NCBI GenBank assembly: GCA_947598155.1
Contig: CANQFC010000003.1
Location: forward strand, 62,001 to 126,000
Length of the DNA: 64,000 bases
Reading direction: 5' to 3'
Source: an uncultured Clostridia bacterium
GTDB taxonomy: Bacteria > Bacillota > Clostridia > Oscillospirales > Acutalibacteraceae
A program made the position numbers and the translations under genes. The notes beneath the pieces are model-generated. The model did no database searches, was not told where the DNA came from, and saw nothing but the letters and a program-made list of their open reading frames with translations. Shown in pieces: positions 1 to 64,000 of the stretch. Positions within the stretch are counted from its first letter, which is position 1, and every line of letters starts with the position of its first letter.

Positions 1-484
1 GTAATAAAAGCGGATTATTCTCAGCGTCGGCGGTTCCGCCCGTTATTTCATTTCCTCCCCAGATTATCAGCTCGTCATCATCGTCAAAAGAGCAGGCCAC
101 GCGAAGTTTTGAAAGCGTTTTGACGGTTAAATCCACCGTTTTTCGGTCAATGCCTCTCAGACCCGTTATCTGCGTAAAGCCTTTTTCGCAGACCGACGCC
201 AGCGCGCAGTAAACAAAAAATTCCGTTTTGCTGTTCAAATTTACTGACATACCGAAAAGTCTGTTCCGTGAAACCGTAACCCTGTTCCCTTTTACGCTGA
301 CATTCGCGCCGATATATTCGAGCGAATTCAGCAATTTTTCGGTAAATCCGTCAATTTGAATTTTTGAAAGCGTCACGCCTTTTTTTGAAAGGGCTCCCGC
401 GCAAAGCAAAAAAGCTATGGAGCTGTCGCTTGTTTTTAAATCAATTTCGCCGTGTAAATCGGACGGCGTGCATTTTATATTCAT
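1..484 (-). CDS. EPSP synthase-like (AroA/MurA fold) protein, 3' part missing
   Basis: The frame opens with ATG at 484 and runs off the left edge, giving 161 codons without a stop. Residues 10-60 read like the first repeat unit of the enolpyruvyl transferase fold (LLCAGALSKKG, then a polar strand and GANVSVKGNRVTV). Residues about 90-160 read like a further unit ending in GGTADAENNPLLL, where AroA has D..iPDlvP. The substrate-binding SKSxxxR motif of true AroA is not visible (TSDSSIAF instead), so this may be a divergent or inactive relative. It lies downstream of trpS on the same strand, separated by a strong terminator. The family call rests on pattern only; MurA or another member is possible. 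Confidence 0.4.
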   Translation of the reverse strand, partial: MNIKCTPSDLHGEIDLKTSDSSIAFLLCAGALSKKGVTLSKIQIDGFTEKLLNSLEYIGANVSVKGNRVTVSRNRLFGMSVNLNSKTEFFVYCALASVCEKGFTQITGLRGIDRKTVDLTVKTLSKLRVACSFDDDDELIIWGGNEITGGTADAENNPLLL

Positions 485-553
485 AAAAATCCCCGTCTGT
501 CAGAAAAATGACATTTTTTTAAAGCCGAATATCTCAAAAGCGCAATTAACTAA

Positions 554-580
554 ATCGGCACAGCGTTGGGCTGTGCCGAT
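554..580 (-). terminator. Terminator hairpin after trpS
   Basis: A perfect 10-bp stem, ATCGGCACAG with CTGTGCCGAT, closes a 7-nt loop. It lies between the trpS stop and the downstream AroA-like gene, so it probably separates the two units. T-rich flanks exist on both sides, so it could act in either direction. Confidence 0.7.
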
Positions 581-640
581 TTTAACATACGCGCAAAAAA
601 TAACCGTTGATTTGTTCTGTTGCTTTCGCTGTACGGCAGT

Positions 641-1657
641 TTATCGGTCTATCTGAAAAAGCCCTGTTTTTTTCATAGCCTTGCCGAGTGTGCGGTATGC
701 CAGACGGCTCGCCTTTTCGGCGCCTGCTTTCGCGCACTCCGTCAGATACGCTTTGTCGTTCATAAGCCTGTTAAATTCAGTTTTAAACGGGCGCAGCTCT
801 TCAACAACCGCCTGCGCAACAGCCGATTTGAAATCGCCGTATCCTCTGCCGTCAAATTCTTTTTCTATCTCGTCAAACGTTTTGCCCGTACAGCAGGAAT
901 AGATACCCATAAGATTGTTAATTCCGTCTTTGCCCTCGCCGTATCTTACAATAGATTCGCAGTCCGTTACGGCGCTCTTTATTTTTTTGACGATGGCGCC
1001 GTCATCATCGAGCATTGAGATGTAGCTCTTGGGATTCGGGTCGGATTTACTCATTTTCTGCGCGGGGTCCTGAAGTGATTTTACCCTTGCGCCGATTTTT
1101 CCTATAAACGCCTCGGGAATTTTAAATGTATTCCCGTAAACGTTATTAAAGCGTTCCGCAATATCCCTTGCAATTTCCAGATGCTGCCTTTGGTCGTCGC
1201 CTATGGGCACAAAATCCGTCTGATAAAGCAAAATATCCGCCGCCATTAAAATAGGATATGTGAACAGCCCGACATTTACATTTTCGGGGTGTTTTTCGCT
1301 CTTATCCTTAAACTGAGTCATTCTCGCCGCCTCGCCGAACTGAGTACAGCAGTTAAGAATCCACGCAAGCTGGGTGTGCTGAGGCACATGGCTCTGAATG
1401 AACACAATATTTTTTTCGGGGTCGATTCCCAGCGCCAAAAGTACCGCGTACATTTCAAGCGTTCTTCTGCGTAAATCGGCAGGTTCGGGGCGCACCGTCA
1501 AGGAATGCAAATCCGCCACTGCGTAAATGCAATTATAATCGCCCTCCGACATATCCTTCCAATTTTTCAGGGCGCCCAAATAGTTCCCAAGCGTCGGCGT
1601 ACCCGTCGGCTGAATTGCGCTCAAAACGATTTTCTTTTTTACCTCGGCGTTTTCCAT
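641..1657 (-). CDS. trpS: Tryptophanyl-tRNA synthetase
   Basis: Class I aminoacyl-tRNA synthetase that charges tRNA-Trp in the cytoplasm. The HIGH-type signature is PTGTPTLGNY at residues 17-26 and the second signature is KMSKSDPN near residue 200; the length of 338 residues is normal for the family. I chose the ATG at 1657 because AAAGGTG sits directly upstream; a GTG three codons earlier (1666) is in frame but lies inside that ribosome site. A TTGACA/GATAAT promoter precedes it. No T-box is visible in the short leader. The gene appears monocistronic. Confidence 0.95.
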   Translation of the reverse strand: MENAEVKKKIVLSAIQPTGTPTLGNYLGALKNWKDMSEGDYNCIYAVADLHSLTVRPEPADLRRRTLEMYAVLLALGIDPEKNIVFIQSHVPQHTQLAWILNCCTQFGEAARMTQFKDKSEKHPENVNVGLFTYPILMAADILLYQTDFVPIGDDQRQHLEIARDIAERFNNVYGNTFKIPEAFIGKIGARVKSLQDPAQKMSKSDPNPKSYISMLDDDGAIVKKIKSAVTDCESIVRYGEGKDGINNLMGIYSCCTGKTFDEIEKEFDGRGYGDFKSAVAQAVVEELRPFKTEFNRLMNDKAYLTECAKAGAEKASRLAYRTLGKAMKKTGLFQIDR

Positions 1658-1704
1658 ATTTTTCACCTTTCCGATATACCTTAAACAAATTCTATATTTT
1701 TAAT

Positions 1705-1733
1705 ATTATCCTATTTTTTACTCTGTTTGTCAA
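1705..1733 (-). promoter_or_regulatory. trpS promoter
   Basis: On the minus strand TTGACA (1728-1733) is followed after 17 bp by GATAAT (1705-1710). The predicted start lies about 40 bp before the trpS ATG, which leaves no room for a T-box. Confidence 0.6.
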
Positions 1734-1741
1734 GAAAAGAA

Positions 1742-1767
1742 AAATGCGGCAAAATTACCGCATTTTA
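1742..1767. repeat. 26-bp direct repeat, copy 1 (hairpin)
   Basis: The 26-base palindromic stretch starting AAATGCGGC and ending CCGCATTTTA is identical to 2093-2118. Each copy folds as a 9-bp terminator-like stem with an 8-nt loop. The pair brackets the hairpin-rich block between trpS and the ABC operon. Confidence 0.8.
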
Positions 1768-2092
1768 GTCTGTCGATAAATTGTTTTGCGATAGCAAAAT
1801 AACTAAAAGTTTTCGCCCGCCTTTTTCAAAAGGCGGTGGGGTTGAGGGGCAACGCCCTCATCGCAGCCCGCAGGCTGCGAAATTCTTGTGCTTTAAAAGA
1901 GCACAGGAGGGGCGAAAAACAGTCCAGTGGACTGTTTTTCGGTGGGGATTCTCGCCTGTCGGCTCGGTCGGTGCTTTTGCCTCGTTGACGCAAAGGTCGC
2001 CCCCGGCGACCCGCACCCCTCGCCGGGGGTTCCCCATAATCTTATCCATTTTGTGCATATGCTTGGTAACGCATACTTTTTTCTACAAGCTG
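1768..2092. repeat. Hairpin-dense, GC-rich noncoding block
   Basis: This 325-bp stretch lies between the two 26-bp repeats and contains no convincing gene. It is much richer in G+C than its flanks and is full of short inverted repeats: TGAGGG/CCCTCA, TCGCAGCC/GGCTGCGA, AAAAACAGTCC/GGACTGTTTTT, GTCGCC/GGCGAC and ATGCTT/ACGCAT. Open frames on both strands pass through it but have low-complexity, shifted-frame content. I read it as an intergenic repeat element, not as coding DNA. Confidence 0.55.
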
Positions 2093-2118
2093 AAATGCGG
2101 CAAAATTACCGCATTTTA
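2093..2118 (-). terminator. 26-bp direct repeat, copy 2; terminator of the amino-acid ABC operon
   Basis: Identical to 1742-1767. It lies just after the stop codon of the leftward ABC ATPase gene, and on the minus strand forms a GCGG/CCGC-cored stem flanked by A/T runs, so it probably ends that operon. Confidence 0.6.
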
Positions 2119-2135
2119 TCATATGTTAAATCAAA

Positions 2136-2924
2136 TCACAACACCTTAGAAAGAAAATCTCTAAGCCTCGCGTTTTGCGGATTGCCGAAAATCTGCTCGG
2201 GAGAGCCTTCTTCCAAAATTTTACCGTCGTCAATAAAGAGGACTCTGCTGCCGACTTCTCTCGCAAAGCCCATTTCGTGCGTAACGACAACCATAGTCAT
2301 TCCCGCCTCGGCAAGCTCTTTCATAACGTCCAGAACCTCGCCGACCATTTCAGGGTCAAGAGCGCTTGTCGGCTCGTCAAAAAGAATGACGTCGGGATTC
2401 ATCGCAAGCGAGCGCACAATGGCGACTCTCTGCTTTTGGCCTCCCGAAAGCTGCGACGGGTAAGCGTCCGCTTTATCCTCAAGCCCTATGCGCTTAAGCA
2501 GCGCCATAGCCTCTTCTCTTTTTTGCTCTTTGATTTCTTTTGAGGATTTTCTCTGCGCGCGGCTGAGCTTTTTATTCTCCTTCTTCGCAACAAGCACAGG
2601 CGAGAGCATTATGTTTTCAAGAATAGTCTTATTGTTGAAAAGGTTAAAATGCTGAAAAACCATTCCCATCTTCTGGCGGTGAACGTTTATGTCGACCTTC
2701 ATATCGGTAATATCCACGCCATGGTACAGTATTTTACCGGAGGTTGCGTCCTCCATACAGTTAAGACAGCGCAGAAATGTGCTTTTGCCGGAACCCGACG
2801 GCCCGATAACAACGACTTTATCGCCTTTGTTTATTGTGATGTCAATCCCTTTAAGAACCTCATTGTCGCCGAAGGATTTGTGCAAATCAACGACCTCTAT
2901 CAATTTTTTCCCGTTATCTGTCAC
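2136..2924 (-). CDS. Polar amino acid ABC transporter ATP-binding protein
   Basis: ATPase of an amino-acid importer of the GlnQ/HisP group, acting on the inner face of the membrane with the permease upstream. Visible motifs are Walker [10 protein letters not shown] (about 41-49), Q-loop FQHFNLF, signature LSGGQKQR, Walker [13 protein letters not shown] and the switch histidine in VVTHE. It has 262 residues against about 240 in relatives; the extra length is a lysine/arginine-rich insert ([22 protein letters not shown] region, about residues 112-132) just after the Q-loop region. It overlaps the permease gene by 11 bp, so the two are translationally coupled. The substrate is not deducible from this subunit. 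Confidence 0.93.
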
Positions 2925-3618
2925 TTCTTCTCAGCCTCCGTTCCATAAGCTTAATGCACAGCGTTATTATCAAAACTATTACAATATAAATCAGCGCCAT
3001 AACAAGATACGGAATCATAAATTCATAGTTGTTTGTACCTATGTATTTAAACGCGACGTAAAGGTCGTTCGCGCCTACAAAGCTGACTATTGAAGTATCC
3101 TTAATAAGGGCTATAAATTCGTTTCCGAGCGTGGGAAGAATATTCTTTACCGCCTGCGGAATAACTATTTTTGTCATCGTAGTCAAATAACTCATTCCGA
3201 CGGAGCGTCCGCCCTCCATTTGACCGGGGTCAACGGAATTGATGCCGCCTCTCATTATTTCGGATACATACGCGCCGCTGTTCATACCGTAAATTATAAT
3301 ACACGACCCTAACGCCGAAATATGCAGCCCGAGCAGCGGACGGATTACATAATAACCGACCAACAGCTGAACGACCAGCGGCGTACCCCTGAAAAACGCA
3401 ACATAAACCTGACAGATTTTGTCGAGTACGCGGGGAATTACCTTGTATTTCGGCATAACCTCAACCGAGGCTATGACCACTCCTATAAATATACCTATTA
3501 TCAAGCCCAAAACGGCTATGATAATTGTGTTCCGCAAGCCCTCAAGTACCATTCGGTAGCCGCCGTAATCGACAAACGCTCTTAAAAAAGCCTCCCATTT
3601 AGCTTCAAAATTTCCCAT
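2914..3618 (-). CDS. Polar amino acid ABC transporter permease (HisM/GlnP family)
   Basis: Integral membrane subunit of 234 residues with about five hydrophobic segments. The cytoplasmic coupling (EAA) loop is seen as [21 protein letters not shown] near residues 150-170, following the family pattern [12 protein letters not shown]. It lies in the order binding protein - permease - ATPase, the standard arrangement for amino-acid importers. A weak hairpin separates it from the binding-protein gene, which would fit the usual excess of binding protein. Its own ribosome site is weak. Confidence 0.92.
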
Positions 3619-3734
3619 TTAGATTGCCGCTCGGTACAAGTTTAACACAGAAAACCGAAAATAACATTTTCCGCAGGTTCCCGTACCGCTCCTTTCTGCG
3701 TATTTTCACACTTAAATTCCAAAATAATTGTAAA

Positions 3735-3763
3735 CTACCCCGTTCGTTAAATAAACGGGGTAG
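3735..3763 (-). terminator. Intra-operon attenuating hairpin
   Basis: CTACCCCGTT (3735-3744) pairs with AACGGGGTAG (3754-3763). It lies between the binding-protein stop and the permease start. The following tract on the minus strand (TTTACAATTATTTT) is only loosely T-rich, so read-through with partial termination is likely. Confidence 0.6.
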
Positions 3764-3786
3764 CGCTTTCACAAAATTAAATAATC

Positions 3787-4674
3787 TTACTGCAACGCGT
3801 TGATTGCTTTTGTAATGCGTTCTGCCGGAGCTTCATCAATGATAACGTAGTCAACATCGCCGTTAAGCATAGCCGTTACCGCGAGAGAGCCGTTTGTGTA
3901 GCCTACCGATTTTGCCGTAAGGCCGTCAAAACCGAGGTCCTCGCTTCCGTCAACATAAGAATTTCCCGTAGTGCCTGTCTGAACGCCGATTTTAACCGTT
4001 TCCGGGAGCTCTTTAAGAAGAGCGGATACTTCCTGAACCGTCTTGCAGTTATCAAATTTAGTATCGGTGCTCTTAACTATGAGTTTCTGCGAGGCGTTAA
4101 AATATGTATCGGAGAACTTAACGAGTTTTTCACGCTCGGCGCTTACCGTAATACCTGCCATACCTATGTCGGCGCCGTTTGTATTGAGAGTTGTGAAGAT
4201 TGAGTCAAAGTCGATAACCTTAATTACAAGCTCGCGTCCGAGGTAATCGGCAAGCAATTTCGCAAGCTCCATATCAATACCTGCGAACTTGTCGCCTATT
4301 GTGTATTCAAATGGCGCAAAACCGGGCTCTGTAACAACAACCAGCTGGTCTTTTGTCTTATCCTCAACCGCAGAAGTAATTTCAACGGGCTTTGCGTCGC
4401 CGAAATTGTTGTTTACGATTTCGTCAAATTTGCCGTTTTCCTTAATCTCCGCAAGGAACTTGTTAACCGAATTAAGAAGTTCCTCGTCATTGGGGTTTAC
4501 CGCGAACGCGTACTGCTCATCTGAAAGCTTAACGTCAATAACCTTTGCCGTTACCTTTGCGCTCGGCGTGTCGCCGGAAGGCTCGCCGTCCGTCTTTTTG
4601 CCGCAGGCGGCAAAGACAGCCCCAACAATGACAAACGCCATAATTACTGCTAAAATTTTAAATGCTTTTTTCAT
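3787..4674 (-). CDS. Amino-acid ABC transporter binding lipoprotein, circularly permuted
   Basis: Extracellular substrate-binding lipoprotein of the SBP_bac_3 family (295 residues). A lipoprotein signal peptide with lipobox VFAAC puts the lipidated Cys at 24. The order of parts is unusual. Residues 45-93 (IDVKLSDEQYAFAVN to FDEIVNNNFGD) match what normally forms the last strand and helices of the family. Residues 111-200 then hold the usual start (LVVVTEPGFAPFEY, DIGMAGITVSAER) and 201-285 the second lobe (GVQTGTTGNSY, DYVIIDEAPAE). The protein stops at INALQ, where relatives continue into the segment found here at the N-terminus. Ligand residues look intact, so I infer a working, permuted protein. 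A strong promoter and possible arginine boxes lie upstream. Confidence 0.88.
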   Translation of the reverse strand: MKKAFKILAVIMAFVIVGAVFAACGKKTDGEPSGDTPSAKVTAKVIDVKLSDEQYAFAVNPNDEELLNSVNKFLAEIKENGKFDEIVNNNFGDAKPVEITSAVEDKTKDQLVVVTEPGFAPFEYTIGDKFAGIDMELAKLLADYLGRELVIKVIDFDSIFTTLNTNGADIGMAGITVSAEREKLVKFSDTYFNASQKLIVKSTDTKFDNCKTVQEVSALLKELPETVKIGVQTGTTGNSYVDGSEDLGFDGLTAKSVGYTNGSLAVTAMLNGDVDYVIIDEAPAERITKAINALQ

Positions 4675-4704
4675 ATTTTATAATCTCCTTTCGGAATTTT
4701 CTTC

Positions 4705-4733
4705 ATTATAAATCTATTTTATTCAAATGTCAA
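4705..4733 (-). promoter_or_regulatory. Promoter of the amino-acid ABC operon
   Basis: Minus-strand TTGACA (4728-4733), 17-bp spacer, TATAAT (4705-4710). This is a full-consensus sigma-A type promoter, followed by a GAAAGGAG ribosome site for the lipoprotein gene. Confidence 0.8.
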
Positions 4734-4740
4734 TACCTTT

Positions 4741-4853
4741 TATGCATAAATATTTATATTTTTTCAATTTTATGTATTTTTATTCACGTTAAATGTATAA
4801 TTTCAAATTTTAACCGCATATTTTACAAATAAATAAAATATTATTCACAAATT
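4741..4853 (-). promoter_or_regulatory. Candidate ArgR/AhrC operator cluster
   Basis: Directly upstream of the promoter the minus strand holds GTGAATAAAAATACAT (4771-4788 region), close to the known Bacillus ARG box CATGAATAAAAAT(T/G)CAA. AT-rich partial matches lie near 4741-4757 (TATGCATAAATATTTAT) and 4837-4853 (TTTGTGAATAATATTTT). Several weak boxes next to an amino-acid importer suggest arginine or ornithine control. This is inferred from resemblance only. Confidence 0.35.
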
Positions 4854-4883
4854 CAATAAATGCTTGCCCGCAATATTGTATTG

Positions 4884-5342
4884 CTATGCGCTTTTATTCT
4901 TTTTAAAGACAAAAATTTTGCTGAACACATAATTGAGTATCACCACGGCAACGCTTACCGTAAGCTTTGAGAGCATTCCCTCTATACCCAGTACGGTTTG
5001 ATTGAGCCCGATGTAAACCAAAAACGGAACTCCGAACCACTCAAGAGCGCCCGTAAAAAGCCTTGACGCGGTAAATTTCCAAAACTCTGTGAATATTGTC
5101 CGCGCGCCGCCTGCGCGGCTTTCAAAGACCCAGATTTTATTTGTTATAAACGCAAAAATTACCGCGCAGACCCAAGAAATTATGTTTGACAGAGCTATCC
5201 CGGCGATTTCGCTCCGAAAATTTATAAGCTTAGTGCAAACGGCGTAAGAGATAAAGCTTACTGCCGTGGTGAGAACGCCGAAAAAAATATATAAAATTAT
5301 TTCCTTATATTTAATGAAAAGCTCTTTTATCTTTTTCATCAT
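4884..5342 (-). CDS. GtrA-like family membrane protein
   Basis: Small integral membrane protein of about 152 residues with four hydrophobic segments. It matches the GtrA/DPMS layout: FGVLTTAVSFISYAVCTKLI, a second helix with SNIISWVCAVIFAFITNKIWVF, and two C-terminal helices ending in VAVVILNYVFSKIFVFKKN. The NKIWVF and SKIFVFKK pair is characteristic of the family. Members help move polyprenyl-linked sugars in cell-surface polysaccharide synthesis; no glycosyltransferase neighbour is present here, so the partner is unknown. The ATG at 5342 (or 5339) is preferred over an upstream TTG at 5360. Confidence 0.8.
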   Translation of the reverse strand: MMKKIKELFIKYKEIILYIFFGVLTTAVSFISYAVCTKLINFRSEIAGIALSNIISWVCAVIFAFITNKIWVFESRAGGARTIFTEFWKFTASRLFTGALEWFGVPFLVYIGLNQTVLGIEGMLSKLTVSVAVVILNYVFSKIFVFKKNKSA

Positions 5343-5367
5343 ACGGACTTCTTTCTGCAAAAAGTTT

Positions 5368-5401
5368 CAATAAAGGGCCTGCCCCGTCATTGTAAAATAT
5401 T
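5368..5401 (+). repeat. Dispersed intergenic repeat, 5' end module
   Basis: CAATAAAGGGCCTGCCCCGT followed by CATTGTAAAATATT. It shares its core with copies at 9881, 17077, 18153, 19698, 53898, 55840 (reverse) and 58468. It lies immediately upstream of the GtrA-like gene. Only the left-end module of the longer element is present. Confidence 0.6.
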
Positions 5402-5452
5402 TTAACATAAAATGTCCTTATTTTCAATTATATGAAAATCTTCTTTTATTCC

Positions 5453-5481
5453 TTGACAAACCCGCAAAAAATTTGTATAAT
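5453..5481 (+). promoter_or_regulatory. Promoter of tRNA-Thr(GGT)
   Basis: TTGACA (5453-5458), 17-bp spacer, TATAAT (5476-5481), about 20 bp before the tRNA. Confidence 0.8.
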
Positions 5482-5500
5482 TGCTTTTGCAATTTGATAT

Positions 5501-5576
<76 letters not shown>

Positions 5577-5579
5577 CGC

Positions 5580-5613
5580 CGCCGCAAGCTGTATATCGCT
5601 TGCGGCGTTTTTT
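5580..5613 (+). terminator. Terminator of tRNA-Thr(GGT)
   Basis: A 10-bp stem CGCCGCAAGC/GCTTGCGGCG with an 8-nt loop is followed by six T. Confidence 0.92.
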
Positions 5614-5794
5614 AGACTGCGCGCGTGTATTCATCTGTTTCAGTAATCGGTTCTTTGCTCATAATATCACTTTTTAAGGCTAAAAAGCCTAAAAAATAAC
5701 CGCTGACGCTATGTGCGCCAACGGTTTAATAACAGTAATAAATTTTATACGCTTAATATTCCGAAAATGAGCACAGCGCAAATAAAAATACTTG

Positions 5795-6709
5795 TCAGGA
5801 ATTCTCTTTATCTTTAAGATACGGAGAGCCTTTCGGGACAACAAAAGTAATGGCGTTTTCCATCATTTCAAAAGAACGTCTGTCAACATATTCACACTCG
5901 CCGTCCACATTGACAGCGGCGCTCTTTTTGCTTTCTATCAAAACCTTTTTCGCCCGGCGGAAGGTAGTAATATCCCAGTCAAGGTGCTCGCCCGCCTTAT
6001 ATTTGCTTATGAGCGGGAGGAGTCTTAAACGACTTCTGTCAAGCTTTACCATAACAACGTCGATAAGTCCGTCCGCGGGGTCCGCGAGGGGCGCGGCCTT
6101 ATATCCGCCGCCGTACCAGCGCGAATTTCCCACATAGCAGAAAAGATATGTATCCTCAAATTCTTCTCCGTCAACGGTAATTTTGAATTGGCTTTTGAGC
6201 CTGCCCAATAAACAGTAAAGCAAAGAAAGAGTGTACGCCGCCTCACCGCTGATAAGCGGCAGCTTTTTAAAATCGGCCTGCTTAGCGCAAACCTCGGCGT
6301 CAACGCCCATAGAGCATTGGTTAATGGCCACCTTATCCTCGGTGAAAATCAGGTCAAGTCTTGTAGGCACGCCGTTAACATGGTTGTCAATATCGGTATC
6401 AGAACCAAAAAGCCGTATAAAATCGTTGCCTGAACCCAAGGGGATACACGCTACCTCGCAGTTGGGGTATTTGTAACATCCGTTAACAATTTCATAGAGC
6501 GTTCCGTCGCCGCCGCAGGAGTAAAACCTGACGTACTCGCCTTTTTTAGCTATCTCCTCAACGTACCTTTGCCCGTCCCGAAACGCTTTCGTAATATAAA
6601 TTTCGGCGTCAAGCCCTTTATCTTCGATATACTTTTCGATTACCGGAATATATGATTTTGCCGCTTTTCCCTTTCCCGAAACAGGATTAACTATAAAATA
6701 ATGTTTCAT
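5795..6709 (-). CDS. Diacylglycerol kinase family lipid kinase
   Basis: Lipid kinase of the DagK/YegS group, 304 residues. The N-terminal catalytic fold starts KHYFIVNPVSGKGKA and carries the nucleotide-binding GGDGTLYEIVNG near residues 66-77 and PLGSGNDFIRLFG near 90-102. The C-terminal beta domain includes GNSRWYGGGYKAAPLADPADGLIDV. Members phosphorylate diacylglycerol or related lipids at the inner membrane face and feed phospholipid recycling. It ends 13 bp from the start of the next leftward unit's methylase gene and is probably co-transcribed with it. The exact lipid cannot be read from sequence. Confidence 0.9.
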   Translation of the reverse strand: MKHYFIVNPVSGKGKAAKSYIPVIEKYIEDKGLDAEIYITKAFRDGQRYVEEIAKKGEYVRFYSCGGDGTLYEIVNGCYKYPNCEVACIPLGSGNDFIRLFGSDTDIDNHVNGVPTRLDLIFTEDKVAINQCSMGVDAEVCAKQADFKKLPLISGEAAYTLSLLYCLLGRLKSQFKITVDGEEFEDTYLFCYVGNSRWYGGGYKAAPLADPADGLIDVVMVKLDRSRLRLLPLISKYKAGEHLDWDITTFRRAKKVLIESKKSAAVNVDGECEYVDRRSFEMMENAITFVVPKGSPYLKDKENS

Positions 6710-6722
6710 TTTAACACCGTCC

Positions 6723-7838
6723 TCATTTAAAATACATATACAGTTGACATTTAATCATACCGTTATAGAGTTTTCTCCGCTTATCCGCTTTTCTGCCGAA
6801 AAAGGACTCGAAATCTTCATCGGGACTGATAATGTAGTACGACCAGCCCGGTTTCCTTACAAAAATTTCGCCCAAAGTGCGGTAAATGTTTTCCGCGCCC
6901 TTTATATCAAGCATCCTTTCGCCGTAAGGCGGGTTGCAGATAACCGTTCCCTTTTCGCTTTTGCGTGTAAAATCCTTTACATCGCGCTTTGAAAAGTCAA
7001 TTTTCATCTCAACGCCCGCTCTACGGGCATTTTCCTGCGCGATTTGAATAGCTCCGCCGTCAATATCAGAGCCGTATGCCCTGAAATCCGAGTCTCGGAT
7101 AACCAAGTCGCCTGCTCTCATTCTCTCATCACGCCAAACAGATTCCGAAATAGCGGGGAATTTTTCACAGGCAAACGTGCGGCGTAGCCCCGGCGCAATG
7201 TTGAGAGCTTTCATTGCGCCCTCAATCAAAATCGTACCCGAACCGCACAACGGGTCGTAAAGCGTGTGGTAATGCCTTACCCTCGCAAGCTCCGCCATAG
7301 CGGCGGCAAGCGTCTCTTTAATAGGGGCGGAATTTGCCGTCGGTCTGTATCCCCTTTTGTGAAGCCCCTGACCAGTCGAGTCGATAAACAGCGTTGCTTT
7401 ATCTTTCATTATTGAAAACTGAATCTGATAAAGCGTGCCGGTTTCCTCAAACCAATTCAAACGGTATTTGGATTTAAGACGCTCAACAACCGCCTTTTTA
7501 ATAATCGCCTGGCAGTCGCTCACAGAAAACAGCTTTGAACTAAGAGAATATCCCTTTACGGGAAACGCATCTTTTTCGCCTATGAACATTTCCCACGGTA
7601 TTTTTTTTACGCCCTGAAAAAGTTCCTCAAAGGTTTCCGCGTGAAATTCGCCCATTCGTATTAAAATACGCTCGGCATATCTTGAACAAATATTCGCGCG
7701 GGCCAACAGAGCCTCGTCTCCGTCAAAATCTACTCTGCCGTTCTGAGCGGCGACATTTTGAGCGTCCATTTTCCGCAGTTCGTCTGCAATAAGTCCCTCA
7801 AGTCCTAAAAGGCAAGGAACCGAAAAGTTCATCTGCAT
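6723..7838 (-). CDS. THUMP-domain class I SAM-dependent rRNA methyltransferase
   Basis: RNA methyltransferase of the RlmL-N/YpsC type, 371 residues. An N-terminal ferredoxin-like/THUMP region (about 1-160) is followed by a Rossmann methylase domain with SAM-binding LYDPLCGSGTILIEGA near 193-208 and catalytic NPPYGERM near 302-309. The family methylates N2 of a guanine in 23S rRNA (m2G2445 in E. coli). The RlmK half found fused in enterobacteria is absent, as is usual in Firmicutes. A consensus promoter lies at 7874-7902, and GAGGAT precedes the ATG. Confidence 0.88.
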   Translation of the reverse strand: MQMNFSVPCLLGLEGLIADELRKMDAQNVAAQNGRVDFDGDEALLARANICSRYAERILIRMGEFHAETFEELFQGVKKIPWEMFIGEKDAFPVKGYSLSSKLFSVSDCQAIIKKAVVERLKSKYRLNWFEETGTLYQIQFSIMKDKATLFIDSTGQGLHKRGYRPTANSAPIKETLAAAMAELARVRHYHTLYDPLCGSGTILIEGAMKALNIAPGLRRTFACEKFPAISESVWRDERMRAGDLVIRDSDFRAYGSDIDGGAIQIAQENARRAGVEMKIDFSKRDVKDFTRKSEKGTVICNPPYGERMLDIKGAENIYRTLGEIFVRKPGWSYYIISPDEDFESFFGRKADKRRKLYNGMIKCQLYMYFK

Positions 7839-7873
7839 ACTTTATCCTCAATAAACAAATAATCAGGTAACTT

Positions 7874-7902
7874 ATTATATCTTATTTTCAATACAATGTC
7901 AA
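7874..7902 (-). promoter_or_regulatory. Promoter of the methylase-lipid kinase unit
   Basis: Minus-strand TTGACA (7897-7902), 17-bp spacer, TATAAT (7874-7879). Confidence 0.8.
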
Positions 7903-7991
7903 TTTACCGATTTTGCTATACAAAAACGGATATTTTTGCATATTTTATCGAAAAATATGTTTAAGCTGTCAAAGTTTTGTCAATTTTCCTA

Positions 7992-8020
7992 TTGAAAATA
8001 TAATTGAGTAAATGTATAAT
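7992..8020 (+). promoter_or_regulatory. Promoter of the scaffold/GGGtGRT pair
   Basis: TTGAAA (7992-7997), 17-bp spacer, TATAAT (8015-8020), about 50 bp before the ATG at 8071. Confidence 0.75.
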
Positions 8021-8070
8021 CTATAAGGTTGAAAAATAAACTAAGTCAATTCAGAAAGGAGTTTATCTTT

Positions 8071-8766
8071 ATGATTAACTATTCACATGAAGTAGAAAAT
8101 ATGTGCTGTGTTAAAAAGGGTCCTCACCATGACCCTGCTCCCATTCCCGAAGAGGGCAAATGGGTTGCCTCCAAGCAGATTACCGACATTTCGGGATATA
8201 CGCACGGCATCGGCTGGTGCGCTCCCCAGCAGGGCGGGTGCAAGCTCTCTCTCAACGTTAAAAACGGCGTTATTGAGGAGGCTCTTGTTGAAACAATAGG
8301 CTGTTCGGGTATGACCCACTCCGCGGCTATGGCGGCGGAAATTCTCCCCGGCAAAACAATTCTTGAGGCTCTTAACACTGACCTCGTTTGCGACGCTATC
8401 AACACCGCAATGAGAGAATTGTTTTTACAGATAGTTTACGGCCGTACACAATCTGCATTTTCCGACGACGGACTTGTTATCGGCGCGGGTATGGAGGACC
8501 TCGGAAAGGGTTACCGCTCAATGGTAGGCACTATGTACGGCACAAAGTCAAAGGGCGTTCGTTACCTTGAAATGACCGAGGGCTACTGCACAAGAATGGC
8601 TCTTGACGAAAACGATGAAGTAATCGGTTACGAGTTCGTTTCTTTGGGCAAGATGACAGACTTTATTAAGCAGGGTATGGAGCCCAACGAGGCATACGAA
8701 AAGTCAATCGGAACATACGGCAGATTTAACGAGGCCGTAAAATATATAGATCCGAGAAAAGAATAA
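8071..8766 (+). CDS. IscU/NifU-like iron-sulfur scaffold family protein
   Basis: A 231-residue protein with a NifU-N/IscU-like central region: GGCKLSLNVKNGVIEEALVETIGCSGMTHSAAMAAEIL at about 46-83. Cysteines CC (11-12), C36, C43 and C60 are placed as possible metal ligands. The start at 8071 is chosen because GAAAGGAG lies 10 bp upstream; an earlier in-frame ATG at 8029 lacks such a site. It is longer than IscU and carries an unusual C-terminal part (about 125-231) with no recognised domain. It is paired with the GGGtGRT gene 19 bp downstream, a partnership I recall as conserved in Clostridia with no assigned function. A role in iron-sulfur handling is inferred. Confidence 0.75.
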   Translation: MINYSHEVENMCCVKKGPHHDPAPIPEEGKWVASKQITDISGYTHGIGWCAPQQGGCKLSLNVKNGVIEEALVETIGCSGMTHSAAMAAEILPGKTILEALNTDLVCDAINTAMRELFLQIVYGRTQSAFSDDGLVIGAGMEDLGKGYRSMVGTMYGTKSKGVRYLEMTEGYCTRMALDENDEVIGYEFVSLGKMTDFIKQGMEPNEAYEKSIGTYGRFNEAVKYIDPRKE

Positions 8767-8785
8767 GAAAGGGAGGATTTTCACA

Positions 8786-9787
8786 ATGGCACAGTTTGAA
8801 GGTTATGAAAGACGAGAGGCTAAAATCCTCGCAGCTCTTAAAGAATACGGCATCTCTTCTATTGATGAATGTAAGAAGATTTGCGAAGACAAGGGCATTG
8901 ACCCCTACACAATCGTTCAGGAAACACAGCCCATATGCTTTGAAAACGCCAAATGGGCTTATACCGTAGGCGCGGCTATCGCAATTAAATCCGGCTGCAC
9001 CAAGGCCGCCGACGCCGCCGCCGCTATCGGCGTAGGGCTTCAGAGCTTCTGTATTCCCGGCTCGGTTGCCGAAAACAGAAAAGTCGGCCTCGGCCACGGC
9101 AATCTCGGCAAAATGCTCCTTTCCGAAGAGACGGAGTGTTTCTGCTTCCTTGCAGGCCACGAGAGTTTTGCCGCCGCAGAGGGCGCAATTAAAATTGCCC
9201 TTAACGCAAATAAGGTTCGCAAGAACAAATTAAGAGTTATCCTTAACGGGCTCGGCAAAGACGCGGCTTATATTATTTCAAGAATTAACGGTTTCACATA
9301 TTGCGAAACTGAATTTGACCCTTACACCGAAACGGTTACCGTTACCGAGCAAAAGCCTTTCTCAAACGGGCCGAGAGCCGATGTTAAATGCTACGGCGCG
9401 GACAATGTTCCCGAGGGCGTTGCAATAATGAAACTTGAAAATGTAGGCGTATCTATCACAGGCAACTCAACCAACCCCACAAGGTTCCAGCACCCCGTTG
9501 CAGGCACATACAAAAAATGGTGCGTTGAAAACGGCATAAACTACTTCTCCGTTGCATCGGGCGGCGGTACAGGCCGTACTCTTCACCCCGATAATATGGC
9601 GGCAGGCCCCTCAAGCTACGGCTTAACCGACACAATGGGCAGAATGCACTCCGACGCACAGTTCGCGGGTTCTTCTTCCGTTCCCGCCCATGTTGAGATG
9701 ATGGGACTTATCGGTATGGGCAACAACCCGATGGTCGGCGCTACCGTTGCAGTTGCGGTTGCAGTTGAAGAGGCTATGAAAGCATAA
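8786..9787 (+). CDS. GGGtGRT family protein
   Basis: A 333-residue protein named for the glycine-rich motif GGGTGRT seen near residues 258-264, followed by LHPDNMAAGPSSYGLTDTMGRMHSD. The middle contains an acyl or cofactor-like alternation of short hydrophobic strands but no known catalytic set. A strong AGGGAGG ribosome site precedes the ATG. The gene follows the IscU-like gene in one operon that ends at the terminator at 9831. Function is unknown; the neighbour suggests metal-cluster chemistry, but nothing in this protein proves it. Confidence 0.85.
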   Translation: MAQFEGYERREAKILAALKEYGISSIDECKKICEDKGIDPYTIVQETQPICFENAKWAYTVGAAIAIKSGCTKAADAAAAIGVGLQSFCIPGSVAENRKVGLGHGNLGKMLLSEETECFCFLAGHESFAAAEGAIKIALNANKVRKNKLRVILNGLGKDAAYIISRINGFTYCETEFDPYTETVTVTEQKPFSNGPRADVKCYGADNVPEGVAIMKLENVGVSITGNSTNPTRFQHPVAGTYKKWCVENGINYFSVASGGGTGRTLHPDNMAAGPSSYGLTDTMGRMHSDAQFAGSSSVPAHVEMMGLIGMGNNPMVGATVAVAVAVEEAMKA

Positions 9788-9830
9788 CCGGCCTTGCGTC
9801 CGATTATCAACTAAACATCAAAATATTAAA

Positions 9831-9868
9831 CAGGCAAGTGATTTTACATCGCTTGCCTGCTGTTTTTT
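9831..9868 (+). terminator. Terminator after the GGGtGRT gene
   Basis: An 11-bp stem CAGGCAAGTGA/TCGCTTGCCTG (one G-T pair) with a 7-nt loop is followed by CTGTTTTTT. Confidence 0.92.
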
Positions 9869-9880
9869 GTATATTCAGTT

Positions 9881-10027
9881 CAATAAGAGCCTGCCCCGTC
9901 AAGCGGCGCGGCAAAAGGCTCGGCGTAAACCGCGCTGAGAAATCAGAGGAAGATTTTACCTCCGCTGATTCCGAAAACGGAACCCGACAGCAATAGAGGC
10001 GGGGGGACATCTCTTGCCTAAGTTGTA
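9881..10027 (+). repeat. Dispersed intergenic repeat, full-length copy
   Basis: The 147-bp element starts CAATAAGAGCCTGCCCCGTC, has internal modules GGCGTAAACCGCGCTGAG and CCGAAAACGGAACCCG, and ends GGGGGGACATCTCTTGCCTA then AGTTGTATTA. Copies with the same module order occur at 53898 and, reversed, at 55695. It fills the gap between two convergent genes. Confidence 0.7.
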
Positions 10028-10612
10028 TTATGAATATTCTCTAATTATGCCGCTGGCGATTTCACGCTTTGTTTTTGAAGTGTCCATCGCCTGCTTTTCT
10101 ATATATCGGTGTGCGTCCGGCTCGGTCATATTCTTTTTTTCTATAAGCAGCCATTTTGCCCTGTTTATGAGTCTTATTTCCTCCATTTTTTCTTCAATGG
10201 TAAAGGTCTTCTTTTCAAGCCGGCGAAGCTTTTCCCGCATTGAGACCATCCATATTATGCCCTGCGAAACCATAGCCGCTGATGTAGGTTTCGGCAAAGG
10301 AAATACGCCGTACTCAATAATCTGCGCGCAAATATTGTCAAAAAGCTCAGTTTTTACAAGCTGCATACAAACCGTATTTTTCCCTGTTGAAACGTCGATA
10401 GCAAGCTTTGTGCCGAAATCGTCGGGCAAAGGTGAATTGATTATTACAAAATCATAACTGCTTTCAAGAAGCAACCGGTTTGCCGAGGCAACGCTGCCCG
10501 TAAACGTTACTTTTTTGAAATTTCTTTCCGTAAGAAGAGGTTTAAGCGCCTCATTCATCTTTTCAGAGGATGAAACAACCAAGACGCAGTACGAACGCCC
10601 TTCGTAAACCAT
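10028..10612 (-). CDS. ANTAR-domain regulator with degenerate receiver
   Basis: A 194-residue two-domain protein. The N-terminal response-regulator-like part (1-115) lacks the acidic pocket (VVSSSEKM where VVDDE is expected) and has Asn59 at the phospho-acceptor position (VIINSPLPDDFG), although the conserved Lys is present (PLPKP, 108). A short coiled linker (125-145) leads to a C-terminal ANTAR domain (about 144-192: EEIRLINRAKWLL, MTEPDAHRYIEKQAMDTSKTKREIA). ANTAR domains bind paired RNA hairpins with hexaloops and stop transcription termination. The gene lies 38 bp after glnA on the same strand, a typical place in Clostridia for a nitrogen-control antiterminator. Signalling by phosphorylation seems unlikely. 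Confidence 0.88.
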   Translation of the reverse strand: MVYEGRSYCVLVVSSSEKMNEALKPLLTERNFKKVTFTGSVASANRLLLESSYDFVIINSPLPDDFGTKLAIDVSTGKNTVCMQLVKTELFDNICAQIIEYGVFPLPKPTSAAMVSQGIIWMVSMREKLRRLEKKTFTIEEKMEEIRLINRAKWLLIEKKNMTEPDAHRYIEKQAMDTSKTKREIASGIIREYS

Positions 10613-10650
10613 ATATGTTTCACCCTCCTTTTTTAATATTTTTCGGAAAA

Positions 10651-11859
10651 TTATTCGCAGTATGTTTTTATCATCATCGCGGGCAAACTCTTCGCGATAA
10701 ATTCGCTCGACCCCGCTATTTTAACCGCTTCTTCTCTTGTCTGCGGCAAACGCTTATATTCCGATAGCGTTTTTCCGTCCGCTTTATATAAATTTATATT
10801 TGCGGGTCTTGGCAGTTCAGCACATTTTTTTATGCCGTCAAGCCCGGCGTATATAAGCAGAGCGAAAGCCAAATATGGGTTGGCGGACGGGTCCGGCGAG
10901 CGGAGCTCCGCTCTTTTATACTCGCCGTATGCCGCAGGTATCCTCACAAGCTGCGAACGGTTTTCGCTTGACCACGATACATATTTCGGCGCTTTGTCAC
11001 TGCCCAGACGCTCATACGATTTTTCAGTAGGATTTAAAAACGCTGTCATTTCGGGTACGTGCTCCAAAACGCCTGCTATCATAGAAGTTCTGACGTCGGA
11101 GCCGTCTTTGCTCTTCACTGACATATTTATATGCAGCCCGTTGCCCGGCTTATCCTTGAGCGGTTTCGGCGAAAACGAGGCGTACAGACCGTTTCTTGCG
11201 GCGATAGCGCTTACAACGTTTGCAAATGCAATGGTGTTATCCGCCGCGGTAAGAGCGTTTGAATACCTGAAATCAATTTCATTCTGACCGGGGCCCTCTT
11301 CGTGGTGCGAGCTTTCCGGCCGCATTCCCATCTGCTCCAGAGTTAAGCAAATCTCTCGGCGGACATTTTCGCCCTTGTCGGCAATGGCGACATCCATATA
11401 ACCGGCATTGTCGTAAGGAATATCGGTAGGGTCTCCGTTTTCATCGAGCTTAAAGAGATAAAACTCCATTTCGGCGCCGAAGAAAAACTCATATCCCTCG
11501 TCTTTGGCGTCTTTAACCGCCTTTATTAAAATACTTCTTGTGTCATTTTCAAAAAGTCTGCCGTCGGGGTATGTTACAGTGCAGAACATCCTCACTACCT
11601 TGCCGTGCTCCGGCCGCCACGGCAAAATTGAAAGCGTGTCCGGGTCAGGGTGAAGGAGCAAGTCTGAATAAACGTCTCCGCCAAAGCCCTCAATGGCGGA
11701 AGCGTCAATCGCAATACCAAATTCAAAAGCCCGTTTAAGCTCGTCAGGCATTATGGAAATATTTTTCTGCTTTCCGAAAACATCGCAAAAGGCAAGCCGA
11801 ATAAATTTGACGTCCTCTTCGATTACGAACTGCATTATTTCCTCTTTTGTGTATTTCAT
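10651..11859 (-). CDS. glnA: Glutamine synthetase, type I short form
   Basis: Makes glutamine from glutamate, ammonia and ATP. The protein (402 residues from the start chosen) begins MKYTKEEIMQFVIEEDVKFIRLAF, contains the DVFGKQKN beta-grasp part, the metal/ATP motif FFFGAEMEFYLF (about 125), SSHHEEGPGQNEIDFRYS (about 185) and the KPLKDKPGNGLHINMS motif (about 235). The longer open frame to 11988 starts upstream of the -10 box of its own promoter, so the ATG at 11859 is used. Its ribosome site is weak (GAAAGCTGGTG). The length is below the 440-470 of many GS-I and fits the short clostridial subgroup. It is followed by the ANTAR gene. Confidence 0.92.
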   Translation of the reverse strand: MKYTKEEIMQFVIEEDVKFIRLAFCDVFGKQKNISIMPDELKRAFEFGIAIDASAIEGFGGDVYSDLLLHPDPDTLSILPWRPEHGKVVRMFCTVTYPDGRLFENDTRSILIKAVKDAKDEGYEFFFGAEMEFYLFKLDENGDPTDIPYDNAGYMDVAIADKGENVRREICLTLEQMGMRPESSHHEEGPGQNEIDFRYSNALTAADNTIAFANVVSAIAARNGLYASFSPKPLKDKPGNGLHINMSVKSKDGSDVRTSMIAGVLEHVPEMTAFLNPTEKSYERLGSDKAPKYVSWSSENRSQLVRIPAAYGEYKRAELRSPDPSANPYLAFALLIYAGLDGIKKCAELPRPANINLYKADGKTLSEYKRLPQTREEAVKIAGSSEFIAKSLPAMMIKTYCE

Positions 11860-11959
11860 AACGCACCAGCTTTCATTTAACGGTGATTTAAAAATAAAAC
11901 GCTCATCTTGACAAACGGACTGCTTGCCCGAATCAAAATAAACGCCTTCTCTCATACAA

Positions 11960-11988
11960 ATTATACATAATATATAAGAAAATGTCAA
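11960..11988 (-). promoter_or_regulatory. glnA promoter
   Basis: Minus-strand TTGACA (11983-11988), 17-bp spacer, TATAAT (11960-11965). The start site is about 11952, leaving a leader of about 93 nt. I searched that leader for an A1/G4 hexaloop hairpin and found none that is convincing. Confidence 0.8.
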
Positions 11989-12045
11989 TAACGGCGTTTA
12001 AAAATCGGTTCCTTTGACAAATTTTTTTAAGCGCCCATTTTTTTA

Positions 12046-12074
12046 TTGACAAACCAAAAACAGAATTGTATAAT
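12046..12074 (+). promoter_or_regulatory. gdhA promoter
   Basis: TTGACA (12046-12051), 17-bp spacer, TATAAT (12069-12074). Transcription would start about 12081, at the beginning of the antitermination-type leader. Confidence 0.85.
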
Positions 12075-12083
12075 TATTCGCAT

Positions 12084-12128
12084 AAGGCAATGGCGTCTTT
12101 GAATTTTAGGGTTCAAAGGCGCTTTTTT
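12084..12128 (+). promoter_or_regulatory. gdhA leader: hexaloop hairpin overlapping a terminator
   Basis: AAGGC-AATGGC-GTCTT (12084-12099) forms a 5-bp stem with a hexaloop whose position 1 is A and position 4 is G, the signature of ANTAR target hairpins. Its loop end and 3' arm (12093-12099) are also the 5' arm of an 11-bp terminator (GCGTCTTTGAA/TTCAAAGGCGC, 12093-12122) followed by six T. The two structures exclude each other, so stabilising the first would prevent termination. I cannot find a second perfect hexaloop; the candidate TTTAGG loop inside the terminator breaks the A1/G4 rule. The binding protein would most simply be the ANTAR protein encoded at 10028. Confidence 0.6.
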
Positions 12129-12139
12129 GCGTTTTTTAG

Positions 12140-13486
<1,347 letters not shown>

Positions 13487-13515
13487 ACCTCCATATGGGG
13501 TTAGAATCATAACGG

Positions 13516-13565
13516 CATAAAGGCAATGACGTCTTAGATTTTATCGGGTTGTCATTGTCTTTATG
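13516..13565 (+). promoter_or_regulatory. gdhA-asnB intergenic hairpin with the same hexaloop motif
   Basis: AAGGC-AATGAC-GTCTT (13520-13535) repeats the gdhA leader hairpin with a single loop change, keeping A1 and G4. The same 5' arm can instead pair over 15 bp with GTCATTGTCTTTATG (13551-13565), forming a long competing helix. No clear T run follows, so the outcome could be attenuation, processing or gdhA 3' end formation. It lies upstream of the asnB T-box. Confidence 0.5.
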
Positions 13566-13599
13566 TGCATTTCGGAGGAATTTTTTATATTAAAAATAA

Positions 13600-13795
13600 A
13601 AGCGTTTGAGAAAAGAGAAGTAACAGAGCCAACCGTTTTCAGAGAGCGCCGTCGCTGAAAAGGCGCAGCGAGTCCTTTGCGAATAACACTTTTCGAGCCG
13701 TTTGCCGTGCGTTAACCGGCAATTTAGAAAATTAAGTAAAAAAATAGGTGGCACCGCGAGAACAGCACTTGCCCTATTGAATGCTGATTTAGCTT
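13600..13795 (+). promoter_or_regulatory. T-box leader, asparagine-specific, upstream of asnB
   Basis: The T-box core AGGTGGCACCGCG is at 13746-13758. The bulge TGGC (13749-13752) would pair with a tRNA ending GCCA, as expected for tRNA-Asn with discriminator G. The Stem I specifier region reads GAAT-AAC-AC (13681-13689), giving codon AAC for Asn. The antiterminator helices AATAGG/CCTATT and GCGAG/CTTGC are complete. No strong competing terminator with a T run is visible before AAGGAG (about 13799), so control may be through a weak hairpin (CAGCA/TGCTG) or at translation. Confidence 0.88.
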
Positions 13796-13814
13796 TGTAA
13801 GGAGAGAGATTTTT

Positions 13815-17032
<3,218 letters not shown>

Positions 17033-17046
17033 AGAAAAAATAAATA

Positions 17047-17076
17047 AAAAAGGCGAAGAAAATTCTTCGTCTTTTT
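17047..17076. terminator. Bidirectional terminator between pyrG and the SDR gene
   Basis: A 13-bp stem, AAAAAGGCGAAGA with TCTTCGTCTTTTT, closes a 4-nt loop and has A and T runs on opposite sides, suitable for both convergent genes. Confidence 0.85.
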
Positions 17077-17103
17077 CAATAATGGGCTTGCCACGCCATT
17101 ATA
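17077..17103 (+). repeat. Dispersed intergenic repeat, 5' end module
   Basis: CAATAATGGGCTTGCCACGC followed by CATTATA, a variant of the module at 5368. It overlaps the last codons of the SDR gene, whose stop codon lies in it. Confidence 0.5.
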
Positions 17104-17827
17104 TATTCATTCCGCCGTTAACGGAAATGTTTTGACCCGTTATGAAGTCGGCGTCGGCCGACGCGAGGAACGACACAGCCCCCGCAACGTCTTCCGGCAT
17201 GCCTATCCGCCCTAACGGTGTTTCATCCTTCAGCCCGTTTATGGTACTCTCATCAAAATGCGACGTCATATCGGTAAGAATAACCCCGGGGGATACGCAG
17301 TTTACCGTAATTCCGGAAGGGCCAACCTCTTTGGCAAGAGCTTTTGTCATACCTATAACGCCTGCCTTAGCGGCGGAATAATGCACCTCGCACGAGCCGC
17401 CCGTTTCACCCCAGATTGAGGCGATATTTACGATTTTACCTCTTTTGCGGTGAATCATATACGGTAAAACCGCCCTTGAGCAGTAAAAAGCGCCGCTGAG
17501 GTTTACGTCTATCATTTTTTGCCACATTTCGTCCGTAATGTCGGTAAAAAGCGACTGTTCCGCAATGCCCGCATTGTTGACGAGCACTTCAATCTCCCCG
17601 AAATCTTTTTCAATATCGGCGATTACGGAATTTACATTTTCACTGTCTGTAACGTCAAGTCGGTAAGCTTTTGCCTTTGCGCCTGACAAAATAATATCGG
17701 ATACCGTTTTTTTTGCCGCCTCTTTTGAGCGGTTATAACAAACGGCGATTTTATATCCGTCCCCCGCGAGCCGTAAGGCTGAGGCTCTGCCTATTCCCTT
17801 GCCCGCGCCGGTTATTACCGCAACCAT
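17099..17827 (-). CDS. SDR family oxidoreductase (FabG or EF-P reductase type)
   Basis: A short-chain dehydrogenase of 242 residues. NAD(P)-binding TGAGKGIG is at about 6-13, the NNAG motif near 87, catalytic Ser in NIASIWGE (about 136) and YSAAK (about 150). The C-terminal part TPLGRIGMPEDVAGAVSFLAS is typical of FabG. FabG acts in fatty-acid elongation, but no other fab gene is nearby. The stretch DMTSHFDESTINGLKDETPLGRIG also resembles YmfI, the elongation factor P 5-aminopentanone reductase, so that is an alternative. Substrate is undetermined. Confidence 0.85.
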   Translation of the reverse strand: MVAVITGAGKGIGRASALRLAGDGYKIAVCYNRSKEAAKKTVSDIILSGAKAKAYRLDVTDSENVNSVIADIEKDFGEIEVLVNNAGIAEQSLFTDITDEMWQKMIDVNLSGAFYCSRAVLPYMIHRKRGKIVNIASIWGETGGSCEVHYSAAKAGVIGMTKALAKEVGPSGITVNCVSPGVILTDMTSHFDESTINGLKDETPLGRIGMPEDVAGAVSFLASADADFITGQNISVNGGMNI

Positions 17828-17914
17828 TGTTCATTCCCCGTTTCAATCTTATTTCTAACTTTGCTTTCTATATCATATCATAAATTAAAGTAAATTTCAT
17901 CAGATGTTAAAAAT

Positions 17915-18091
17915 TTATTGACTTTTTCCGCCAAACAACATATACTTACGGTAATATTTTGTTTTCCGAGTATAAATTGTGCGCAGCGAAAGAATAAAAA
18001 GCGCGATGTAATCAAAAACTGATTTCAAGTCCTGCGGCATTAAATCACCAAATAAGCCGTCGGTAATTTCATATTTTTTTATAAATCGCAT
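17915..18091 (-). CDS. Possible small basic protein, unrecognised
   Basis: From the ATG at 18091 the frame encodes 58 residues (MRFIKKYEITDGLFGDL onward) with one hydrophobic stretch (FDYIALFILSL) and a basic end (RKTKYYRKYM). The frame also extends to a TTG at 18112. There is no good ribosome site and the 5' end abuts the promoter of the opposite tRNA gene. It may be real but untypical, or a decayed fragment, or chance. Confidence 0.2.
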   Translation of the reverse strand: MRFIKKYEITDGLFGDLMPQDLKSVFDYIALFILSLRTIYTRKTKYYRKYMLFGGKSQ

Positions 18092-18099
18092 TAAAGGGC

Positions 18100-18128
18100 T
18101 TGAAATTTTCAAAGTTTTATTTTATAAT
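18100..18128 (+). promoter_or_regulatory. Promoter of tRNA-Thr(CGT)
   Basis: TTGAAA (18100-18105), 17-bp spacer, TATAAT (18123-18128), about 70 bp before the tRNA. A copy of the dispersed repeat lies between promoter and tRNA. Confidence 0.65.
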
Positions 18129-18152
18129 GTTGTCTGCGGTTAAATTTGCGTT

Positions 18153-18180
18153 CAATATGGGGCTCGCCCGCCATTATTTT
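18153..18180 (+). repeat. Dispersed intergenic repeat, 5' end module
   Basis: CAATATGGGGCTCGCCCGCC followed by ATTATTTT; a divergent copy of the module at 5368, placed inside the short 5' leader of the tRNA transcript. Confidence 0.45.
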
Positions 18181-18196
18181 AACCGCCAAAATAAAT

Positions 18197-18272
18197 GCTG
18201 ATATGGCTCAGTTGGTAGAGCAGCGCATTCGTAATGCGCAGGTCGTCGGTTCGAGTCCGACTATCAGCTCCA
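18197..18272 (+). tRNA. tRNA-Thr (anticodon CGT)
   Basis: The acceptor stem GCTGATA pairs with TATCAGC. The anticodon arm GCGCA-TTCGTAA-TGCGC shows CGT, and the T arm has GGTTCGAGTCC. Discriminator U and encoded CCA end at 18272. It is closely similar to the GGT isoacceptor at 5501. Confidence 0.96.
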
Positions 18273-18312
18273 AAAACGGCAGGGAAAGAAAATATTTCCC
18301 TGCCGTTTTTAT
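18273..18312 (+). terminator. Terminator of tRNA-Thr(CGT)
   Basis: A 14-bp stem AAACGGCAGGGAAA/TTTCCCTGCCGTTT is followed by further T residues. Confidence 0.9.
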
Positions 18313-18464
18313 TTTGCCTGTATGCGCATTTTGTTGACAAAACGACACATAAATTTGCGCCGCCCTTAAATATAAGGACTTACGGCCGTACAGAAAAATC
18401 GCGTACCGCCTATGTTTTTACTTTGCGCGCAAGCGCGCGCCTCGTTTTTCGGCTTTGCGGGCTG

Positions 18465-19682
18465 TCAACCTTGGCGGTAAGTCGACAGAAAATCGGCGAT
18501 AGCGCCGGTAGCCTCCTTTAAGACCTCTATTCTCGGAAGATAAACCACGCGGAAATGGTCTGGCTCATTCCAATTAAATCCGCCGCCGTGAGTTATAAGT
18601 ATTTTCTTTTGATGGAGCAAATCGAGCGCGAACTGCTCGTCATTATAAATATTGAATTTCTTTGTGTCGATTTTAGGGAAAATATAGAACGCGGCTTTCG
18701 GCTTGACCGCTGTTATACCCGGTATATCGTTGAGCGCCTTGTAAATATACTCTCTCTGCTCATATATTCTTCCGCCCGGCACAATGTAATTGTTGACGCT
18801 TTGGTAACCGCCCAGAGCCGTCTGAACAATCGACTGCGCGGGCACATTTGAGCAAAGGCGCATATTTGAAAGCATATTGAGCCCCTCAATGTAATCCTTG
18901 GCGGATGATTTATCTCCGCTTAAAATCATCCATCCTATTCTGTAACCTGCTATCATATGCGATTTTGAAAGGCCGCTGAACGTAACGCAAAAGAGGTCTG
19001 GAGCAAGAGATGCTATTGAAATGTGTTTCTCGTCGTCCATCACAAGCCTGTCGTAAATCTCATCGGAGAAAATAATAAGGTCATTTTCTCTCGCAATTTG
19101 CACAAATTGCAGCAACAAGTCCTTAGGATACAGCGCTCCTGTCGGGTTGTTGGGATTGATTATTACAATTGCCTTTGTTCTGTTCGTTATTTTACTCTTT
19201 ATATCGTCAATATCGGGATACCACTCGGCGCTTTCATCACAGATGTAGTGAACCGCCGTACCGCCCGCGAGCGTAACGCAGGCTGTCCAAAGCGGATAAT
19301 CCGGCGACGGCACCAAGACTTCGTCTCCGCTGTCAAGAAGAGCGGACATACTTAAATTGATAAGCTCGCTGACTCCGTTACCCGTAAAAATATCGTTCAC
19401 CGACACATTAGGTATATCTTTATTCTGCGCATACTGCATTATAGCTTTTCTCGCCGAAAAAAGCCCCTTAGCGTCAGAATAGCCCTCGCATTCGGCAAGC
19501 TGGCGCTGCATATCAAATACTACCTCATCCGGCGTGCGGAAACCGAACGGAGCGGGATTGCCTATATTCAGCTTTAAAACGCTCATTCCCTTAGCTTCCA
19601 TTCTTGCCGCCTCGTCGACAACGGGGCCTCTTACGTCGTACAGCACGTTATCTAATTTTCCTGATTTTTTAAATTCACGCAT
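18465..19682 (-). CDS. Class I/II aminotransferase, alanine transaminase type
   Basis: A PLP-dependent transaminase of 405 residues. Fold type I motifs are the substrate Gly region LNIGNPAPFGF (about 41-51), INPNNPTGALY (about 176), FSDEIYDRLVMDD (about 205) and the PLP lysine in FSGLSKSHMIAGYRIGW (about 240). The sequence is close to the AlaA/AlaT group, which links alanine and pyruvate to glutamate. I placed the start at 19682, where AAAGAGG precedes ATGCGTGAATTT; the longer frame to 19715 would begin inside a dispersed repeat. Aspartate or aromatic specificity cannot be excluded. Confidence 0.88.
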   Translation of the reverse strand: MREFKKSGKLDNVLYDVRGPVVDEAARMEAKGMSVLKLNIGNPAPFGFRTPDEVVFDMQRQLAECEGYSDAKGLFSARKAIMQYAQNKDIPNVSVNDIFTGNGVSELINLSMSALLDSGDEVLVPSPDYPLWTACVTLAGGTAVHYICDESAEWYPDIDDIKSKITNRTKAIVIINPNNPTGALYPKDLLLQFVQIARENDLIIFSDEIYDRLVMDDEKHISIASLAPDLFCVTFSGLSKSHMIAGYRIGWMILSGDKSSAKDYIEGLNMLSNMRLCSNVPAQSIVQTALGGYQSVNNYIVPGGRIYEQREYIYKALNDIPGITAVKPKAAFYIFPKIDTKKFNIYNDEQFALDLLHQKKILITHGGGFNWNEPDHFRVVYLPRIEVLKEATGAIADFLSTYRQG

Positions 19683-19697
19683 ATATATTACCTCTTT

Positions 19698-19753
19698 CAA
19701 TAAAGGGCCTGCCACGTCAAGTAGAGGGGGACATTTTGCCTAAGTTATTATAA
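19698..19753 (+). repeat. Dispersed intergenic repeat, internally deleted copy
   Basis: CAATAAAGGGCCTGCCACGT (left module) is joined after a few bases to GGGGGACATTTTGCCTAAGT and TATTATAA (right module), with the middle of the longer element missing. Confidence 0.65.
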
Positions 19754-19794
19754 ACTTATTTAAAGGCAATTTCAATCCCGAATTTTACTTTGTT

Positions 19795-19819
19795 TTAATA
19801 AAAGGCTCCCGTCATTATA
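19795..19819 (+). repeat. Dispersed repeat, short left-module fragment
   Basis: TTAATAAAAGGCTCCCGTCATTATA resembles the left module. The rest of 19754-19917 shows no gene or clear structure. Confidence 0.35.
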
Positions 19820-19917
19820 GTTTTGGCAAAGCCCTGTGTTCGACTGTTCCGACGGATTTACACGGTTGATACGACGTACTTACGCTCTTTGGCGGTATTG
19901 TCTCGGCATTTCACCGC

Positions 19918-21273
19918 TCATATGTCATTTCTCTTCAAACAGGCAACCGTCTCAACATGTTTCGTTCTCGGGAACATATCAACGGGAGTAACCTCTGTTG
20001 CTTCATAACCGAGCGTTTTCAGCACCGCGCAGTCCCTGCTTTGCGTTGAAACGTCGCAGGAAATGTACACTATACGTTCGGGGCGCATCTGCGCAACGCA
20101 CTCAAGCACATCACTGCCGCACCCTTTTCTCGGCGGGTCAAGTAAAACAACGTCGGGCTTAATGTTTTTATCTCTGAGCATTTTTACGGCGGCGAAAGCG
20201 TCCGCGCAATAAAATTCGCAGTTTTTTATGCCGTTTCGCTCGGCGTTTTTCTCGGCGTCCTTGACGGCTTCGGGTATTATCTCCACTCCTATAACTTTTT
20301 TTGCCTTATTTGCCATTGAAAGTCCTATAACTCCGGCCCCGCAGTAAAGGTCTATCACCGTTTCTTTGCCGGTAAGAGCGGCATATTCCGCGGCCTTTTT
20401 GTATAAAAGCTCCGCTCCGTCGTGATTTACCTGATAAAACGACAGCGGAGAAAGCTCGACTTTCACGCCGCAAAGCGTATCGGTAATTTTCTCACTGCCC
20501 CAAAGAATTTTAACTTTTTCGCCTAATATTACGTTGGTATTTCGGCTGTTTATATTTAACGCTATGCTCTTAACTCCCTTAACCGCCGACAATTCGGATA
20601 TAAGCAGGTCTTTATTCGGCAAATCTTCACCGCCCGCGACAAGGCAAACCATTATTTCGCCTGAGGCAAAGCCTTTGCGGATGTAAATATGGCGCAAAAA
20701 CCCCTCGCACGTTTCACAATTCCATACGGAAACATGATTTTCCATAATCCATTTTCTTATGATTTTCGTTATTTCCGCAAACTCCGCGGGCTGTAAAAGG
20801 CAGTCCTCTGCGTCAATTATTCTGTGCGAACGGTTGGCATAAAATCCTATTTCAACAGAATTTTGCGTTCTGCCGACGGGATATTCCGCTTTATTTCTGT
20901 AACGCCCGGCGTTTGACGTGACAATATCCCTTACGGGAATGTCAATATGCGCAATACGCAAAAAGGCGTCTTTCACCCTGTTCATTTTTATACGCTTTTC
21001 GGATTCATAATCAATATGTCTGTAAACGCATCCGCCGCACTGACTGAAATATTTGCAGTCAACCTCCGTTCTGTCCTTGGAAGGGGTAATAATCTCTTTA
21101 ATCTTACCGATGGCGTACGTCTTTTTGACCTTTATTATGTGCGCCGTTAGTTCATCACCGACTGCCGCGCCCGGCACAAAAACCGTCTGCCCGTTAAATC
21201 TTCCGACTCCGCTCCCCTGCGAGGAAACCGCGTCAATATGAAGTTTTATATCCTGATTTTTCAAAAGTGGCAT
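19918..21273 (-). CDS. rlmD: 23S rRNA (uracil-5-)-methyltransferase, RlmD/TrmA family
   Basis: A 451-residue RNA m5U methyltransferase. An N-terminal TRAM domain (about 1-60: GSGVGRFNGQTVFVPGAAVGDEL) is followed by a 4Fe-4S site, CKYFSQCGGC (about 73-82) with a further Cys downstream, and a SAM domain with DLYCGAGVIGLSMA (about 308). Catalytic motifs are LLDPPRKGC (about 388) and the later ISCDVSTQSRD. It methylates U1939 in 23S rRNA in E. coli; Firmicute relatives (RlmCD) can do U747 as well. It is the last gene of a three-gene unit and overlaps the cyclase gene by one base. Confidence 0.92.
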   Translation of the reverse strand: MPLLKNQDIKLHIDAVSSQGSGVGRFNGQTVFVPGAAVGDELTAHIIKVKKTYAIGKIKEIITPSKDRTEVDCKYFSQCGGCVYRHIDYESEKRIKMNRVKDAFLRIAHIDIPVRDIVTSNAGRYRNKAEYPVGRTQNSVEIGFYANRSHRIIDAEDCLLQPAEFAEITKIIRKWIMENHVSVWNCETCEGFLRHIYIRKGFASGEIMVCLVAGGEDLPNKDLLISELSAVKGVKSIALNINSRNTNVILGEKVKILWGSEKITDTLCGVKVELSPLSFYQVNHDGAELLYKKAAEYAALTGKETVIDLYCGAGVIGLSMANKAKKVIGVEIIPEAVKDAEKNAERNGIKNCEFYCADAFAAVKMLRDKNIKPDVVLLDPPRKGCGSDVLECVAQMRPERIVYISCDVSTQSRDCAVLKTLGYEATEVTPVDMFPRTKHVETVACLKRNDI

Positions 21274-21881
21274 CAGTGCTTATCTCCGCTCCAAAAAATG
21301 TAATCCGACACTAACAGCGCTCTGCACGGAGCGGCCTCCGCCCCGTTAATTTTAAGGGGTGGCGCTATAAGAAAATAATCGCCTTCCTGAACGCCTTTTA
21401 AATCAAGCCCCTCAAGCACAGCAATATTATCCATCAAAAGCGACCTGTGCGTGCGCCCGTTTGACTCTGCCGCCTCAATGGACGACGCGTCTGTTCCTAC
21501 CAAATAACAGCCGATAACCGCCAGCTCGGTTGCCGCGGTTTCATGCAAAAACGCCTTGCCGTTTGATTTAATAAGTATCCTTTTTGTATTTCTCGGGAAA
21601 TACCGCTCAACTATTGCGCCTGTGATTATGCCCTCAGGCACTTCAATTACAACGCACGGACCGATAAAAGATGTGGGGTCAACAGAGGAAATGTCGCCGC
21701 CGTCATCGAGAAAATGGAGGGGAGCGTCAATATGAGTCCCGTTGTGCAGGCACATTGAAATTTCGCTTAAATTATAGTCCGCGCCCTTGTTCATATCGGC
21801 AATTTGATTGATTTTCGGCTCGGGGTCACCGGGGTAAACTTCAGAGCTTAAAATGTCCTTTGAAATGTCAAAAATCTTCAT
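21273..21881 (-). CDS. Cyclase family protein (kynurenine formamidase-like)
   Basis: A metal-dependent hydrolase-like protein of 202 residues. The motif HNGTHIDAPLHF (about 54-65) is the metal-binding HGTHxDxPxH of this family, with a further possible ligand in the AESNGRTHRSLL region. Relatives open N-formylkynurenine or cyclise other amides, but many members have unknown substrates and no tryptophan-degradation genes are here. The start at 21881 has GAGGAGG upstream and overlaps the end of rlmA by 14 bp. Confidence 0.85.
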   Translation of the reverse strand: MKIFDISKDILSSEVYPGDPEPKINQIADMNKGADYNLSEISMCLHNGTHIDAPLHFLDDGGDISSVDPTSFIGPCVVIEVPEGIITGAIVERYFPRNTKRILIKSNGKAFLHETAATELAVIGCYLVGTDASSIEAAESNGRTHRSLLMDNIAVLEGLDLKGVQEGDYFLIAPPLKINGAEAAPCRALLVSDYIFWSGDKH

Positions 21882-22746
21882 AAGTTTCCGCCTCCTCTTT
21901 TCTGTACACCAAAAAATCAAACTGAATTTCAGTTTTTATTGCGCCTGTTCCGCGGATTTTTTCAACCGCGGAAAGTTCCGTTTTGTAATAATACGGCGTC
22001 ATTTTGAAAAGGTCAACCGCCTCTTCGCCCGAAACATTGATTTCCCCGCGGACAGAATGTCTGCCCTCAAAGCGAAATCCTTTGTACGCCGTGTCTTTTT
22101 TTTCGTTTTCATAGGGCTTGTCGTAAACTGCCTCTTTAAGTCCCATTAAGTGGCGGGCCGCCGGTACGGCGTAAATTAAGTAACCGCCTTTTTTTAAAAT
22201 TCTGTAAAATTCGCTTTCCGCCATAGGCGAAAAGACCGAAACGGCAACATCGGCGCTGTTTTTCCTTATTGGAATGTCAAATACGCTGGCGACGGCAAAA
22301 GAGACGCCTTTGTACTTCCCCGAAGCGGCCTTTACCGCGTCTTTGGATATATCAACGCCGTACAACTTATATTTAATTTTCAGTTTGTCAAGATATTCGC
22401 AAAGTCTGCCGTCGTAATATCCCTCTCCGCAGCCGCAGTCAACTATTGTGTTTTCCCGGCAGGAGTTTAAGCAATTCGCGGTAAGTTCGTTCAATTTATC
22501 CGAAAAAATATCGTATTTACCGCTTTCAAGGAATCGGCGGCGGCTTATTATCATTTCACGGCTGTCCCCTGGGGCTGACGAATGGCGGCGGTTGGGCATA
22601 AGCAAATTTACATACCCCTGCCGCGCTTTGTCAAAGGAATGGCCGTTTGGGCAAATATAACCGTTACCCTCAAGCCGCAGACTTTCACGGCATTTGGGAC
22701 AGCAAAACGAACACATACTTTTCACCCTGAAAACTTGAATATCCAT
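21868..22746 (-). CDS. rlmA: 23S rRNA (guanine-N1)-methyltransferase, RlmA family
   Basis: A 292-residue methylase. The N-terminal zinc ribbon CCPKCRESL...CPNGHSFD (about 14-40) is followed by the RlmA-specific GYVNLLMPNRRHSSAPGDSREMI and a SAM-binding IVDCGCGEGYYDGRL (about 101-115). SPMAESEFYRILKKGGYLI follows later. Members methylate G745 (Gram-negative) or G748 (Gram-positive) in 23S rRNA and can affect macrolide sensitivity. An internal ATG at about 22716 directly before the zinc ribbon is an alternative start. Confidence 0.9.
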   Translation of the reverse strand: MDIQVFRVKSMCSFCCPKCRESLRLEGNGYICPNGHSFDKARQGYVNLLMPNRRHSSAPGDSREMIISRRRFLESGKYDIFSDKLNELTANCLNSCRENTIVDCGCGEGYYDGRLCEYLDKLKIKYKLYGVDISKDAVKAASGKYKGVSFAVASVFDIPIRKNSADVAVSVFSPMAESEFYRILKKGGYLIYAVPAARHLMGLKEAVYDKPYENEKKDTAYKGFRFEGRHSVRGEINVSGEEAVDLFKMTPYYYKTELSAVEKIRGTGAIKTEIQFDFLVYRKEEAETYEDF

Positions 22747-22798
22747 ATTTGAGGGGCGTCAAGGCTTTTAGCCTTAAACCGCCCCGTTCTGCAAATAT

Positions 22799-25207
22799 TT
22801 ATTTTGCAACGATATTTACAAGCTTACCCTTAACGTAAATTTCTTTTACAATATTTTTGCCGTTTAATTCCTCGGAAATCTTCGCGTCGCTCTTCGCCAA
22901 AGCTATCGCGTCCTCGTTTGTTATTTCAACGGGAACGTTAAGCCTTGCGCGGATTTTGCCGTTGATTTGAACAACGATTTCAATTGAGTCGTCAACGCAT
23001 TTTGTCTCGTCAAAGCTCGGCCAAACGCCGTCGCTCGCCAGCATTTTACCGAAACCTGTTTCAGACCACATTTCCTCCGCGATATGCGGCGCAAACGGGC
23101 TTACAAGCAAAACAAACGTTTTAAGTTCGGCTCTGTTTATGCTGCCTTTATCGTAAACCGCGTTAAGGAGCGTCATAAGGGCGGCGATTGCCGTGTTGAA
23201 TTTCATATTTTCAATATCTTCGCTGACCTTTTTAACTGTTTTATGCATTAAAGACGAAAGCTCTTTTGAATACTCGTCGCCGTCGGTGAGCATTTCTTTA
23301 AGATTCCAAATTCGGTCTATAAATCTCTTACAGCCCCTAACGCTTGACTCGCTCCACGGCGCGGCCTGCTCGTAATCGCCCATAAACAAAACATAGGTGC
23401 GCAAAACGTCGGCTCCGTAAACGTCGACTACCTCATTCGGGTCAATTACATTTCCCCTTGATTTACTCATCTTAACGCCGTCGGGCCCTAAAATAAGACC
23501 CTGCGCAGTTCTCTTTAAGTACGGTTCTTTAAAAGGCACTGCGCCTATGTCGTAAAGAAATCTGTGCCAAAATCTTGAGTAAATAAGATGGCGTGTAACG
23601 TGTTCCATACCGCCGTTGTACCAATCAACGGGGCCCCAATATTTGAGCTTTTCCTCGCTCGCGATTGCTTTATCGTTGTGCGGGTCAATGTACCTTAAAA
23701 AATACCACGAGGAACCCGCCCACTGAGGCATTGTATCAGTTTCACGCTTGGCGTCTCCGCCGCATTTCGGGCATTTGCAGTTAACAAACGAATCAATTTT
23801 GGCAAGAGGACTTTCGCCGTCCTGACCGGGTTCAAAATTTTCAACCTCCGGCAGCTTTAACGGCAGCTCCTCATAAGGTACGGCAACCATTCCGCATTTT
23901 GGGCAGTGAACTATCGGTATAGGCTCGCCCCAATAGCGCTGGCGGTTAAACGCCCAGTCCTTCATCTTATACTGAACGCCGCCCTCGCCTATGCCTTTTT
24001 CGGAAAGGTAATCTATCATCTTGGCTATTGAATCCTTTTTGTTCGTCATACCGTTAAGGAATCCCGAATTGACCATTTCGCCGTCGCCGGTATACGCCTC
24101 AACTGAAATATCGCCGCCCTTAATGACCTCAATAATATCAATGCCGAATTTCTTGGCAAAATCATAGTCGCGCTGGTCGTGCGCGGGAACAGCCATAATA
24201 GCCCCCGTGCCGTAGCCCATCATAACGTAATCCGAAATATATATCGGTATATCCTTGCCGTTTACGGGATTTTTAGCGGTAAAGCCCTGAAGTTTTACGC
24301 CCGTCTTATCCTTGACAAGCTGTGTGCGCTCAAATTCGGTTTTCTTCGCGCACTCTGCCCTGTAAGCGTTTACCTCGTCCATATTGCCGATAATATCCGC
24401 ATACTTATCTATCATCGGGTGCTCCGGCGCCATAACCATAAACGTTACCCCGAAAAGGGTGTCGGGACGCGTAGTGTAGATTTTAAAGCTCTCATCAACT
24501 TCATTTACCGAGAACGTGACAAAAGCGCCTCTTGACTTGCCTATCCAATTTTCCTGCTGAAGTTTAATGTTGGGGAGGTAATCTACATCGTTAAGCCCCT
24601 CAAGGAGCTTGTCGGCATATTCGGTAATGCGAAGATACCAAACGTCTTTTGACCTCTGAACAATATCGCTGTGGCAAATGTCGCATTTGCCGCCCTGCGA
24701 ATCCTCATTTGAAAGAACGACCTTGCACGACGGGCAGTAGTTAACAAGCGTTTTGTCGCGGAACGCGAGCCCGTTTTCAAACATTTTAAGGAAAATCCAC
24801 TGCGTCCATTTGTAATAGTCCTCCTGAGTAGTGTCTATTACTCTCGTCCAATCGAATGAAAAACCGACCTTTTTGAGCTGGGACGTAAACTTTTTGATAT
24901 TCATATCCGTAACCTTTCTCGGATGAATACCTGTTTTTATGGCATAGTTTTCCGTCGGCAGACCGTAAGCGTCAAATCCTATGGGAAAAAGTACGTTATA
25001 ACCCTCAAGCCGCCTTTTCCTCGAAACGACTTCAAGGCCGGAATAAGCCTTGATATGCCCTACGTGCATACCTGCGCCGCTGGGATACGGAAACTCAACG
25101 AGAGCATAGAACTTTTTCTTATCGGAATTGTCCTGAGCGTGGAATACGCCTGATTCCTCCCATTTTTCCTGCCATTTTTGTTCAACATTTTTGAAATCGT
25201 AATTCAT
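22799..25207 (-). CDS. leuS: Leucyl-tRNA synthetase
   Basis: Class I synthetase, 802 residues. The HIGH signature is in FPYPSGAGMHVGHIKAYSG (about 39-57), an editing domain (CP1) with TTRPDTLFGVTFMV lies near 220, zinc-type cysteine pairs are visible (CPSCK...CDIC), and KMSKSRGNV is near 575. It is the final gene of a long leftward operon (ftsY to leuS). No T-box is possible in the 17-bp gap to rsfS. Confidence 0.97.
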   Translation of the reverse strand: MNYDFKNVEQKWQEKWEESGVFHAQDNSDKKKFYALVEFPYPSGAGMHVGHIKAYSGLEVVSRKRRLEGYNVLFPIGFDAYGLPTENYAIKTGIHPRKVTDMNIKKFTSQLKKVGFSFDWTRVIDTTQEDYYKWTQWIFLKMFENGLAFRDKTLVNYCPSCKVVLSNEDSQGGKCDICHSDIVQRSKDVWYLRITEYADKLLEGLNDVDYLPNIKLQQENWIGKSRGAFVTFSVNEVDESFKIYTTRPDTLFGVTFMVMAPEHPMIDKYADIIGNMDEVNAYRAECAKKTEFERTQLVKDKTGVKLQGFTAKNPVNGKDIPIYISDYVMMGYGTGAIMAVPAHDQRDYDFAKKFGIDIIEVIKGGDISVEAYTGDGEMVNSGFLNGMTNKKDSIAKMIDYLSEKGIGEGGVQYKMKDWAFNRQRYWGEPIPIVHCPKCGMVAVPYEELPLKLPEVENFEPGQDGESPLAKIDSFVNCKCPKCGGDAKRETDTMPQWAGSSWYFLRYIDPHNDKAIASEEKLKYWGPVDWYNGGMEHVTRHLIYSRFWHRFLYDIGAVPFKEPYLKRTAQGLILGPDGVKMSKSRGNVIDPNEVVDVYGADVLRTYVLFMGDYEQAAPWSESSVRGCKRFIDRIWNLKEMLTDGDEYSKELSSLMHKTVKKVSEDIENMKFNTAIAALMTLLNAVYDKGSINRAELKTFVLLVSPFAPHIAEEMWSETGFGKMLASDGVWPSFDETKCVDDSIEIVVQINGKIRARLNVPVEITNEDAIALAKSDAKISEELNGKNIVKEIYVKGKLVNIVAK

Positions 25208-25224
25208 TGTATTACCCTCTTTTG

Positions 25225-25578
25225 CTATTCGGAAATAATATTGCTTAGTTCAATTTCTTTTGCGTCCGCCCAAAGGTGTTCAAGGTTAAACAGCTCTCTT
25301 TGGTCAGGCGTAAAAATGTGGACTATTATTGTGCCGTAGTCAAGAAGAATCCAGCCCGTGGTTCTCCCCTCAACGCTTTTAGGCTCTGCCCCAAGCTTTT
25401 TTATTGCCTCCTCAACCTCGTCGGCAAGCGAGCGGATATGCGTGCCCGACGTACCCGTCGCAATTATAAAATAATCCGCAACAACCGTAAGGTCGGTAAT
25501 TTCAAGCGCTTTAATATCGGCGGCCTTTTTACTGTCAAGAATTTTGACAATATTTTGCATAAGCTCCTGTCTTTCCAT
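25225..25578 (-). CDS. rsfS: Ribosomal silencing factor RsfS
   Basis: A 117-residue protein that binds uL14 and blocks joining of ribosomal subunits under starvation. The DUF143 fold is seen as KALEITDLTVVADYFIIATGTSGTH (about 22-46) and EGRTTGWILLDYGTIIVHIFTPDQREL, ending LEHLWADAKEI. The start is ATGGAAAGACAG at 25578, directly after the yqeK stop. It has the standard genome position between yqeK and leuS. Confidence 0.95.
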   Translation of the reverse strand: MERQELMQNIVKILDSKKAADIKALEITDLTVVADYFIIATGTSGTHIRSLADEVEEAIKKLGAEPKSVEGRTTGWILLDYGTIIVHIFTPDQRELFNLEHLWADAKEIELSNIISE

Positions 25579-25579
25579 T

Positions 25580-26161
25580 TTATTCTTCCATCCTTTCCGC
25601 AAGATAATTGTAAGCTTTTACCGTGTCAATATGAATAGGTCTGTTTTTTTGCGCGTTGCTCTCTATTGTGAACGAAAGACCCCTAAGCGCGGCTTTGTCA
25701 AGGCTGGTTTCAGCGGTTTCCCTTACCTCGCTCACATCGGGATAATCTCTGTCTTCGCTCGTAAGATCGGCAACGTAAATTATTTTTTCAAGCAAGCTCA
25801 TATTTTCCCTGCCCGTCGTGTGGTAACGCACAGCCGAAAGTATTTCTCCGTCGGCAACGCCCAGAACCGTCCGCAAATAGACCTCGCCGGCAACGGCGTG
25901 AAGCGTAACGGTAATTTTTCTTTCAAGCTCAGATAATTTGTATTTGCCGTCGCCGTCTATGAGCTTTAACATATTTTCGGGCGGTTCATAACGCATTATA
26001 TCGTGAATCAGCCCCGCAGTATATGCCTTTTCTGCGTCTGCGCCAAATTTTTCGGCTAAGCGCTTTGCCTGCTCCGCAACGCAAATTGAATGGTACAGCC
26101 GTGACGGAGTCAGCCTCTTTTTAAGTATTTCCAAAAATTCACCGTTTCTTTCCGTATCCAT
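25580..26161 (-). CDS. yqeK: HD-domain YqeK-type nucleotide hydrolase (Ap4A)
   Basis: A 193-residue HD hydrolase. The motif H...HD is seen in SRLYHSICVAEQAKRLAEKFG and TAGLIHDIMRYEP (about 49-62), with later metal ligands in LHAVAGEVYL and VRYHTTGR. The Firmicute YqeK splits Ap4A symmetrically to ADP. The start at 26161 has GGAGAG 11 bp upstream and overlaps the end of nadD by 23 bp; 26188 is a less likely alternative. Confidence 0.9.
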   Translation of the reverse strand: MDTERNGEFLEILKKRLTPSRLYHSICVAEQAKRLAEKFGADAEKAYTAGLIHDIMRYEPPENMLKLIDGDGKYKLSELERKITVTLHAVAGEVYLRTVLGVADGEILSAVRYHTTGRENMSLLEKIIYVADLTSEDRDYPDVSEVRETAETSLDKAALRGLSFTIESNAQKNRPIHIDTVKAYNYLAERMEE

Positions 26162-26768
26162 AAAGCTTTCGGCTCTCCATATATTCAATTATTTCAGGCT
26201 CAATTAACCCGTAAACACTTCTCCCTTCGGAAATTAAATTTCGGATTTCGCTTGAGCTTACCTCAAACGCGTCCATCGGAGAAATGTGAATATTCTTTGC
26301 GTCAAGCTCTTTAATGTAAATTCCCAAATTGCTGAACGCGTAAGAACGAAGTGCGTTTATAGTGTCTTGATTTTCGCGCACGGCAACGCAGACGGTGCAT
26401 TTTTCCAAAAGCTCCCTGTGCTTATACCATTTGTGGAACATCAAAAACATATCCGACCCGATTATAAGGTAAATTTGCGCATCGGGGTATTGTTTCCGTA
26501 TTTCGTCGACCGTAAAAATTGTGTAGCTGTCGCTTTCCCTGTCCATTTCAACAGAACTGATTTCATATACGGACCCCTTGAACGCCAAACGGCACATATT
26601 GAGCCTGTCTTTATTGTCCGCAAGGTCGTCGCAGCGCTTGTGTGTCGGTTTTTTGTTGGGAATTATCAGCACCTTGTCAAGAGAGAGCTCTTTCGCCATT
26701 TTTTCAACCATTCGCGTGTGCCCCTTGTGAGGGGGATTAAACGTACCGCCAAAAATACCGATTTTCAC
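26139..26768 (-). CDS. nadD: Nicotinate-nucleotide adenylyltransferase
   Basis: Makes deamido-NAD from nicotinate mononucleotide and ATP. The nucleotidyltransferase motif GIFGGTFNPPHKGH is at residues 4-17 and the second motif SSSEIRNLISEGRSV near 171. The 209 residues are normal for NadD. It overlaps yhbY by 4 bp. Confidence 0.95.
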   Translation of the reverse strand: MKIGIFGGTFNPPHKGHTRMVEKMAKELSLDKVLIIPNKKPTHKRCDDLADNKDRLNMCRLAFKGSVYEISSVEMDRESDSYTIFTVDEIRKQYPDAQIYLIIGSDMFLMFHKWYKHRELLEKCTVCVAVRENQDTINALRSYAFSNLGIYIKELDAKNIHISPMDAFEVSSSEIRNLISEGRSVYGLIEPEIIEYMESRKLYGYGKKR

Positions 26769-27067
26769 TGTCTTTTCGCCTTCTTTTCACCCTCGTGAAG
26801 TTTCGGGTTGTATCTGTATAAAATCATAACTCCGCCTATGACTCCTACGACCTGCGAATTTGTGGCGTTTGCCAGCTTTTCAGCCGTTTCTCTGGGAGTG
26901 CTCGGGCAGGTATCCCTTAAAACCTTTAATTTAATAAGCTCCCGCGCGGTCAACGCGTCGTCGGTCTGTTTGATGAGCGTATCGGAAATTCCTCCCTTTC
27001 CCACCTGAAAAACAGCCTCAAGCGAATTTGCCCGCGCCCTTAGGCTTGCTCTTTCCTTGCTTGTCAT
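26765..27067 (-). CDS. yhbY: YhbY/CRM-domain ribosome assembly RNA-binding protein
   Basis: A 100-residue CRM domain protein, probably acting in 50S assembly. FQVGKGGISDTLIKQTDDALTARELIKLKVL and the GxxG-type loop GVIGGVMILYRYN are visible. The start at 27067 has AAAGGAG at ideal spacing; the longer frame to 27106 does not. Confidence 0.93.
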   Translation of the reverse strand: MTSKERASLRARANSLEAVFQVGKGGISDTLIKQTDDALTARELIKLKVLRDTCPSTPRETAEKLANATNSQVVGVIGGVMILYRYNPKLHEGEKKAKRQ

Positions 27068-27098
27068 AGATGCTCCTTTAATATATTCCTTCAAAAAT

Positions 27099-27692
27099 TT
27101 ATTCACCCAAATATTTAGGCAATTCCTCCGCTAATTTGCGCAGAGCCTTGCCCCTATGGCTTATCTTATCCTTTTCCTCGGGAGAAAATTCCGCGAACGC
27201 CCTGCCGTCAACGTAAAAAAGCGGGTCGTAGCCGAATCCGTTGCTCCCTTTTTCCTCAAATCCGATAACTCCGCGGCATTCGCCCCTGACGGTAAACCTT
27301 CTGCCGTCAGGAAACACACAGCAAACGCAGGACACGTATTTCGCCGTTCTGTCAGAGGGCTTTACGTTTTTAAGACATTCAAGTAACTTATCGTTATTTT
27401 TTTTGTCGTTGCCGTGGCCGCCTGCAAACCTTGCGGAATACACCCCCGGCGCGCCGTCCAAAGCGTCAACGGCAAGCCCCGAATCGTCCGCTATACAGGG
27501 CATACCGCTCTCTCTGCATCCCGATTCCGCCTTCAATTCTGCGTTTTCTTCAAATGTAGCGCCGGTTTCCTCAACGTCTGTCAGGTCAATTCCGGCCTCG
27601 TCCGCGGTAAGAGCGTTTATTCCGAGCGGCTTTAATATTCTCTCAAGTTCGTTCCTCTTTTTTATATTATGAGTGGCGATTAAAAAATCCAA
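27099..27692 (-). CDS. rdgB: XTP/dITP diphosphatase (RdgB/HAM1 family)
   Basis: Removes non-canonical purine triphosphates from the nucleotide pool. FLIATHNIKKRNELERIL opens the protein, the metal-binding region is CIADDSGLAVDALDGAPGVYSARFAG (about 58-84), and GFGYDPLFYVDGRAFAEFSPEEKDKISHRGKA ends it. I use the TTG at 27692, which has AGAGGGG upstream; the ATG at 27722 lies within the end of ftsY and adds residues not typical of the family. It overlaps ftsY by 26 bp. Confidence 0.92.
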   Translation of the reverse strand: MDFLIATHNIKKRNELERILKPLGINALTADEAGIDLTDVEETGATFEENAELKAESGCRESGMPCIADDSGLAVDALDGAPGVYSARFAGGHGNDKKNNDKLLECLKNVKPSDRTAKYVSCVCCVFPDGRRFTVRGECRGVIGFEEKGSNGFGYDPLFYVDGRAFAEFSPEEKDKISHRGKALRKLAEELPKYLGE

Positions 27693-28920
27693 AGAAACCC
27701 CTCTTTTCTTTCTTTTTGTCATTTTCGCTTTCTTCGCCGTCTGTATTTTCTTCCGCTTTTTCGTCCGCTTGCTCTATTTTTTCCGTGTCGCTCACCGACG
27801 GCTCTGCGCCTTCGGTATCTTCGGTATCTTCGGTATCTTCGGCAAGTTCTTCTACTGCCGTTTCTTCAGTCGCCTCAGAGTCCGGCAGTATTTCGCCGAG
27901 CATAGCCGAAACGGCCTCGTCAATCTCGGCTAAATCGTCATATGCGCTGTGAATATGCTCCGTGGGAGTAATATTGTCAAGCAGAGAGCCTTCCTCATCT
28001 TCTTTGTAATCAATTTTATCGAAAAGCCCGTCTGCGAAAGCTGTCGGGTTAAACGGCTGTAAATCGTCAATCTGCTCGCCGACGCCTATAAACTTGACCG
28101 GTATTCCAAGCTCGTTTTTGATTGCAAGAACAACGCCGCCCCTTGCTGTGCCGTCGAGCTTTGTCAACACAATACCCGTAATTTCGGCAACATTCTGAAA
28201 TTCACGCGCCTGATTTACCGCGTTCTGACCCGTTGTGGCGTCAAGCACAAGCAAAACCTCACGGTCGGAATAGGGCAGTTCACGGTCAATAACCCTGTAA
28301 ATCTTGTTAAGCTCGTCCATAAGATTTTTCTTGTTGTGGAGCCTGCCGGCCGTATCTATAATAATTATTTCCGAATCTCTTGCCTTTGCGGCGTTTATTG
28401 TGTCGAACACAACTGCGGCGGGGTCTGCGCCCTCCTTATGCTTAATAATATCAACGCCTGCGCGGTCAGCCCAAATCTGAAGCTGGTCAATGGCGGCCGC
28501 GCGGAACGTATCTGCGGCGCCCATAATAACCTTTTTGCCCTGAGCTTTATACATTGCCGCCATTTTGCCTATGGTCGTTGTTTTGCCGACGCCGTTTACG
28601 CCGATGACAAGAATGATTGACGGAACGGTAATAAGCCCCATATCCTCGCCTCCGTAAAGCATTTCGGATATGATTTCTTTCATTTTTGCGCGTATTTCGT
28701 TTGTGCTTTTAATTTTGCCTTTTGCCGTTTCCTGTTTCAGCTTTTCCGTTATTTCAACGGCGGTTTTTACGCCGACGTCGCCCATAACGAGTATTTCCTC
28801 AAGCTCCGTGTAAAGGTCGTCGTTAATTTCGTCAAAGCTGTCGAGCATATCGTCGATAGCCCCCGCCATTTTATTGCGGGTTTTTGAAAGGCCGAAATTT
28901 ATTTTTTTGAAAATTCCCAT
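27667..28920 (-). CDS. ftsY: Signal recognition particle receptor FtsY with C-terminal acidic tail
   Basis: SRP receptor GTPase that docks ribosome-nascent chain complexes at the membrane. The N domain (1-95) and G domain are complete: VIGVNGVGKTTTIGK (about 105-119), DTFRAAAIDQL, IDTAGRLHNK, TKLDGTARGG and GVGEQIDDLQPF (about 282-293). The usual acidic A region precedes the N domain in E. coli; here the protein begins almost directly with the N domain and instead has about 110 residues after it. That tail is rich in Glu/Asp with a TED repeat (three 9-bp DNA repeats at about 27813-27841) and ends KKKEKRGFFGFFNRHS, a basic-aromatic patch. It is the first gene of the ftsY-leuS operon. Confidence 0.95.
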   Translation of the reverse strand: MGIFKKINFGLSKTRNKMAGAIDDMLDSFDEINDDLYTELEEILVMGDVGVKTAVEITEKLKQETAKGKIKSTNEIRAKMKEIISEMLYGGEDMGLITVPSIILVIGVNGVGKTTTIGKMAAMYKAQGKKVIMGAADTFRAAAIDQLQIWADRAGVDIIKHKEGADPAAVVFDTINAAKARDSEIIIIDTAGRLHNKKNLMDELNKIYRVIDRELPYSDREVLLVLDATTGQNAVNQAREFQNVAEITGIVLTKLDGTARGGVVLAIKNELGIPVKFIGVGEQIDDLQPFNPTAFADGLFDKIDYKEDEEGSLLDNITPTEHIHSAYDDLAEIDEAVSAMLGEILPDSEATEETAVEELAEDTEDTEDTEGAEPSVSDTEKIEQADEKAEENTDGEESENDKKKEKRGFFGFFNRHS

Positions 28921-29047
28921 AGTGATAAATCCTTTCGAGAATTGTTGTATTTAATATATATCTGCAAATTTTAGGCCGCGTTGCATTCAATAAGTGGCTT
29001 GATAGGTCATCGTATTTAATTTATGCGGCGAAATCGGTTCTGAAAAA

Positions 29048-32000
29048 TTAAGCCAAGCCCAGCTTTTTAGCCATTTCAGCCGTTTTAAGCTCAAGAATTT
29101 TGGAAACGCCCTCTTCCTGCATGGTAACTCCGTAAAGCATATCGGCCTCTTCCATGGTACCCCTTCTGTGAGTGATAAGTATAAACTGCGTGTTCTTTGT
29201 CATTCGGCGCACATACTGCGCGTAGCGGGCAACGTTTACATCGTCAAGCGCCGCCTCAACTTCATCAAATATTACGAAAGGCGACGGCGTGACCTTTAAA
29301 ATGGCAAAAAGAAGCGCTATTGCGGAAAGCCCCTTTTCACCGCCCGATAAAAGGTTTATATTCTGAATATTTTTGCCGGGCGGCTGAACCTTAATTTCAA
29401 TGTCGCATTCAAGCACATTCATCTCGTCCTCAAGCTGTAATTCCGCCTTTCCGCCGCCGAAAAGCTCAGCGAACGTTTCGCCGAATGAGGTGTTTATACG
29501 CTGAAACTGTTCACGGAAACGTATGCTCATATTGGTTGTGAGCTCGTCAATAAGCCTTAAAAGCTCCGACTTTGACTTTTCAACGTCGCTTATCTGCTTT
29601 GACATAAATTCGTATCTTTCGGATATTTCCTTGTACTCCTCGACAGCGCTTACATTTACCGAGCCGAGCGCTTTGATTTCATTCTTTATCTCCGAAAGCT
29701 TTGCCCTTGATTCCTGAATATTTTCAATCACTATGCCAAGCGCCTGAGCCTCTCTTTTTGTAAGAGAGTATTCGTCATACAGCTTTGAGTTGAATTCCTC
29801 AAACTCATTGAGCATTGCCGCCTTTCTCTCCTCAAGTCTTGCAAGTTCGCCGCTGATGACCTCCCGTTCGCCGGATTTTTCCTTTTCAAGAGTTCTGAGC
29901 GCAGTTGAATCCTTTTCAAGCTGTTCACGCTTTTCCAAAAGATTGCCGACTGCCGTTTTAGCGTCCGCTCCCTTATTTTTAAGGTCGTCTGCCGAGGCGT
30001 TTAACGAATCAATATCCTTTTGAAGCCATATATTCTTGTTTTTAAGAGCCTCGATTTCCGCGTTCAGCTCATCCATACGCGAAGTATGAGTGTTCTTGTA
30101 AGTTTCAAGACGCCTTATGTTGTCGTCGCTTGACTCAATGTCCTTTTTATAGCTTAATATCTCAAGGCGGATACTTTCAATCATCGACGTAAGAGTTTCT
30201 CTGTCTCTGTCGGTGTTTTCACGGTCGCCCGCAACGCCGTCCAAAGCCGCCTCTTTCTCAGAAATTAAAGCTGTAAGCTCTGTAACTTTTAATGCGGCTT
30301 GTTCGGCGTCCGACTTAATCTTTTCAACGCGGTCCGCCATTATTTTCTGTTCCGAAAGCAAATCTTTAACTCCGCCTGCGGAATTTTCAAACTGTTCAAG
30401 CGCAAGCTTGTATTCACCCTCTAAGCGAATCTTATCCTCATTACGCGTAATAATGTCGCCCTCAATACCGTTAAGATCGGCAACCGCAGAAGCCAAATCC
30501 TCGGCGATCTCATTTGCCCTTTGCGCGGTAAGCGCCCTTTTCTCTTCAAGCGATTTTACTGTTTTACGCAATTTTTCTATTTCACTCCCGCGTGAGAGCA
30601 TACCTACGCCCTGCGCCTTTGAACCGCCCGTCATACTTCCGCCGGGGTTCATAACCTGACCGTCAAGAGTGACTATTTTAAACCTGTTGCTGTATTTTTT
30701 CGCCATGGCAACGGCTGAATCCATATCCTCGCAAACCGCCGTTCTGCCAAGCAGATTTTCAATTATATCGCGGTATTTTTCGTCTACCGAAACGAGCTTT
30801 GACGCAATACCTATAAAGCCGTACTGACTGTCAAGCCCTTTTTCCTCAAACGCTCTCGGCCTTATCGATTCAATCGGTAAAAAGGTCGCCCTTCCGCCAC
30901 GTGAGTTTTTAAGGTACTCTATGGCTCTTTTGGCGTCGTTTGCCGTTTCGACAACAATATTCTGAAGCGCCGCGCCGAGAGCCGTTTCAACTGCGGTAGA
31001 ATATTTGTCATTAACCGTTATGAGCTGTGACAGCGCACCGTGAATGCCTCGCAGAGCGCCTCTTTTTTGCTCCTGCATAACCGATTTAACCGCGCCCTGA
31101 TAGCCCTCCATATTTTTTTCCATATCGGAAAGAATCCGAAGACGCTCCTGTTTTCTTTGGATTTCCGCGGTCAGTTCAGCCATTTCCGCCTTAATTTTTT
31201 CGTCTTTTTCTTTTCTGGAATCGGCTTTGATTTTGTAGCCGAGCGCGGCATTCTTGTACTCAGTAAGCTCTGCCGAGCAACGGTCAAGATCCGCCTTCGC
31301 CTTGTCACGCGCGCTTTCAAGGCCGTGCAGAATATCCCTTCTGTCGCCCAAAAGCTCGTCAATAGAGGCAATTCTGGCGTTCAAATCTTCAATCTGTGAA
31401 TTTGCGGTTTCGCTTATTACACGGCTGTCGGCCAGTTCTACCGTTAAAACGGAAATTTCCGCTGAAAGAGCCGCTCCCGCATTGGCAAATTCGCTGTTGG
31501 CGCTGCGAAGTCGTTCTATTTTTTCAAGCTCTGACGAAAGCTTATCCTCGGCCTCCTTTAAACCCTGCTGAGCTTTCCTTTTTGCCTCCTCTGAGGAAGA
31601 AATCTGAGAATCTATATCGCTCTCATTGGCGTTTTCCGACAGCTTGTCTTTTTCAAACCGCTCAATAGCCTCGTTGTTATGTAAAATTGAGTTTTCGTAA
31701 ACCTTCGCTTGGCTCAAAAGCTCCGCCGCCTGCTCCTCAAAATGAGACGAAGATGAGCGCACTTCCTCAATTTCTGCATTTATGGCGTGCGTTTCTTCAG
31801 TAATATCGTTAAGCCGATTTTCTATTTTTTCAAGCTGATTTCCGACGTCTTCATAGTTTACCTTTGAAATGTCTATTTTTCTGTCCTGTTCACGCAGTTT
31901 TTCCTGCGTTTTTTCGATAGCGTTAAGCCAAATTCCTATTTCAAGATTTTTGCGTTCCTCTGCCAGGACAAGAAATTTCTGCGCTTTTTCGCTCTGAATT

Positions 32001-32617
32001 TTAAGCGGCCCTACCCGGCTTTCCAGCTCCGATAAAATATCGCGGAGCCGCACAAGATTTTCTTCCGCCTGGGAAAGCCGCTTGAGAGCGTCGCTGCGCC
32101 TGTAACGAAAATGTGAAATTCCCGCCGCTTCCTCAAACATTTCGCGCCGTTCGCCGGATTTAGGCGAAATCAAATCGGCAATTTTGCCCTGACTTACGAG
32201 CGAATACCCGTCGCGCCCCAGACCTGTGTCCATAAATAGCTCGTTGACATCGCGAAGACGGACAGATTCCCCGTTGATTTTATACTCGCTTTCGCCGGAG
32301 CGGTAATAACGGCGCGTAACGCTGACCTCGTCGTTATCATTGTCAATAGTTCTGTCCGTATTGTCAAGACACAAAGTGACCTCGGCATACCCCGAAGCCC
32401 TGCGTATAGACGTTCCGCTGAAAACGACGTCCTCCATTTTTGAGCCACGCAGACTTTTGGTTGACTGCTCGCCGAGTACCCAGCGCACGGCGTCGGAAAT
32501 GTTGCTTTTTCCGCTGCCGTTAGGGCCGACAACGCCTGTAATCCCGCTGTTAAATTGAAGCACCGTTTTGTCGGGGCAGGATTTAAACCCCTGCATAGTA
32601 ATCGACTTTAATATCAT
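29048..32617 (-). CDS. smc: Chromosome segregation protein SMC
   Basis: Condensin ATPase, 1189 residues. The N-terminal head has Walker A VVGPNGSGKSNISDAVRWVLGEQ (about 31-53) and a long coiled coil follows (about 165-500). The hinge region is near 510-670 (GALSQLITVNDKYSTAVETALG, NPGGSMTGGSKAQG), then a second coiled coil. The C-terminal head has LLSGGEKGLSAIALLFAI (signature, about 1090) and FVIFDEVEAALDDVNVARY (Walker B). It overlaps the radical SAM gene by 4 bp in the usual rnc-SAM-smc-ftsY order. scpA and scpB are not in the window. Confidence 0.97.
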   Translation of the reverse strand: MILKSITMQGFKSCPDKTVLQFNSGITGVVGPNGSGKSNISDAVRWVLGEQSTKSLRGSKMEDVVFSGTSIRRASGYAEVTLCLDNTDRTIDNDNDEVSVTRRYYRSGESEYKINGESVRLRDVNELFMDTGLGRDGYSLVSQGKIADLISPKSGERREMFEEAAGISHFRYRRSDALKRLSQAEENLVRLRDILSELESRVGPLKIQSEKAQKFLVLAEERKNLEIGIWLNAIEKTQEKLREQDRKIDISKVNYEDVGNQLEKIENRLNDITEETHAINAEIEEVRSSSSHFEEQAAELLSQAKVYENSILHNNEAIERFEKDKLSENANESDIDSQISSSEEAKRKAQQGLKEAEDKLSSELEKIERLRSANSEFANAGAALSAEISVLTVELADSRVISETANSQIEDLNARIASIDELLGDRRDILHGLESARDKAKADLDRCSAELTEYKNAALGYKIKADSRKEKDEKIKAEMAELTAEIQRKQERLRILSDMEKNMEGYQGAVKSVMQEQKRGALRGIHGALSQLITVNDKYSTAVETALGAALQNIVVETANDAKRAIEYLKNSRGGRATFLPIESIRPRAFEEKGLDSQYGFIGIASKLVSVDEKYRDIIENLLGRTAVCEDMDSAVAMAKKYSNRFKIVTLDGQVMNPGGSMTGGSKAQGVGMLSRGSEIEKLRKTVKSLEEKRALTAQRANEIAEDLASAVADLNGIEGDIITRNEDKIRLEGEYKLALEQFENSAGGVKDLLSEQKIMADRVEKIKSDAEQAALKVTELTALISEKEAALDGVAGDRENTDRDRETLTSMIESIRLEILSYKKDIESSDDNIRRLETYKNTHTSRMDELNAEIEALKNKNIWLQKDIDSLNASADDLKNKGADAKTAVGNLLEKREQLEKDSTALRTLEKEKSGEREVISGELARLEERKAAMLNEFEEFNSKLYDEYSLTKREAQALGIVIENIQESRAKLSEIKNEIKALGSVNVSAVEEYKEISERYEFMSKQISDVEKSKSELLRLIDELTTNMSIRFREQFQRINTSFGETFAELFGGGKAELQLEDEMNVLECDIEIKVQPPGKNIQNINLLSGGEKGLSAIALLFAILKVTPSPFVIFDEVEAALDDVNVARYAQYVRRMTKNTQFILITHRRGTMEEADMLYGVTMQEEGVSKILELKTAEMAKKLGLA

Positions 32618-33615
32618 CGCTCTTCTTCAACCTCAATTTCAAATCCGTCTAAAAGATCTTTTCCCTTTATTTTACAATAATATCCCTGATTTTTCAATGC
32701 TTTTTCGTTTCTTTTATTTAGTCCTTTTGCCTTAGAAAGGCTTTTTTCCGGCACAAAAACCGTATATTCCCGATTTTTCTCTTTTGATTTCAGCTTTTTT
32801 TCAATTTCGCCTAAAAAAACGTATCCCTCGCAAAGCTCCCTGAACGCAGGGTGGTAAGCGCCTGCGAGCATATCTCTCTCCACCGATTCCGACGAATGCA
32901 GACCTATTTTTATAACTCTTATACCCGATTTCTCAAATTCGGTTAAAAGCCGGGCGGCAAACGGCGCCGTCTCTTCGGCTGTCGGCGGCAAATACCTGCC
33001 CTCTTCAAAAAGAGAGCCGAGATATGTGTTTTTCAGTACAACCGTAGGATAAATCCGAACGGTATCCGGGCGCAGATTTATAATTTCCCTCGCGGTAAAA
33101 TAATCCTTTTCAAAATCGCTTCCGTAAAGCCCCGTCATCATTTGAAGCCCCAGTGAAAACCCGTGCCGTTTTATGAGGTAAGACGCTTTTCTGACATCTT
33201 CCGACGTATGCCCTCTGCGGTTAAGAGCCAAGACCTCGTCGTTCATACTCTGCGCGCCCAGCTCTATTGACGTTACGCCGTATTTTTTAAGCGTCAGGAG
33301 AACCTCTTCATCGATAAAATCCGGCCTTGTGGATACTCTTATCCCCTCAAATCCATATTTGTCCAATAAACACTTTGCGGCGGTTAAAAGAGAAACCATT
33401 TGTTCTCTCTCAATCGCCGTAAAACTACCGCCGAAGAACGCTATTTCGGTATTCTTCGGATCACATTTATGTAAAATTGCCGTATTTACCGCCTCAAAAA
33501 CGTCCCGCTCCGTTGCGGGCTCGGTTTGACCGCTGATGGCCTTTTGATTACAGAAACTGCAATTATTGGGGCAGCCCTTATGCGGCACAAAAATGCTTAT
33601 ATTCGCATGTTTCAT
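32614..33615 (-). CDS. Radical SAM protein, Elp3-like, between rnc and smc
   Basis: A 333-residue radical SAM enzyme. The 4Fe-4S motif is CPNNCSFCNQ (Cys at about 15, 19 and 22). FFGGSFTAI and ELGAQSMNDEVLALNRRGH are typical of the Elp3/HemN-like branch, but the acetyltransferase domain of Elp3 is absent. The C-terminal 60 residues are strongly basic (KKLKSKEKNREYTVF, KAKGLNKRNEKALKN), which suggests RNA contact. The gene is conserved at this place in Clostridia; its substrate is not known to me, tRNA modification being the natural guess. Confidence 0.85.
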   Translation of the reverse strand: MKHANISIFVPHKGCPNNCSFCNQKAISGQTEPATERDVFEAVNTAILHKCDPKNTEIAFFGGSFTAIEREQMVSLLTAAKCLLDKYGFEGIRVSTRPDFIDEEVLLTLKKYGVTSIELGAQSMNDEVLALNRRGHTSEDVRKASYLIKRHGFSLGLQMMTGLYGSDFEKDYFTAREIINLRPDTVRIYPTVVLKNTYLGSLFEEGRYLPPTAEETAPFAARLLTEFEKSGIRVIKIGLHSSESVERDMLAGAYHPAFRELCEGYVFLGEIEKKLKSKEKNREYTVFVPEKSLSKAKGLNKRNEKALKNQGYYCKIKGKDLLDGFEIEVEEER

Positions 33616-34280
33616 AATCCCATCAATTCCAATGCGTATTTGGCGGCTTCCTGCTCCGCGCGTTTTTTGCTTGTACCTATACCTCTTCCTATAACGTTAC
33701 TGCCGTTAAGGCGAATTTCCACCTCAAACCGCTTGTCGTGGTCCGGCCCCGATTCATTTACAACAACATATTCAAACTTTTCGTCCGGATTTTGCTGTAA
33801 AACTTCCTGAAGCATACTTTTGTAATCCTTAAATTCGTGATTTGTTTTCGTTGAGCCGGCAATAAAGGGCAGTACGAACTTTTTTGCGCTTTCAATTCCG
33901 CCGTCAAGGTAAATTGCGGCAAGGAGCGCTTCAAAAGCGTCGGACAAAACTGACGGACGGTTTCTTCCGCCTGTAATTTCTTCGCCGTGGCCGAGCCGTA
34001 TTTCTGCGCCCAGCTCGATTTTTTTTGCGTAATCAAAAAGAGTGCTTTCGCAGACGGCATAAGCTCTTTTTTTAGTGAGCTCGCCCTCCGGCTCATTTTT
34101 AAAATTCTCAAACAGATATTCCGCAGTAATAAATCCGAGAACGGAATCGCCCAAAAATTCAAGGCGCTCATTATCTTTCCCCGTGCCTTTTTCGTTTGCA
34201 TAAGAGGAGTGAGTAAGCGCTCTTTCCAGTATTTCCGTATTTTTAAATTTGTAACCTATTTTATTTTCAAATTCTGTCAT
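33612..34280 (-). CDS. rnc: Ribonuclease III
   Basis: Double-strand-specific endonuclease that processes rRNA and other RNAs. The catalytic signature ERLEFLGDSVLGFITAEYLF lies near 38-57 with the second metal site in LSDAFEALLAAIYLDGG (about 113-129). A dsRNA-binding domain (about 155-222) ends GTSKKRAEQEAAKYALEL. It is 222 residues long, as expected, and overlaps the next gene by 4 bp. Confidence 0.96.
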   Translation of the reverse strand: MTEFENKIGYKFKNTEILERALTHSSYANEKGTGKDNERLEFLGDSVLGFITAEYLFENFKNEPEGELTKKRAYAVCESTLFDYAKKIELGAEIRLGHGEEITGGRNRPSVLSDAFEALLAAIYLDGGIESAKKFVLPFIAGSTKTNHEFKDYKSMLQEVLQQNPDEKFEYVVVNESGPDHDKRFEVEIRLNGSNVIGRGIGTSKKRAEQEAAKYALELMGL

Positions 34281-34356
34281 TTCAATCTCCTTTACAGCGG
34301 CTCGTTTAAAAATATTTTCTCTGCGCCGTTCCTTCTGAGCTGTTTTCCAAATATTT

Positions 34357-35667
34357 TTACGTATTTTTTTCCATATATAATTTCAGACTTTCCATTGCCC
34401 TTTCAGAAAGGCGGGTATAACGTTCCTGCTTATCGCGTATTTTTTCGGAAAGCGGCGGAATTATTCCGAACGCGGCGCCCATAGGCTGAAAATTCTTAAC
34501 GGTTCCGTCAGAAATATATCGGCTCAAAGCTCCCGTCATTGTCTCCTCTGGCAAGACAAGCGTTTCCTTTCCAAAAAGCCGGCGGGCAAGATTAAGCCCC
34601 GCCAAAAGTCCCGACGCGGCAGACTCCATATACCCTTCAACACCGGTAATCTGACCGCCGAAAAATAAAAGCGGATTGCTTTTCATTGAAAAGTCAGCCG
34701 ATAAAAGCCTCGGAGAGTCAATAAATGTGTTCCTGTGCATTACGCCAAAACGCACAAATTCCGCGTTTTTAAGGGCAGGGAACATAGAAAACACACGCTT
34801 TTGCTCGGAAAATTTCAGATTAGTCTGAAACCCTACAAGGTTGTACATAGTGCCGTCGCGGTTTTCCTTGCGGAGCTGAAGATTTGCCCACGGCCTTCGG
34901 CCTGTTTTTGGGTCGGTCAATCCAACCGGCTTTAACGGCCCGTACCTCATGGTGTCTTTCCCCCGTGACGCCAAAACCTCAATGGGCATACAGCCCTCAT
35001 AAACGTCCTTTTTTCTGTCAAAGGAATGCAATTCGGCGCTCTTTGCGGTTATTATTGCCTCATAAAACGCCTCATATTCCTCACGGTTCAAAGGGCAGTT
35101 TATGTAATCGTCCGCTCCGCCCCTGTCATAGCGCGACTGTGTGAACGCAAAGCCCATATCAATACTTTCCGCCGAAATAATCGGAGCGGCGGCGTCAAAA
35201 AACGAAAGTCCGTCACCGCAAAGCGAGCGGATAGTTTTTGATAACCCCTCGGAGGCAAGCGGCCCCGCGCAAATAACCGTACCGTCATACCCGGAGGGCA
35301 AAGACATTACCTCTTGCTCTATTATATCTATATTTTCATCCGCCCTGATTTTCTCGGTTATTATTTTTGAAAACTCGTATCGGTCAACCGCCAAAGCTCC
35401 GCCGGCCTCTACTTTGCATTCATAAGCGGTCTCCACGCAGATTGAACCGAGATAGGCCATTTCCGCCTTTAAAAGTCCTGCCGCCGAATTAAGCCTTTCG
35501 GCTTTAAGCGAATTTGAACAGACAAGCTCGGCGAGCGTGTCAAGCTTGTGCGCAGGCGAATGCTTTTTCGGTTTCATTTCGTAAAGGTCAACCTTTACTC
35601 CGTTTCGGGACAGCGCTTTTGCGCACTCAACCCCGGCAAGTCCGCCGCCGATAACCGCGGCTTTCAT
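34357..35667 (-). CDS. trmFO: Folate-dependent tRNA (uracil-54-C5)-methyltransferase TrmFO
   Basis: FAD protein that uses methylenetetrahydrofolate to form T54 in tRNA. The FAD-binding start is AAVIGGGLAGVECAKAL (2-18), followed by KKHSPAHKLDTLAELVCSNSLKAE, CPLNREEYEAFYEA and GGQITGVEGYMESAASGL near 345. The length of 436 is typical. It overlaps topA by 4 bp in the standard topA-trmFO order. Confidence 0.96.
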   Translation of the reverse strand: MKAAVIGGGLAGVECAKALSRNGVKVDLYEMKPKKHSPAHKLDTLAELVCSNSLKAERLNSAAGLLKAEMAYLGSICVETAYECKVEAGGALAVDRYEFSKIITEKIRADENIDIIEQEVMSLPSGYDGTVICAGPLASEGLSKTIRSLCGDGLSFFDAAAPIISAESIDMGFAFTQSRYDRGGADDYINCPLNREEYEAFYEAIITAKSAELHSFDRKKDVYEGCMPIEVLASRGKDTMRYGPLKPVGLTDPKTGRRPWANLQLRKENRDGTMYNLVGFQTNLKFSEQKRVFSMFPALKNAEFVRFGVMHRNTFIDSPRLLSADFSMKSNPLLFFGGQITGVEGYMESAASGLLAGLNLARRLFGKETLVLPEETMTGALSRYISDGTVKNFQPMGAAFGIIPPLSEKIRDKQERYTRLSERAMESLKLYMEKNT

Positions 35668-37802
35668 ACGTTAACCTCATCTTTTTTTCTGCGCTTTCTC
35701 TCCGCCTTGCGCTCAAATCCGCAATTTTCGTTGAGGCAAACCTCTAAATCGCCTTTTCTCTTGAAAAGCGATTTTCCGCACTGCGGACATTTTTCATCGG
35801 TAGGCTTATCCCACGTCATAAAGTTGCATTCGGGATAGTTGCTGCAACCGAAGAAGGTGTGCCCTTTTTTGGACTTTTTCTGAATGACCTTGCCGCCGCA
35901 AACAGGGCATAATGCAGTTGTTTCAAGAACCAGCGGTTTTGTGTTTTTACACTCGGGGTAGCCGGGGCAGGCAAGGAATTTTCCGAATCTGCCCACCTTT
36001 ATGACCATATTTCTGCCGCATTTTTCACATATTACGTCTGTTTTATCTTCCTGAAGTTCCACCTTAACGCCCTTCATTTCGTTCTTGGCTTTGCTTAAAG
36101 TGGTGCTGTATTCGTCGTAAAACTTATGGAGCATTTTAATGTAATCCATATCGCCGCTTTCAACTTCGTCAAGCTCGCTCTCAAGCCCTGCCGTAAATTT
36201 TACATTGACGATTTTAGGAAATTTCTCTTTTAAAAGTTTTGTTATAGCCTCGCCCAGCTCCGTCGGCTTTAAAATCTTTTGCTCGCGCACAACGTATTCC
36301 CGAGATGTGATAGTGGAAATTATTGTGGCGTAGGTGGAGGGTCTGCCGACTCCCGTTTCTTCAAGCGTTTTGATAAGGCTTGCCTCCGTATAACGCGCGG
36401 GCGGCTGAGTAAAATGCTGATTTGCGCCTATTTCTTTGATTTTGATTTTATCTCCCTCAAATATTTCGGGAAGAGTGCCCTCTTCGGCGTCACCGTTTAA
36501 TTCGTCCGAGTCCGATTCGTAAAGGCGGGTGTATCCGTCGAATTTCACCGAATATCCGCTCGCGGAGAAAGAAACATACCGTCCGTTTTGAGCGTCGTCG
36601 CCGTTTGCGCCCCTGATTTCAGCCTTAACCGTGTCCTGCACGCAGGGAGCCATTAAGCTCGCCATAAACCTCTTCCATATAAGCGAATACAGCTTATACT
36701 GTTCGGGGGTAAGACTGCCTTTCGCCTTTTCGGGAGTTAAATCCATAGTTGTCGGGCGGATTGCCTCATGCCCGTCCTGCGCATTGGAGCGCGACTTAAA
36801 ATAACGGGGCTTTGAGGGAAGATATTTTTCTCCGAATGATTTTCTAATATATTCGTTGCCTGCCGCTCTTGCCTCCTCCGAGACGCGCAGTGAATCGGTT
36901 CTCATATATGTTATAAGACCTATTGAGCCGTAACCCTGAATTTCAATGCCCTCATAAAGCTCCTGCGCAACCTTCATTGTGCGCCGCGCTTGGAAATTCA
37001 GCTTTCTTGACGCCTCCTGCTGCATGGTTGACGTTGTAAATGGCGGAGCGGGCTGGCGGGTCCTTACGCCTTTCTTCACCGACTCCGCGGTAAATTCGGC
37101 GTTTTCAAGCCTTGACAAATAAAAATCCGCCTGCGCCTTTTCGGTAATTTTTACCTTGCCGGTTTCATCGCCGGTAAACTGCGCTTTAAACGCCTTTCTT
37201 GAAGACGGAGCTGTCATTTTAGCGTCAAGAGACCAATACTCCTCGGGGACGAACGCCCTGATTTCATTTTCACGGTCCACAACAAGCCTGACCGCCACCG
37301 ACTGCACACGGCCCGCCGAAAGACCGCGGCGGATTTTTTGAGAAACAAAAGGACTTAACGTATAGCCGACAAGCCTGTCAAGAATTCTTCTTGCCTGCTG
37401 TGCGTTGACAAGGTCAAGGTCTATTTTTTCGGGATTATTTATTCCCGACGTAACACAGTTTTTGTTTATTTCGTTAAATTTAACACGGTTTCGGTCATCG
37501 GTTGAAAGCCCTAAAAGCGTTGCAAGGTGCCACGAAATAGCCTCTCCCTCACGGTCCGGGTCCGCCGCTAAAAATACCGCTTCTGACTCATCGGCCATCG
37601 CTTTAAGCTCTTTAACGAGCTTTTCCTTGCCTTTAATAACAGCGTATTTCGGCGCGAAATCATGTTCAATATCGACGCAGAGCCTTGCCGCGGGTAGATC
37701 CCTTACGTGCCCTTTTGACGACACAACGGTGTAATCATTGCCCAAATATTTCTGTATGCTTTTTGCCTTTGAAGGGGATTCAACAATAACAAGTTTTGAC
37801 AT
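35664..37802 (-). CDS. topA: DNA topoisomerase I
   Basis: Type IA topoisomerase relaxing negative supercoils. The Toprim domain begins KLVIVESPSKAKSIQKYLG, with the acidic DPDREGEAISWHL near 80-92. The active-site tyrosine is in LITYMRTDSLRVS (about 300). Three C-terminal zinc ribbons are visible: CEKCGRNMVI, CPVCGGKVIQ and CPQCGKSLF. It has 712 residues and lies between dprA and trmFO. Confidence 0.97.
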   Translation of the reverse strand: MSKLVIVESPSKAKSIQKYLGNDYTVVSSKGHVRDLPAARLCVDIEHDFAPKYAVIKGKEKLVKELKAMADESEAVFLAADPDREGEAISWHLATLLGLSTDDRNRVKFNEINKNCVTSGINNPEKIDLDLVNAQQARRILDRLVGYTLSPFVSQKIRRGLSAGRVQSVAVRLVVDRENEIRAFVPEEYWSLDAKMTAPSSRKAFKAQFTGDETGKVKITEKAQADFYLSRLENAEFTAESVKKGVRTRQPAPPFTTSTMQQEASRKLNFQARRTMKVAQELYEGIEIQGYGSIGLITYMRTDSLRVSEEARAAGNEYIRKSFGEKYLPSKPRYFKSRSNAQDGHEAIRPTTMDLTPEKAKGSLTPEQYKLYSLIWKRFMASLMAPCVQDTVKAEIRGANGDDAQNGRYVSFSASGYSVKFDGYTRLYESDSDELNGDAEEGTLPEIFEGDKIKIKEIGANQHFTQPPARYTEASLIKTLEETGVGRPSTYATIISTITSREYVVREQKILKPTELGEAITKLLKEKFPKIVNVKFTAGLESELDEVESGDMDYIKMLHKFYDEYSTTLSKAKNEMKGVKVELQEDKTDVICEKCGRNMVIKVGRFGKFLACPGYPECKNTKPLVLETTALCPVCGGKVIQKKSKKGHTFFGCSNYPECNFMTWDKPTDEKCPQCGKSLFKRKGDLEVCLNENCGFERKAERKRRKKDEVNV

Positions 37803-37816
37803 AAATTTCTTCCTTA

Positions 37817-39031
37817 TCAGTCTTTTATAGTGTATCTTCTGCCGGAAAGAGACAGCGCCAGCGAATAAACCTCCAACTCGGTCAGCGCAGAAAGAGTTTG
37901 CGCGGTTGAAAGCCCGCTTTCGGCCGACAAGACGTCAACGTGCTTCGGCTCTTCGGTCAGAACATTGTATATCCTTTTAGCTTCTTCTGTCAAGTAATCG
38001 GGCGCCTTTGCTTTTGCCTTAACGGTTTTTTCGTTGCGGAAGTTTGATTTTTCCTGAGCTTTACCGGCGGATTCCCTGACGGGGTTTAACAAATATTTTT
38101 GCGCTCTTTTTATTATTTCATCATCGGGAAAGCGCGCCTTATCAATTATTTTATCATAATATTCAAAATAATATTCCTCCAAGATGTCATTTGGAGAGAA
38201 AACCGCGACGGCGCCGTCGCGAATGAGCTTATTTGTGCCCAAAAACGAGGAATGAACCAAATCGCCCGGAACCGCAAATACATCCTTGCCCTGCTCAAGC
38301 GCCAAACGGGCGGTTATCAGCGAACCGCTCCTTTCGCCGGCCTCAACTACTACCGTGCCAAGCGTCAAAGCGGAAATTATCCTGTTCCTTACGGGAAAAG
38401 TTGTTCTGCTTGCGGGCGTTTTCGGCGGATACTCGGATATTACCGCTCCGTTTTCCGCTATTTTGTCACGCATCGGTTTTAGTTCCGCAAGATAGTTTGT
38501 GTTAAGCCCGCAGCCTAATACGCAAACAGTCTTACCGCCCTCTTCAAGGGCTCCGAAATGCGCCTCGCTGTCAATTCCCCTCGCTCTGCCGGAAACTATC
38601 GTAAACCCTTTGCTCGCAAGGGCGGATGACAGCGCTTTTGCCACCGCACAGCCATAGGCCGACGCCTCCCTTGCGCCGACTATTGAAATCGACAGTTCGT
38701 TTTTTAACACAGTCTCATCGCCGTACAAATACAGCACAAGCGGCAATTCGTCTATTCTTTTTAAAGCGTCAGGGTAAAATTCGCTTTGCGGAGTTATTAT
38801 TTTCATACCCGCAGAAACGGCGTCGTTATATGATTTTACCGCGTTTTCCAACGGGTACGCCTTAAATTTTCTGACCCTTTGAAGAGTGTAAATTCCCAAA
38901 GAGAAAATATCGCTCACTCCGGCGTCATATATATTTTTCGCGTTCCAATTAAAAGACGACGCGAGCTCAAGCGTTTTTTCACCCTGTCCGAGCGCCTGCG
39001 AAAGCCAAATCCAATAAACAGCATCGTTCAT
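37817..39031 (-). CDS. dprA: DNA processing protein DprA
   Basis: Loads RecA on incoming single-stranded DNA during transformation, and is also conserved in non-competent species. The Rossmann region is SIVGAREASAYGCAVAKALSSALASKGFTIVSGRARGIDSEAHFGAL (about 115-160), then LGCGLNTNY and RSGSLITARLALEQGKDVFAVPG. A C-terminal winged-helix DML1-like domain (about 345-404) is present. I prefer the ATG at 39031, whose ATGA overlaps the trmH stop; a GTG at 39046 is also in frame. Confidence 0.93.
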   Translation of the reverse strand: MNDAVYWIWLSQALGQGEKTLELASSFNWNAKNIYDAGVSDIFSLGIYTLQRVRKFKAYPLENAVKSYNDAVSAGMKIITPQSEFYPDALKRIDELPLVLYLYGDETVLKNELSISIVGAREASAYGCAVAKALSSALASKGFTIVSGRARGIDSEAHFGALEEGGKTVCVLGCGLNTNYLAELKPMRDKIAENGAVISEYPPKTPASRTTFPVRNRIISALTLGTVVVEAGERSGSLITARLALEQGKDVFAVPGDLVHSSFLGTNKLIRDGAVAVFSPNDILEEYYFEYYDKIIDKARFPDDEIIKRAQKYLLNPVRESAGKAQEKSNFRNEKTVKAKAKAPDYLTEEAKRIYNVLTEEPKHVDVLSAESGLSTAQTLSALTELEVYSLALSLSGRRYTIKD

Positions 39032-39810
39032 TTTGTCATTTCCCACATAATTATCGACGAGGCCTGCGCCGCATTCAGCGATTCGGCTCTGCCCCGCATT
39101 ACAATAGTCAGTTTTTCACCGCAGGCCTTTCGTACCTCATCTGAAACTCCGTTGCCCTCATTGCCGATAACGACAAGGGCGCCGCCGGAAAAATCCGTCT
39201 TTGAAATATCCAGAGCGTCTCCCGACGCCACAGAGGCAAACGTGCGTATGCCCGCTTTTTTATAATCTTCCGTTAATTTCGGAAGATTGTCCGAAACGGC
39301 GACTGGCATTCTGAAAACCGAGCCCATAGAAGCGCGCAGAGCCTTGGGGTTATATATATCGCAACAGCCCGAAAATATCAGCCCGTCAATTCCAAGAGCC
39401 TCCGCCGTGCGAATTATCGCTCCTAAATTGTCGGGATTCTGAACCCTGTCAAGAGCTATGTATTTTTTGCGTTTCTGGGGAATAAAAGATTTTGTTTTTG
39501 CGTGCGCGGCGCATATTATGCCTTGCGGCGAAACAGTGTCGCTTACAAAGCTCATAACGCTGTCGCTTACAAAATATACCTTTTGCGCCGACGATAAAAC
39601 GCCCTCAATTTCTGAAAAATACTTTTCCGTACATTTTTCAGTTACAAAAGCCGCCTCAATTTTTATGCCCGATTTTGCCGCGTCATTACAAAGACGGACT
39701 CCGTCGCACACAAAAAGCCCTGATGAGCGCCGAGCGGCAGACTTGTTCGTCAGCTCTTTAAGCTCTTTAATTTTCGGATTTGATTTTGCGGTTATAATAT
39801 CTTTTCTCAT
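39028..39810 (-). CDS. SpoU/TrmH family RNA 2'-O-methyltransferase
   Basis: A 260-residue SPOUT methylase. The N-terminal L30-like substrate-binding part starts ITAKSNPKIKELKEL. The trefoil knot has ALDRVQNPDNLGAIIRTAEALG (about 124-145), VIGNEGNGVSDEV (about 213) and the last motif IVMRGRAESLNAAQASSIIMWEM. The target (rRNA or tRNA ribose) is not deducible. It overlaps dprA by 4 bp. Confidence 0.92.
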   Translation of the reverse strand: MRKDIITAKSNPKIKELKELTNKSAARRSSGLFVCDGVRLCNDAAKSGIKIEAAFVTEKCTEKYFSEIEGVLSSAQKVYFVSDSVMSFVSDTVSPQGIICAAHAKTKSFIPQKRKKYIALDRVQNPDNLGAIIRTAEALGIDGLIFSGCCDIYNPKALRASMGSVFRMPVAVSDNLPKLTEDYKKAGIRTFASVASGDALDISKTDFSGGALVVIGNEGNGVSDEVRKACGEKLTIVMRGRAESLNAAQASSIIMWEMTK

Positions 39811-39828
39811 AATTGTAAAAAATGGAAA

Positions 39829-39855
39829 ACCACGCGCGAAGCATTTCGGCGTGGT
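39829..39855 (-). terminator. Terminator after rplT
   Basis: ACCACG-CGAA around the loop ATGC forms a stem with TTCG-CGTGGT, one mismatch in the middle. On the minus strand it is followed by TTTTCCATTTTTT. Confidence 0.75.
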
Positions 39856-39861
39856 CCGGAA

Positions 39862-40218
39862 TTATTTAAGCGCTACTTTTGCCTGCTCTGTAAGCGCAGT
39901 AAACGCCGCAGGGTCTGCAATAGCTATTTCCGAAAGCATTTTTCGGTTAAGGTCAATTCCCGCTTTTTTAAGGCCGTTCATAAATGTTGAGTAGTTCATA
40001 CCGTTCATTTTGCAGGCCGCTGAAATTCTTGTTATCCAAAGCTTTCTGAAATCACGCTTTTTCTGCTTTCTGCCAATATAAGCATACTGACCTGATTTCA
40101 TTACCGCCTCTTTTGCGGTTTTAAAAAGGGTGCTCTTTGAGCCGTAATAGCCCTTTGCCATTTTTATGGTTTTATTTCTTCTCTTGCGAGTCATCATCGC
40201 GCCTTTAATACGTGCCAT
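39862..40218 (-). CDS. rplT: 50S ribosomal protein L20
   Basis: bL20, 118 residues, needed for early 50S assembly and, in Firmicutes, autoregulator of the infC operon. [29 protein letters not shown] opens it, and [18 protein letters not shown] is near the end. It is last in infC-rpmI-rplT. Confidence 0.98.
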
Positions 40219-40272
40219 TTGTATCTACCTCCGAAAAAAAGTGTCAGTGCTTTACGCACATTAAGTCGAATA

Positions 40273-40470
40273 TTATTTATAAGGAATAAGACGCTTGATC
40301 TGCTTGCAGTTTGTTGTGTCCGCAACAGCTGTCTTGCGAAGATTGCGTTTTCTCTTTGTGCTCTTCTTGTTAAGAATGTGCGACTTATATGCATGTGCTC
40401 TGATGGGTTTGCCGTTTTTTGAAAGTTTGAAGCGTTTTTTAGCTCCGCTGTGTGTTTTAATTTTCGGCAT
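40273..40470 (-). CDS. rpmI: 50S ribosomal protein L35
   Basis: bL35, 65 residues: [20 protein letters not shown], then the basic [18 protein letters not shown]. It sits between infC and rplT. Confidence 0.98.
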
Positions 40471-40503
40471 ATTAAATTCCTCCTAAAAATATTACAATGT
40501 AAA

Positions 40504-41022
40504 TCATTTTGCGGCTTTAGGCGCCAAGAACATCAACATCTGCCTGCCCTCAAGCTTTGCGGGCTTTTCAACAGTGCCGTATTCCGCAGTCGCCTCGGCA
40601 AAGCGCTCCATAATACCGTTGCCAAGCTGTGTGTGAGCCATCTCTCGGCCGCGGAAACGGATTGAAACCTTAACCTTGTTGCCGCCGTTTAAAAATTTGA
40701 CAGCGTGATTTACCTTTGTGTCAAAGTCATGTGTATCAATGTTAACAGACAGCCGAACCTCTTTTGTTTCAACGATTTTTTGATTTTTTCTTCGGTCCTT
40801 TTCTTTTTTTGCCTGGTCAAAGCGGTACTTTCCGTAATCCATAATTTTACATACGGGCGGATTTGCCGAAGGCGAAACCTTGACTAAATCGAGATTGCGC
40901 TTTTCAGCCTCGCGGACAGCGTCTTTAACGGACATTATGCCGAGCTGTTCACCCTTGTCGGTGATAACTCTGACTTCCCTGTCTTTGATTTCTTCATTGA
41001 TTTGCAATTCTTTGGTAGCGAT
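40504..41022 (-). CDS. infC: Translation initiation factor IF-3, start codon ATC
   Basis: IF-3 checks start codon choice on the 30S subunit. The N domain (ATKELQINEEIKDREVRVI) and C domain (KVSIRFRGREMAHTQLGNGIMERF) are both complete, about 172 residues. GAGAGG (41032-41037) lies 9 nt before an ATC codon directly followed by GCTACCAAAGAATTG, so the most likely start is ATC at 41020-41022. The only standard start in frame (GTG at 41049) is upstream of that ribosome site. Non-AUG starts in infC (AUU in E. coli and Bacillus) serve autoregulation; AUC would be a variant of that. Confidence 0.9.
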   Translation of the reverse strand: MATKELQINEEIKDREVRVITDKGEQLGIMSVKDAVREAEKRNLDLVKVSPSANPPVCKIMDYGKYRFDQAKKEKDRRKNQKIVETKEVRLSVNIDTHDFDTKVNHAVKFLNGGNKVKVSIRFRGREMAHTQLGNGIMERFAEATAEYGTVEKPAKLEGRQMLMFLAPKAAK

Positions 41023-41044
41023 AAATAAACACCTCTCAAATTTT

Positions 41045-41165
41045 TTCACAAAAATTTAAAATGCGGACAGAAAAATTCTGCCCGCACCAATACACTAAAA
41101 AATTAAACGTATTGACCGTTCCGAGAAACCCGAACGGTGAGAGAGAATTTAACTGCTCTGCTTTA
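41045..41165 (-). promoter_or_regulatory. Structured leader of infC-rpmI-rplT
   Basis: About 120 nt of leader hold two hairpins: ACCGTTC/GGAACGGT (about 41115-41138) and a 9-bp stem TGCGGGCAG/CTGTCCGCA (41062-41086) followed by TTTTAAATTTTT, terminator-like. This fits the L20-controlled attenuators known in Firmicutes (L20 leader), but I cannot align the L20 binding site itself. Confidence 0.65.
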
Positions 41166-41175
41166 TTGCTCTGTT

Positions 41176-41203
41176 ATTATAACATATTTTTAACTGTTGT
41201 CAA
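41176..41203 (-). promoter_or_regulatory. infC operon promoter
   Basis: Minus-strand TTGACA (41198-41203), 16-bp spacer, TATAAT (41176-41181). Confidence 0.8.
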
Positions 41204-41212
41204 GAGTTATAT

Positions 41213-41893
41213 TTAATTTTTGATAATTTGGCTGAGTTTTCCGTCCTTTATAGACACAGACGAGCCACAGCAGTCTATAACAAAATCGTCGTGGCTTACA
41301 ATAATTACGGTTGTTCCGTTCTCGTTTATCTTTTTGAACAGCGACATTATATCCTGTTTCATTTTGGAATCAAGCGAACCTGTCGGCTCATCTGCTAAAA
41401 TTGTATTAGGCAAATTAACTATTGCTCTGGCTATTGCAACCCTTTGCTTTTGACCGCCCGAAAGCTTTTTTACCTCTCTGCCCTCATATTCAAGCATAGA
41501 GGCTTTTTCAAGAGCTTTTTCGCATAATTCTTTCCTCTTAGCCTTATTTATCCCTTTCGCAAATAAAAGGGGAAGCTCAACATTTTCAAATACTGTATTA
41601 TTTTCCAAAAGTAAATTGTTCTGAAAAACCATTCCTATTTCTCTGTTTCGGAAAATCGCAAGCTCCTTGTTGTTTAAACGGGCTATATTTTTATCATTAT
41701 AAAAATATTCTCCCGAATCATATTTAAGATTACCTGCCAAAACATTAAGCAGGGTAGATTTTCCCGAGCCCGAAGGTCCGCTTACGGCAAGCATTTGCCC
41801 GTCTTCAACCGTAAGGCTGACATTATCCAAGGCGACTACCTGATTATTCTGATTAAGGTTATAAATCTTTGACAAATTTTTTATATCAATCAT
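41213..41893 (-). CDS. MacB/LolD-type ABC ATPase
   Basis: A 226-residue ATPase. Walker A is GPSGSGKST (about 39-47), Q-loop MVFQNNLLL, signature KLSGGQKQR, Walker B ILADEPTGSLD and switch His in IIVSHDD. The LADEPTGSLD form and VVALDNVSLTVEDGQ start are typical of exporters and mechanotransmission complexes of the MacB/LolD group. The start ATGATTGAT at 41893 overlaps the stop of the upstream membrane gene by 8 bp. It is the last gene of the accessory cluster 41213-45584 and would energise the two FtsX-type permeases upstream. Confidence 0.92.
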   Translation of the reverse strand: MIDIKNLSKIYNLNQNNQVVALDNVSLTVEDGQMLAVSGPSGSGKSTLLNVLAGNLKYDSGEYFYNDKNIARLNNKELAIFRNREIGMVFQNNLLLENNTVFENVELPLLFAKGINKAKRKELCEKALEKASMLEYEGREVKKLSGGQKQRVAIARAIVNLPNTILADEPTGSLDSKMKQDIMSLFKKINENGTTVIIVSHDDFVIDCCGSSVSIKDGKLSQIIKN

Positions 41894-43142
41894 TAAACTC
41901 ATCCCTTATTTTAGCTTGCTTTTTTTGACACCAAGCGGAAACCGACAGTGATATAAACATAAAAATCAGATTAAGCAAAATTATAAATACGATATTGTAA
42001 TTAACAAAGGATACATCTATTTCCGCAAATTCAAAGTGTATAAGCAAGGGCATTATAAGCGCAATCACGGCGTCCGAAATAACTATTGCGAGGAAAAACA
42101 TACTGTTTAGTATAGTATATATTTCCCTTTCCGTTGCGCCGCATATTCTGAATATCACAAGCTCAGGCTTTAACAGAAAGACATTAAGATAAATCATAAC
42201 GGCAAAACCAACCAATGAAGCCGCCAACAGACAAAGCAGCGGCGGAAGCTGAGAATCCGTATATTCTTTTATGTTTTCAAAATCAACGGAGGTTTCATAA
42301 TCAAAAACGCACCCGTTTTTTTCTAATATTTCTTTATTTTGACGCATTTGGCTTTCGGTAAGCCGACCGTCAAAAAACAGTAACTGTGAATATATCGGGC
42401 TGTTCTTGTTTTTATCTAAACCGTTATCGTTAATAAAGTCCGATATGTCATTATAGTCCACCCAAATAATTGAATAGCCTAATGCTGACAGCTCTTCGGG
42501 AGAAGTAAAAGTAAAAATGTCTGAAAAGCCTTGCTTTACGCCCGACGTCAGCGGATTTAAGTCAAAATACGGAGGATTCATTACACCGGCGACTCTAAGC
42601 TTTAAGTCGCCGCCTTTGCTTTTAGCGTAATCCGAAACCAGCGATACAGTGATAAGATCTCCTGCGTTTAACCGGCTGTCCGATACAATACAATTAACAT
42701 AATCCTGCGACCCTTTTCGGCTTTTTAACGGGCCGCCTTTTTTAAATGAAATATTAAGATTTTCAAACACATTGCCGCTTATTGCCCTTACCTCAAAATT
42801 GCCATCGGCATTTTCTGCGCTGAACGTACAGGACATCGAATAGCCTTCAAGCCCCGTAAGCTCGGAATATGTTTTGAGCCGCTCCTCATGCAAATTTTCC
42901 CGTAAAGCCGATTCATACGAAGATTCACCGTTATTATATAAAAAATCCGAAATAGGCATATAGCAAACAAAATTCGTCTCGGAAAACGGCGATGTAAAGT
43001 TTAAAACCGACATCTCTTTGCTTATGTAGTTAATTGAATTTAAAGAAAAAATTATTACAAACAGCATTTCAAATATCAAGCTGCCAAATAATAACGGATG
43101 GTAAAGAACTGTGTTGATAATCAGCTTTATTCTTTTTATCAT
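41886..43142 (-). CDS. FtsX/MacB-like membrane protein A (418 aa)
   Basis: One N-terminal transmembrane helix (about 15-38, LLFGSLIFEMLFVIIFSLNS), a long extracytoplasmic part (about 40-290), then three helices (about 295-320, 345-372, 382-408). The loop between helices 2 and 3 has LVIFRICGATEREIYTIL, the usual FtsX coupling sequence. The ectodomain includes RLNAGDLITVSLVSDYAKS and GDLKLRVAGVMNPP, like the MacB periplasmic fold. This is one half of a heterodimeric 4+4 helix permease with the 328-aa protein. No sequence-level function can be assigned. Confidence 0.8.
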   Translation of the reverse strand: MIKRIKLIINTVLYHPLLFGSLIFEMLFVIIFSLNSINYISKEMSVLNFTSPFSETNFVCYMPISDFLYNNGESSYESALRENLHEERLKTYSELTGLEGYSMSCTFSAENADGNFEVRAISGNVFENLNISFKKGGPLKSRKGSQDYVNCIVSDSRLNAGDLITVSLVSDYAKSKGGDLKLRVAGVMNPPYFDLNPLTSGVKQGFSDIFTFTSPEELSALGYSIIWVDYNDISDFINDNGLDKNKNSPIYSQLLFFDGRLTESQMRQNKEILEKNGCVFDYETSVDFENIKEYTDSQLPPLLCLLAASLVGFAVMIYLNVFLLKPELVIFRICGATEREIYTILNSMFFLAIVISDAVIALIMPLLIHFEFAEIDVSFVNYNIVFIILLNLIFMFISLSVSAWCQKKQAKIRDEFND

Positions 43143-43146
43143 TGAA

Positions 43147-44133
43147 TTACCTTCCTTTTCCGTCTTTTATCGCTTTTGCCGATGTTAAAATAAAAACAGG
43201 AAAAACGGTAATCAGTATCCCGACAACGCAGGAAATCAGCAAATCGGCAGCCGAAACCGAATAATTAAACACAAATCCTTTTGATAAAAACGCAAAGAAA
43301 AATATATTACCTGTCAAAACTCCCAAAACGGCATATAACAATATTTCAAATACATTTATCAAAACCGCTTTTAGCCGCGTTCCACCGCACAGTATCATAA
43401 TATTAACTGCTTTTTCCTTTTTATATAAAAAGAAAAAGCTGACAAAACCGATATTGCACAAAACTAAAATTAAAGACAGAACCGCAGACCTAAACAGATA
43501 CAAATATCTTGTGCTGAAAGAATGTGAATCCGGCTCTTTTATTTCGTTTATTTCAAATGATGTTCCGATTTCCTTAAAAAAGCTGTTGAGTTTTTTTGAG
43601 CTTAATGAATTTTTAAATGTAACGGTCAGGCTGTCAAACATATGTTGATTATGCAATGAATCAATGGATATTTCATCGTACTCGCCGCCCGCTCGAATCC
43701 CGATTACCTTGTATTGATTTTGAGAAATTTTAACGGTGCCGTCAATTTTTACGCCGGCTTTTCTTTTTTCCTCACCGATAATTATTTGATTTTCCTTTAA
43801 ATCCTTTCTTCCCTGAGACACATCATAGTTCCCGCAAAAATAAACCAATAATTTGCCGCCGTATTCGCATGTTGTAATATATGCGCTCTCTATACTGTGT
43901 GAATATTTTTGCAGTATGCCTTTCAGTTTTTCGGAAGCGTTGCTTTGCGAAAAGGAAATATTATATGTATATTCTCCGAAATGTACGCGCTCCATTCTCC
44001 GAGCTTCTCTGAATTGATACAAAGAAAAATTAAAACAGTTTACTCCTATGGATATTAAAATAACAATCAGGCAAATGCTTAAAAGGCTATCTCTGGCTGA
44101 CGCCCTGAGGCTGTTCTTTAACAGTGTTATCAT
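43147..44133 (-). CDS. FtsX/MacB-like membrane protein B (328 aa)
   Basis: Same layout as protein A but smaller: helix 1 at about 15-38 (LLSICLIVILISIGVNCF), ectodomain about 40-205 with KRKAGVKIDGTVKISQNQYKVIGIRAGG, and helices 2-4 at about 210-235, 255-280 and 292-318. The coupling loop carries MILCGGTRLKAVLINVFEIL. It is probably the partner of the 418-aa protein. CAGGAG precedes the ATG, which lies within the end of the upstream gene (47-bp overlap). Base composition is AT-rich like the rest of the cluster. Confidence 0.8.
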   Translation of the reverse strand: MITLLKNSLRASARDSLLSICLIVILISIGVNCFNFSLYQFREARRMERVHFGEYTYNISFSQSNASEKLKGILQKYSHSIESAYITTCEYGGKLLVYFCGNYDVSQGRKDLKENQIIIGEEKRKAGVKIDGTVKISQNQYKVIGIRAGGEYDEISIDSLHNQHMFDSLTVTFKNSLSSKKLNSFFKEIGTSFEINEIKEPDSHSFSTRYLYLFRSAVLSLILVLCNIGFVSFFFLYKKEKAVNIMILCGGTRLKAVLINVFEILLYAVLGVLTGNIFFFAFLSKGFVFNYSVSAADLLISCVVGILITVFPVFILTSAKAIKDGKGR

Positions 44134-45085
44134 TTTTTCTCCTGAAATTGTATTTTACAAAAATAATGAGAGTGACTATGCCGAACATAGTAATAACTGC
44201 GGAAACAACAGCCATTCCAAAACATATATGTAATTCATCTAAATATTTCAGCCACTCGTAATGAGAATCCTCAAAAACGATGGCGCCGTTGCTGTTTGCG
44301 GCCTCATAAAGTAAATTTATATTGTCTGTATCTGTTTTTTTGAAAACTGGAAGAAGTTTTATGTTATGATTGTAAGGGTCTTTAATTGCATAATCTTCGT
44401 CCTCGTATCCATAAGTAAATGCGGTAATATCAACATAATCCACTATGTTCTGAATAATAATATTTGGATCATACTTGCCTGTTTTCATATATCCGTATCC
44501 TAAATGAGAAAGAGAGCCTAAATCCTCTTTCGGAAAGAAAAACGGTATATATTTTTTATACTTTCCTACTACCGTAGAATTGAGTTCAATATGTTTTCCG
44601 TTTTCGTCATATAAGCCTTCGATTGCTAATTTAACTTCGTCTCCTACCGATACGTCAAAATCCGACGGAACCATAATCTCTATGCCGTCTTTCCCGTTAT
44701 GATTTATATCTATACAGCGCCCTTCGGTTATTTCAATAAAATTCTGGTCTACCATATCCTGATAAAAAACATACGGAGTTACATAAGTATCGGGGTTTTT
44801 AAATTCATCTTCAACGCCTTCTACACAAATTTTAAAATTAGGGGCGGGAATTAAATCAACAAAATCAGGATTTTTAGATAGCACTTCTTTCATAGAGTTG
44901 TATTTTTCATAAAAATTATGAAATGTAGTTTCCAGTCCGCTTATTGACGTTGTGGCTTGCGTGTCATATTGTACAGTTTCGGATATTCTTTTAAACTTAA
45001 CTGCATTATACACTGTTATAACAGACGAATAAATTATTATTGCGAACAAAAAAATAATTACTGCAGCCTTAACTATTTTTTTCAT
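44087..45085 (-). CDS. Two-helix MacB ectodomain-like membrane protein (332 aa)
   Basis: Helix 1 (about 6-26, AVIIFLFAIIIYSSVITVY), an extracytoplasmic domain of about 265 residues and a second helix (about 293-317, FGMAVVSAVITMFGIVTLIIFV), then a basic tail. ITEGRCIDINHNGKDGIEIMV and FDVSVGDEVKLAIEG match the MacB core fold (GR...vvvs...vGd.i.l), but helices 3 and 4 are missing and no coupling loop is seen. So it could be a third, non-coupled subunit or a substrate-specific accessory. A good ribosome site AAAGGGG precedes it. Confidence 0.72.
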   Translation of the reverse strand: MKKIVKAAVIIFLFAIIIYSSVITVYNAVKFKRISETVQYDTQATTSISGLETTFHNFYEKYNSMKEVLSKNPDFVDLIPAPNFKICVEGVEDEFKNPDTYVTPYVFYQDMVDQNFIEITEGRCIDINHNGKDGIEIMVPSDFDVSVGDEVKLAIEGLYDENGKHIELNSTVVGKYKKYIPFFFPKEDLGSLSHLGYGYMKTGKYDPNIIIQNIVDYVDITAFTYGYEDEDYAIKDPYNHNIKLLPVFKKTDTDNINLLYEAANSNGAIVFEDSHYEWLKYLDELHICFGMAVVSAVITMFGIVTLIIFVKYNFRRKNDNTVKEQPQGVSQR

Positions 45086-45107
45086 AAATTATACCCCTTT
45101 AATTTTA

Positions 45108-45584
45108 TTATTTCGGATCATTTGGATGGGATGCGTCATAATAGTAAAAAATATGTTCCCTCCCGCTACAAAAACTGGGGTGAGAAGCATAATGTTCGAC
45201 AACTCTTACATCGACCGATGATCCTATTTTTACTTTAGCATTAATATTACTATTCAATTTTGATGACGGACGTTTTACCTCCGTTTTATAATGCACGCCG
45301 GTTAATGTTCCGTTGTTTGAATAAACGCCTGTTACAACATAACAGTCTAGTGAATTCTTTACCAAAATCCGTGTGCTAGCAGAATTGTTATCCCGCTGCC
45401 TATAAACTGACATATGTTCCATTGTTGTGATCTCATACTTATGAAAATTATATTTCTTTTCAATTGTACACGTACTATTCTCAAAACCGAGCGTACTTAC
45501 CCCGCCGAAAGCAAAGCAATTCACCGTTGCCGTAATAAAAATCACCATTACTGCCACAGAAAATATTATTCTCTTTAATTTCAT
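45108..45584 (-). CDS. Secreted small protein, likely cargo or partner of the MacB-like cluster
   Basis: A 158-residue protein with a clear signal peptide (basic MKLKR, hydrophobic 6-22, likely cleavage after CFA near 25). The mature part (about 133 residues) has three Cys (about 39, 81 and 139), is rich in Ser/Thr/Asn/Val with alternating polar-hydrophobic stretches typical of beta structure, and ends HIFYYYDASHPNDPK. I recognise no family. The arrangement (secreted polypeptide, MacB-type membrane proteins, LolD-like ATPase) recalls lactococcin 972-type bacteriocin loci, but the sequence does not show the lactococcin 972 pattern. AAAGGAG precedes the ATG. Confidence 0.7.
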   Translation of the reverse strand: MKLKRIIFSVAVMVIFITATVNCFAFGGVSTLGFENSTCTIEKKYNFHKYEITTMEHMSVYRQRDNNSASTRILVKNSLDCYVVTGVYSNNGTLTGVHYKTEVKRPSSKLNSNINAKVKIGSSVDVRVVEHYASHPSFCSGREHIFYYYDASHPNDPK

Positions 45585-45683
45585 GTTAAAAACTCCTTTT
45601 GTTTCTAATTTTTATATGCTTTTTATTAAAACTACAGCCGTCCTTTTTCAGTAAAACGCAAATTCCGCTTACTCTTTGATTTC

Positions 45684-45713
45684 CTTATACCATAAAGCCT
45701 GATTATTTGTCAA
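45684..45713 (-). promoter_or_regulatory. Promoter of the secreted protein/MacB-like cluster
   Basis: Minus-strand TTGACA (45708-45713), 18-bp spacer, TATAAG (45684-45689), about 95 bp before the ATG of the secreted protein. Confidence 0.6.
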
Positions 45714-45838
45714 TATAAGTTGTCAAAACGCAATAAATTCGCGTCGAAACGCAAGTTTTAAGGGTTTTTCAGAATAGTTCTGTCATATTTTGCGTTTTTG
45801 CCGCCGTATTTGAATAAACAGAAATTTCCGTAAAAAAC

Positions 45839-45866
45839 ACGGGGAACGCTTTTCGGCGTTCCCCGT
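45839..45866 (-). terminator. Strong terminator facing left
   Basis: An 11-bp stem ACGGGGAACGC/GCGTTCCCCGT with a 6-nt loop is followed on the minus strand by GTTTTTTACGG. No leftward gene ends right here now; the next one to the right ends at 47570 or 47782, beyond the IS element. This suggests the insertion separated a gene from its terminator. Confidence 0.75.
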
Positions 45867-45897
45867 AATAGGAGTTATATATAAATGTTTTTGCAGG

Positions 45898-45926
45898 GCT
45901 GAGTTTGACCTCAGCGCTTGTTTTTT
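45898..45926 (+). terminator. Small rightward terminator-like hairpin
   Basis: GCTGAG-TTTGAC-CTCAGC followed by GCTTGTTTTTT. It precedes the noncoding part of the IS110 element and may mark flanking DNA. Confidence 0.5.
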
Positions 45927-45949
45927 AACTGTATCAAGTCTGTTAAGTA

Positions 45950-46275
45950 TTGTCAATCATAGAACACTGTATGGTTTTTATCGCACACAACAGATGAAAG
46001 TCAGCTTTTTATATGTCGTACTTTTGAAATGCGTTTTCTACATATAGTAGACTTTCACGCTAACACCGCATGATTTTTTATCGCACGCAACGGATGAAAA
46101 CCTGTGATAGAATAGGGGTTGCGGGACAAGGTCGAGGGACGGTTTGTCGATACAATCACGACTCTAGAACATGACCGGATTATCTTTGAGTACACGGAAC
46201 TGCTCTTTGAGAGCGCACGCTAAACTTCTTTTTTCGGATAATCATTCCCGTTATTCTTTCAAGGGAGTGTGATAT
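45950..46275 (+). ncRNA. Structured noncoding left region of the IS110 element (candidate bridge RNA)
   Basis: About 325 bp without genes before the transposase. Two imperfect copies of a 30-bp sequence (ATGGTTTTTATCGCACACAA at about 45971, ATGATTTTTTATCGCACGCA at about 46070, both continuing C(A/G)GATGAAA) flank a 65-nt stem with TGAAAGTC/GACTTTCA and TATATG/CATATA arms. The next 200 bp contain GACAA/TTGTC and other local stems. In IS110-family elements the noncoding end next to the gene encodes a bridge RNA with target- and donor-binding loops; the position and length fit. The exact RNA limits cannot be set here. Confidence 0.45.
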
Positions 46276-47439
46276 ATGCAACCAATTTTAGAGTGCTGTT
46301 GCGGTGTTGACGTTCATAAAGATATGATTGAAGCTTGTATTATCTGCGGTACGGAGAATCCGATTTTTATTCGGAAACAGTTTCAAACGCTTCCGTCTGC
46401 TCTGCAAGACTTTGTGCATTGGCTTTTTGAAAATGACTGTTTTCATATCGCCATGGAAAGCACCGGTGTTTATTGGCGTCCGGTTTATGAAGCGATTGAA
46501 GAGTTTTCGCCCTACTATGAAAGCATCATCGTTTCTAATGCGCACAACATGCGCAATTTACCGGGCAGAAAAACTGATGTAAAAGACGCAGAATGGATTG
46601 CAACGCTTTTACAGCACGGCTTGCTTGAGCCGTCTTTTGTACCAAACAGAATCATTCGGGATTTGCGCGAATTTTCACGCACTTACAAAAACTGTATCGG
46701 CGAGAAGAGCCGATGTCTAAACCGTTTGGAAAAATTTTTGCAAACACACGGATTTAAATTGTCCAGTGTGTTAAGTGACATCAACAGTCTAAGCGGCATC
46801 CGCATTTTAACCGTCCTCTCGGAACGAGGTTCTTTATCTGTAGATGATGTCAAGAAAGCAATCAGCAGTAATACCAAAAAATCCGCCACCGAAATTCAAT
46901 CCGCAATCTGTGGAAGATTAAATCCAAACGAATGCTTCTTACTGAACGATTTTCTTGAACAACTACGAATTATCCAAAATCACATCGACAAAATCTTGTC
47001 TAAAATGCAAGAGCTTGCCGCGCCTTATGCGAATATCCTCGAACAATTAGATTCTATCGTCGGAATTGATATTACTGCCGCACTTTTAATTTTAGCAGAA
47101 ATCGGTCCTGCTCCGCAAGAGAATTTTAAAACTTCTGCTCATCTTTGTTCTTGGGCGGGACTTTCGCCGCGTAATGACCAAAGTGCAGGTAAGATTAAGT
47201 CCAAAAAAATTTTACCCGGAAATCCGTACATCAAGTCTATTTTGTGTCAGGTTTCGTGGTCGGCGGTTCGCTCTCGAAAAACACCTTTCGGTATGTGGTT
47301 TTGGTCGCATCAAGGCAAGTTAGGCAAGAAAAAAGCGATTGTAGCTGTTTCAAGAAAAATACTTTCTCTCATTTACTATTTACTTTCTACAGGTCAATTT
47401 TACAATAACGAGGTCGCTATGCGCCCTTATCTGAATTGA
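46276..47439 (+). mobile_element. IS110-family transposase (DEDD recombinase)
   Basis: A 387-residue recombinase. The RuvC-like N-terminal part has Asp in CGVDVHKDMIEA (about 11), Glu in AMESTGVYW (about 59), and the Asp pair in GRKTDVKDAEWIA (about 102 and 105). A coiled middle (about 150-250) leads to the Transposase_20 region with IVGIDITAALLILAEIG, FKTSAHLCSWAGLSPRNDQSAGKIKSKK (catalytic Ser about 306) and YIKSILCQVSW. It looks intact. GGGAGTG precedes the ATG. The element separates the MacB-like cluster from the lipoprotein gene and may be responsible for the cluster's border. Confidence 0.93.
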
Positions 47440-47781
47440 CCTTTCCACAACTGATTTTTCGCTCATTTTCTATGGGCTGGCTTTGCTGTGTTCTTTTTTA
47501 TCTTTCTGCTTCTTCGGTTTTCACGCTAACTGTCCCCTGATTCTCCGAAGAATTTAATTTTTTCTTTTCCTAAATAAACACAGCGCTATTTCTATTGCCC
47601 ATAGAGACGCTCCTATTAACTTGTTCTGCAATGATGCAAGCGCCTATTATTAAAGCGCCCGATATAATTAAAGATGCGTCAATTATATTTTTCAAGTTGT
47701 TTCACCCCATTGTATAAACTCTTGGCTGACAATATAACATTCTCAATTCAACATTCCATAAGAATATAAAGTTGCCGAATA
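47440..47781. other. Region between IS110 and the lipoprotein gene
   Basis: This probably contains the right end of the IS110 element, which I cannot place. An imperfect inverted repeat (CTATGGGC...CTGTGTT at about 47490-47512 against AACACAG...GCCCATAG at about 47577-47605) is present. A 41-codon frame runs leftward at 47570-47695 (listed separately). Nothing else is seen. Confidence 0.4.
47570..47695 (-). CDS. Possible small membrane peptide (41 aa)
   Basis: From a TTG at 47695 with GGGGTG 7 nt upstream, the frame encodes 41 residues: a hydrophobic helix (SLIISGALIIGACIIAEQV) and a polar end (NRSVSMGNRNSAVFI). The single-helix layout and ribosome site argue for a real small membrane protein. 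The non-ATG start and position beside an IS element argue for caution. Confidence 0.3.
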   Translation of the reverse strand: MKNIIDASLIISGALIIGACIIAEQVNRSVSMGNRNSAVFI

Positions 47782-48918
47782 TTATTCAGCCGTTTTCCAG
47801 CCGAAATCAAATGTCATCTGATTAGTACAAGGGAATGTGATGAGCATTGTGCCGTATTTCTCAAGAGCGCCCGTAAATGTTACGTTCATTGTAACGGTCA
47901 TATTCTTTTGATATGTGCAATAGGTCATTTCATCGTTTACCGCGTTTATTCCTGCGGTGATGTAGCACGGGTCAAATTTCACCTCATAAGAATTAACCGT
48001 CATATAAGCCTTCGCCGCATCAAAATATTTGAGGATTTCAGATTCGTTTCTCATTGAAAAGGCCTTTTTAACGCTCTCTTCCTCAGGCTTTACGCAGATA
48101 TTGATAGTCCTGTACCACTCCGTCGGAACAAATATGTACTCGCCGTTCTCATCTTCGGCATTGTTGCCCTTGCTGTCAAGGTCAAAGGTCAATGTCGGCA
48201 CTAACGATGTGTACGCCGGGTAAATCTTATTTTCCTTGTCCGTATATAAATCGGAAACTGTCAGCGCGCTTGCGGTCTTACTGCCGTAAAGGTACATTTC
48301 ATTTGTAAGGTCCGCTCCGTATTCGGTTGCGTCCGCCTGTTCTTTGTTTTTAAGCACACTGCCGATTCCTTTGAGCGAATTGTCTGCATAGAGCCTAAAC
48401 GCCGCGCGGAGCTCCTTTTGATTTTCAAGCTCTTTGCCGTCGGTATCCATAAACACAACGCCGTCGCCGTGATTTATCCAAAACTCCTCACGGTATGAAA
48501 CGCGAACGTCGCCGTTTCCGCCCGACTTGATATTATTGATAAGCCCGTTGAAATATCCGAGAACCCTTTCGGCATTGTTGCTGAATTTTTCAAAATCCTC
48601 TTTCGGAATAAGCGCAAGCATATTGTCAAAATAATCTTCGCCGCCGAATGTCGAAACAAGCTCATAATATGAGAGAGTAACTGTTTTATCATCGGTTTTT
48701 TTCTTAGTATTTTCAAACAGCGGCGCCAGCTTGTCGCCGGAAACACCGGCGTCTCTAAGATCCCCGTATTTAAACGTGAATCTGACGTCGCCAATATCGG
48801 TTTTAATCTTTGCCTCGACCGGCCTTTCTACCGTCTTACTGCCGCAGGCGCTGAAAACCGATGTCATTAAAAGCAGAACAAGCGCCAATGAAACACTTTT
48901 TAAAATTACCTTTTTCAT
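47782..48918 (-). CDS. Lipoprotein of unknown function
   Basis: A 378-residue secreted lipoprotein. The signal peptide ends in lipobox VFSAC (Cys about 25). The mature part is acidic and Lys-rich with alternating strands (IKTDIGDVRFTFKYGDLRDAG, VRVSYREEFWINHGDGVVFMDTDGKEL) and no recognised enzyme or binding-protein motif. It ends GTMLITFPCTNQMTFDFGWKTAE. It is encoded 27 bp after the M28 peptidase gene and is probably co-transcribed with it. A surface role is all that can be said. Confidence 0.75.
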   Translation of the reverse strand: MKKVILKSVSLALVLLLMTSVFSACGSKTVERPVEAKIKTDIGDVRFTFKYGDLRDAGVSGDKLAPLFENTKKKTDDKTVTLSYYELVSTFGGEDYFDNMLALIPKEDFEKFSNNAERVLGYFNGLINNIKSGGNGDVRVSYREEFWINHGDGVVFMDTDGKELENQKELRAAFRLYADNSLKGIGSVLKNKEQADATEYGADLTNEMYLYGSKTASALTVSDLYTDKENKIYPAYTSLVPTLTFDLDSKGNNAEDENGEYIFVPTEWYRTINICVKPEEESVKKAFSMRNESEILKYFDAAKAYMTVNSYEVKFDPCYITAGINAVNDEMTYCTYQKNMTVTMNVTFTGALEKYGTMLITFPCTNQMTFDFGWKTAE

Positions 48919-48945
48919 AAATATAATCCCCTTTCAGAGATAAGT

Positions 48946-50211
48946 TTAATATTCATCGCAAAGACCCTGCCCGTCAAACAAGAACGCCGTTTCGAGCATA
49001 ATCTTTAAACTTGTTTCAATGGTTTTTATGTCAATATTATCCGCCGTGTCGCGGCGTGTGTGAATATACCCCGCGCTGCGGTCAACCGCCGATAAAGCCG
49101 CGGATTTAACGCCGCCTTTCATTGCCGCCGAAGCGTCGGTAGAGGCAAGCGGCCCAGATGTGACCGGAATGTCAAGGCCGCAGATTTCAGCCGCCTTGCG
49201 GACTAAATTCGCCGCCTGCTTATCAAGCGGCGCAATCCCCGCCGTATCCTTACCGAAAACGCTTAATGATTCGTAACCGTTAAGCGCGTCAACCGCAATA
49301 AACACCGTTTCGGCTCCGTCTTCGGCAAAGTCTTTCGCGTGAGCATTCGCAAAAGCTTGGGCGCCCCTCTGGCCGCACTCCTCACAGCCCGTTGAAACCG
49401 CGATTACCTCGGTATTTTCAAAGCGGATACCGTTATCCTTGAGGTACTTCAGCACCGCCATGGAAGAAAATACGCCCGTAAGGCCGCCGTTTGCGCCCAT
49501 AACGCATAATTTCCTATTCTCAAAAAAAAGAACCGCAATAAAAATCGGTATTGTAAGCGCCTGAATAACCGTCATTACAACCGATAAAACGCCTTCGTCG
49601 GCAAACATTGACACGCCCGCCGTAACAACCGTTAAACACCATGCGCCTATTCCTAAAATTACTACCGTTACGTTGAGCTTTTCTCCGCCAAGATTTAAAA
49701 AGCGCCGTTCATATGACGAATCAATATGCCCCGCAAAAATAATTCTGCGTTTCAATTCACCTGCCGCGTTTCTGGCGCATATAACATTTGACGACGAGCT
49801 CACAGGATAAAGAAAATCGACAACTTTTTTGCGGAAAACAAATTCTCCCAAAAAAAGAACTGCGGCTAAAACGGAAATCACAATCGCCGCCGCTCTGAAA
49901 GCCTCACTTGCGAACGGGACTAAATCAAGATGAGCCAAAATCAAAAGCGCGGACGCAATAAGCATTCCTATGCCGTCTATCAAAATCCAGCCGGTAAAGG
50001 CTTTCGGGTGAACGTCAAATTCCTCGCTCTTAACGCTGTCCGCGATACCGCCCATAAGAGATTCAATATAATTCTGAGCCTTCCGTTCGCTTTCCCCGCC
50101 CGACGGCCGCGGGCCGATTTCTTTGCAAATCTTTTTTATTTCTCTTACGGTAAAGTTTGAGCATTCCCTGACTTTTGAGTCAAAATGCGGACTGCTTTCG
50201 TTTGCTTTCAA
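48946..50211 (-). CDS. M28 family zinc aminopeptidase with membrane segments
   Basis: A 421-residue peptidase. The metal ligands of the M28 fold are seen in FAGHIDSSYERR (His about 158), NGGLTGVFSSMAVLKYL (in place of D.asG), STGCEECGQRGAQAF (Glu pair about 278) and a late His in YIHTRRDTADNID. Between the peptidase halves lie two to four hydrophobic stretches (about 73-110 and 190-235), so the protein is membrane-embedded, unlike the classic soluble aminopeptidases. The usual Asp in the second ligand motif is unclear (GANGGLTG). The start is the ATG at 50211, downstream of an inverted repeat. Confidence 0.8.
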   Translation of the reverse strand: MKANESSPHFDSKVRECSNFTVREIKKICKEIGPRPSGGESERKAQNYIESLMGGIADSVKSEEFDVHPKAFTGWILIDGIGMLIASALLILAHLDLVPFASEAFRAAAIVISVLAAVLFLGEFVFRKKVVDFLYPVSSSSNVICARNAAGELKRRIIFAGHIDSSYERRFLNLGGEKLNVTVVILGIGAWCLTVVTAGVSMFADEGVLSVVMTVIQALTIPIFIAVLFFENRKLCVMGANGGLTGVFSSMAVLKYLKDNGIRFENTEVIAVSTGCEECGQRGAQAFANAHAKDFAEDGAETVFIAVDALNGYESLSVFGKDTAGIAPLDKQAANLVRKAAEICGLDIPVTSGPLASTDASAAMKGGVKSAALSAVDRSAGYIHTRRDTADNIDIKTIETSLKIMLETAFLFDGQGLCDEY

Positions 50212-50225
50212 AGCGAATACCTCAT

Positions 50226-50242
50226 TTCACAAGTTTCGTGAA
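50226..50242 (-). promoter_or_regulatory. Inverted repeat before the M28 peptidase gene
   Basis: TTCAC-AAGTTTC-GTGAA lies just downstream of a TATAAT-like box (about 50247-50252), an operator-like position. No regulator gene is adjacent. Confidence 0.35.
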
Positions 50243-50311
50243 GTTATTATAACATAAAAATTTCCTGCTGTCATCAATTTTTTAAAAAAATAGGGCAAAA
50301 CAATAAAATTA

Positions 50312-50340
50312 TTGACAAGTTTGATAAAAAAATATAAACT
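50312..50340 (+). promoter_or_regulatory. Promoter of the VanY-like gene
   Basis: TTGACA (50312-50317), 17-bp spacer, TAAACT (50335-50340). The -10 box is weak. Confidence 0.5.
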
Positions 50341-50373
50341 AAATATACATATTAAGAGAAATAAGGTAATTTT

Positions 50374-51255
50374 ATGGCAATACATATCACAAGGCGTGAA
50401 CTTAAAATCAAGACGCGGCTGTTTGCGGCGCTCGTCATTATTTTAGGCGCAACGTCAATTCTCTATTTCGCATTTTGCAGGGGCAAGGGCTACAATCAAG
50501 TAAAAATAGAGGCGAAAACTGCCGAAACGGTCACTGCGGAGCCGGTCTCTGCCCCGCCGGAGACCGCCCAAAGCGAACCGCCCTCGGAAAGCAATACAGA
50601 GCCTGAAAGCGAGCCGGAAAGCGAATCCGAAAGCGAATCGGAAACTAATCGCCATATTTCATGGGAGTCCTACGACCCGCTTACCGTTCTTGCAGGCGAC
50701 GAGTGGATGCTCACGCTCATCAACGAAAGCCACCCCATAGGCAAAAATTATTCGCCGACGCTCTCCCCCGTAATTGAGGGGTCTACCGTCACGGCGGACA
50801 GCAGAGTTTCAAAAGCGTATAAAAAAATGTACGACGACGCCAAATCGCAGGACATTATTTTAGCTCCGTACGCGGCCTATTTATCCTACTACCGTCAGCA
50901 AGAAAATTACAATAATCTTATTAACAACTTTAAAGAGCAGGGTATGAATGATGAAGAGGCTCAGCAAGCTACGAACGCGCGTATAGACAAGCCCGGAACA
51001 AGCGAAAGCGGAGCGGGGCTTAGCGTTGACATTGTCGGGACAAGCTCTGATTTTGACAGGACAAAGGAATATGCCTGGCTTACGGCGAATGCTCATAAAT
51101 ACGGCTTTATTTTGCGTTATCCGGAAGAAAAATTCGCGGTAACGGGCGTGCGCGCCCGCCCGTGGCATTGGCGGTATGTGGGCGTTGACGCCGCAACCGA
51201 AATGAAAACGCAAAACCTCTGCCTTGAAGAATATCTTGAAAAGAAAAATTCATAG
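50374..51255 (+). CDS. VanY-like D,D-carboxypeptidase family protein lacking a zinc ligand
   Basis: A 293-residue membrane-anchored protein: helix at 14-33, then a long Ser/Glu/Pro linker (48-92, with SESES repeats), then an M15B peptidase domain (about 100-285). Family features are LSYYRQQENY, KPGTSESGAGLSVDIVG and ARPWHWRYVG. In active VanY-type enzymes the first zinc ligand is His in SEHQ.GLA.D; here it is Ser212 (SESGAGLSVD), while Asp219 and His265 are kept. So it may be inactive, bind peptidoglycan only, or use another ligand. It has its own promoter and is followed by a terminator shared with pyk. Confidence 0.85.
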   Translation: MAIHITRRELKIKTRLFAALVIILGATSILYFAFCRGKGYNQVKIEAKTAETVTAEPVSAPPETAQSEPPSESNTEPESEPESESESESETNRHISWESYDPLTVLAGDEWMLTLINESHPIGKNYSPTLSPVIEGSTVTADSRVSKAYKKMYDDAKSQDIILAPYAAYLSYYRQQENYNNLINNFKEQGMNDEEAQQATNARIDKPGTSESGAGLSVDIVGTSSDFDRTKEYAWLTANAHKYGFILRYPEEKFAVTGVRARPWHWRYVGVDAATEMKTQNLCLEEYLEKKNS

Positions 51256-51397
51256 CGAAAATATATATTGAATATTTTAACAGGGCAACCGAAACGGTAT
51301 TAACTTGTTTTTGGTTTGTTCTAAAATTTTCAGCTATGAATTTAGTCCGTCAATAAAAATTTAAAATTGACAAAATATCTGTATAATACAAAACAAA

Positions 51398-51420
51398 AAA
51401 GCGCGGTTTTGCCGCGCTTT
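51398..51420. terminator. Terminator between the VanY-like gene and pyk
   Basis: A 9-bp stem AAAGCGCGG/CCGCGCTTT with a 5-nt loop; on the minus strand it runs into TTTTTTGTTTTG, so it mainly ends pyk transcription. Confidence 0.88.
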
Positions 51421-51446
51421 AATTATTGCATATTAAATTGTATGCT

Positions 51447-52859
51447 TTATATACTCTCAATTTTAATGAGATTTGTATTGCCTGATTCTCCGTTTGTGTC
51501 GCCGCCCGTAATAACGATTTTGTCGCCTTTATTCAGCGAAAACTCTTTTTCCGCGATTTTCTTTGCGGTGTAAAACAGCACGTCGGTCGAGGTGAACTTT
51601 TCACACATCGCGGGGGCTACGCCCCATGAGAGCGACAGCTTGCGCCAAGTGCTTTCATCTGCCGTAAGCCCCAAAATAGGAACGGGGGAACGGAAACGTG
51701 ACACCATACGCGCCGTCATTCCCGAAAGAGAGCAAGCGACAATCGCTTTCGCGCCAACGTCGATAGCCATTCCGCAGGTAGAATGCGACACGGCGTCAAC
51801 CGAATTTGCTATCTGAAAATCGGTATTTCTGAAACGCTTGCTGTAATGAATATTGCCCTCCGTTGTTTCCGCGATTTTTGCCATAGTTTCCACCGCTTTG
51901 ACAGGGTATTTGCCCGCGGCGGTTTCACCCGAAAGCATTATTGCGCTTGTGCCGTCGTAAACCGCGTTTGCAACATCGGAAATCTCCGCCCTTGTGGGGC
52001 GGGGATTTGTTACCATAGATTCAAGCATTTCAGTCGCCGTAATGACAATTTTGCCGAGGAGCCTGCACTTTGTTATCAGCTTTTTTTGAATTGCCGGCAG
52101 AGTTTCAAAAGGAATCTCAACGCCCATATCGCCCCTGGCGACCATTACTCCATCGCATTCTTCGCATATTTCGTCTATATTGTCAACGCCGGACTGATTC
52201 TCGATTTTCGCGATGAGCTGAATTCCGTCCGCGTTAAGCTCTTTCAGATAACTGTGAATGTCTTTCAGATCCTGACGGCAGGATACGAAAGAGCAGGCGA
52301 TAAAATCCACGCCGTTCTCAACGCCGAAAGCTATGTCCTTTTTATCCTGCTCCGATAAATATTTCTGCCTTAAAAGCTTGCCGGGAAAGCTCATACTCTT
52401 TCTGTCCGAAAGCTCGCCGCCCGTTATGACCGTACATTCTATATCGGTGCCGTTAATTCTGTCAACCTTAAAGCTGAGCAATCCGTTGTTTAGCAAAATC
52501 GTATCGCCCGGGCAAAGCTCCTCGGGTAGCCCCGGGTAACTTACGGAAACGGCTTTTTCATCGCCTATAATATCCCTTGCCGTAAATGTAAACCTGTCGC
52601 CCTCGCTGAGCGTAATTTTCTTATCCTTAAACGTCTTAATTCTGTATTCCGGCCCTTTTGTGTCAAGCATTAAGGCTATGGGCAAGCCCATTTGGGAGCG
52701 CACTTTTTTAACTGTATCTATTCTTTTTTGATGTTCCTCAAATGTGCTGTGCGAAAAATTAAGTCTTGCTACGTTCATTCCCGCGGCGCACATATTTCTA
52801 ACAGTTTCTTCGGAATCGCTTGACGGCCCTATTGTGCATATTATCTTGGTTTTTCGCAT
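51447..52859 (-). CDS. pyk: Pyruvate kinase
   Basis: Last step of glycolysis, PEP to pyruvate with ATP gain. KIICTIGPSSDSEETVRNMCAAGMNVARLNFSH opens it, the catalytic Lys is in LIAKIENQSGVDNIDEI (about 215), MVARGDMGVEIPF is near 240 and TATEMLESM near 270. It has 470 residues, the short form without the C-terminal phosphotransfer-like domain of Bacillus Pyk. A terminator follows. Confidence 0.97.
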   Translation of the reverse strand: MRKTKIICTIGPSSDSEETVRNMCAAGMNVARLNFSHSTFEEHQKRIDTVKKVRSQMGLPIALMLDTKGPEYRIKTFKDKKITLSEGDRFTFTARDIIGDEKAVSVSYPGLPEELCPGDTILLNNGLLSFKVDRINGTDIECTVITGGELSDRKSMSFPGKLLRQKYLSEQDKKDIAFGVENGVDFIACSFVSCRQDLKDIHSYLKELNADGIQLIAKIENQSGVDNIDEICEECDGVMVARGDMGVEIPFETLPAIQKKLITKCRLLGKIVITATEMLESMVTNPRPTRAEISDVANAVYDGTSAIMLSGETAAGKYPVKAVETMAKIAETTEGNIHYSKRFRNTDFQIANSVDAVSHSTCGMAIDVGAKAIVACSLSGMTARMVSRFRSPVPILGLTADESTWRKLSLSWGVAPAMCEKFTSTDVLFYTAKKIAEKEFSLNKGDKIVITGGDTNGESGNTNLIKIESI

Positions 52860-52932
52860 TGTATATCCCCTTATCCTTTAACGCGAAAATCTTTATCCGT
52901 GTATCTTTGCTTTTACATACAAAATTTAAAAT

Positions 52933-53820
52933 TTACGATTCGCTTTTCTTGCTTTCTCTTTCATTTTTTAGCTGTTCGCTTGCTTTTTTAGCCTTTTTCT
53001 CGGCCTTCTTTGCCTCTTTTTGAGCCTTTTTAGCCTTTTTCTCAGCTTTCTTTGCTTTTTTTATCGCCCTTTCGGTTTTATCGTCCGAATTAACAATAAT
53101 CACCGAAAGAGACCAAACAAGAATTGCTATCATTATAAACAGGACGGTAAAGAAAGCGTTTTCATACCGTATTTCGACCACGTCCCCTATAAGCTGAAAC
53201 ACCATAGAATCGGAACCGATTAAACTGCCGATTGTGGTTGTGCCTTTAAGCAGAGGATTCGCAAAACGCGTGACGAACAGTACGTCTGACGCAATTCCCA
53301 AAACCGAACCCGCGCCCGAAAGAGCGGCTATGAGTTTCGGCTTGTTTTTAAATATCGAAACAATAAGGATTACCAGAGCCAAAACAATTACTGCGGCAAA
53401 AAGCGCGAGCGAAATTACCAGAGGACGAAGCCCCGCGTTGCCGAACAAGACGTCCCTTATATTTACATCTTTTCCCGAGGACGCCATATTTATAATTGAT
53501 TTAAACTCATCAAACTTTGCAAGGCAAATATATCCCTCAGTAATTTCCGTCACTTGCTGGCCGGCACTGCCGGAAGGCGCTAATAAATTTTTTAAACCCT
53601 CAAGAAGGTTTTCGGAATTAAGAATACTGCCTATATTGTTTATAAGATTAGTGATGTTCGTGCTGTCAAAGGCGTAGTAAATTAAATTCATAAAGTACGC
53701 AACGGGGAAAACGGCAACCGCAAGCACAGCGGTGACCGCTCTGTACATTATTTCAAATCCGCTCGCTTTTCTTTTGAGCTTTTTTTTGCCGAGGTTTGAC
53801 TCATTTTCTGTTTTACTCAT
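52933..53820 (-). CDS. Membrane protein with Lys/Ala-rich C-terminal tail, unknown function
   Basis: A 295-residue protein from the ATG at 53820 (AGGTG upstream). A basic N-terminus (KKKLKRK) is followed by four hydrophobic segments (about 25-50, 130-155, 160-180 and 215-240), then a highly charged tail (about 248-295) of AKKAEKKAKKAQKEAKK-type repeats ending SKKSES. The tail would be a long cytoplasmic helix or coiled coil that could bind nucleic acid, ribosomes or acidic lipids. I do not recognise the family. Confidence 0.75.
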   Translation of the reverse strand: MSKTENESNLGKKKLKRKASGFEIMYRAVTAVLAVAVFPVAYFMNLIYYAFDSTNITNLINNIGSILNSENLLEGLKNLLAPSGSAGQQVTEITEGYICLAKFDEFKSIINMASSGKDVNIRDVLFGNAGLRPLVISLALFAAVIVLALVILIVSIFKNKPKLIAALSGAGSVLGIASDVLFVTRFANPLLKGTTTIGSLIGSDSMVFQLIGDVVEIRYENAFFTVLFIMIAILVWSLSVIIVNSDDKTERAIKKAKKAEKKAKKAQKEAKKAEKKAKKASEQLKNERESKKSES

Positions 53821-53897
53821 ATTTAACACCTGCCGATACCCATCTGCGCGCAACAAGCGCACGGTACCGTTCCTTTCCTGTGTTTTTTACATCTTTT

Positions 53898-53996
53898 TAA
53901 ATAAGGGATTGCCCGCTGTTAAACGCGGCAAGGGGCGGTGTAAACCGCGCTGAGGAACCCGCCGACAATATAGGCGGAGAACACTCTTGCTTAAAA
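53898..53996 (+). repeat. Dispersed intergenic repeat, near-full copy
   Basis: AATAAGGGATTGCCCGCTGT, then GGTGTAAACCGCGCTGAGGA, ACCCGCCGACAATATAGGCG and ACACTCTTGCTTAAAATATT, in the same order as 9881-10027. It fills the space between the membrane protein and glnS. Confidence 0.65.
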
Positions 53997-53998
53997 TA

Positions 53999-55663
53999 TT
54001 ATTTTCCCCACGAAGAGTTGAGTTGTACCGTCCTGTTAAATACAATTCTGTCTTCATCGGAATCTTTATCCGCGCAAAAATAGCCCTGACGCATAAACTG
54101 AAAAGTATCCCCTGCCTTAACAGTTTGGGCTATGCTTTTTTCAACAAGACAATTTTTTAATACCACAAGCGATTCGGGGTTGAGAAAATCTCTGTACGTT
54201 CCGTTTGACTCGTCGGCAGGATTTTCAACCGTAAAGAGCCTGTCGTAAAGCCTTACTTCGGCCTTTACACTGCCCTCGCTGCCTGCCCAGTGAATAGTGC
54301 CCTTAACCTTTCTGCCGTCGGGAGCGTTGCCGCCCCGTGAAAGCGGGTCATAAGTGCAGTGAACGCAGGTAACGTTTCCGTTTTCATCAGTTTCATAGGA
54401 TTCGCACTTGACAAGATAAGCGCTTTTTAACCTAACCTCATTGCCCGGGAAAAGTCTGAAATATTTTTTTACGGGCTCCGCCATAAAGTCTTCCTGCTCA
54501 ATATAAATTTCCTTTGAGAAAACGACTTTTCTTTTGCCCATTTCGGGGTGGTCGGGGTGAACCTCAACCTCCAATTCCTCAGTTTGGCCGTCGGGATAAT
54601 TGTCAATTATGACCTTTAAAGGGCGAAGAACCGCCATAACCCTCGGAGCATTTTCGTTAAGATTATCCCTTACGCACGCTTCAAGCAGACCGTAATCTAC
54701 CGTGCTGTCCGCTTTTGAAACGCCGATTCTGTTTATAAAATCCCGTATAGCGGCGGCAGGATAGCCTCTTCTTCTCATACCGCAAAGCGTAATCATTCTT
54801 GGGTCGTCCCAGCCCGTAACTATGCCCTCGTTGACCATTTCAAGGAGCTTGCGCTTGCTTGTTATACAATAATTTATGTTAAGACGGGCAAATTCAATCT
54901 GCCGGGGAGGATTTTCAAAAAGCCCCGTCTGCTCAATAAACCAATTATATAACGGGCGGTGATTTTCAAACTCAAGCGAGCAAAGCGAATGCGTTACGCC
55001 CTCACGCGCGTCGGAAAGCGGATGCGCGAAATCGTACATCGGATAAACGCACCATTTGTCGCCCGTTTGGTGGTGCGAAACGTGGGCTATTCTGTAAATT
55101 ACCGGGTCGCGCATATTAAGGTTTGGCGAAGCCATATCGATTTTAGCCCGCAGAACCTTTTCTCCGTTTGCAAATTCGCCCTCGGTCATTCTGCGAAACA
55201 GCTCTCTGTTTTCCTCAACACTTCTGTTTCTGTACGGGCTTTCCCTGCCGGGTTCGGTAAGAGTGCCTCTGTACTCTCTCATTTCATCCGCCGTAAGGTC
55301 GTCAACGTACGCCAGACCTTTATCAATAAGGATAAGAGCGCACTCGTAGATAAAATCAAAATAACTTGAAGCGAAAAGGCATTTTCCCCACTTAAAGCCG
55401 AGCCATTCAATATCTTCCTTTATGGCGTCGATATATTCGGTATCTTCCTTTTGCGGGTTTGTGTCGTCAAGCCGAAGGTTGCAAACCCCGCCGTATTTTT
55501 CCGCCGTGCTGAAGTCAATGCAGATAGCCTTTGCGTGGCCGATATGCAAATATCCGTTAGGCTCGGGCGGAAAACGCGTCTGAACGTGTGTGTAAACGCC
55601 CTTTTCCAAATCCTCGTCAATAAAATCGTGAATAAAATTTGAAGTTTTAACTGTCTCTTCCAT
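53999..55663 (-). CDS. glnS: Glutaminyl-tRNA synthetase
   Basis: Class I synthetase of 554 residues. HIGH is in [22 protein letters not shown] (about 28-49) and the KMSKS equivalent is VTSKRKLL (here [12 protein letters not shown], about 268-279). [25 protein letters not shown] is a GlnRS/GluRS core motif, and the C-terminal beta-barrel anticodon part (about 340-554) is present. Glutaminyl-tRNA is thus made directly. Bacteria with GlnRS often still need GatCAB for Asn. It neighbours gltX, separated only by a repeat. Confidence 0.96.
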
Positions 55664-55694
55664 CTGATTAAACCGCCTTATTTTTTGTGTGCCT

Positions 55695-55840
55695 TATAAC
55701 TTAGGCAAGAGATGACCCCGCCGCTGTTGTCGGCGGGTTCCGTTTTCGGAATGAGTGGGGGTTTAGGCTCCCGCTGATTCTTTTGCGCGGTTTACACCGC
55801 GTTTCCTGCCGCATTTAATGACGGGGCAAGCCCCTTATTA
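55695..55840 (-). repeat. Dispersed intergenic repeat, full-length reverse copy
   Basis: On the minus strand the left module AATAAGGGGCTTGCCCCGTC (right edge) and right module GATGACCCCGCC.. reversed, ending TTGCCTAAGTTATAA, are both present. The inside holds GCGGTTTACACCGCG and GGAACCCGCC-type modules as in 9881. Its left module codes the last residues and the stop of gltX. Confidence 0.7.
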
Positions 55841-57485
55841 AACAATCTATCGCCGTGTTTATCCTTGAGCCGACCTCATCTTTGCCGAGTATCTTCATAA
55901 TGTAATAGAGGTCGGGCGAATTTACTCTTGAGGTAACCGCTACGCGGATAACCGACGTGACGTCGCCCACGTGGCCTTTAAACGCTCCGGGGTTTGCCTT
56001 ATACTCCTTTACATTGGGGGTGTACCCGCACTCGGTGCAAAGCTCTCTTATTTTTGCAAACCACTCGTCTTTAGTATCATTTTCAGAATAAAGCTCTTTA
56101 TACTTTTCAAGGATTAGGACGGCGTTTTCAGGCTGTATGTTTTCGGGAAACGAAATATCCGGACTGTAAATCTCGTTATAAAAATACGAAAGATAAGTTC
56201 TTACCTCGCTCCAGCAGGCAATGTCCTTTCTCGGTTTCGGATTTTCCCTGTCTATGTTCAAAATTGCTTTTGCCTTTGCCGGATTGGACGTTAAAAGCGA
56301 ATAAAGTTCGCCGTCATATTCCTTAGCCCAAGCGGTTACATATCCGTAAACCTGCTCCGCGTTCATAAGCGAAATAACGTTTTTTGAAACGTCGTTCAGC
56401 TTTACAAGGTCAAAGAGCGCGCCCGAAACAGACATTTTTTTGAAATTAAACGGAAATTTAGAAACGCTTTCCGTCTTATTGGCTCTGCGCCAGTCCTCAA
56501 AATTTGAATTTAGAATCGTTAAAATATATTCCTGAACGCTTTCTTTAGGGTAGCCCTTTTCAATGTAATATGTCACGTTTGCCTCGGGGTCTTTTCGCTT
56601 TGAAAGCTTGCGTTTGCCCCCGTTTTCCTCTTTCATAAGCGGCGCTATGTGGGCATATTTAACGGGGCGGAAGCCGAGCGCCTTAAAAAGCTCAATGTGA
56701 AGAGGGACGGAGGCTATCCACTCGTCTCCCCTTACAACGTGAGTCGTTCTCATAAGGTGATCGTCTACCACGTGGGCAAAATGATAAGTCGGAATTCCGT
56801 CCGTTTTGAGGATAACAACGTCGTTTACGTTTTCGCTCATCTCAATTTTGCCCTTTATCAAGTCGTCAAACGTTATTTTACGTGTAATGTCGCCCTCGGA
56901 GCGCAGCCTTACCGTAAACGGCGCGCCCGAATTTATTTTTTCCGTTATTTCCTCATCGGTCAAATCCCTGCATCGGGCATATTTACCGTAATAACCCTTT
57001 ATATCTTCGCTTTCCTGCGATTCGCGGATTTTTTCTAAGTCCTCCGCCGTGCAAAAGCAAGGGTAAGCCTTTCCCTCTTCAACCAATTTTTTGGCAAACG
57101 CGCGGTAAATATCTCTCCTCTTGCTCTGAATATACGGACCGTATTCACCTTTTTCGGAGTCAAAGCCCGTAACGCCCTCGTCAGGCTCAATTCCAAAAGC
57201 GGAAAGCCCGCTGACTATGCAGGAAACGCCGTCTTCTATTTCACGCTTTTTGTCAGTATCCTCAATCCTGAGCAAAAATACGCCGTTTGTAGAGGCGGCG
57301 GTAAATTTTGACGCAAAGGCGGCATAAAGCCCTCCGAAATGAAGATAGCCCGTGGGGCTTGGCGCAAACCTTGTTACCCTCGCCCCCTCGGGGAGCTCGC
57401 GCTTTGGATATTTTTCCTCATAATATTCAGGCGTTTTTGTGACGTCGGGGAAAATTAAATCCGCAATTTTTTTACAATCTGTCAT
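55815..57485 (-). CDS. gltX: Glutamyl-tRNA synthetase
   Basis: Class I synthetase, 556 residues from the ATG at 57485 (GAGG 8 nt upstream). RFAPSPTGYLHFGGLYAAFASKF (about 39-61) carries the HIGH-type motif, LRIEDTDKKREIEDGV follows, and KRKLSKRKDPEAN (about 289) is the KMSKS loop. The last residues GLPRH plus the stop codon are made by the dispersed repeat lying across the 3' end, so the native C-terminus was probably altered by it. Length and sequence fit the longer GluRS branch found in some Clostridia. Confidence 0.94.
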   Translation of the reverse strand: MTDCKKIADLIFPDVTKTPEYYEEKYPKRELPEGARVTRFAPSPTGYLHFGGLYAAFASKFTAASTNGVFLLRIEDTDKKREIEDGVSCIVSGLSAFGIEPDEGVTGFDSEKGEYGPYIQSKRRDIYRAFAKKLVEEGKAYPCFCTAEDLEKIRESQESEDIKGYYGKYARCRDLTDEEITEKINSGAPFTVRLRSEGDITRKITFDDLIKGKIEMSENVNDVVILKTDGIPTYHFAHVVDDHLMRTTHVVRGDEWIASVPLHIELFKALGFRPVKYAHIAPLMKEENGGKRKLSKRKDPEANVTYYIEKGYPKESVQEYILTILNSNFEDWRRANKTESVSKFPFNFKKMSVSGALFDLVKLNDVSKNVISLMNAEQVYGYVTAWAKEYDGELYSLLTSNPAKAKAILNIDRENPKPRKDIACWSEVRTYLSYFYNEIYSPDISFPENIQPENAVLILEKYKELYSENDTKDEWFAKIRELCTECGYTPNVKEYKANPGAFKGHVGDVTSVIRVAVTSRVNSPDLYYIMKILGKDEVGSRINTAIDCLIRGLPRH

Positions 57486-57499
57486 ATATATCCTCACAT

Positions 57500-58357
57500 T
57501 CAGTCGGGAAGTATTGCGTTTGTGGTTATGTATTTAACTCCGTTTTTAAGCATGGCGTTGAGCATTTCTTTGGTGTCGACCGTCCAGCAGGCGGTCTTAA
57601 CGCCGTTTTCCTGCGCTTTTTTAATAAGCGCGGAGTTTTTAAGGTTCCTGCTCGCGTCAAACGCAACGCCGAATTTGTTGTAAATACATTCGTCAAGTTT
57701 TTCCTCCGTAATTTTACCCATTAGGTACCAAAGCTCCATATCGGGTGAAAGGCGGCGGAACTCACGCAGAATCTGCGGATGGAACGAAATTACGATAACG
57801 CTGTCCTCTATGCCGTAATCACATATTATTTTGTAGAGGTTCTCCATTTTCTCAACGCGCTTGTCCTTAACCTCTATCATCGGCTTTTTGCCGTTTTCAA
57901 GGCAAATGTCAAGGTATTCTTCAACTGTACACATACGCGCCTGCGGATACATTTCTATATTTGCACCGTTATTAAATTTAACGGTTTTCAGCTCTTCGTA
58001 AGAAAAGTTTTTAACGTCGCCCCGTTTTTCGGTCATTGAGCGCATATTGTAATCGTGAATTATTACCCATCTGTCATCGGTTGTGCAGTGTACGTCGCAC
58101 TCCAAGGCGTAGTAATTTTCCTTCGCGGCTAAGCGGAATGCGTCCAGAGTGTTTTCGGGAGCCGCCGCGGAAAGTCCCCTGTGAGCTGTAAGATGAACAT
58201 TTTCCGTGTCGCCCTCGGCGATTTCTGAAAAATGAAGGAGCGGCTTAGCCTCTCTTTTACCGTAGCGCAGTTTATTGTACGCCCTGTTCATACCGAAGGC
58301 TGTTACAGCGGTAGTCCCCGCAAAAACAGACAACGCGATTTTTGAATTCTTTTTCAT
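57500..58357 (-). CDS. Glycerophosphodiester phosphodiesterase
   Basis: A 285-residue GDPD-family enzyme with an N-terminal hydrophobic anchor (5-22). LTAHRGLSAAAPENTLDAFRLAA (about 56-78) carries the catalytic His-Arg and the Glu of the family, ALECDVHCTTDDRWVIIHDYNM (about 85-106) the metal site and second His, and MIEVKDKRVEKM the later Glu-Lys. It frees glycerol phosphate from glycerophosphodiesters at the cell surface. It ends 15 bp before gltX, likely in one unit. Confidence 0.93.
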   Translation of the reverse strand: MKKNSKIALSVFAGTTAVTAFGMNRAYNKLRYGKREAKPLLHFSEIAEGDTENVHLTAHRGLSAAAPENTLDAFRLAAKENYYALECDVHCTTDDRWVIIHDYNMRSMTEKRGDVKNFSYEELKTVKFNNGANIEMYPQARMCTVEEYLDICLENGKKPMIEVKDKRVEKMENLYKIICDYGIEDSVIVISFHPQILREFRRLSPDMELWYLMGKITEEKLDECIYNKFGVAFDASRNLKNSALIKKAQENGVKTACWTVDTKEMLNAMLKNGVKYITTNAILPD

Positions 58358-58467
58358 AAAAACACTCCCTTTTTCAACATACTTACAGATTATTTTATTT
58401 TACCATATAAATCCTAAAAAGTAAAGAAAAAACGCCCTGTTAAAGAGCGTTTTCCGATAATATTTTT

Positions 58468-58493
58468 CAACAATGGTCTGCCCCGTAATATAC
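58468..58493 (+). repeat. Dispersed intergenic repeat, left-module variant
   Basis: CAACAATGGTCTGCCCCGTA followed by ATATAC, next to the 3' end of the acetyltransferase gene. A weak hairpin (AAAACGC/GCGTTTT, about 58427-58452) lies just left of it. Nothing else is seen in 58358-58500. Confidence 0.45.
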
Positions 58494-58500
58494 TAAATAT

Positions 58501-59019
58501 TTAACCTTGTAACCGAACGTCTATCCAATATCTTTGTTTGATAATTTCGCCTACTTCAACCTCGTTTTCAAGGATACCGCCGTTGTTCATAATACTTTTT
58601 GCGCTTGCGGTATTTCTTTTGTCACAGCACATTAAAACCCTGTTTAATCCTAATTTTTTCGCCTCTTTGAGGGCAAGACCTATCATTGCCGTGCCGTAGC
58701 CCTTTCTGCGCTCGCTCGGTCTTATGCCGTCGCCGATAAGCCCTGCGTTTAAGAGCCTTTCCGTAAGATAGTGTCTTACGGTAACAGCGCCGACAAATAT
58801 ATCTCTGTCCAAATCCAGACAAAAGAAAGTAGTTTCGGGTACTATTCCGTCGACCTCCTTTTCTCTGCACAAATGATTCATATAATAATCAAAATCGTGA
58901 TAATCGTTTATCGCAATAGCAGTCGGCATAATCCTTTCGCCTGACGAAATCCACTCTTCCATTAAGTCGTCTAAATGATTTTTATATTGACTTGTAAGTT
59001 TTACTAATTTTATGTTCAT
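58501..59019 (-). CDS. GNAT family N-acetyltransferase
   Basis: A 172-residue acetyltransferase. The acetyl-CoA loop is GDGIRPSERRKGYGTAMIGLAL (about 95-116), and RVLMCCDKRNTASAKSIMNNGGIL is the usual second half. The N-terminus (DLMEEWISSGERIMPTAIAINDYHDFDYY) resembles the YjdJ/predicted acetyltransferases of Firmicutes. Substrate unknown. Confidence 0.9.
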   Translation of the reverse strand: MNIKLVKLTSQYKNHLDDLMEEWISSGERIMPTAIAINDYHDFDYYMNHLCREKEVDGIVPETTFFCLDLDRDIFVGAVTVRHYLTERLLNAGLIGDGIRPSERRKGYGTAMIGLALKEAKKLGLNRVLMCCDKRNTASAKSIMNNGGILENEVEVGEIIKQRYWIDVRLQG

Positions 59020-59071
59020 ATGTTACCGCCTGTTCTAACTGTATATCCTTACATTCACTATATTTTAACTT

Positions 59072-59119
59072 GTATGGGGGCAGACAGTCCCGTCTGCCCC
59101 CATACGGCGCCTTTGCGCC
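59072..59119 (-). terminator. Double hairpin after the ABC exporter genes
   Basis: A perfect 14-bp stem GTATGGGGGCAGAC/GTCTGCCCCCATAC with a 6-nt loop is followed by GGCGC-CTTT-GCGCC. Next to it AATAATTATT occurs twice around ACATAG (59121-59146), running into the last codons of the ABC gene. No clear T run follows, so it may protect or process the 3' end rather than terminate. Confidence 0.55.
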
Positions 59120-59141
59120 GAATAATTATTACATAGAATAA

Positions 59142-60947
59142 TTATTGCCCTTTGTATTTCTCTGCCTGCAATCTAAACATTTTGGCATATGTGCCGTTTT
59201 GCTCCATAAGCTCGCTGTGCGAGCCTGATTCGATTATGGCGCCGTTCTCCATAACGTAAATTTTATCAGCAATAACCGTGGTTGAAAGCCTGTGAGAAAT
59301 AAATATAACGGTTTTATGCTCCGCCGCCGTCAGCATAGCCTGATTCAGCTTGTATTCGGCAACGGGGTCAAGGTTGGCGGACGGCTCGTCAAGAATTATA
59401 TACGGACAGTTTTTGTAAAACGCCCTTGCAATCGCGATTTTCTGCGCTTCGCCGCCGGAGAGCATTGCTCCCTCATCGTCAAATTCTCTGAGAAGTTCCG
59501 TATCCGCCCCGTTTTTAAGCTCTTTTGTAAATCCGCTGTGCCTAAGCGCCTCAAGAACCGCTTTGCTGTCGGCGTCCTTATCAAGCGCAACGTTTTCGCT
59601 GACTGAGCAGGCAAATATCTGAAAATCCTGAAACACGGCGGAGAACCTGTCACGGTGCGATGAAACGGTCACATCTTTAATATTTTCACCGTCAATAAGA
59701 ATACTTCCCTCTGTTACGTCATAAAGTCTTAGTAAAAGGTTTGTCAGGGTTGTCTTGCCCGCGCCGTTGTAGCCGACAAGCGCTATTTTTTCATAAGGCT
59801 TTATTTCAAGATTGATATTGTTGAGGGTCGGCTTGTCATTGCCGGGATAAGTAAACGACATATTTTTAATTGAAATCGTTTTCGGCTCGGAGCACTCGGC
59901 CTTGCCCCTGCCGTCTTTGATTTTGTAGTCAGCCTTTAGGAACTCTCTGTATTTTTCAATCATCTTGGCTCTTTCCAAAAATACGGCGCTTGCCCAAACA
60001 GTCAGGAAATTGACCGACATAGCTATTGAATACGCCCCGTTAAAGGTCCCTACGAAATCGCCCGCCGAAAGAGTGCGTTTTACGCACACGCAATACCCCA
60101 GATACAGCGGCAAAACCAGCATAAAGCCAAGGCCTTGAACGCCCACCTGCTGAACCGCATAATATGAGGCGATTTTTTTCCAATATCTTTTCTGATTTGC
60201 GATAACGTCATCGGCGGCGTCATTGTAACGTTTCATCAAAAGCGGGCGGATGTTATTCATACGAACCTCTTTCGCATAGTCCTGTAAATAGAAAATCCGC
60301 TGAAAATAATCGCTTCTTCGGTGAAACTTTGTGTTGTCGATTCTTCTGCCCATTTGGAGCTTGCCGATTTTATTGCTCAGAGGCATAAATATAAATATTG
60401 AGGCAAAAATAATCAACAAACACACTGGGTCAATAACCAATATTACCGAGGCGATGGCGGCAAGCGAAATCAAATTCGCAACGTAATCCTGCACCATACC
60501 CAAAAGCCCCTGTATGTTTTCTGACGACGATTCAATGGTCAGAATGAAATTATTGTAAAAATCAGGGTCGTCATAGTTTTGCAGGTCAAGGCTGTGCGCT
60601 TTTTCGTAAAGCGTGGAATTCAGCCTGTAATAGAGCCTTTCCCTTTCCATATTCCAATAAAACTCTCTGTAAAGAATCGTTGCGATATTGCTAATAATTA
60701 TTATCGCCGCGATAATTAACACCGCCTTGTAAATGCGGCTGACATCTCCTCCGCCGCTTACCGTGTCAACGATATATTTTATTCCTACAACCGAAATGAG
60801 CTTAGGCGGAAGATTGCGCATAACGCTTGAGAGAATGTCGCCTATGACAAGGCCGGGGGAAAGCTTAAACATCAGCCCCACAAAATAAACTATATTTACA
60901 AAAACCGAATGCTCCGTTTCCCTCTTTTTCTTTTTAAATTTATTCAA
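59142..60947 (-). CDS. ABC exporter half-transporter (ATPase + permease), second subunit
   Basis: A 601-residue half-transporter: six-helix membrane part (about 20-340) and C-terminal ATPase with Walker A VALVGYNGAGKTT (about 395), signature MLSGGEAQK (about 497), Walker B ILDEPSANLDP and switch His in FISHRLS. The start is the TTG at 60947 in TTGAATAA, overlapping the stop of the first subunit by 8 bp with GAGG upstream; longer frames reach back into that gene. The signature has Lys in place of the common Arg (GGEAQK). It forms a heterodimer with the next gene. Confidence 0.92.
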   Translation of the reverse strand: MNKFKKKKRETEHSVFVNIVYFVGLMFKLSPGLVIGDILSSVMRNLPPKLISVVGIKYIVDTVSGGGDVSRIYKAVLIIAAIIIISNIATILYREFYWNMERERLYYRLNSTLYEKAHSLDLQNYDDPDFYNNFILTIESSSENIQGLLGMVQDYVANLISLAAIASVILVIDPVCLLIIFASIFIFMPLSNKIGKLQMGRRIDNTKFHRRSDYFQRIFYLQDYAKEVRMNNIRPLLMKRYNDAADDVIANQKRYWKKIASYYAVQQVGVQGLGFMLVLPLYLGYCVCVKRTLSAGDFVGTFNGAYSIAMSVNFLTVWASAVFLERAKMIEKYREFLKADYKIKDGRGKAECSEPKTISIKNMSFTYPGNDKPTLNNINLEIKPYEKIALVGYNGAGKTTLTNLLLRLYDVTEGSILIDGENIKDVTVSSHRDRFSAVFQDFQIFACSVSENVALDKDADSKAVLEALRHSGFTKELKNGADTELLREFDDEGAMLSGGEAQKIAIARAFYKNCPYIILDEPSANLDPVAEYKLNQAMLTAAEHKTVIFISHRLSTTVIADKIYVMENGAIIESGSHSELMEQNGTYAKMFRLQAEKYKGQ

Positions 60948-62760
60948 TTTCCTCGCCCTCCTCTCGCTTGTAGGCCGAGGCCTGCAAATTAAACATTTCA
61001 CTGTATTTTCCGCCGCGCGCCATAAGCTCTTTATGCGTTCCGCTTTCAATAATATTGCCGTTTTCCAATACGATAACTCTGTCCGAAAGCACCGCAGATG
61101 ACAGTCTGTGCGAAATGTAAATTACGGTTTTGTCCTTCGTTGCTTTTATAAGATTTTCATACATTTTGTATTCGGCTATCGGGTCGAGGGCTGACGACGG
61201 CTCGTCAAGAACCGCGATTTCATAGTCGCCGGCAAAAAGCCTCGCAACCGAAACTTTTTGGTTTTCTCCTCCCGAAAGCCCCGCGCCTGTTTCGTCAAAC
61301 TCTCTGGTGAGGACGGTATCGCCGCCGTTCGGAAGTGCCTGCACTTTATCCCAAACGCCCGCCGCCTCAAGCGCCTTTTGCGCCTTTATTTTGTCCTCTT
61401 CACTGCACTCCTGGCATATTACGTTTTCAAATACCGATACGGCGAAGTTTTTATAGTCCTGAAAAACCGTTGAGAACGCGTTTCTTAAAGACTCGACAGT
61501 GTATTCCTTAATATTTACGCCGTTATAGAGGATTTCGCCTTCCGTTACGTCATAAAATCTTAAAAGGAGCTTGACAAGCGTGGATTTGCCCGCTCCGTTT
61601 ATGCCGACGACGGCGACCGTTTCTCCCTTCTCAATCTTAAAGGACGCGTTTTCAATAGAATTTTTCTTCGCGCTCGGGTAACGGAACGTGACATTTTTAA
61701 ATTCAAGGCTTTGGAATTTATCCGCTGTTCTTGTGCCGTCGCGGATTTCGCTTTCGTATTCAAAAAAGTCCCTTAAATTTTGGAAATAGAGAGACATTTG
61801 TATAAGGTCGTCAAAACCCTCCTGAATGTACCACGACATTCCCTTTACCGCGCCGACTGCGGAAACGACGACCGAGAACCCGGACGCCGTAAGAGCGCCC
61901 CGGCTAACAAACTGCCAGCCCGCGTAAATATATGTGCCTATTACCGGTATAAATTCCGAGCAAAGCGTACTCGCCATACTGTAAAGGAACAGCGTCATAC
62001 CGTATTTTTTCAGAATTTCAACGTTTGCGTTTATGGCCTTGTCAAAACGTTTCATCATAACGGAAAAAATATTTGACGTTCTCATATCCTTTGAAAAGTC
62101 CTTAAGGAAAACCGTTCTCTGAATATACGCCTTTGTGCGGTTATTGCCGGTCATTTCAAGGTCGCGCTTATATACCTGCTTGCTTTTTGCCGTTTCTATA
62201 ACGAACACAAATACGCTTGGCGCCAAAAACAGCAAATATGCGGGGTTAACCGAAATAACAGTGCCGATTACAAGCAAAAACGATATTATACCGCCGATTA
62301 TAGCGGCAACGTCCCAGCACACAATGTCAAAATACCCGGATGACGCGACGACCGTTGCCCTTTGGTATTTGTCATAAAACTCGGGGTTTTCGTATTGCCC
62401 GACGTCAAGCACTGACGCCTTTTCAAAAATCATATTGTTGAGCACCTTCAGCACGTTTTTAGTTGAAACCTGCCTTACATATGCCGACGCCCAAACCGAA
62501 ATTTTTATAAACACGGTAACCCCGAAAAACATCATAAGACTGCGGAAATACGCCGAAAAGTCGGCGCCCGAATCTATTATCGAGAGCAAAACCTTCAAAA
62601 ACAGTATGCTTTGAATGTAATACTGAAACACGTTGTCTACTATGTTGCTGTAAAGATAACTCAAAAGCAAACGCTTGTCCGCTCTCCAAACAAGCCCTAC
62701 AGCATAGACAACGTTTTTTAAAACGGGGACTTTTACGTCCTCATGAACCTTTATTCTCAT
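60940..62760 (-). CDS. ABC exporter half-transporter (ATPase + permease), first subunit
   Basis: A 606-residue half-transporter with the same layout: six helices (about 15-310), Walker A VAVVGINGAGKST, signature GLSGGENQK, Walker B VLDEPSSALDP and YISHRLS. Both subunits keep the catalytic Glu after Walker B, so neither ATP site looks degenerate. AGGAGG precedes ATGAGAATAAAG at 62760; the longer frame to 62859 is unsupported. Upstream lie a terminator, a 41-codon gene and two promoters. Exported cargo could be a peptide or drug. Confidence 0.92.
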   Translation of the reverse strand: MRIKVHEDVKVPVLKNVVYAVGLVWRADKRLLLSYLYSNIVDNVFQYYIQSILFLKVLLSIIDSGADFSAYFRSLMMFFGVTVFIKISVWASAYVRQVSTKNVLKVLNNMIFEKASVLDVGQYENPEFYDKYQRATVVASSGYFDIVCWDVAAIIGGIISFLLVIGTVISVNPAYLLFLAPSVFVFVIETAKSKQVYKRDLEMTGNNRTKAYIQRTVFLKDFSKDMRTSNIFSVMMKRFDKAINANVEILKKYGMTLFLYSMASTLCSEFIPVIGTYIYAGWQFVSRGALTASGFSVVVSAVGAVKGMSWYIQEGFDDLIQMSLYFQNLRDFFEYESEIRDGTRTADKFQSLEFKNVTFRYPSAKKNSIENASFKIEKGETVAVVGINGAGKSTLVKLLLRFYDVTEGEILYNGVNIKEYTVESLRNAFSTVFQDYKNFAVSVFENVICQECSEEDKIKAQKALEAAGVWDKVQALPNGGDTVLTREFDETGAGLSGGENQKVSVARLFAGDYEIAVLDEPSSALDPIAEYKMYENLIKATKDKTVIYISHRLSSAVLSDRVIVLENGNIIESGTHKELMARGGKYSEMFNLQASAYKREEGEEIE

Positions 62761-62789
62761 TTTTCCTCCTCTTTTGCCTATGCAAAACA

Positions 62790-62818
62790 AAAAGCACCGC
62801 CGATACCTCGACGGTGCT
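62790..62818 (-). terminator. Attenuator between the 41-aa gene and the ABC genes
   Basis: An 11-bp stem AGCACCGTCGA/TCGGCGGTGCT (one T-G pair) with a GGTA loop is followed on the minus strand by TTTTTGTTTT. Most transcripts would stop here after the small gene, leaving low ABC expression unless termination is relieved. Confidence 0.85.
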
Positions 62819-62843
62819 GTGAAAATCCCATAATTACCTTGAA

Positions 62844-62969
62844 TTAAAACAAAAGGCAATCCGCAAGTATGGGAACACTCTTCCTATCGGGGCAGAAAAC
62901 TATATTAACAGAATCCATTGGGCGATACTGTTCGGATATTCTTGAAAGATAATTAAACGAATATGTCAT
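62844..62969 (-). CDS. Small peptide gene (41 aa) upstream of the ABC exporter
   Basis: ATG at 62967-62969 is preceded by AAGGAGG at ideal distance, and the frame encodes 41 residues beginning MTYSFNYLSRISEQYRP, with two Cys (26 and 38) and a hydrophobic C-terminus (SVPILADCLLF). It sits between a good promoter and an intrinsic terminator, with the heterodimeric ABC exporter following. It could be a precursor or signalling peptide exported by that transporter, or a leader peptide controlling it. I recognise no family. Two-promoter control with 10-bp palindromes at the start sites points to tight regulation. Confidence 0.6.
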   Translation of the reverse strand: MTYSFNYLSRISEQYRPMDSVNIVFCPDRKSVPILADCLLF

Positions 62970-62995
62970 TTTTCTGCCTCCTTCATTAAAAATTT

Positions 62996-63041
62996 GTTGC
63001 GCAACTTTTTTAAGAATAGCATATTAAAAACATATTGTCAA
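62996..63041 (-). promoter_or_regulatory. Proximal promoter and palindromic operator of the peptide-ABC unit
   Basis: Minus-strand TTGACA (63036-63041), 17-bp spacer, TATTCT (63013-63018). At the expected start lies the perfect palindrome GTTGCGCAAC (62996-63005), an operator-like site of the kind MarR-type repressors use. Confidence 0.65.
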
Positions 63042-63080
63042 TCACTTTTTTACAAAATTTTCATAATCATTTTGTTTATA

Positions 63081-63135
63081 AAGGTACCTTCGTGATGTAT
63101 TGTAGACCACTTATTAACTAAAGTCAATAGTTAAT
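63081..63135 (-). promoter_or_regulatory. Distal promoter with palindromes, shared intergenic control region
   Basis: Minus-strand TTGACT (63122-63127), 17-bp spacer, TACAAT (63099-63104). The -35 lies inside an 8-bp inverted repeat ATTAACTA/TAGTTAAT (63113-63135), and the start region contains the perfect palindrome AAGGTACCTT (63081-63090). The XRE regulator is encoded divergently just to the right and is a natural candidate to bind here. Confidence 0.5.
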
Positions 63136-63166
63136 TTGTGAACTATGGTATATTTCTGCTGAATTT

Positions 63167-63217
63167 ATAACTTATGCAAGACGTCCCCGCCTCTATTGGC
63201 GGCGGGTTCCGTTTTGA
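63167..63217 (-). repeat. Dispersed intergenic repeat, right-module fragment
   Basis: On the plus strand ATAACTTATGCAAGACGTCC, CCGCC...GGCGGCGGGTTCCG matches the right end of the reverse copy at 55695. It lies between the control region and the XRE gene and partly makes its 5' leader. Confidence 0.5.
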
Positions 63218-63235
63218 AATCAGGAGGCAACAAAT

Positions 63236-63460
63236 ATGGAATATTACCAAAGATTAAAAGACCTGAGAGAGGACCGCGACTTAAAGCAGAGCGATATTGC
63301 GGAAATTTTACAGACTACTCAAACCTACTATTCGCAATATGAACTGAACAAGAGGCCCTTGCCCATACGGCACTTAATTACGCTTTGCTCCTTTTATAAC
63401 GTTTCGGCGGACTACGTTTTAGGCTTTACAAACGACAAAAAAGAACTGCCGAAAAAGTAA
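63236..63460 (+). CDS. XRE-family transcriptional regulator
   Basis: A 74-residue single HTH_3 domain: RLKDLREDRDLKQSDIAEILQTTQTYYSQYELNKRPLPIRHLITLCSFYNVSADYVLG. The recognition helix is QTTQTYYSQYE. AGGAGG precedes the ATG. It stands alone between the ABC unit and feo, divergent from the former. It may act as autoregulator and regulator of the palindromes at 62996-63135. Confidence 0.93.
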   Translation: MEYYQRLKDLREDRDLKQSDIAEILQTTQTYYSQYELNKRPLPIRHLITLCSFYNVSADYVLGFTNDKKELPKK

Positions 63461-63490
63461 TTTAACCGAAACGTCAATTTTCGACCGCTA

Positions 63491-63519
63491 TTGACAATAA
63501 CCGATACGTGTTGTATCAT
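63491..63519 (+). promoter_or_regulatory. Promoter of the feoAB fusion gene
   Basis: TTGACA (63491-63496), 17-bp spacer, TATCAT (63514-63519). Just downstream, CTTAGTTAGTC...GGCAACTT recalls DtxR/MntR-type iron boxes, but the match is too weak to call. Confidence 0.6.
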
Positions 63520-63577
63520 TTAATAAAAGCTTAGTTAGTCAAAGGCAACTTTTGTATAAATTAGATTCGGTGATATT

Positions 63578-64000
63578 ATGACTCTTAAAGACTTAAAAAT
63601 AGGCGACAGCGCCGAGATTGTCGCCGTCGGCGGAGAAGGCTCTTTGCGACAGCATTTTCTTGATATGGGTATTATACCGGGAGCGTCAGTCACGCTTATG
63701 AAGTACGCGCCCATGGGCGACCCTATGGAGCTGCGCATTCACGGCTACGAACTGACTCTTCGGCTTGACGACGCCGCAAAAATAGAAATCTGCGAAACGG
63801 CTGATTCAAACTGCAAAAAACAGCCTCCGCAACAGCGGCAGTTTGTCCGCGAGCACCCCGGATTCGGCGAAAACGGCAAATATCACGTTAAAGCGGACGA
63901 AAATCCGCTTCCGAAAAACAAAACGCTGACTTTCGCGCTTGCGGGCAACCAAAACTGCGGTAAAACGACACTTTTCAATCAGCTTACAGGTGCAAATCAG
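63578..64000 (+). CDS. feoB: FeoA-FeoB fusion ferrous iron transporter, 5' part
   Basis: The reading frame runs off the right edge after 141 codons. Residues 1-75 form a FeoA SH3-like domain (KIGDSAEIVAVGGEG, RQHFLDMGIIPGASVTL, MELRIHGYELTLRLDDA). A polar linker follows (about 76-115), and then the start of the FeoB G domain with the G1 loop GNQNCGKT (123-130) and FNQLTGANQ. So the gene encodes FeoA joined to the N-terminus of FeoB, the GTP-dependent ferrous iron permease. GGTGAT precedes the ATG. Confidence 0.92.
   Translation, partial: MTLKDLKIGDSAEIVAVGGEGSLRQHFLDMGIIPGASVTLMKYAPMGDPMELRIHGYELTLRLDDAAKIEICETADSNCKKQPPQQRQFVREHPGFGENGKYHVKADENPLPKNKTLTFALAGNQNCGKTTLFNQLTGANQ

What the first reader, a model, noticed from the sequence alone, without database searches (positions are those of the whole stretch)
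3787..4674. Circularly permuted amino-acid binding lipoprotein
The segment that ends normal SBP_bac_3 proteins (strand KLSDEQYAFAVN plus helices LLNSVNKFLAEIKENGKFDEIV) stands directly after the lipobox at residues 45-93. The normal first strand (LVVVTEPGFAPFEY) starts only at 111, and the protein stops right after the second hinge strand and DEAPAE helix. All ligand-facing motifs are present, so the fold should close with its ends relocated. Such an order could arise by tandem duplication and loss of the outer halves. I know of no described example in this family.
Basis: partly seen in the sequence, partly recalled or inferred. Interest (0 to 1): 0.78.

Follow-up and report, generated by a model that had tools for sequence, protein, structure and literature searches.

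The report
Binding protein with switchable chain order
A bacterium's predicted amino-acid-catching surface protein has its chain in a rotated order, and its relatives show that the order has switched repeatedly through at least three different cut points, which likely moves the place where the protein is tied to the membrane.

Summary
The 295-aa gene at 3787-4674 (minus strand) is an SBP_bac_3 protein with a predicted lipobox, whose normal C-terminal segment (residues 44-92) precedes the normal N-terminal part (109-216) and the lobe-2 part (226-294). It is conserved: 117 of 120 listed relatives share the order, and the PAAT permease and ATPase genes follow it. Trees on re-ordered sequences need 9-10 order changes; a single origin of M-C-N is rejected, one of C-N-M is not. 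Three close relatives are back in canonical order. M-C-N units also occur fused to the permease. Pocket positions are kept in nearly every row of each order. An alignment-based AlphaFold model is confident (pLDDT 89), but I could not superpose it topology-independently. Best reading: a working permuted amino-acid receptor, likely made by duplication and trimming, its anchor likely moved from lobe 1 to lobe 2. Seven paper searches listed no permuted SBP_bac_3; a permuted sugar-binding protein (TpMglB-2) is known.

The parts
3787..4674 (-). Permuted SBP_bac_3 gene with predicted lipobox, 295 aa, block order C-N-M
4684..4690 (-). Ribosome-binding-site-like AAGGAGA
   Evidence: Read (reverse complement); not tested
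4603..4674 (-). Signal peptide and lipobox (..VFAAC), Cys24; predicted lipid anchor point
   Evidence: Sequence; my lipobox pattern is found in 64 of 65 C-N-M, 24 of 25 M-C-N and 34 of 34 canonical proteins
4399..4545 (-). C block, residues 44-92: last lobe-2 strand (43-46), second hinge strand (53-59) and two lobe-1 helices (64-79, 82-90), moved to the front
   Evidence: lobe names by analogy with GlnBP
4351..4398 (-). Linker residues 93-108 joining the old C-terminus to the old N-terminus
   Evidence: similar linkers in relatives
4027..4350 (-). N block, residues 109-216: start of canonical SBP_bac_3, lobe 1 and first hinge strand (196-201)
   Evidence: Pfam PF00497 at 111-225
3793..3999 (-). 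M block, residues 226-294: KIGVQTGTTG to DEAPAERITKAINAL, lobe 2; now the C-terminal end
2914..3618 (-). PAAT-type permease, likely cognate
   Evidence: PF00528, 92.2 bits; a permease hit lies downstream in 64 of 65 C-N-M, 24 of 25 M-C-N and 33 of 34 canonical loci
2136..2924 (-). ABC ATPase, likely cognate
   Evidence: PF00005, 124 bits; ATPase hit downstream in 64 of 65, 25 of 25 and 33 of 34

Best explanation
The gene encodes an SBP_bac_3 protein whose chain is circularly permuted (block order C-N-M in place of N-M-C), and which is predicted to fold into the usual two-lobed trap, likely binds a polar amino acid and likely feeds the permease and ATPase encoded just downstream. In the canonical fold the two chain ends lie in lobe 1 (knowledge of GlnBP, recalled). 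Here they are joined by a 16-residue linker and the chain is opened in lobe 2, so lobe 1 is one continuous stretch and the lipid anchor likely enters at lobe 2. The order probably arose by tandem duplication of the gene and trimming of the outer parts, which the family tolerates well enough for the cut point to have moved several times. Shown: the order, its conservation, the other orders, the operon, the conserved pocket positions. Predicted: the fold and the anchor. Inferred: ligand, transport, duplication as mechanism, and that moving the anchor matters.
Against: No binding, transport or solved structure. A single-sequence AlphaFold run failed (pLDDT 36.3); the good model rests on 68 sequences of the same order. 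I had no coordinates, so the placement of residues 44-92 in lobe 1 is not measured, and a swapped dimer is not excluded; Foldseek's best chain-order matches reach a TM-score of only about 0.5 by query length. One origin of C-N-M (with the M-C-N group nested in it) is not rejected in the main set (p 0.173). No clean duplication intermediate was found: the one 379-aa M-C-N-M-C protein (P0242) is identical to an M-C-N protein up to about residue 232 and then turns canonical, so it is probably a chimeric contig or a recombinant.
Confidence: 0.85

Rival explanations
1. The permutation is real but neutral: SBP termini lie close together, so duplication and trimming yields working rotated genes at some rate and they drift in, with no gain from moving the anchor. 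(This rivals only the last step of the best explanation.)
For: Orders switch in several lineages and apparently also back to canonical (P0104, P0108, P0111 inside the C-N-M clade at 100/100 support). Three orders occur in one genus with the same operon layout.
Against: All three cut sites seen (M|C, N|M, inside M) map to lobe 2; a neutral process would be expected to open lobe 1 as well. In the four permease fusions read (L104, L105, L106, L154) the last unit is joined to the permease just after its N block, which is a lobe-2 end. But independent events are few and my search profile favours an intact C-to-N junction.
Confidence: 0.5
2. The N-terminal C block of one molecule completes lobe 1 of a neighbour (swapped dimer) instead of its own.
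For: A related canonical protein, TmArgBP, is known to swap its C-terminal helix (recalled, not checked here).
Against: The monomer model is confident over 41-295, and the 16-residue linker should be long enough to reach its own lobe (inference).
Confidence: 0.08
3. Residues 44-92 are an extra copy or leftover, and the protein is a truncated SBP that no longer closes.
For: Pfam's best family stretch is 111-225.
Against: No other C-terminus is found in the chain. The segment is conserved in 68 aligned sequences with near-invariant positions 45, 50, 53, 55, 56, 59, 66, 71, 76, 77, 80, 81, 84, 85 and 91.
Confidence: 0.03
4. Assembly or gene-calling artefact.
For: The window is from a draft genome in 33 contigs.
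Against: The same order in 20 of 59 near genomes, the own one included, and in named assemblies from several studies.
Confidence: 0.005

Closest known systems
SBP_bac_3 (PF00497) amino-acid binding proteins: GlnH, ArtJ, AncQR 4zv1, TmArgBP
   Same: Sequence family, pocket positions, predicted fold, lipobox in relatives, operon with PAAT permease and ATPase
   Different: Chain order rotated; ends relocated to lobe 2
TpMglB-2 (Tp0684) of Treponema pallidum, PMC4990184 (passages and Discussion read)
   Same: A natural circularly permuted, lipidated SBP that binds its ligand with a conformational change; its authors also suggest the topology may be an adaptation to tethering
   Different: Type I sugar-binding fold, another family; its permuted part has only 13% identity to the canonical one, and one permuted form is described. 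Here the match is clear, there are several forms, and canonical and permuted kin lie in one genus
GlnP-type fusions with tandem SBP domains and permease (6h30 chain; L153)
   Same: Tandem SBP_bac_3 domains on one chain, a natural source of C-then-N junctions; 6h30 is the top hit of the window protein
   Different: Domains are whole and canonical; L104, L105, L154 and L106 here begin with M and end with N before the permease
Permutation by duplication in general, e.g. DNA methyltransferases and swaposin (PMC3320104, passages read)
   Same: Proposed route: duplicate, fuse, then new start and stop; partly duplicated intermediates predicted
   Different: No clean intermediate shown here; the added point is several cut sites and an apparent return to canonical order in one family

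Membership tests
SBP_bac_3 (PF00497) | Family HMM match over the curated cut-off | tested here: met
   104.6 bits against a cut-off of 26.4, best stretch 111-225
SBP_bac_3 (PF00497) | Amino-acid anchor residues in the cleft (Arg and Asp equivalent to GlnBP R75 and D157; residue roles recalled) | tested here: met
   R181 in 65/65 C-N-M, 24/25 M-C-N, 33/34 canonical; D280 in 65/65, 25/25, 34/34
SBP_bac_3 (PF00497) | Two-lobed periplasmic-binding fold | tested here: met
SBP_bac_3 (PF00497) | Operon with PAAT permease and ATPase (usual, not universal) | tested here: met
SBP_bac_3 (PF00497) | Binds an amino acid | not testable with these tools
   Needs purified protein
Canonical (unpermuted) SBP_bac_3 subgroup | Block order N-M-C | tested here: not met
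   Order C-N-M
TpMglB-2 'type Ic' permuted SBPs | Type I sugar-binding sequence family | tested here: not met
   Pfam scan finds SBP_bac_3 as the only family over its cut-off; no type I family among the 6 listed

The most novel reading that the evidence does not exclude
In Clostridia and kin the amino-acid receptor of PAAT importers is a rolling protein: its chain ends have slid around the closed ring of the fold again and again, through at least three cut points and back, always opening lobe 2, because this re-sites the membrane tether (lipid anchor or permease fusion) from lobe 1 to lobe 2 and so changes how the loaded receptor meets its permease.
Probability: 0.4. Interest if true: 0.88.

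Novelty: new variant of a known kind. Interest (0 to 1): 0.76.

Why it matters
A natural circular permutation is often seen as a single old event with no trail (my impression, not a searched claim). Here one well-understood protein family shows three cyclic orders and a further cut site, close canonical and permuted kin (down to one genus), an apparent return to the canonical order, and fusions of permuted units to the permease. That makes two open questions directly testable: how permutations arise step by step, and whether the place of the membrane tether on a binding protein matters for transport. It also means that annotation by domain match passes over a re-arrangement found in many genomes here, and it offers natural permuted scaffolds for amino-acid sensors.

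Tried and rejected
Intermediate: the 379-aa P0242 (M-C-N-M-C) first looked like the predicted duplication intermediate. It is identical to the M-C-N protein P0359 up to about residue 232 and then follows a canonical type; it is a single protein on one 1822-base contig, so I count it as a probable chimera or recombinant and rest nothing on it.

Single origin: a single origin of C-N-M, with the nested M-C-N group, could not be rejected in the main 72-row set (p 0.173), so I claim repeated change for the orders as a whole and for M-C-N, not several proven origins of C-N-M. Rows outside that test (C-N-M L122; M-C-N L123 and L139, all in another subfamily) suggest more; L123 and L139 were called M-C-N by eye because their M block fell below my threshold.

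Direction of P0104, P0108 and P0111 (canonical order inside the C-N-M clade): their C-terminal tail and N-terminal lead look like the two halves of the C-N-M linker, but such a linker could be read in either direction; the direction rests on the tree alone.

Tail of the L074 group (..EDLDPYYLPAE against canonical ..DKYIPAE) looks like a deletion scar; suggestive only.

Rows dropped before counts: the partial L021, the duplicates L041, L042, L044, the own paralogue L002, the lytic-transglycosylase-like L030 and L032, the SBP fusion or partial loci that lack a C or N hit, and the tandem L104 and L105 were left out of the 124 rows (65 C-N-M, 25 M-C-N, 34 canonical). Trees used 88 rows after removal of rows 80% or more identical, 89 chosen rows and 72. 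Of the 138 of 291 class genomes with a match I read 29 as C-N-M and 15 as M-C-N; the other 94 match from N into M in one run (G160 in N alone, G127 over 3-275) and look canonical, but I read only 6 of them (L120, L132, L133, L141-L143, all canonical). In the phylum set 69 of 398 genomes match; I fetched 9 places from it. The canonical HMMs come from rows found with block HMMs built on C-N-M proteins; the control L026 is itself one of the 34.

Structure search gives no statement on residues 44-92: the alignments keep chain order. Mobile elements: of 193 plasmid records with a match none covers 80% of the query; of 30 phage records 3 short unannotated fecal 'Bacteriophage sp.' records do, probably bacterial contigs.

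OpuAC as a second permuted SBP was recalled; in the paper opened (find passages only) the terms for permutation, dislocation and swap do not occur, so I do not use it. Papers: seven searches for a permuted binding protein of this kind; I saw titles and abstract starts, complete lists except (30 of 50). TpMglB-2 was the only natural permuted ligand-binding protein I recognised there. The library lacks most subscription journals.

Full report
What is there. The ORF at 3787..4674, minus strand, codes for 295 residues: signal peptide with lipobox Cys24, a short linker, then three blocks that I call C (44-92), N (109-216) and M (226-294). In canonical SBP_bac_3 proteins the order is N-M-C. PDB sequences match in two out-of-order pieces: AncQR 12-173 to residues 111-286 and AncQR 182-233 to 42-93 (with a profile of 68 sequences 108.7 and 35.8 bits). 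The top hit, the tandem two-domain chain 6h30, matches in one run across its domain junction, as a rotated chain should. An HMM of C segments taken only from 34 canonical relatives gives 47.9 bits at 44-88, at best -2.8 bits in 101-295, and at most 8.4 bits in 1000 shuffles. Restarting the chain at residue 92 raises the match to a canonical-protein HMM from 147.7 to 175.2 bits and its span from profile 2-165 to 2-214; canonical controls (L026, itself in the HMM, and P0104, not in it) score best unrotated.

It is conserved. Of the 120 listed relatives, one of them the window's own cluster, 117 have C-N-M. The order is found in named assemblies from several studies and in 20 of 59 near genomes, the own one included. 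A permease hit follows in 64 of 65 C-N-M loci, 24 of 25 M-C-N loci (the remaining one, L106, is fused to its permease) and 33 of 34 canonical loci; an ATPase hit in 64 of 65, 25 of 25 and 33 of 34.

Other orders. Of 124 classified rows 65 are C-N-M, 25 M-C-N and 34 canonical. All 120 listed relatives of the M-C-N protein L022 are M-C-N. Among the 120 listed relatives of L074, 117 are M-C-N, 2 are M-C-N with an extra weak M hit of 7 bits, and 1 is P0242. A third cut, inside M, is read in L149, L150 and L151 from three genomes of one family: they begin at the second half of M and end with GVQxGTTG and a short tail (block hits C and N in all three, both halves of M by HMM in L151 only, by eye in the others). 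L106 is M-C-N fused at its end to a permease (PF00528); L105 and L154 are (M-C-N) twice plus permease, and L104, 1223 aa, is (M-C-N) four times plus permease; in these three tandem chains the M blocks, and in L105 and L154 the permease, are called by eye.

History. On canonically re-ordered sequences, a careful tree of 89 rows needs 9 changes of order (10 with the P0242 and reverted rows labelled apart). In a 72-row set all M-C-N rows as one clade are rejected (p 5e-25) and all canonical rows on one side are rejected (p 4e-79); all C-N-M with the nested M-C-N group as one clade is not rejected (p 0.173). L074 (own genus, M-C-N) lies beside canonical L126, with 70% and 74.5% identity in two swapped pieces, and its permease also sits beside L126's and L129's (quick tree): the binding protein was re-ordered while the transporter stayed. 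P0104, P0108 and P0111 are canonical in order yet nested in a 16-row clade with 13 C-N-M rows at 100/100, 67-76% identical to the window protein over 63-72% of it: most simply a return to canonical order. In the own genus 18 of 39 genomes have C-N-M, 15 canonical, 1 M-C-N, 5 none, never two at E 1e-25; below that threshold two of the 18 (G015, G016) also encode a distant M-C-N protein of another subfamily (L139, L123). The C-N-M and canonical genes of the genus that entered the trees belong to different clades, with different permeases, so they are alternatives, not a fresh change in place.

How it most likely works. Pocket positions are the same across orders: R181 in 65/65 C-N-M, 24/25 M-C-N and 33/34 canonical rows, D280 in 65/65, 25/25 and 34/34, Q232 in 65/65, 23/25 and 32/34. 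The protein should therefore catch an amino acid like GlnH or ArtJ and hand it to the downstream permease. Ligand: unknown; the best named model is GlnH, far below its cut-off (96.1 against 303 bits), and genes whose proteins look like glutamine synthetase (Pfam), glutamate dehydrogenase and asparagine synthetase (by eye) lie within 11 kb, so glutamine or a like amino acid is a guess. Canonical SBPs have both ends in lobe 1 (knowledge of GlnBP, recalled). All three cut sites seen open lobe 2, between the first hinge strand (196-201) and the second (53-59) in window numbering. Each permuted form thus makes lobe 1 continuous and likely brings the lipid anchor, or the permease in the fusions, to lobe 2. 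Whether this is selected or merely tolerated is open; I put it near even.

Known or new. A permuted type I SBP, TpMglB-2, is described, and its authors raise tethering as a possible reason (PMC4990184, passages and Discussion). Permutation by duplication is a standard model (PMC3320104, passages). My searches for a permuted glutamine-, amino-acid-, solute-, substrate- or periplasmic binding protein or SBP_bac_3 listed none of this family (one search showed 30 of 50), in a library without most subscription journals. Hence: a new variant of a known kind, with an unusually rich trail of repeated change.

Noticed in passing
L104 620-4291 (G037:C5), L105 1561-3804 (G040:C5), L154 (G480:C29): Long proteins that start with half a binding domain, run through four or two M-C-N units and end in a permease; the first and last pieces might pair to close the string.
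   Followed up: partly
L149, L150, L151 (G442, G623, G577): A third permutation site, inside the M block just after GVQxGTTG.
   Followed up: partly
window 1770-2090: Stretch with a near-full second copy (98%) and several partial copies (up to 97%) elsewhere in the own genome, flanked in the window by two identical 26-base repeats at 1742 and 2093.
   Followed up: partly
window 46276-47439 (+): IS110-family transposase (PF01548, PF02371).
   Followed up: no
window 10028-15395: Nitrogen-metabolism cluster: glutamine synthetase with a response-regulator-like gene beside it, then genes that look like glutamate dehydrogenase and asparagine synthetase (by eye).
   Followed up: no
G000:C1:407011-407985 (L043): A 1099-aa frame with one SBP_bac_3 match over the cut-off and a second below it, before what looks by eye like a sensor histidine kinase.
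   Followed up: no
GenBank MT839615, MT839399, MT839371: Short unannotated fecal 'Bacteriophage sp.' records encode 45-53% identical relatives over 95-98% of the window protein; probably bacterial contigs.
   Followed up: no
P0242: 379-aa M-C-N-M-C protein that switches abruptly from a permuted to a canonical relative near residue 232; chimera or real recombinant.
   Followed up: partly
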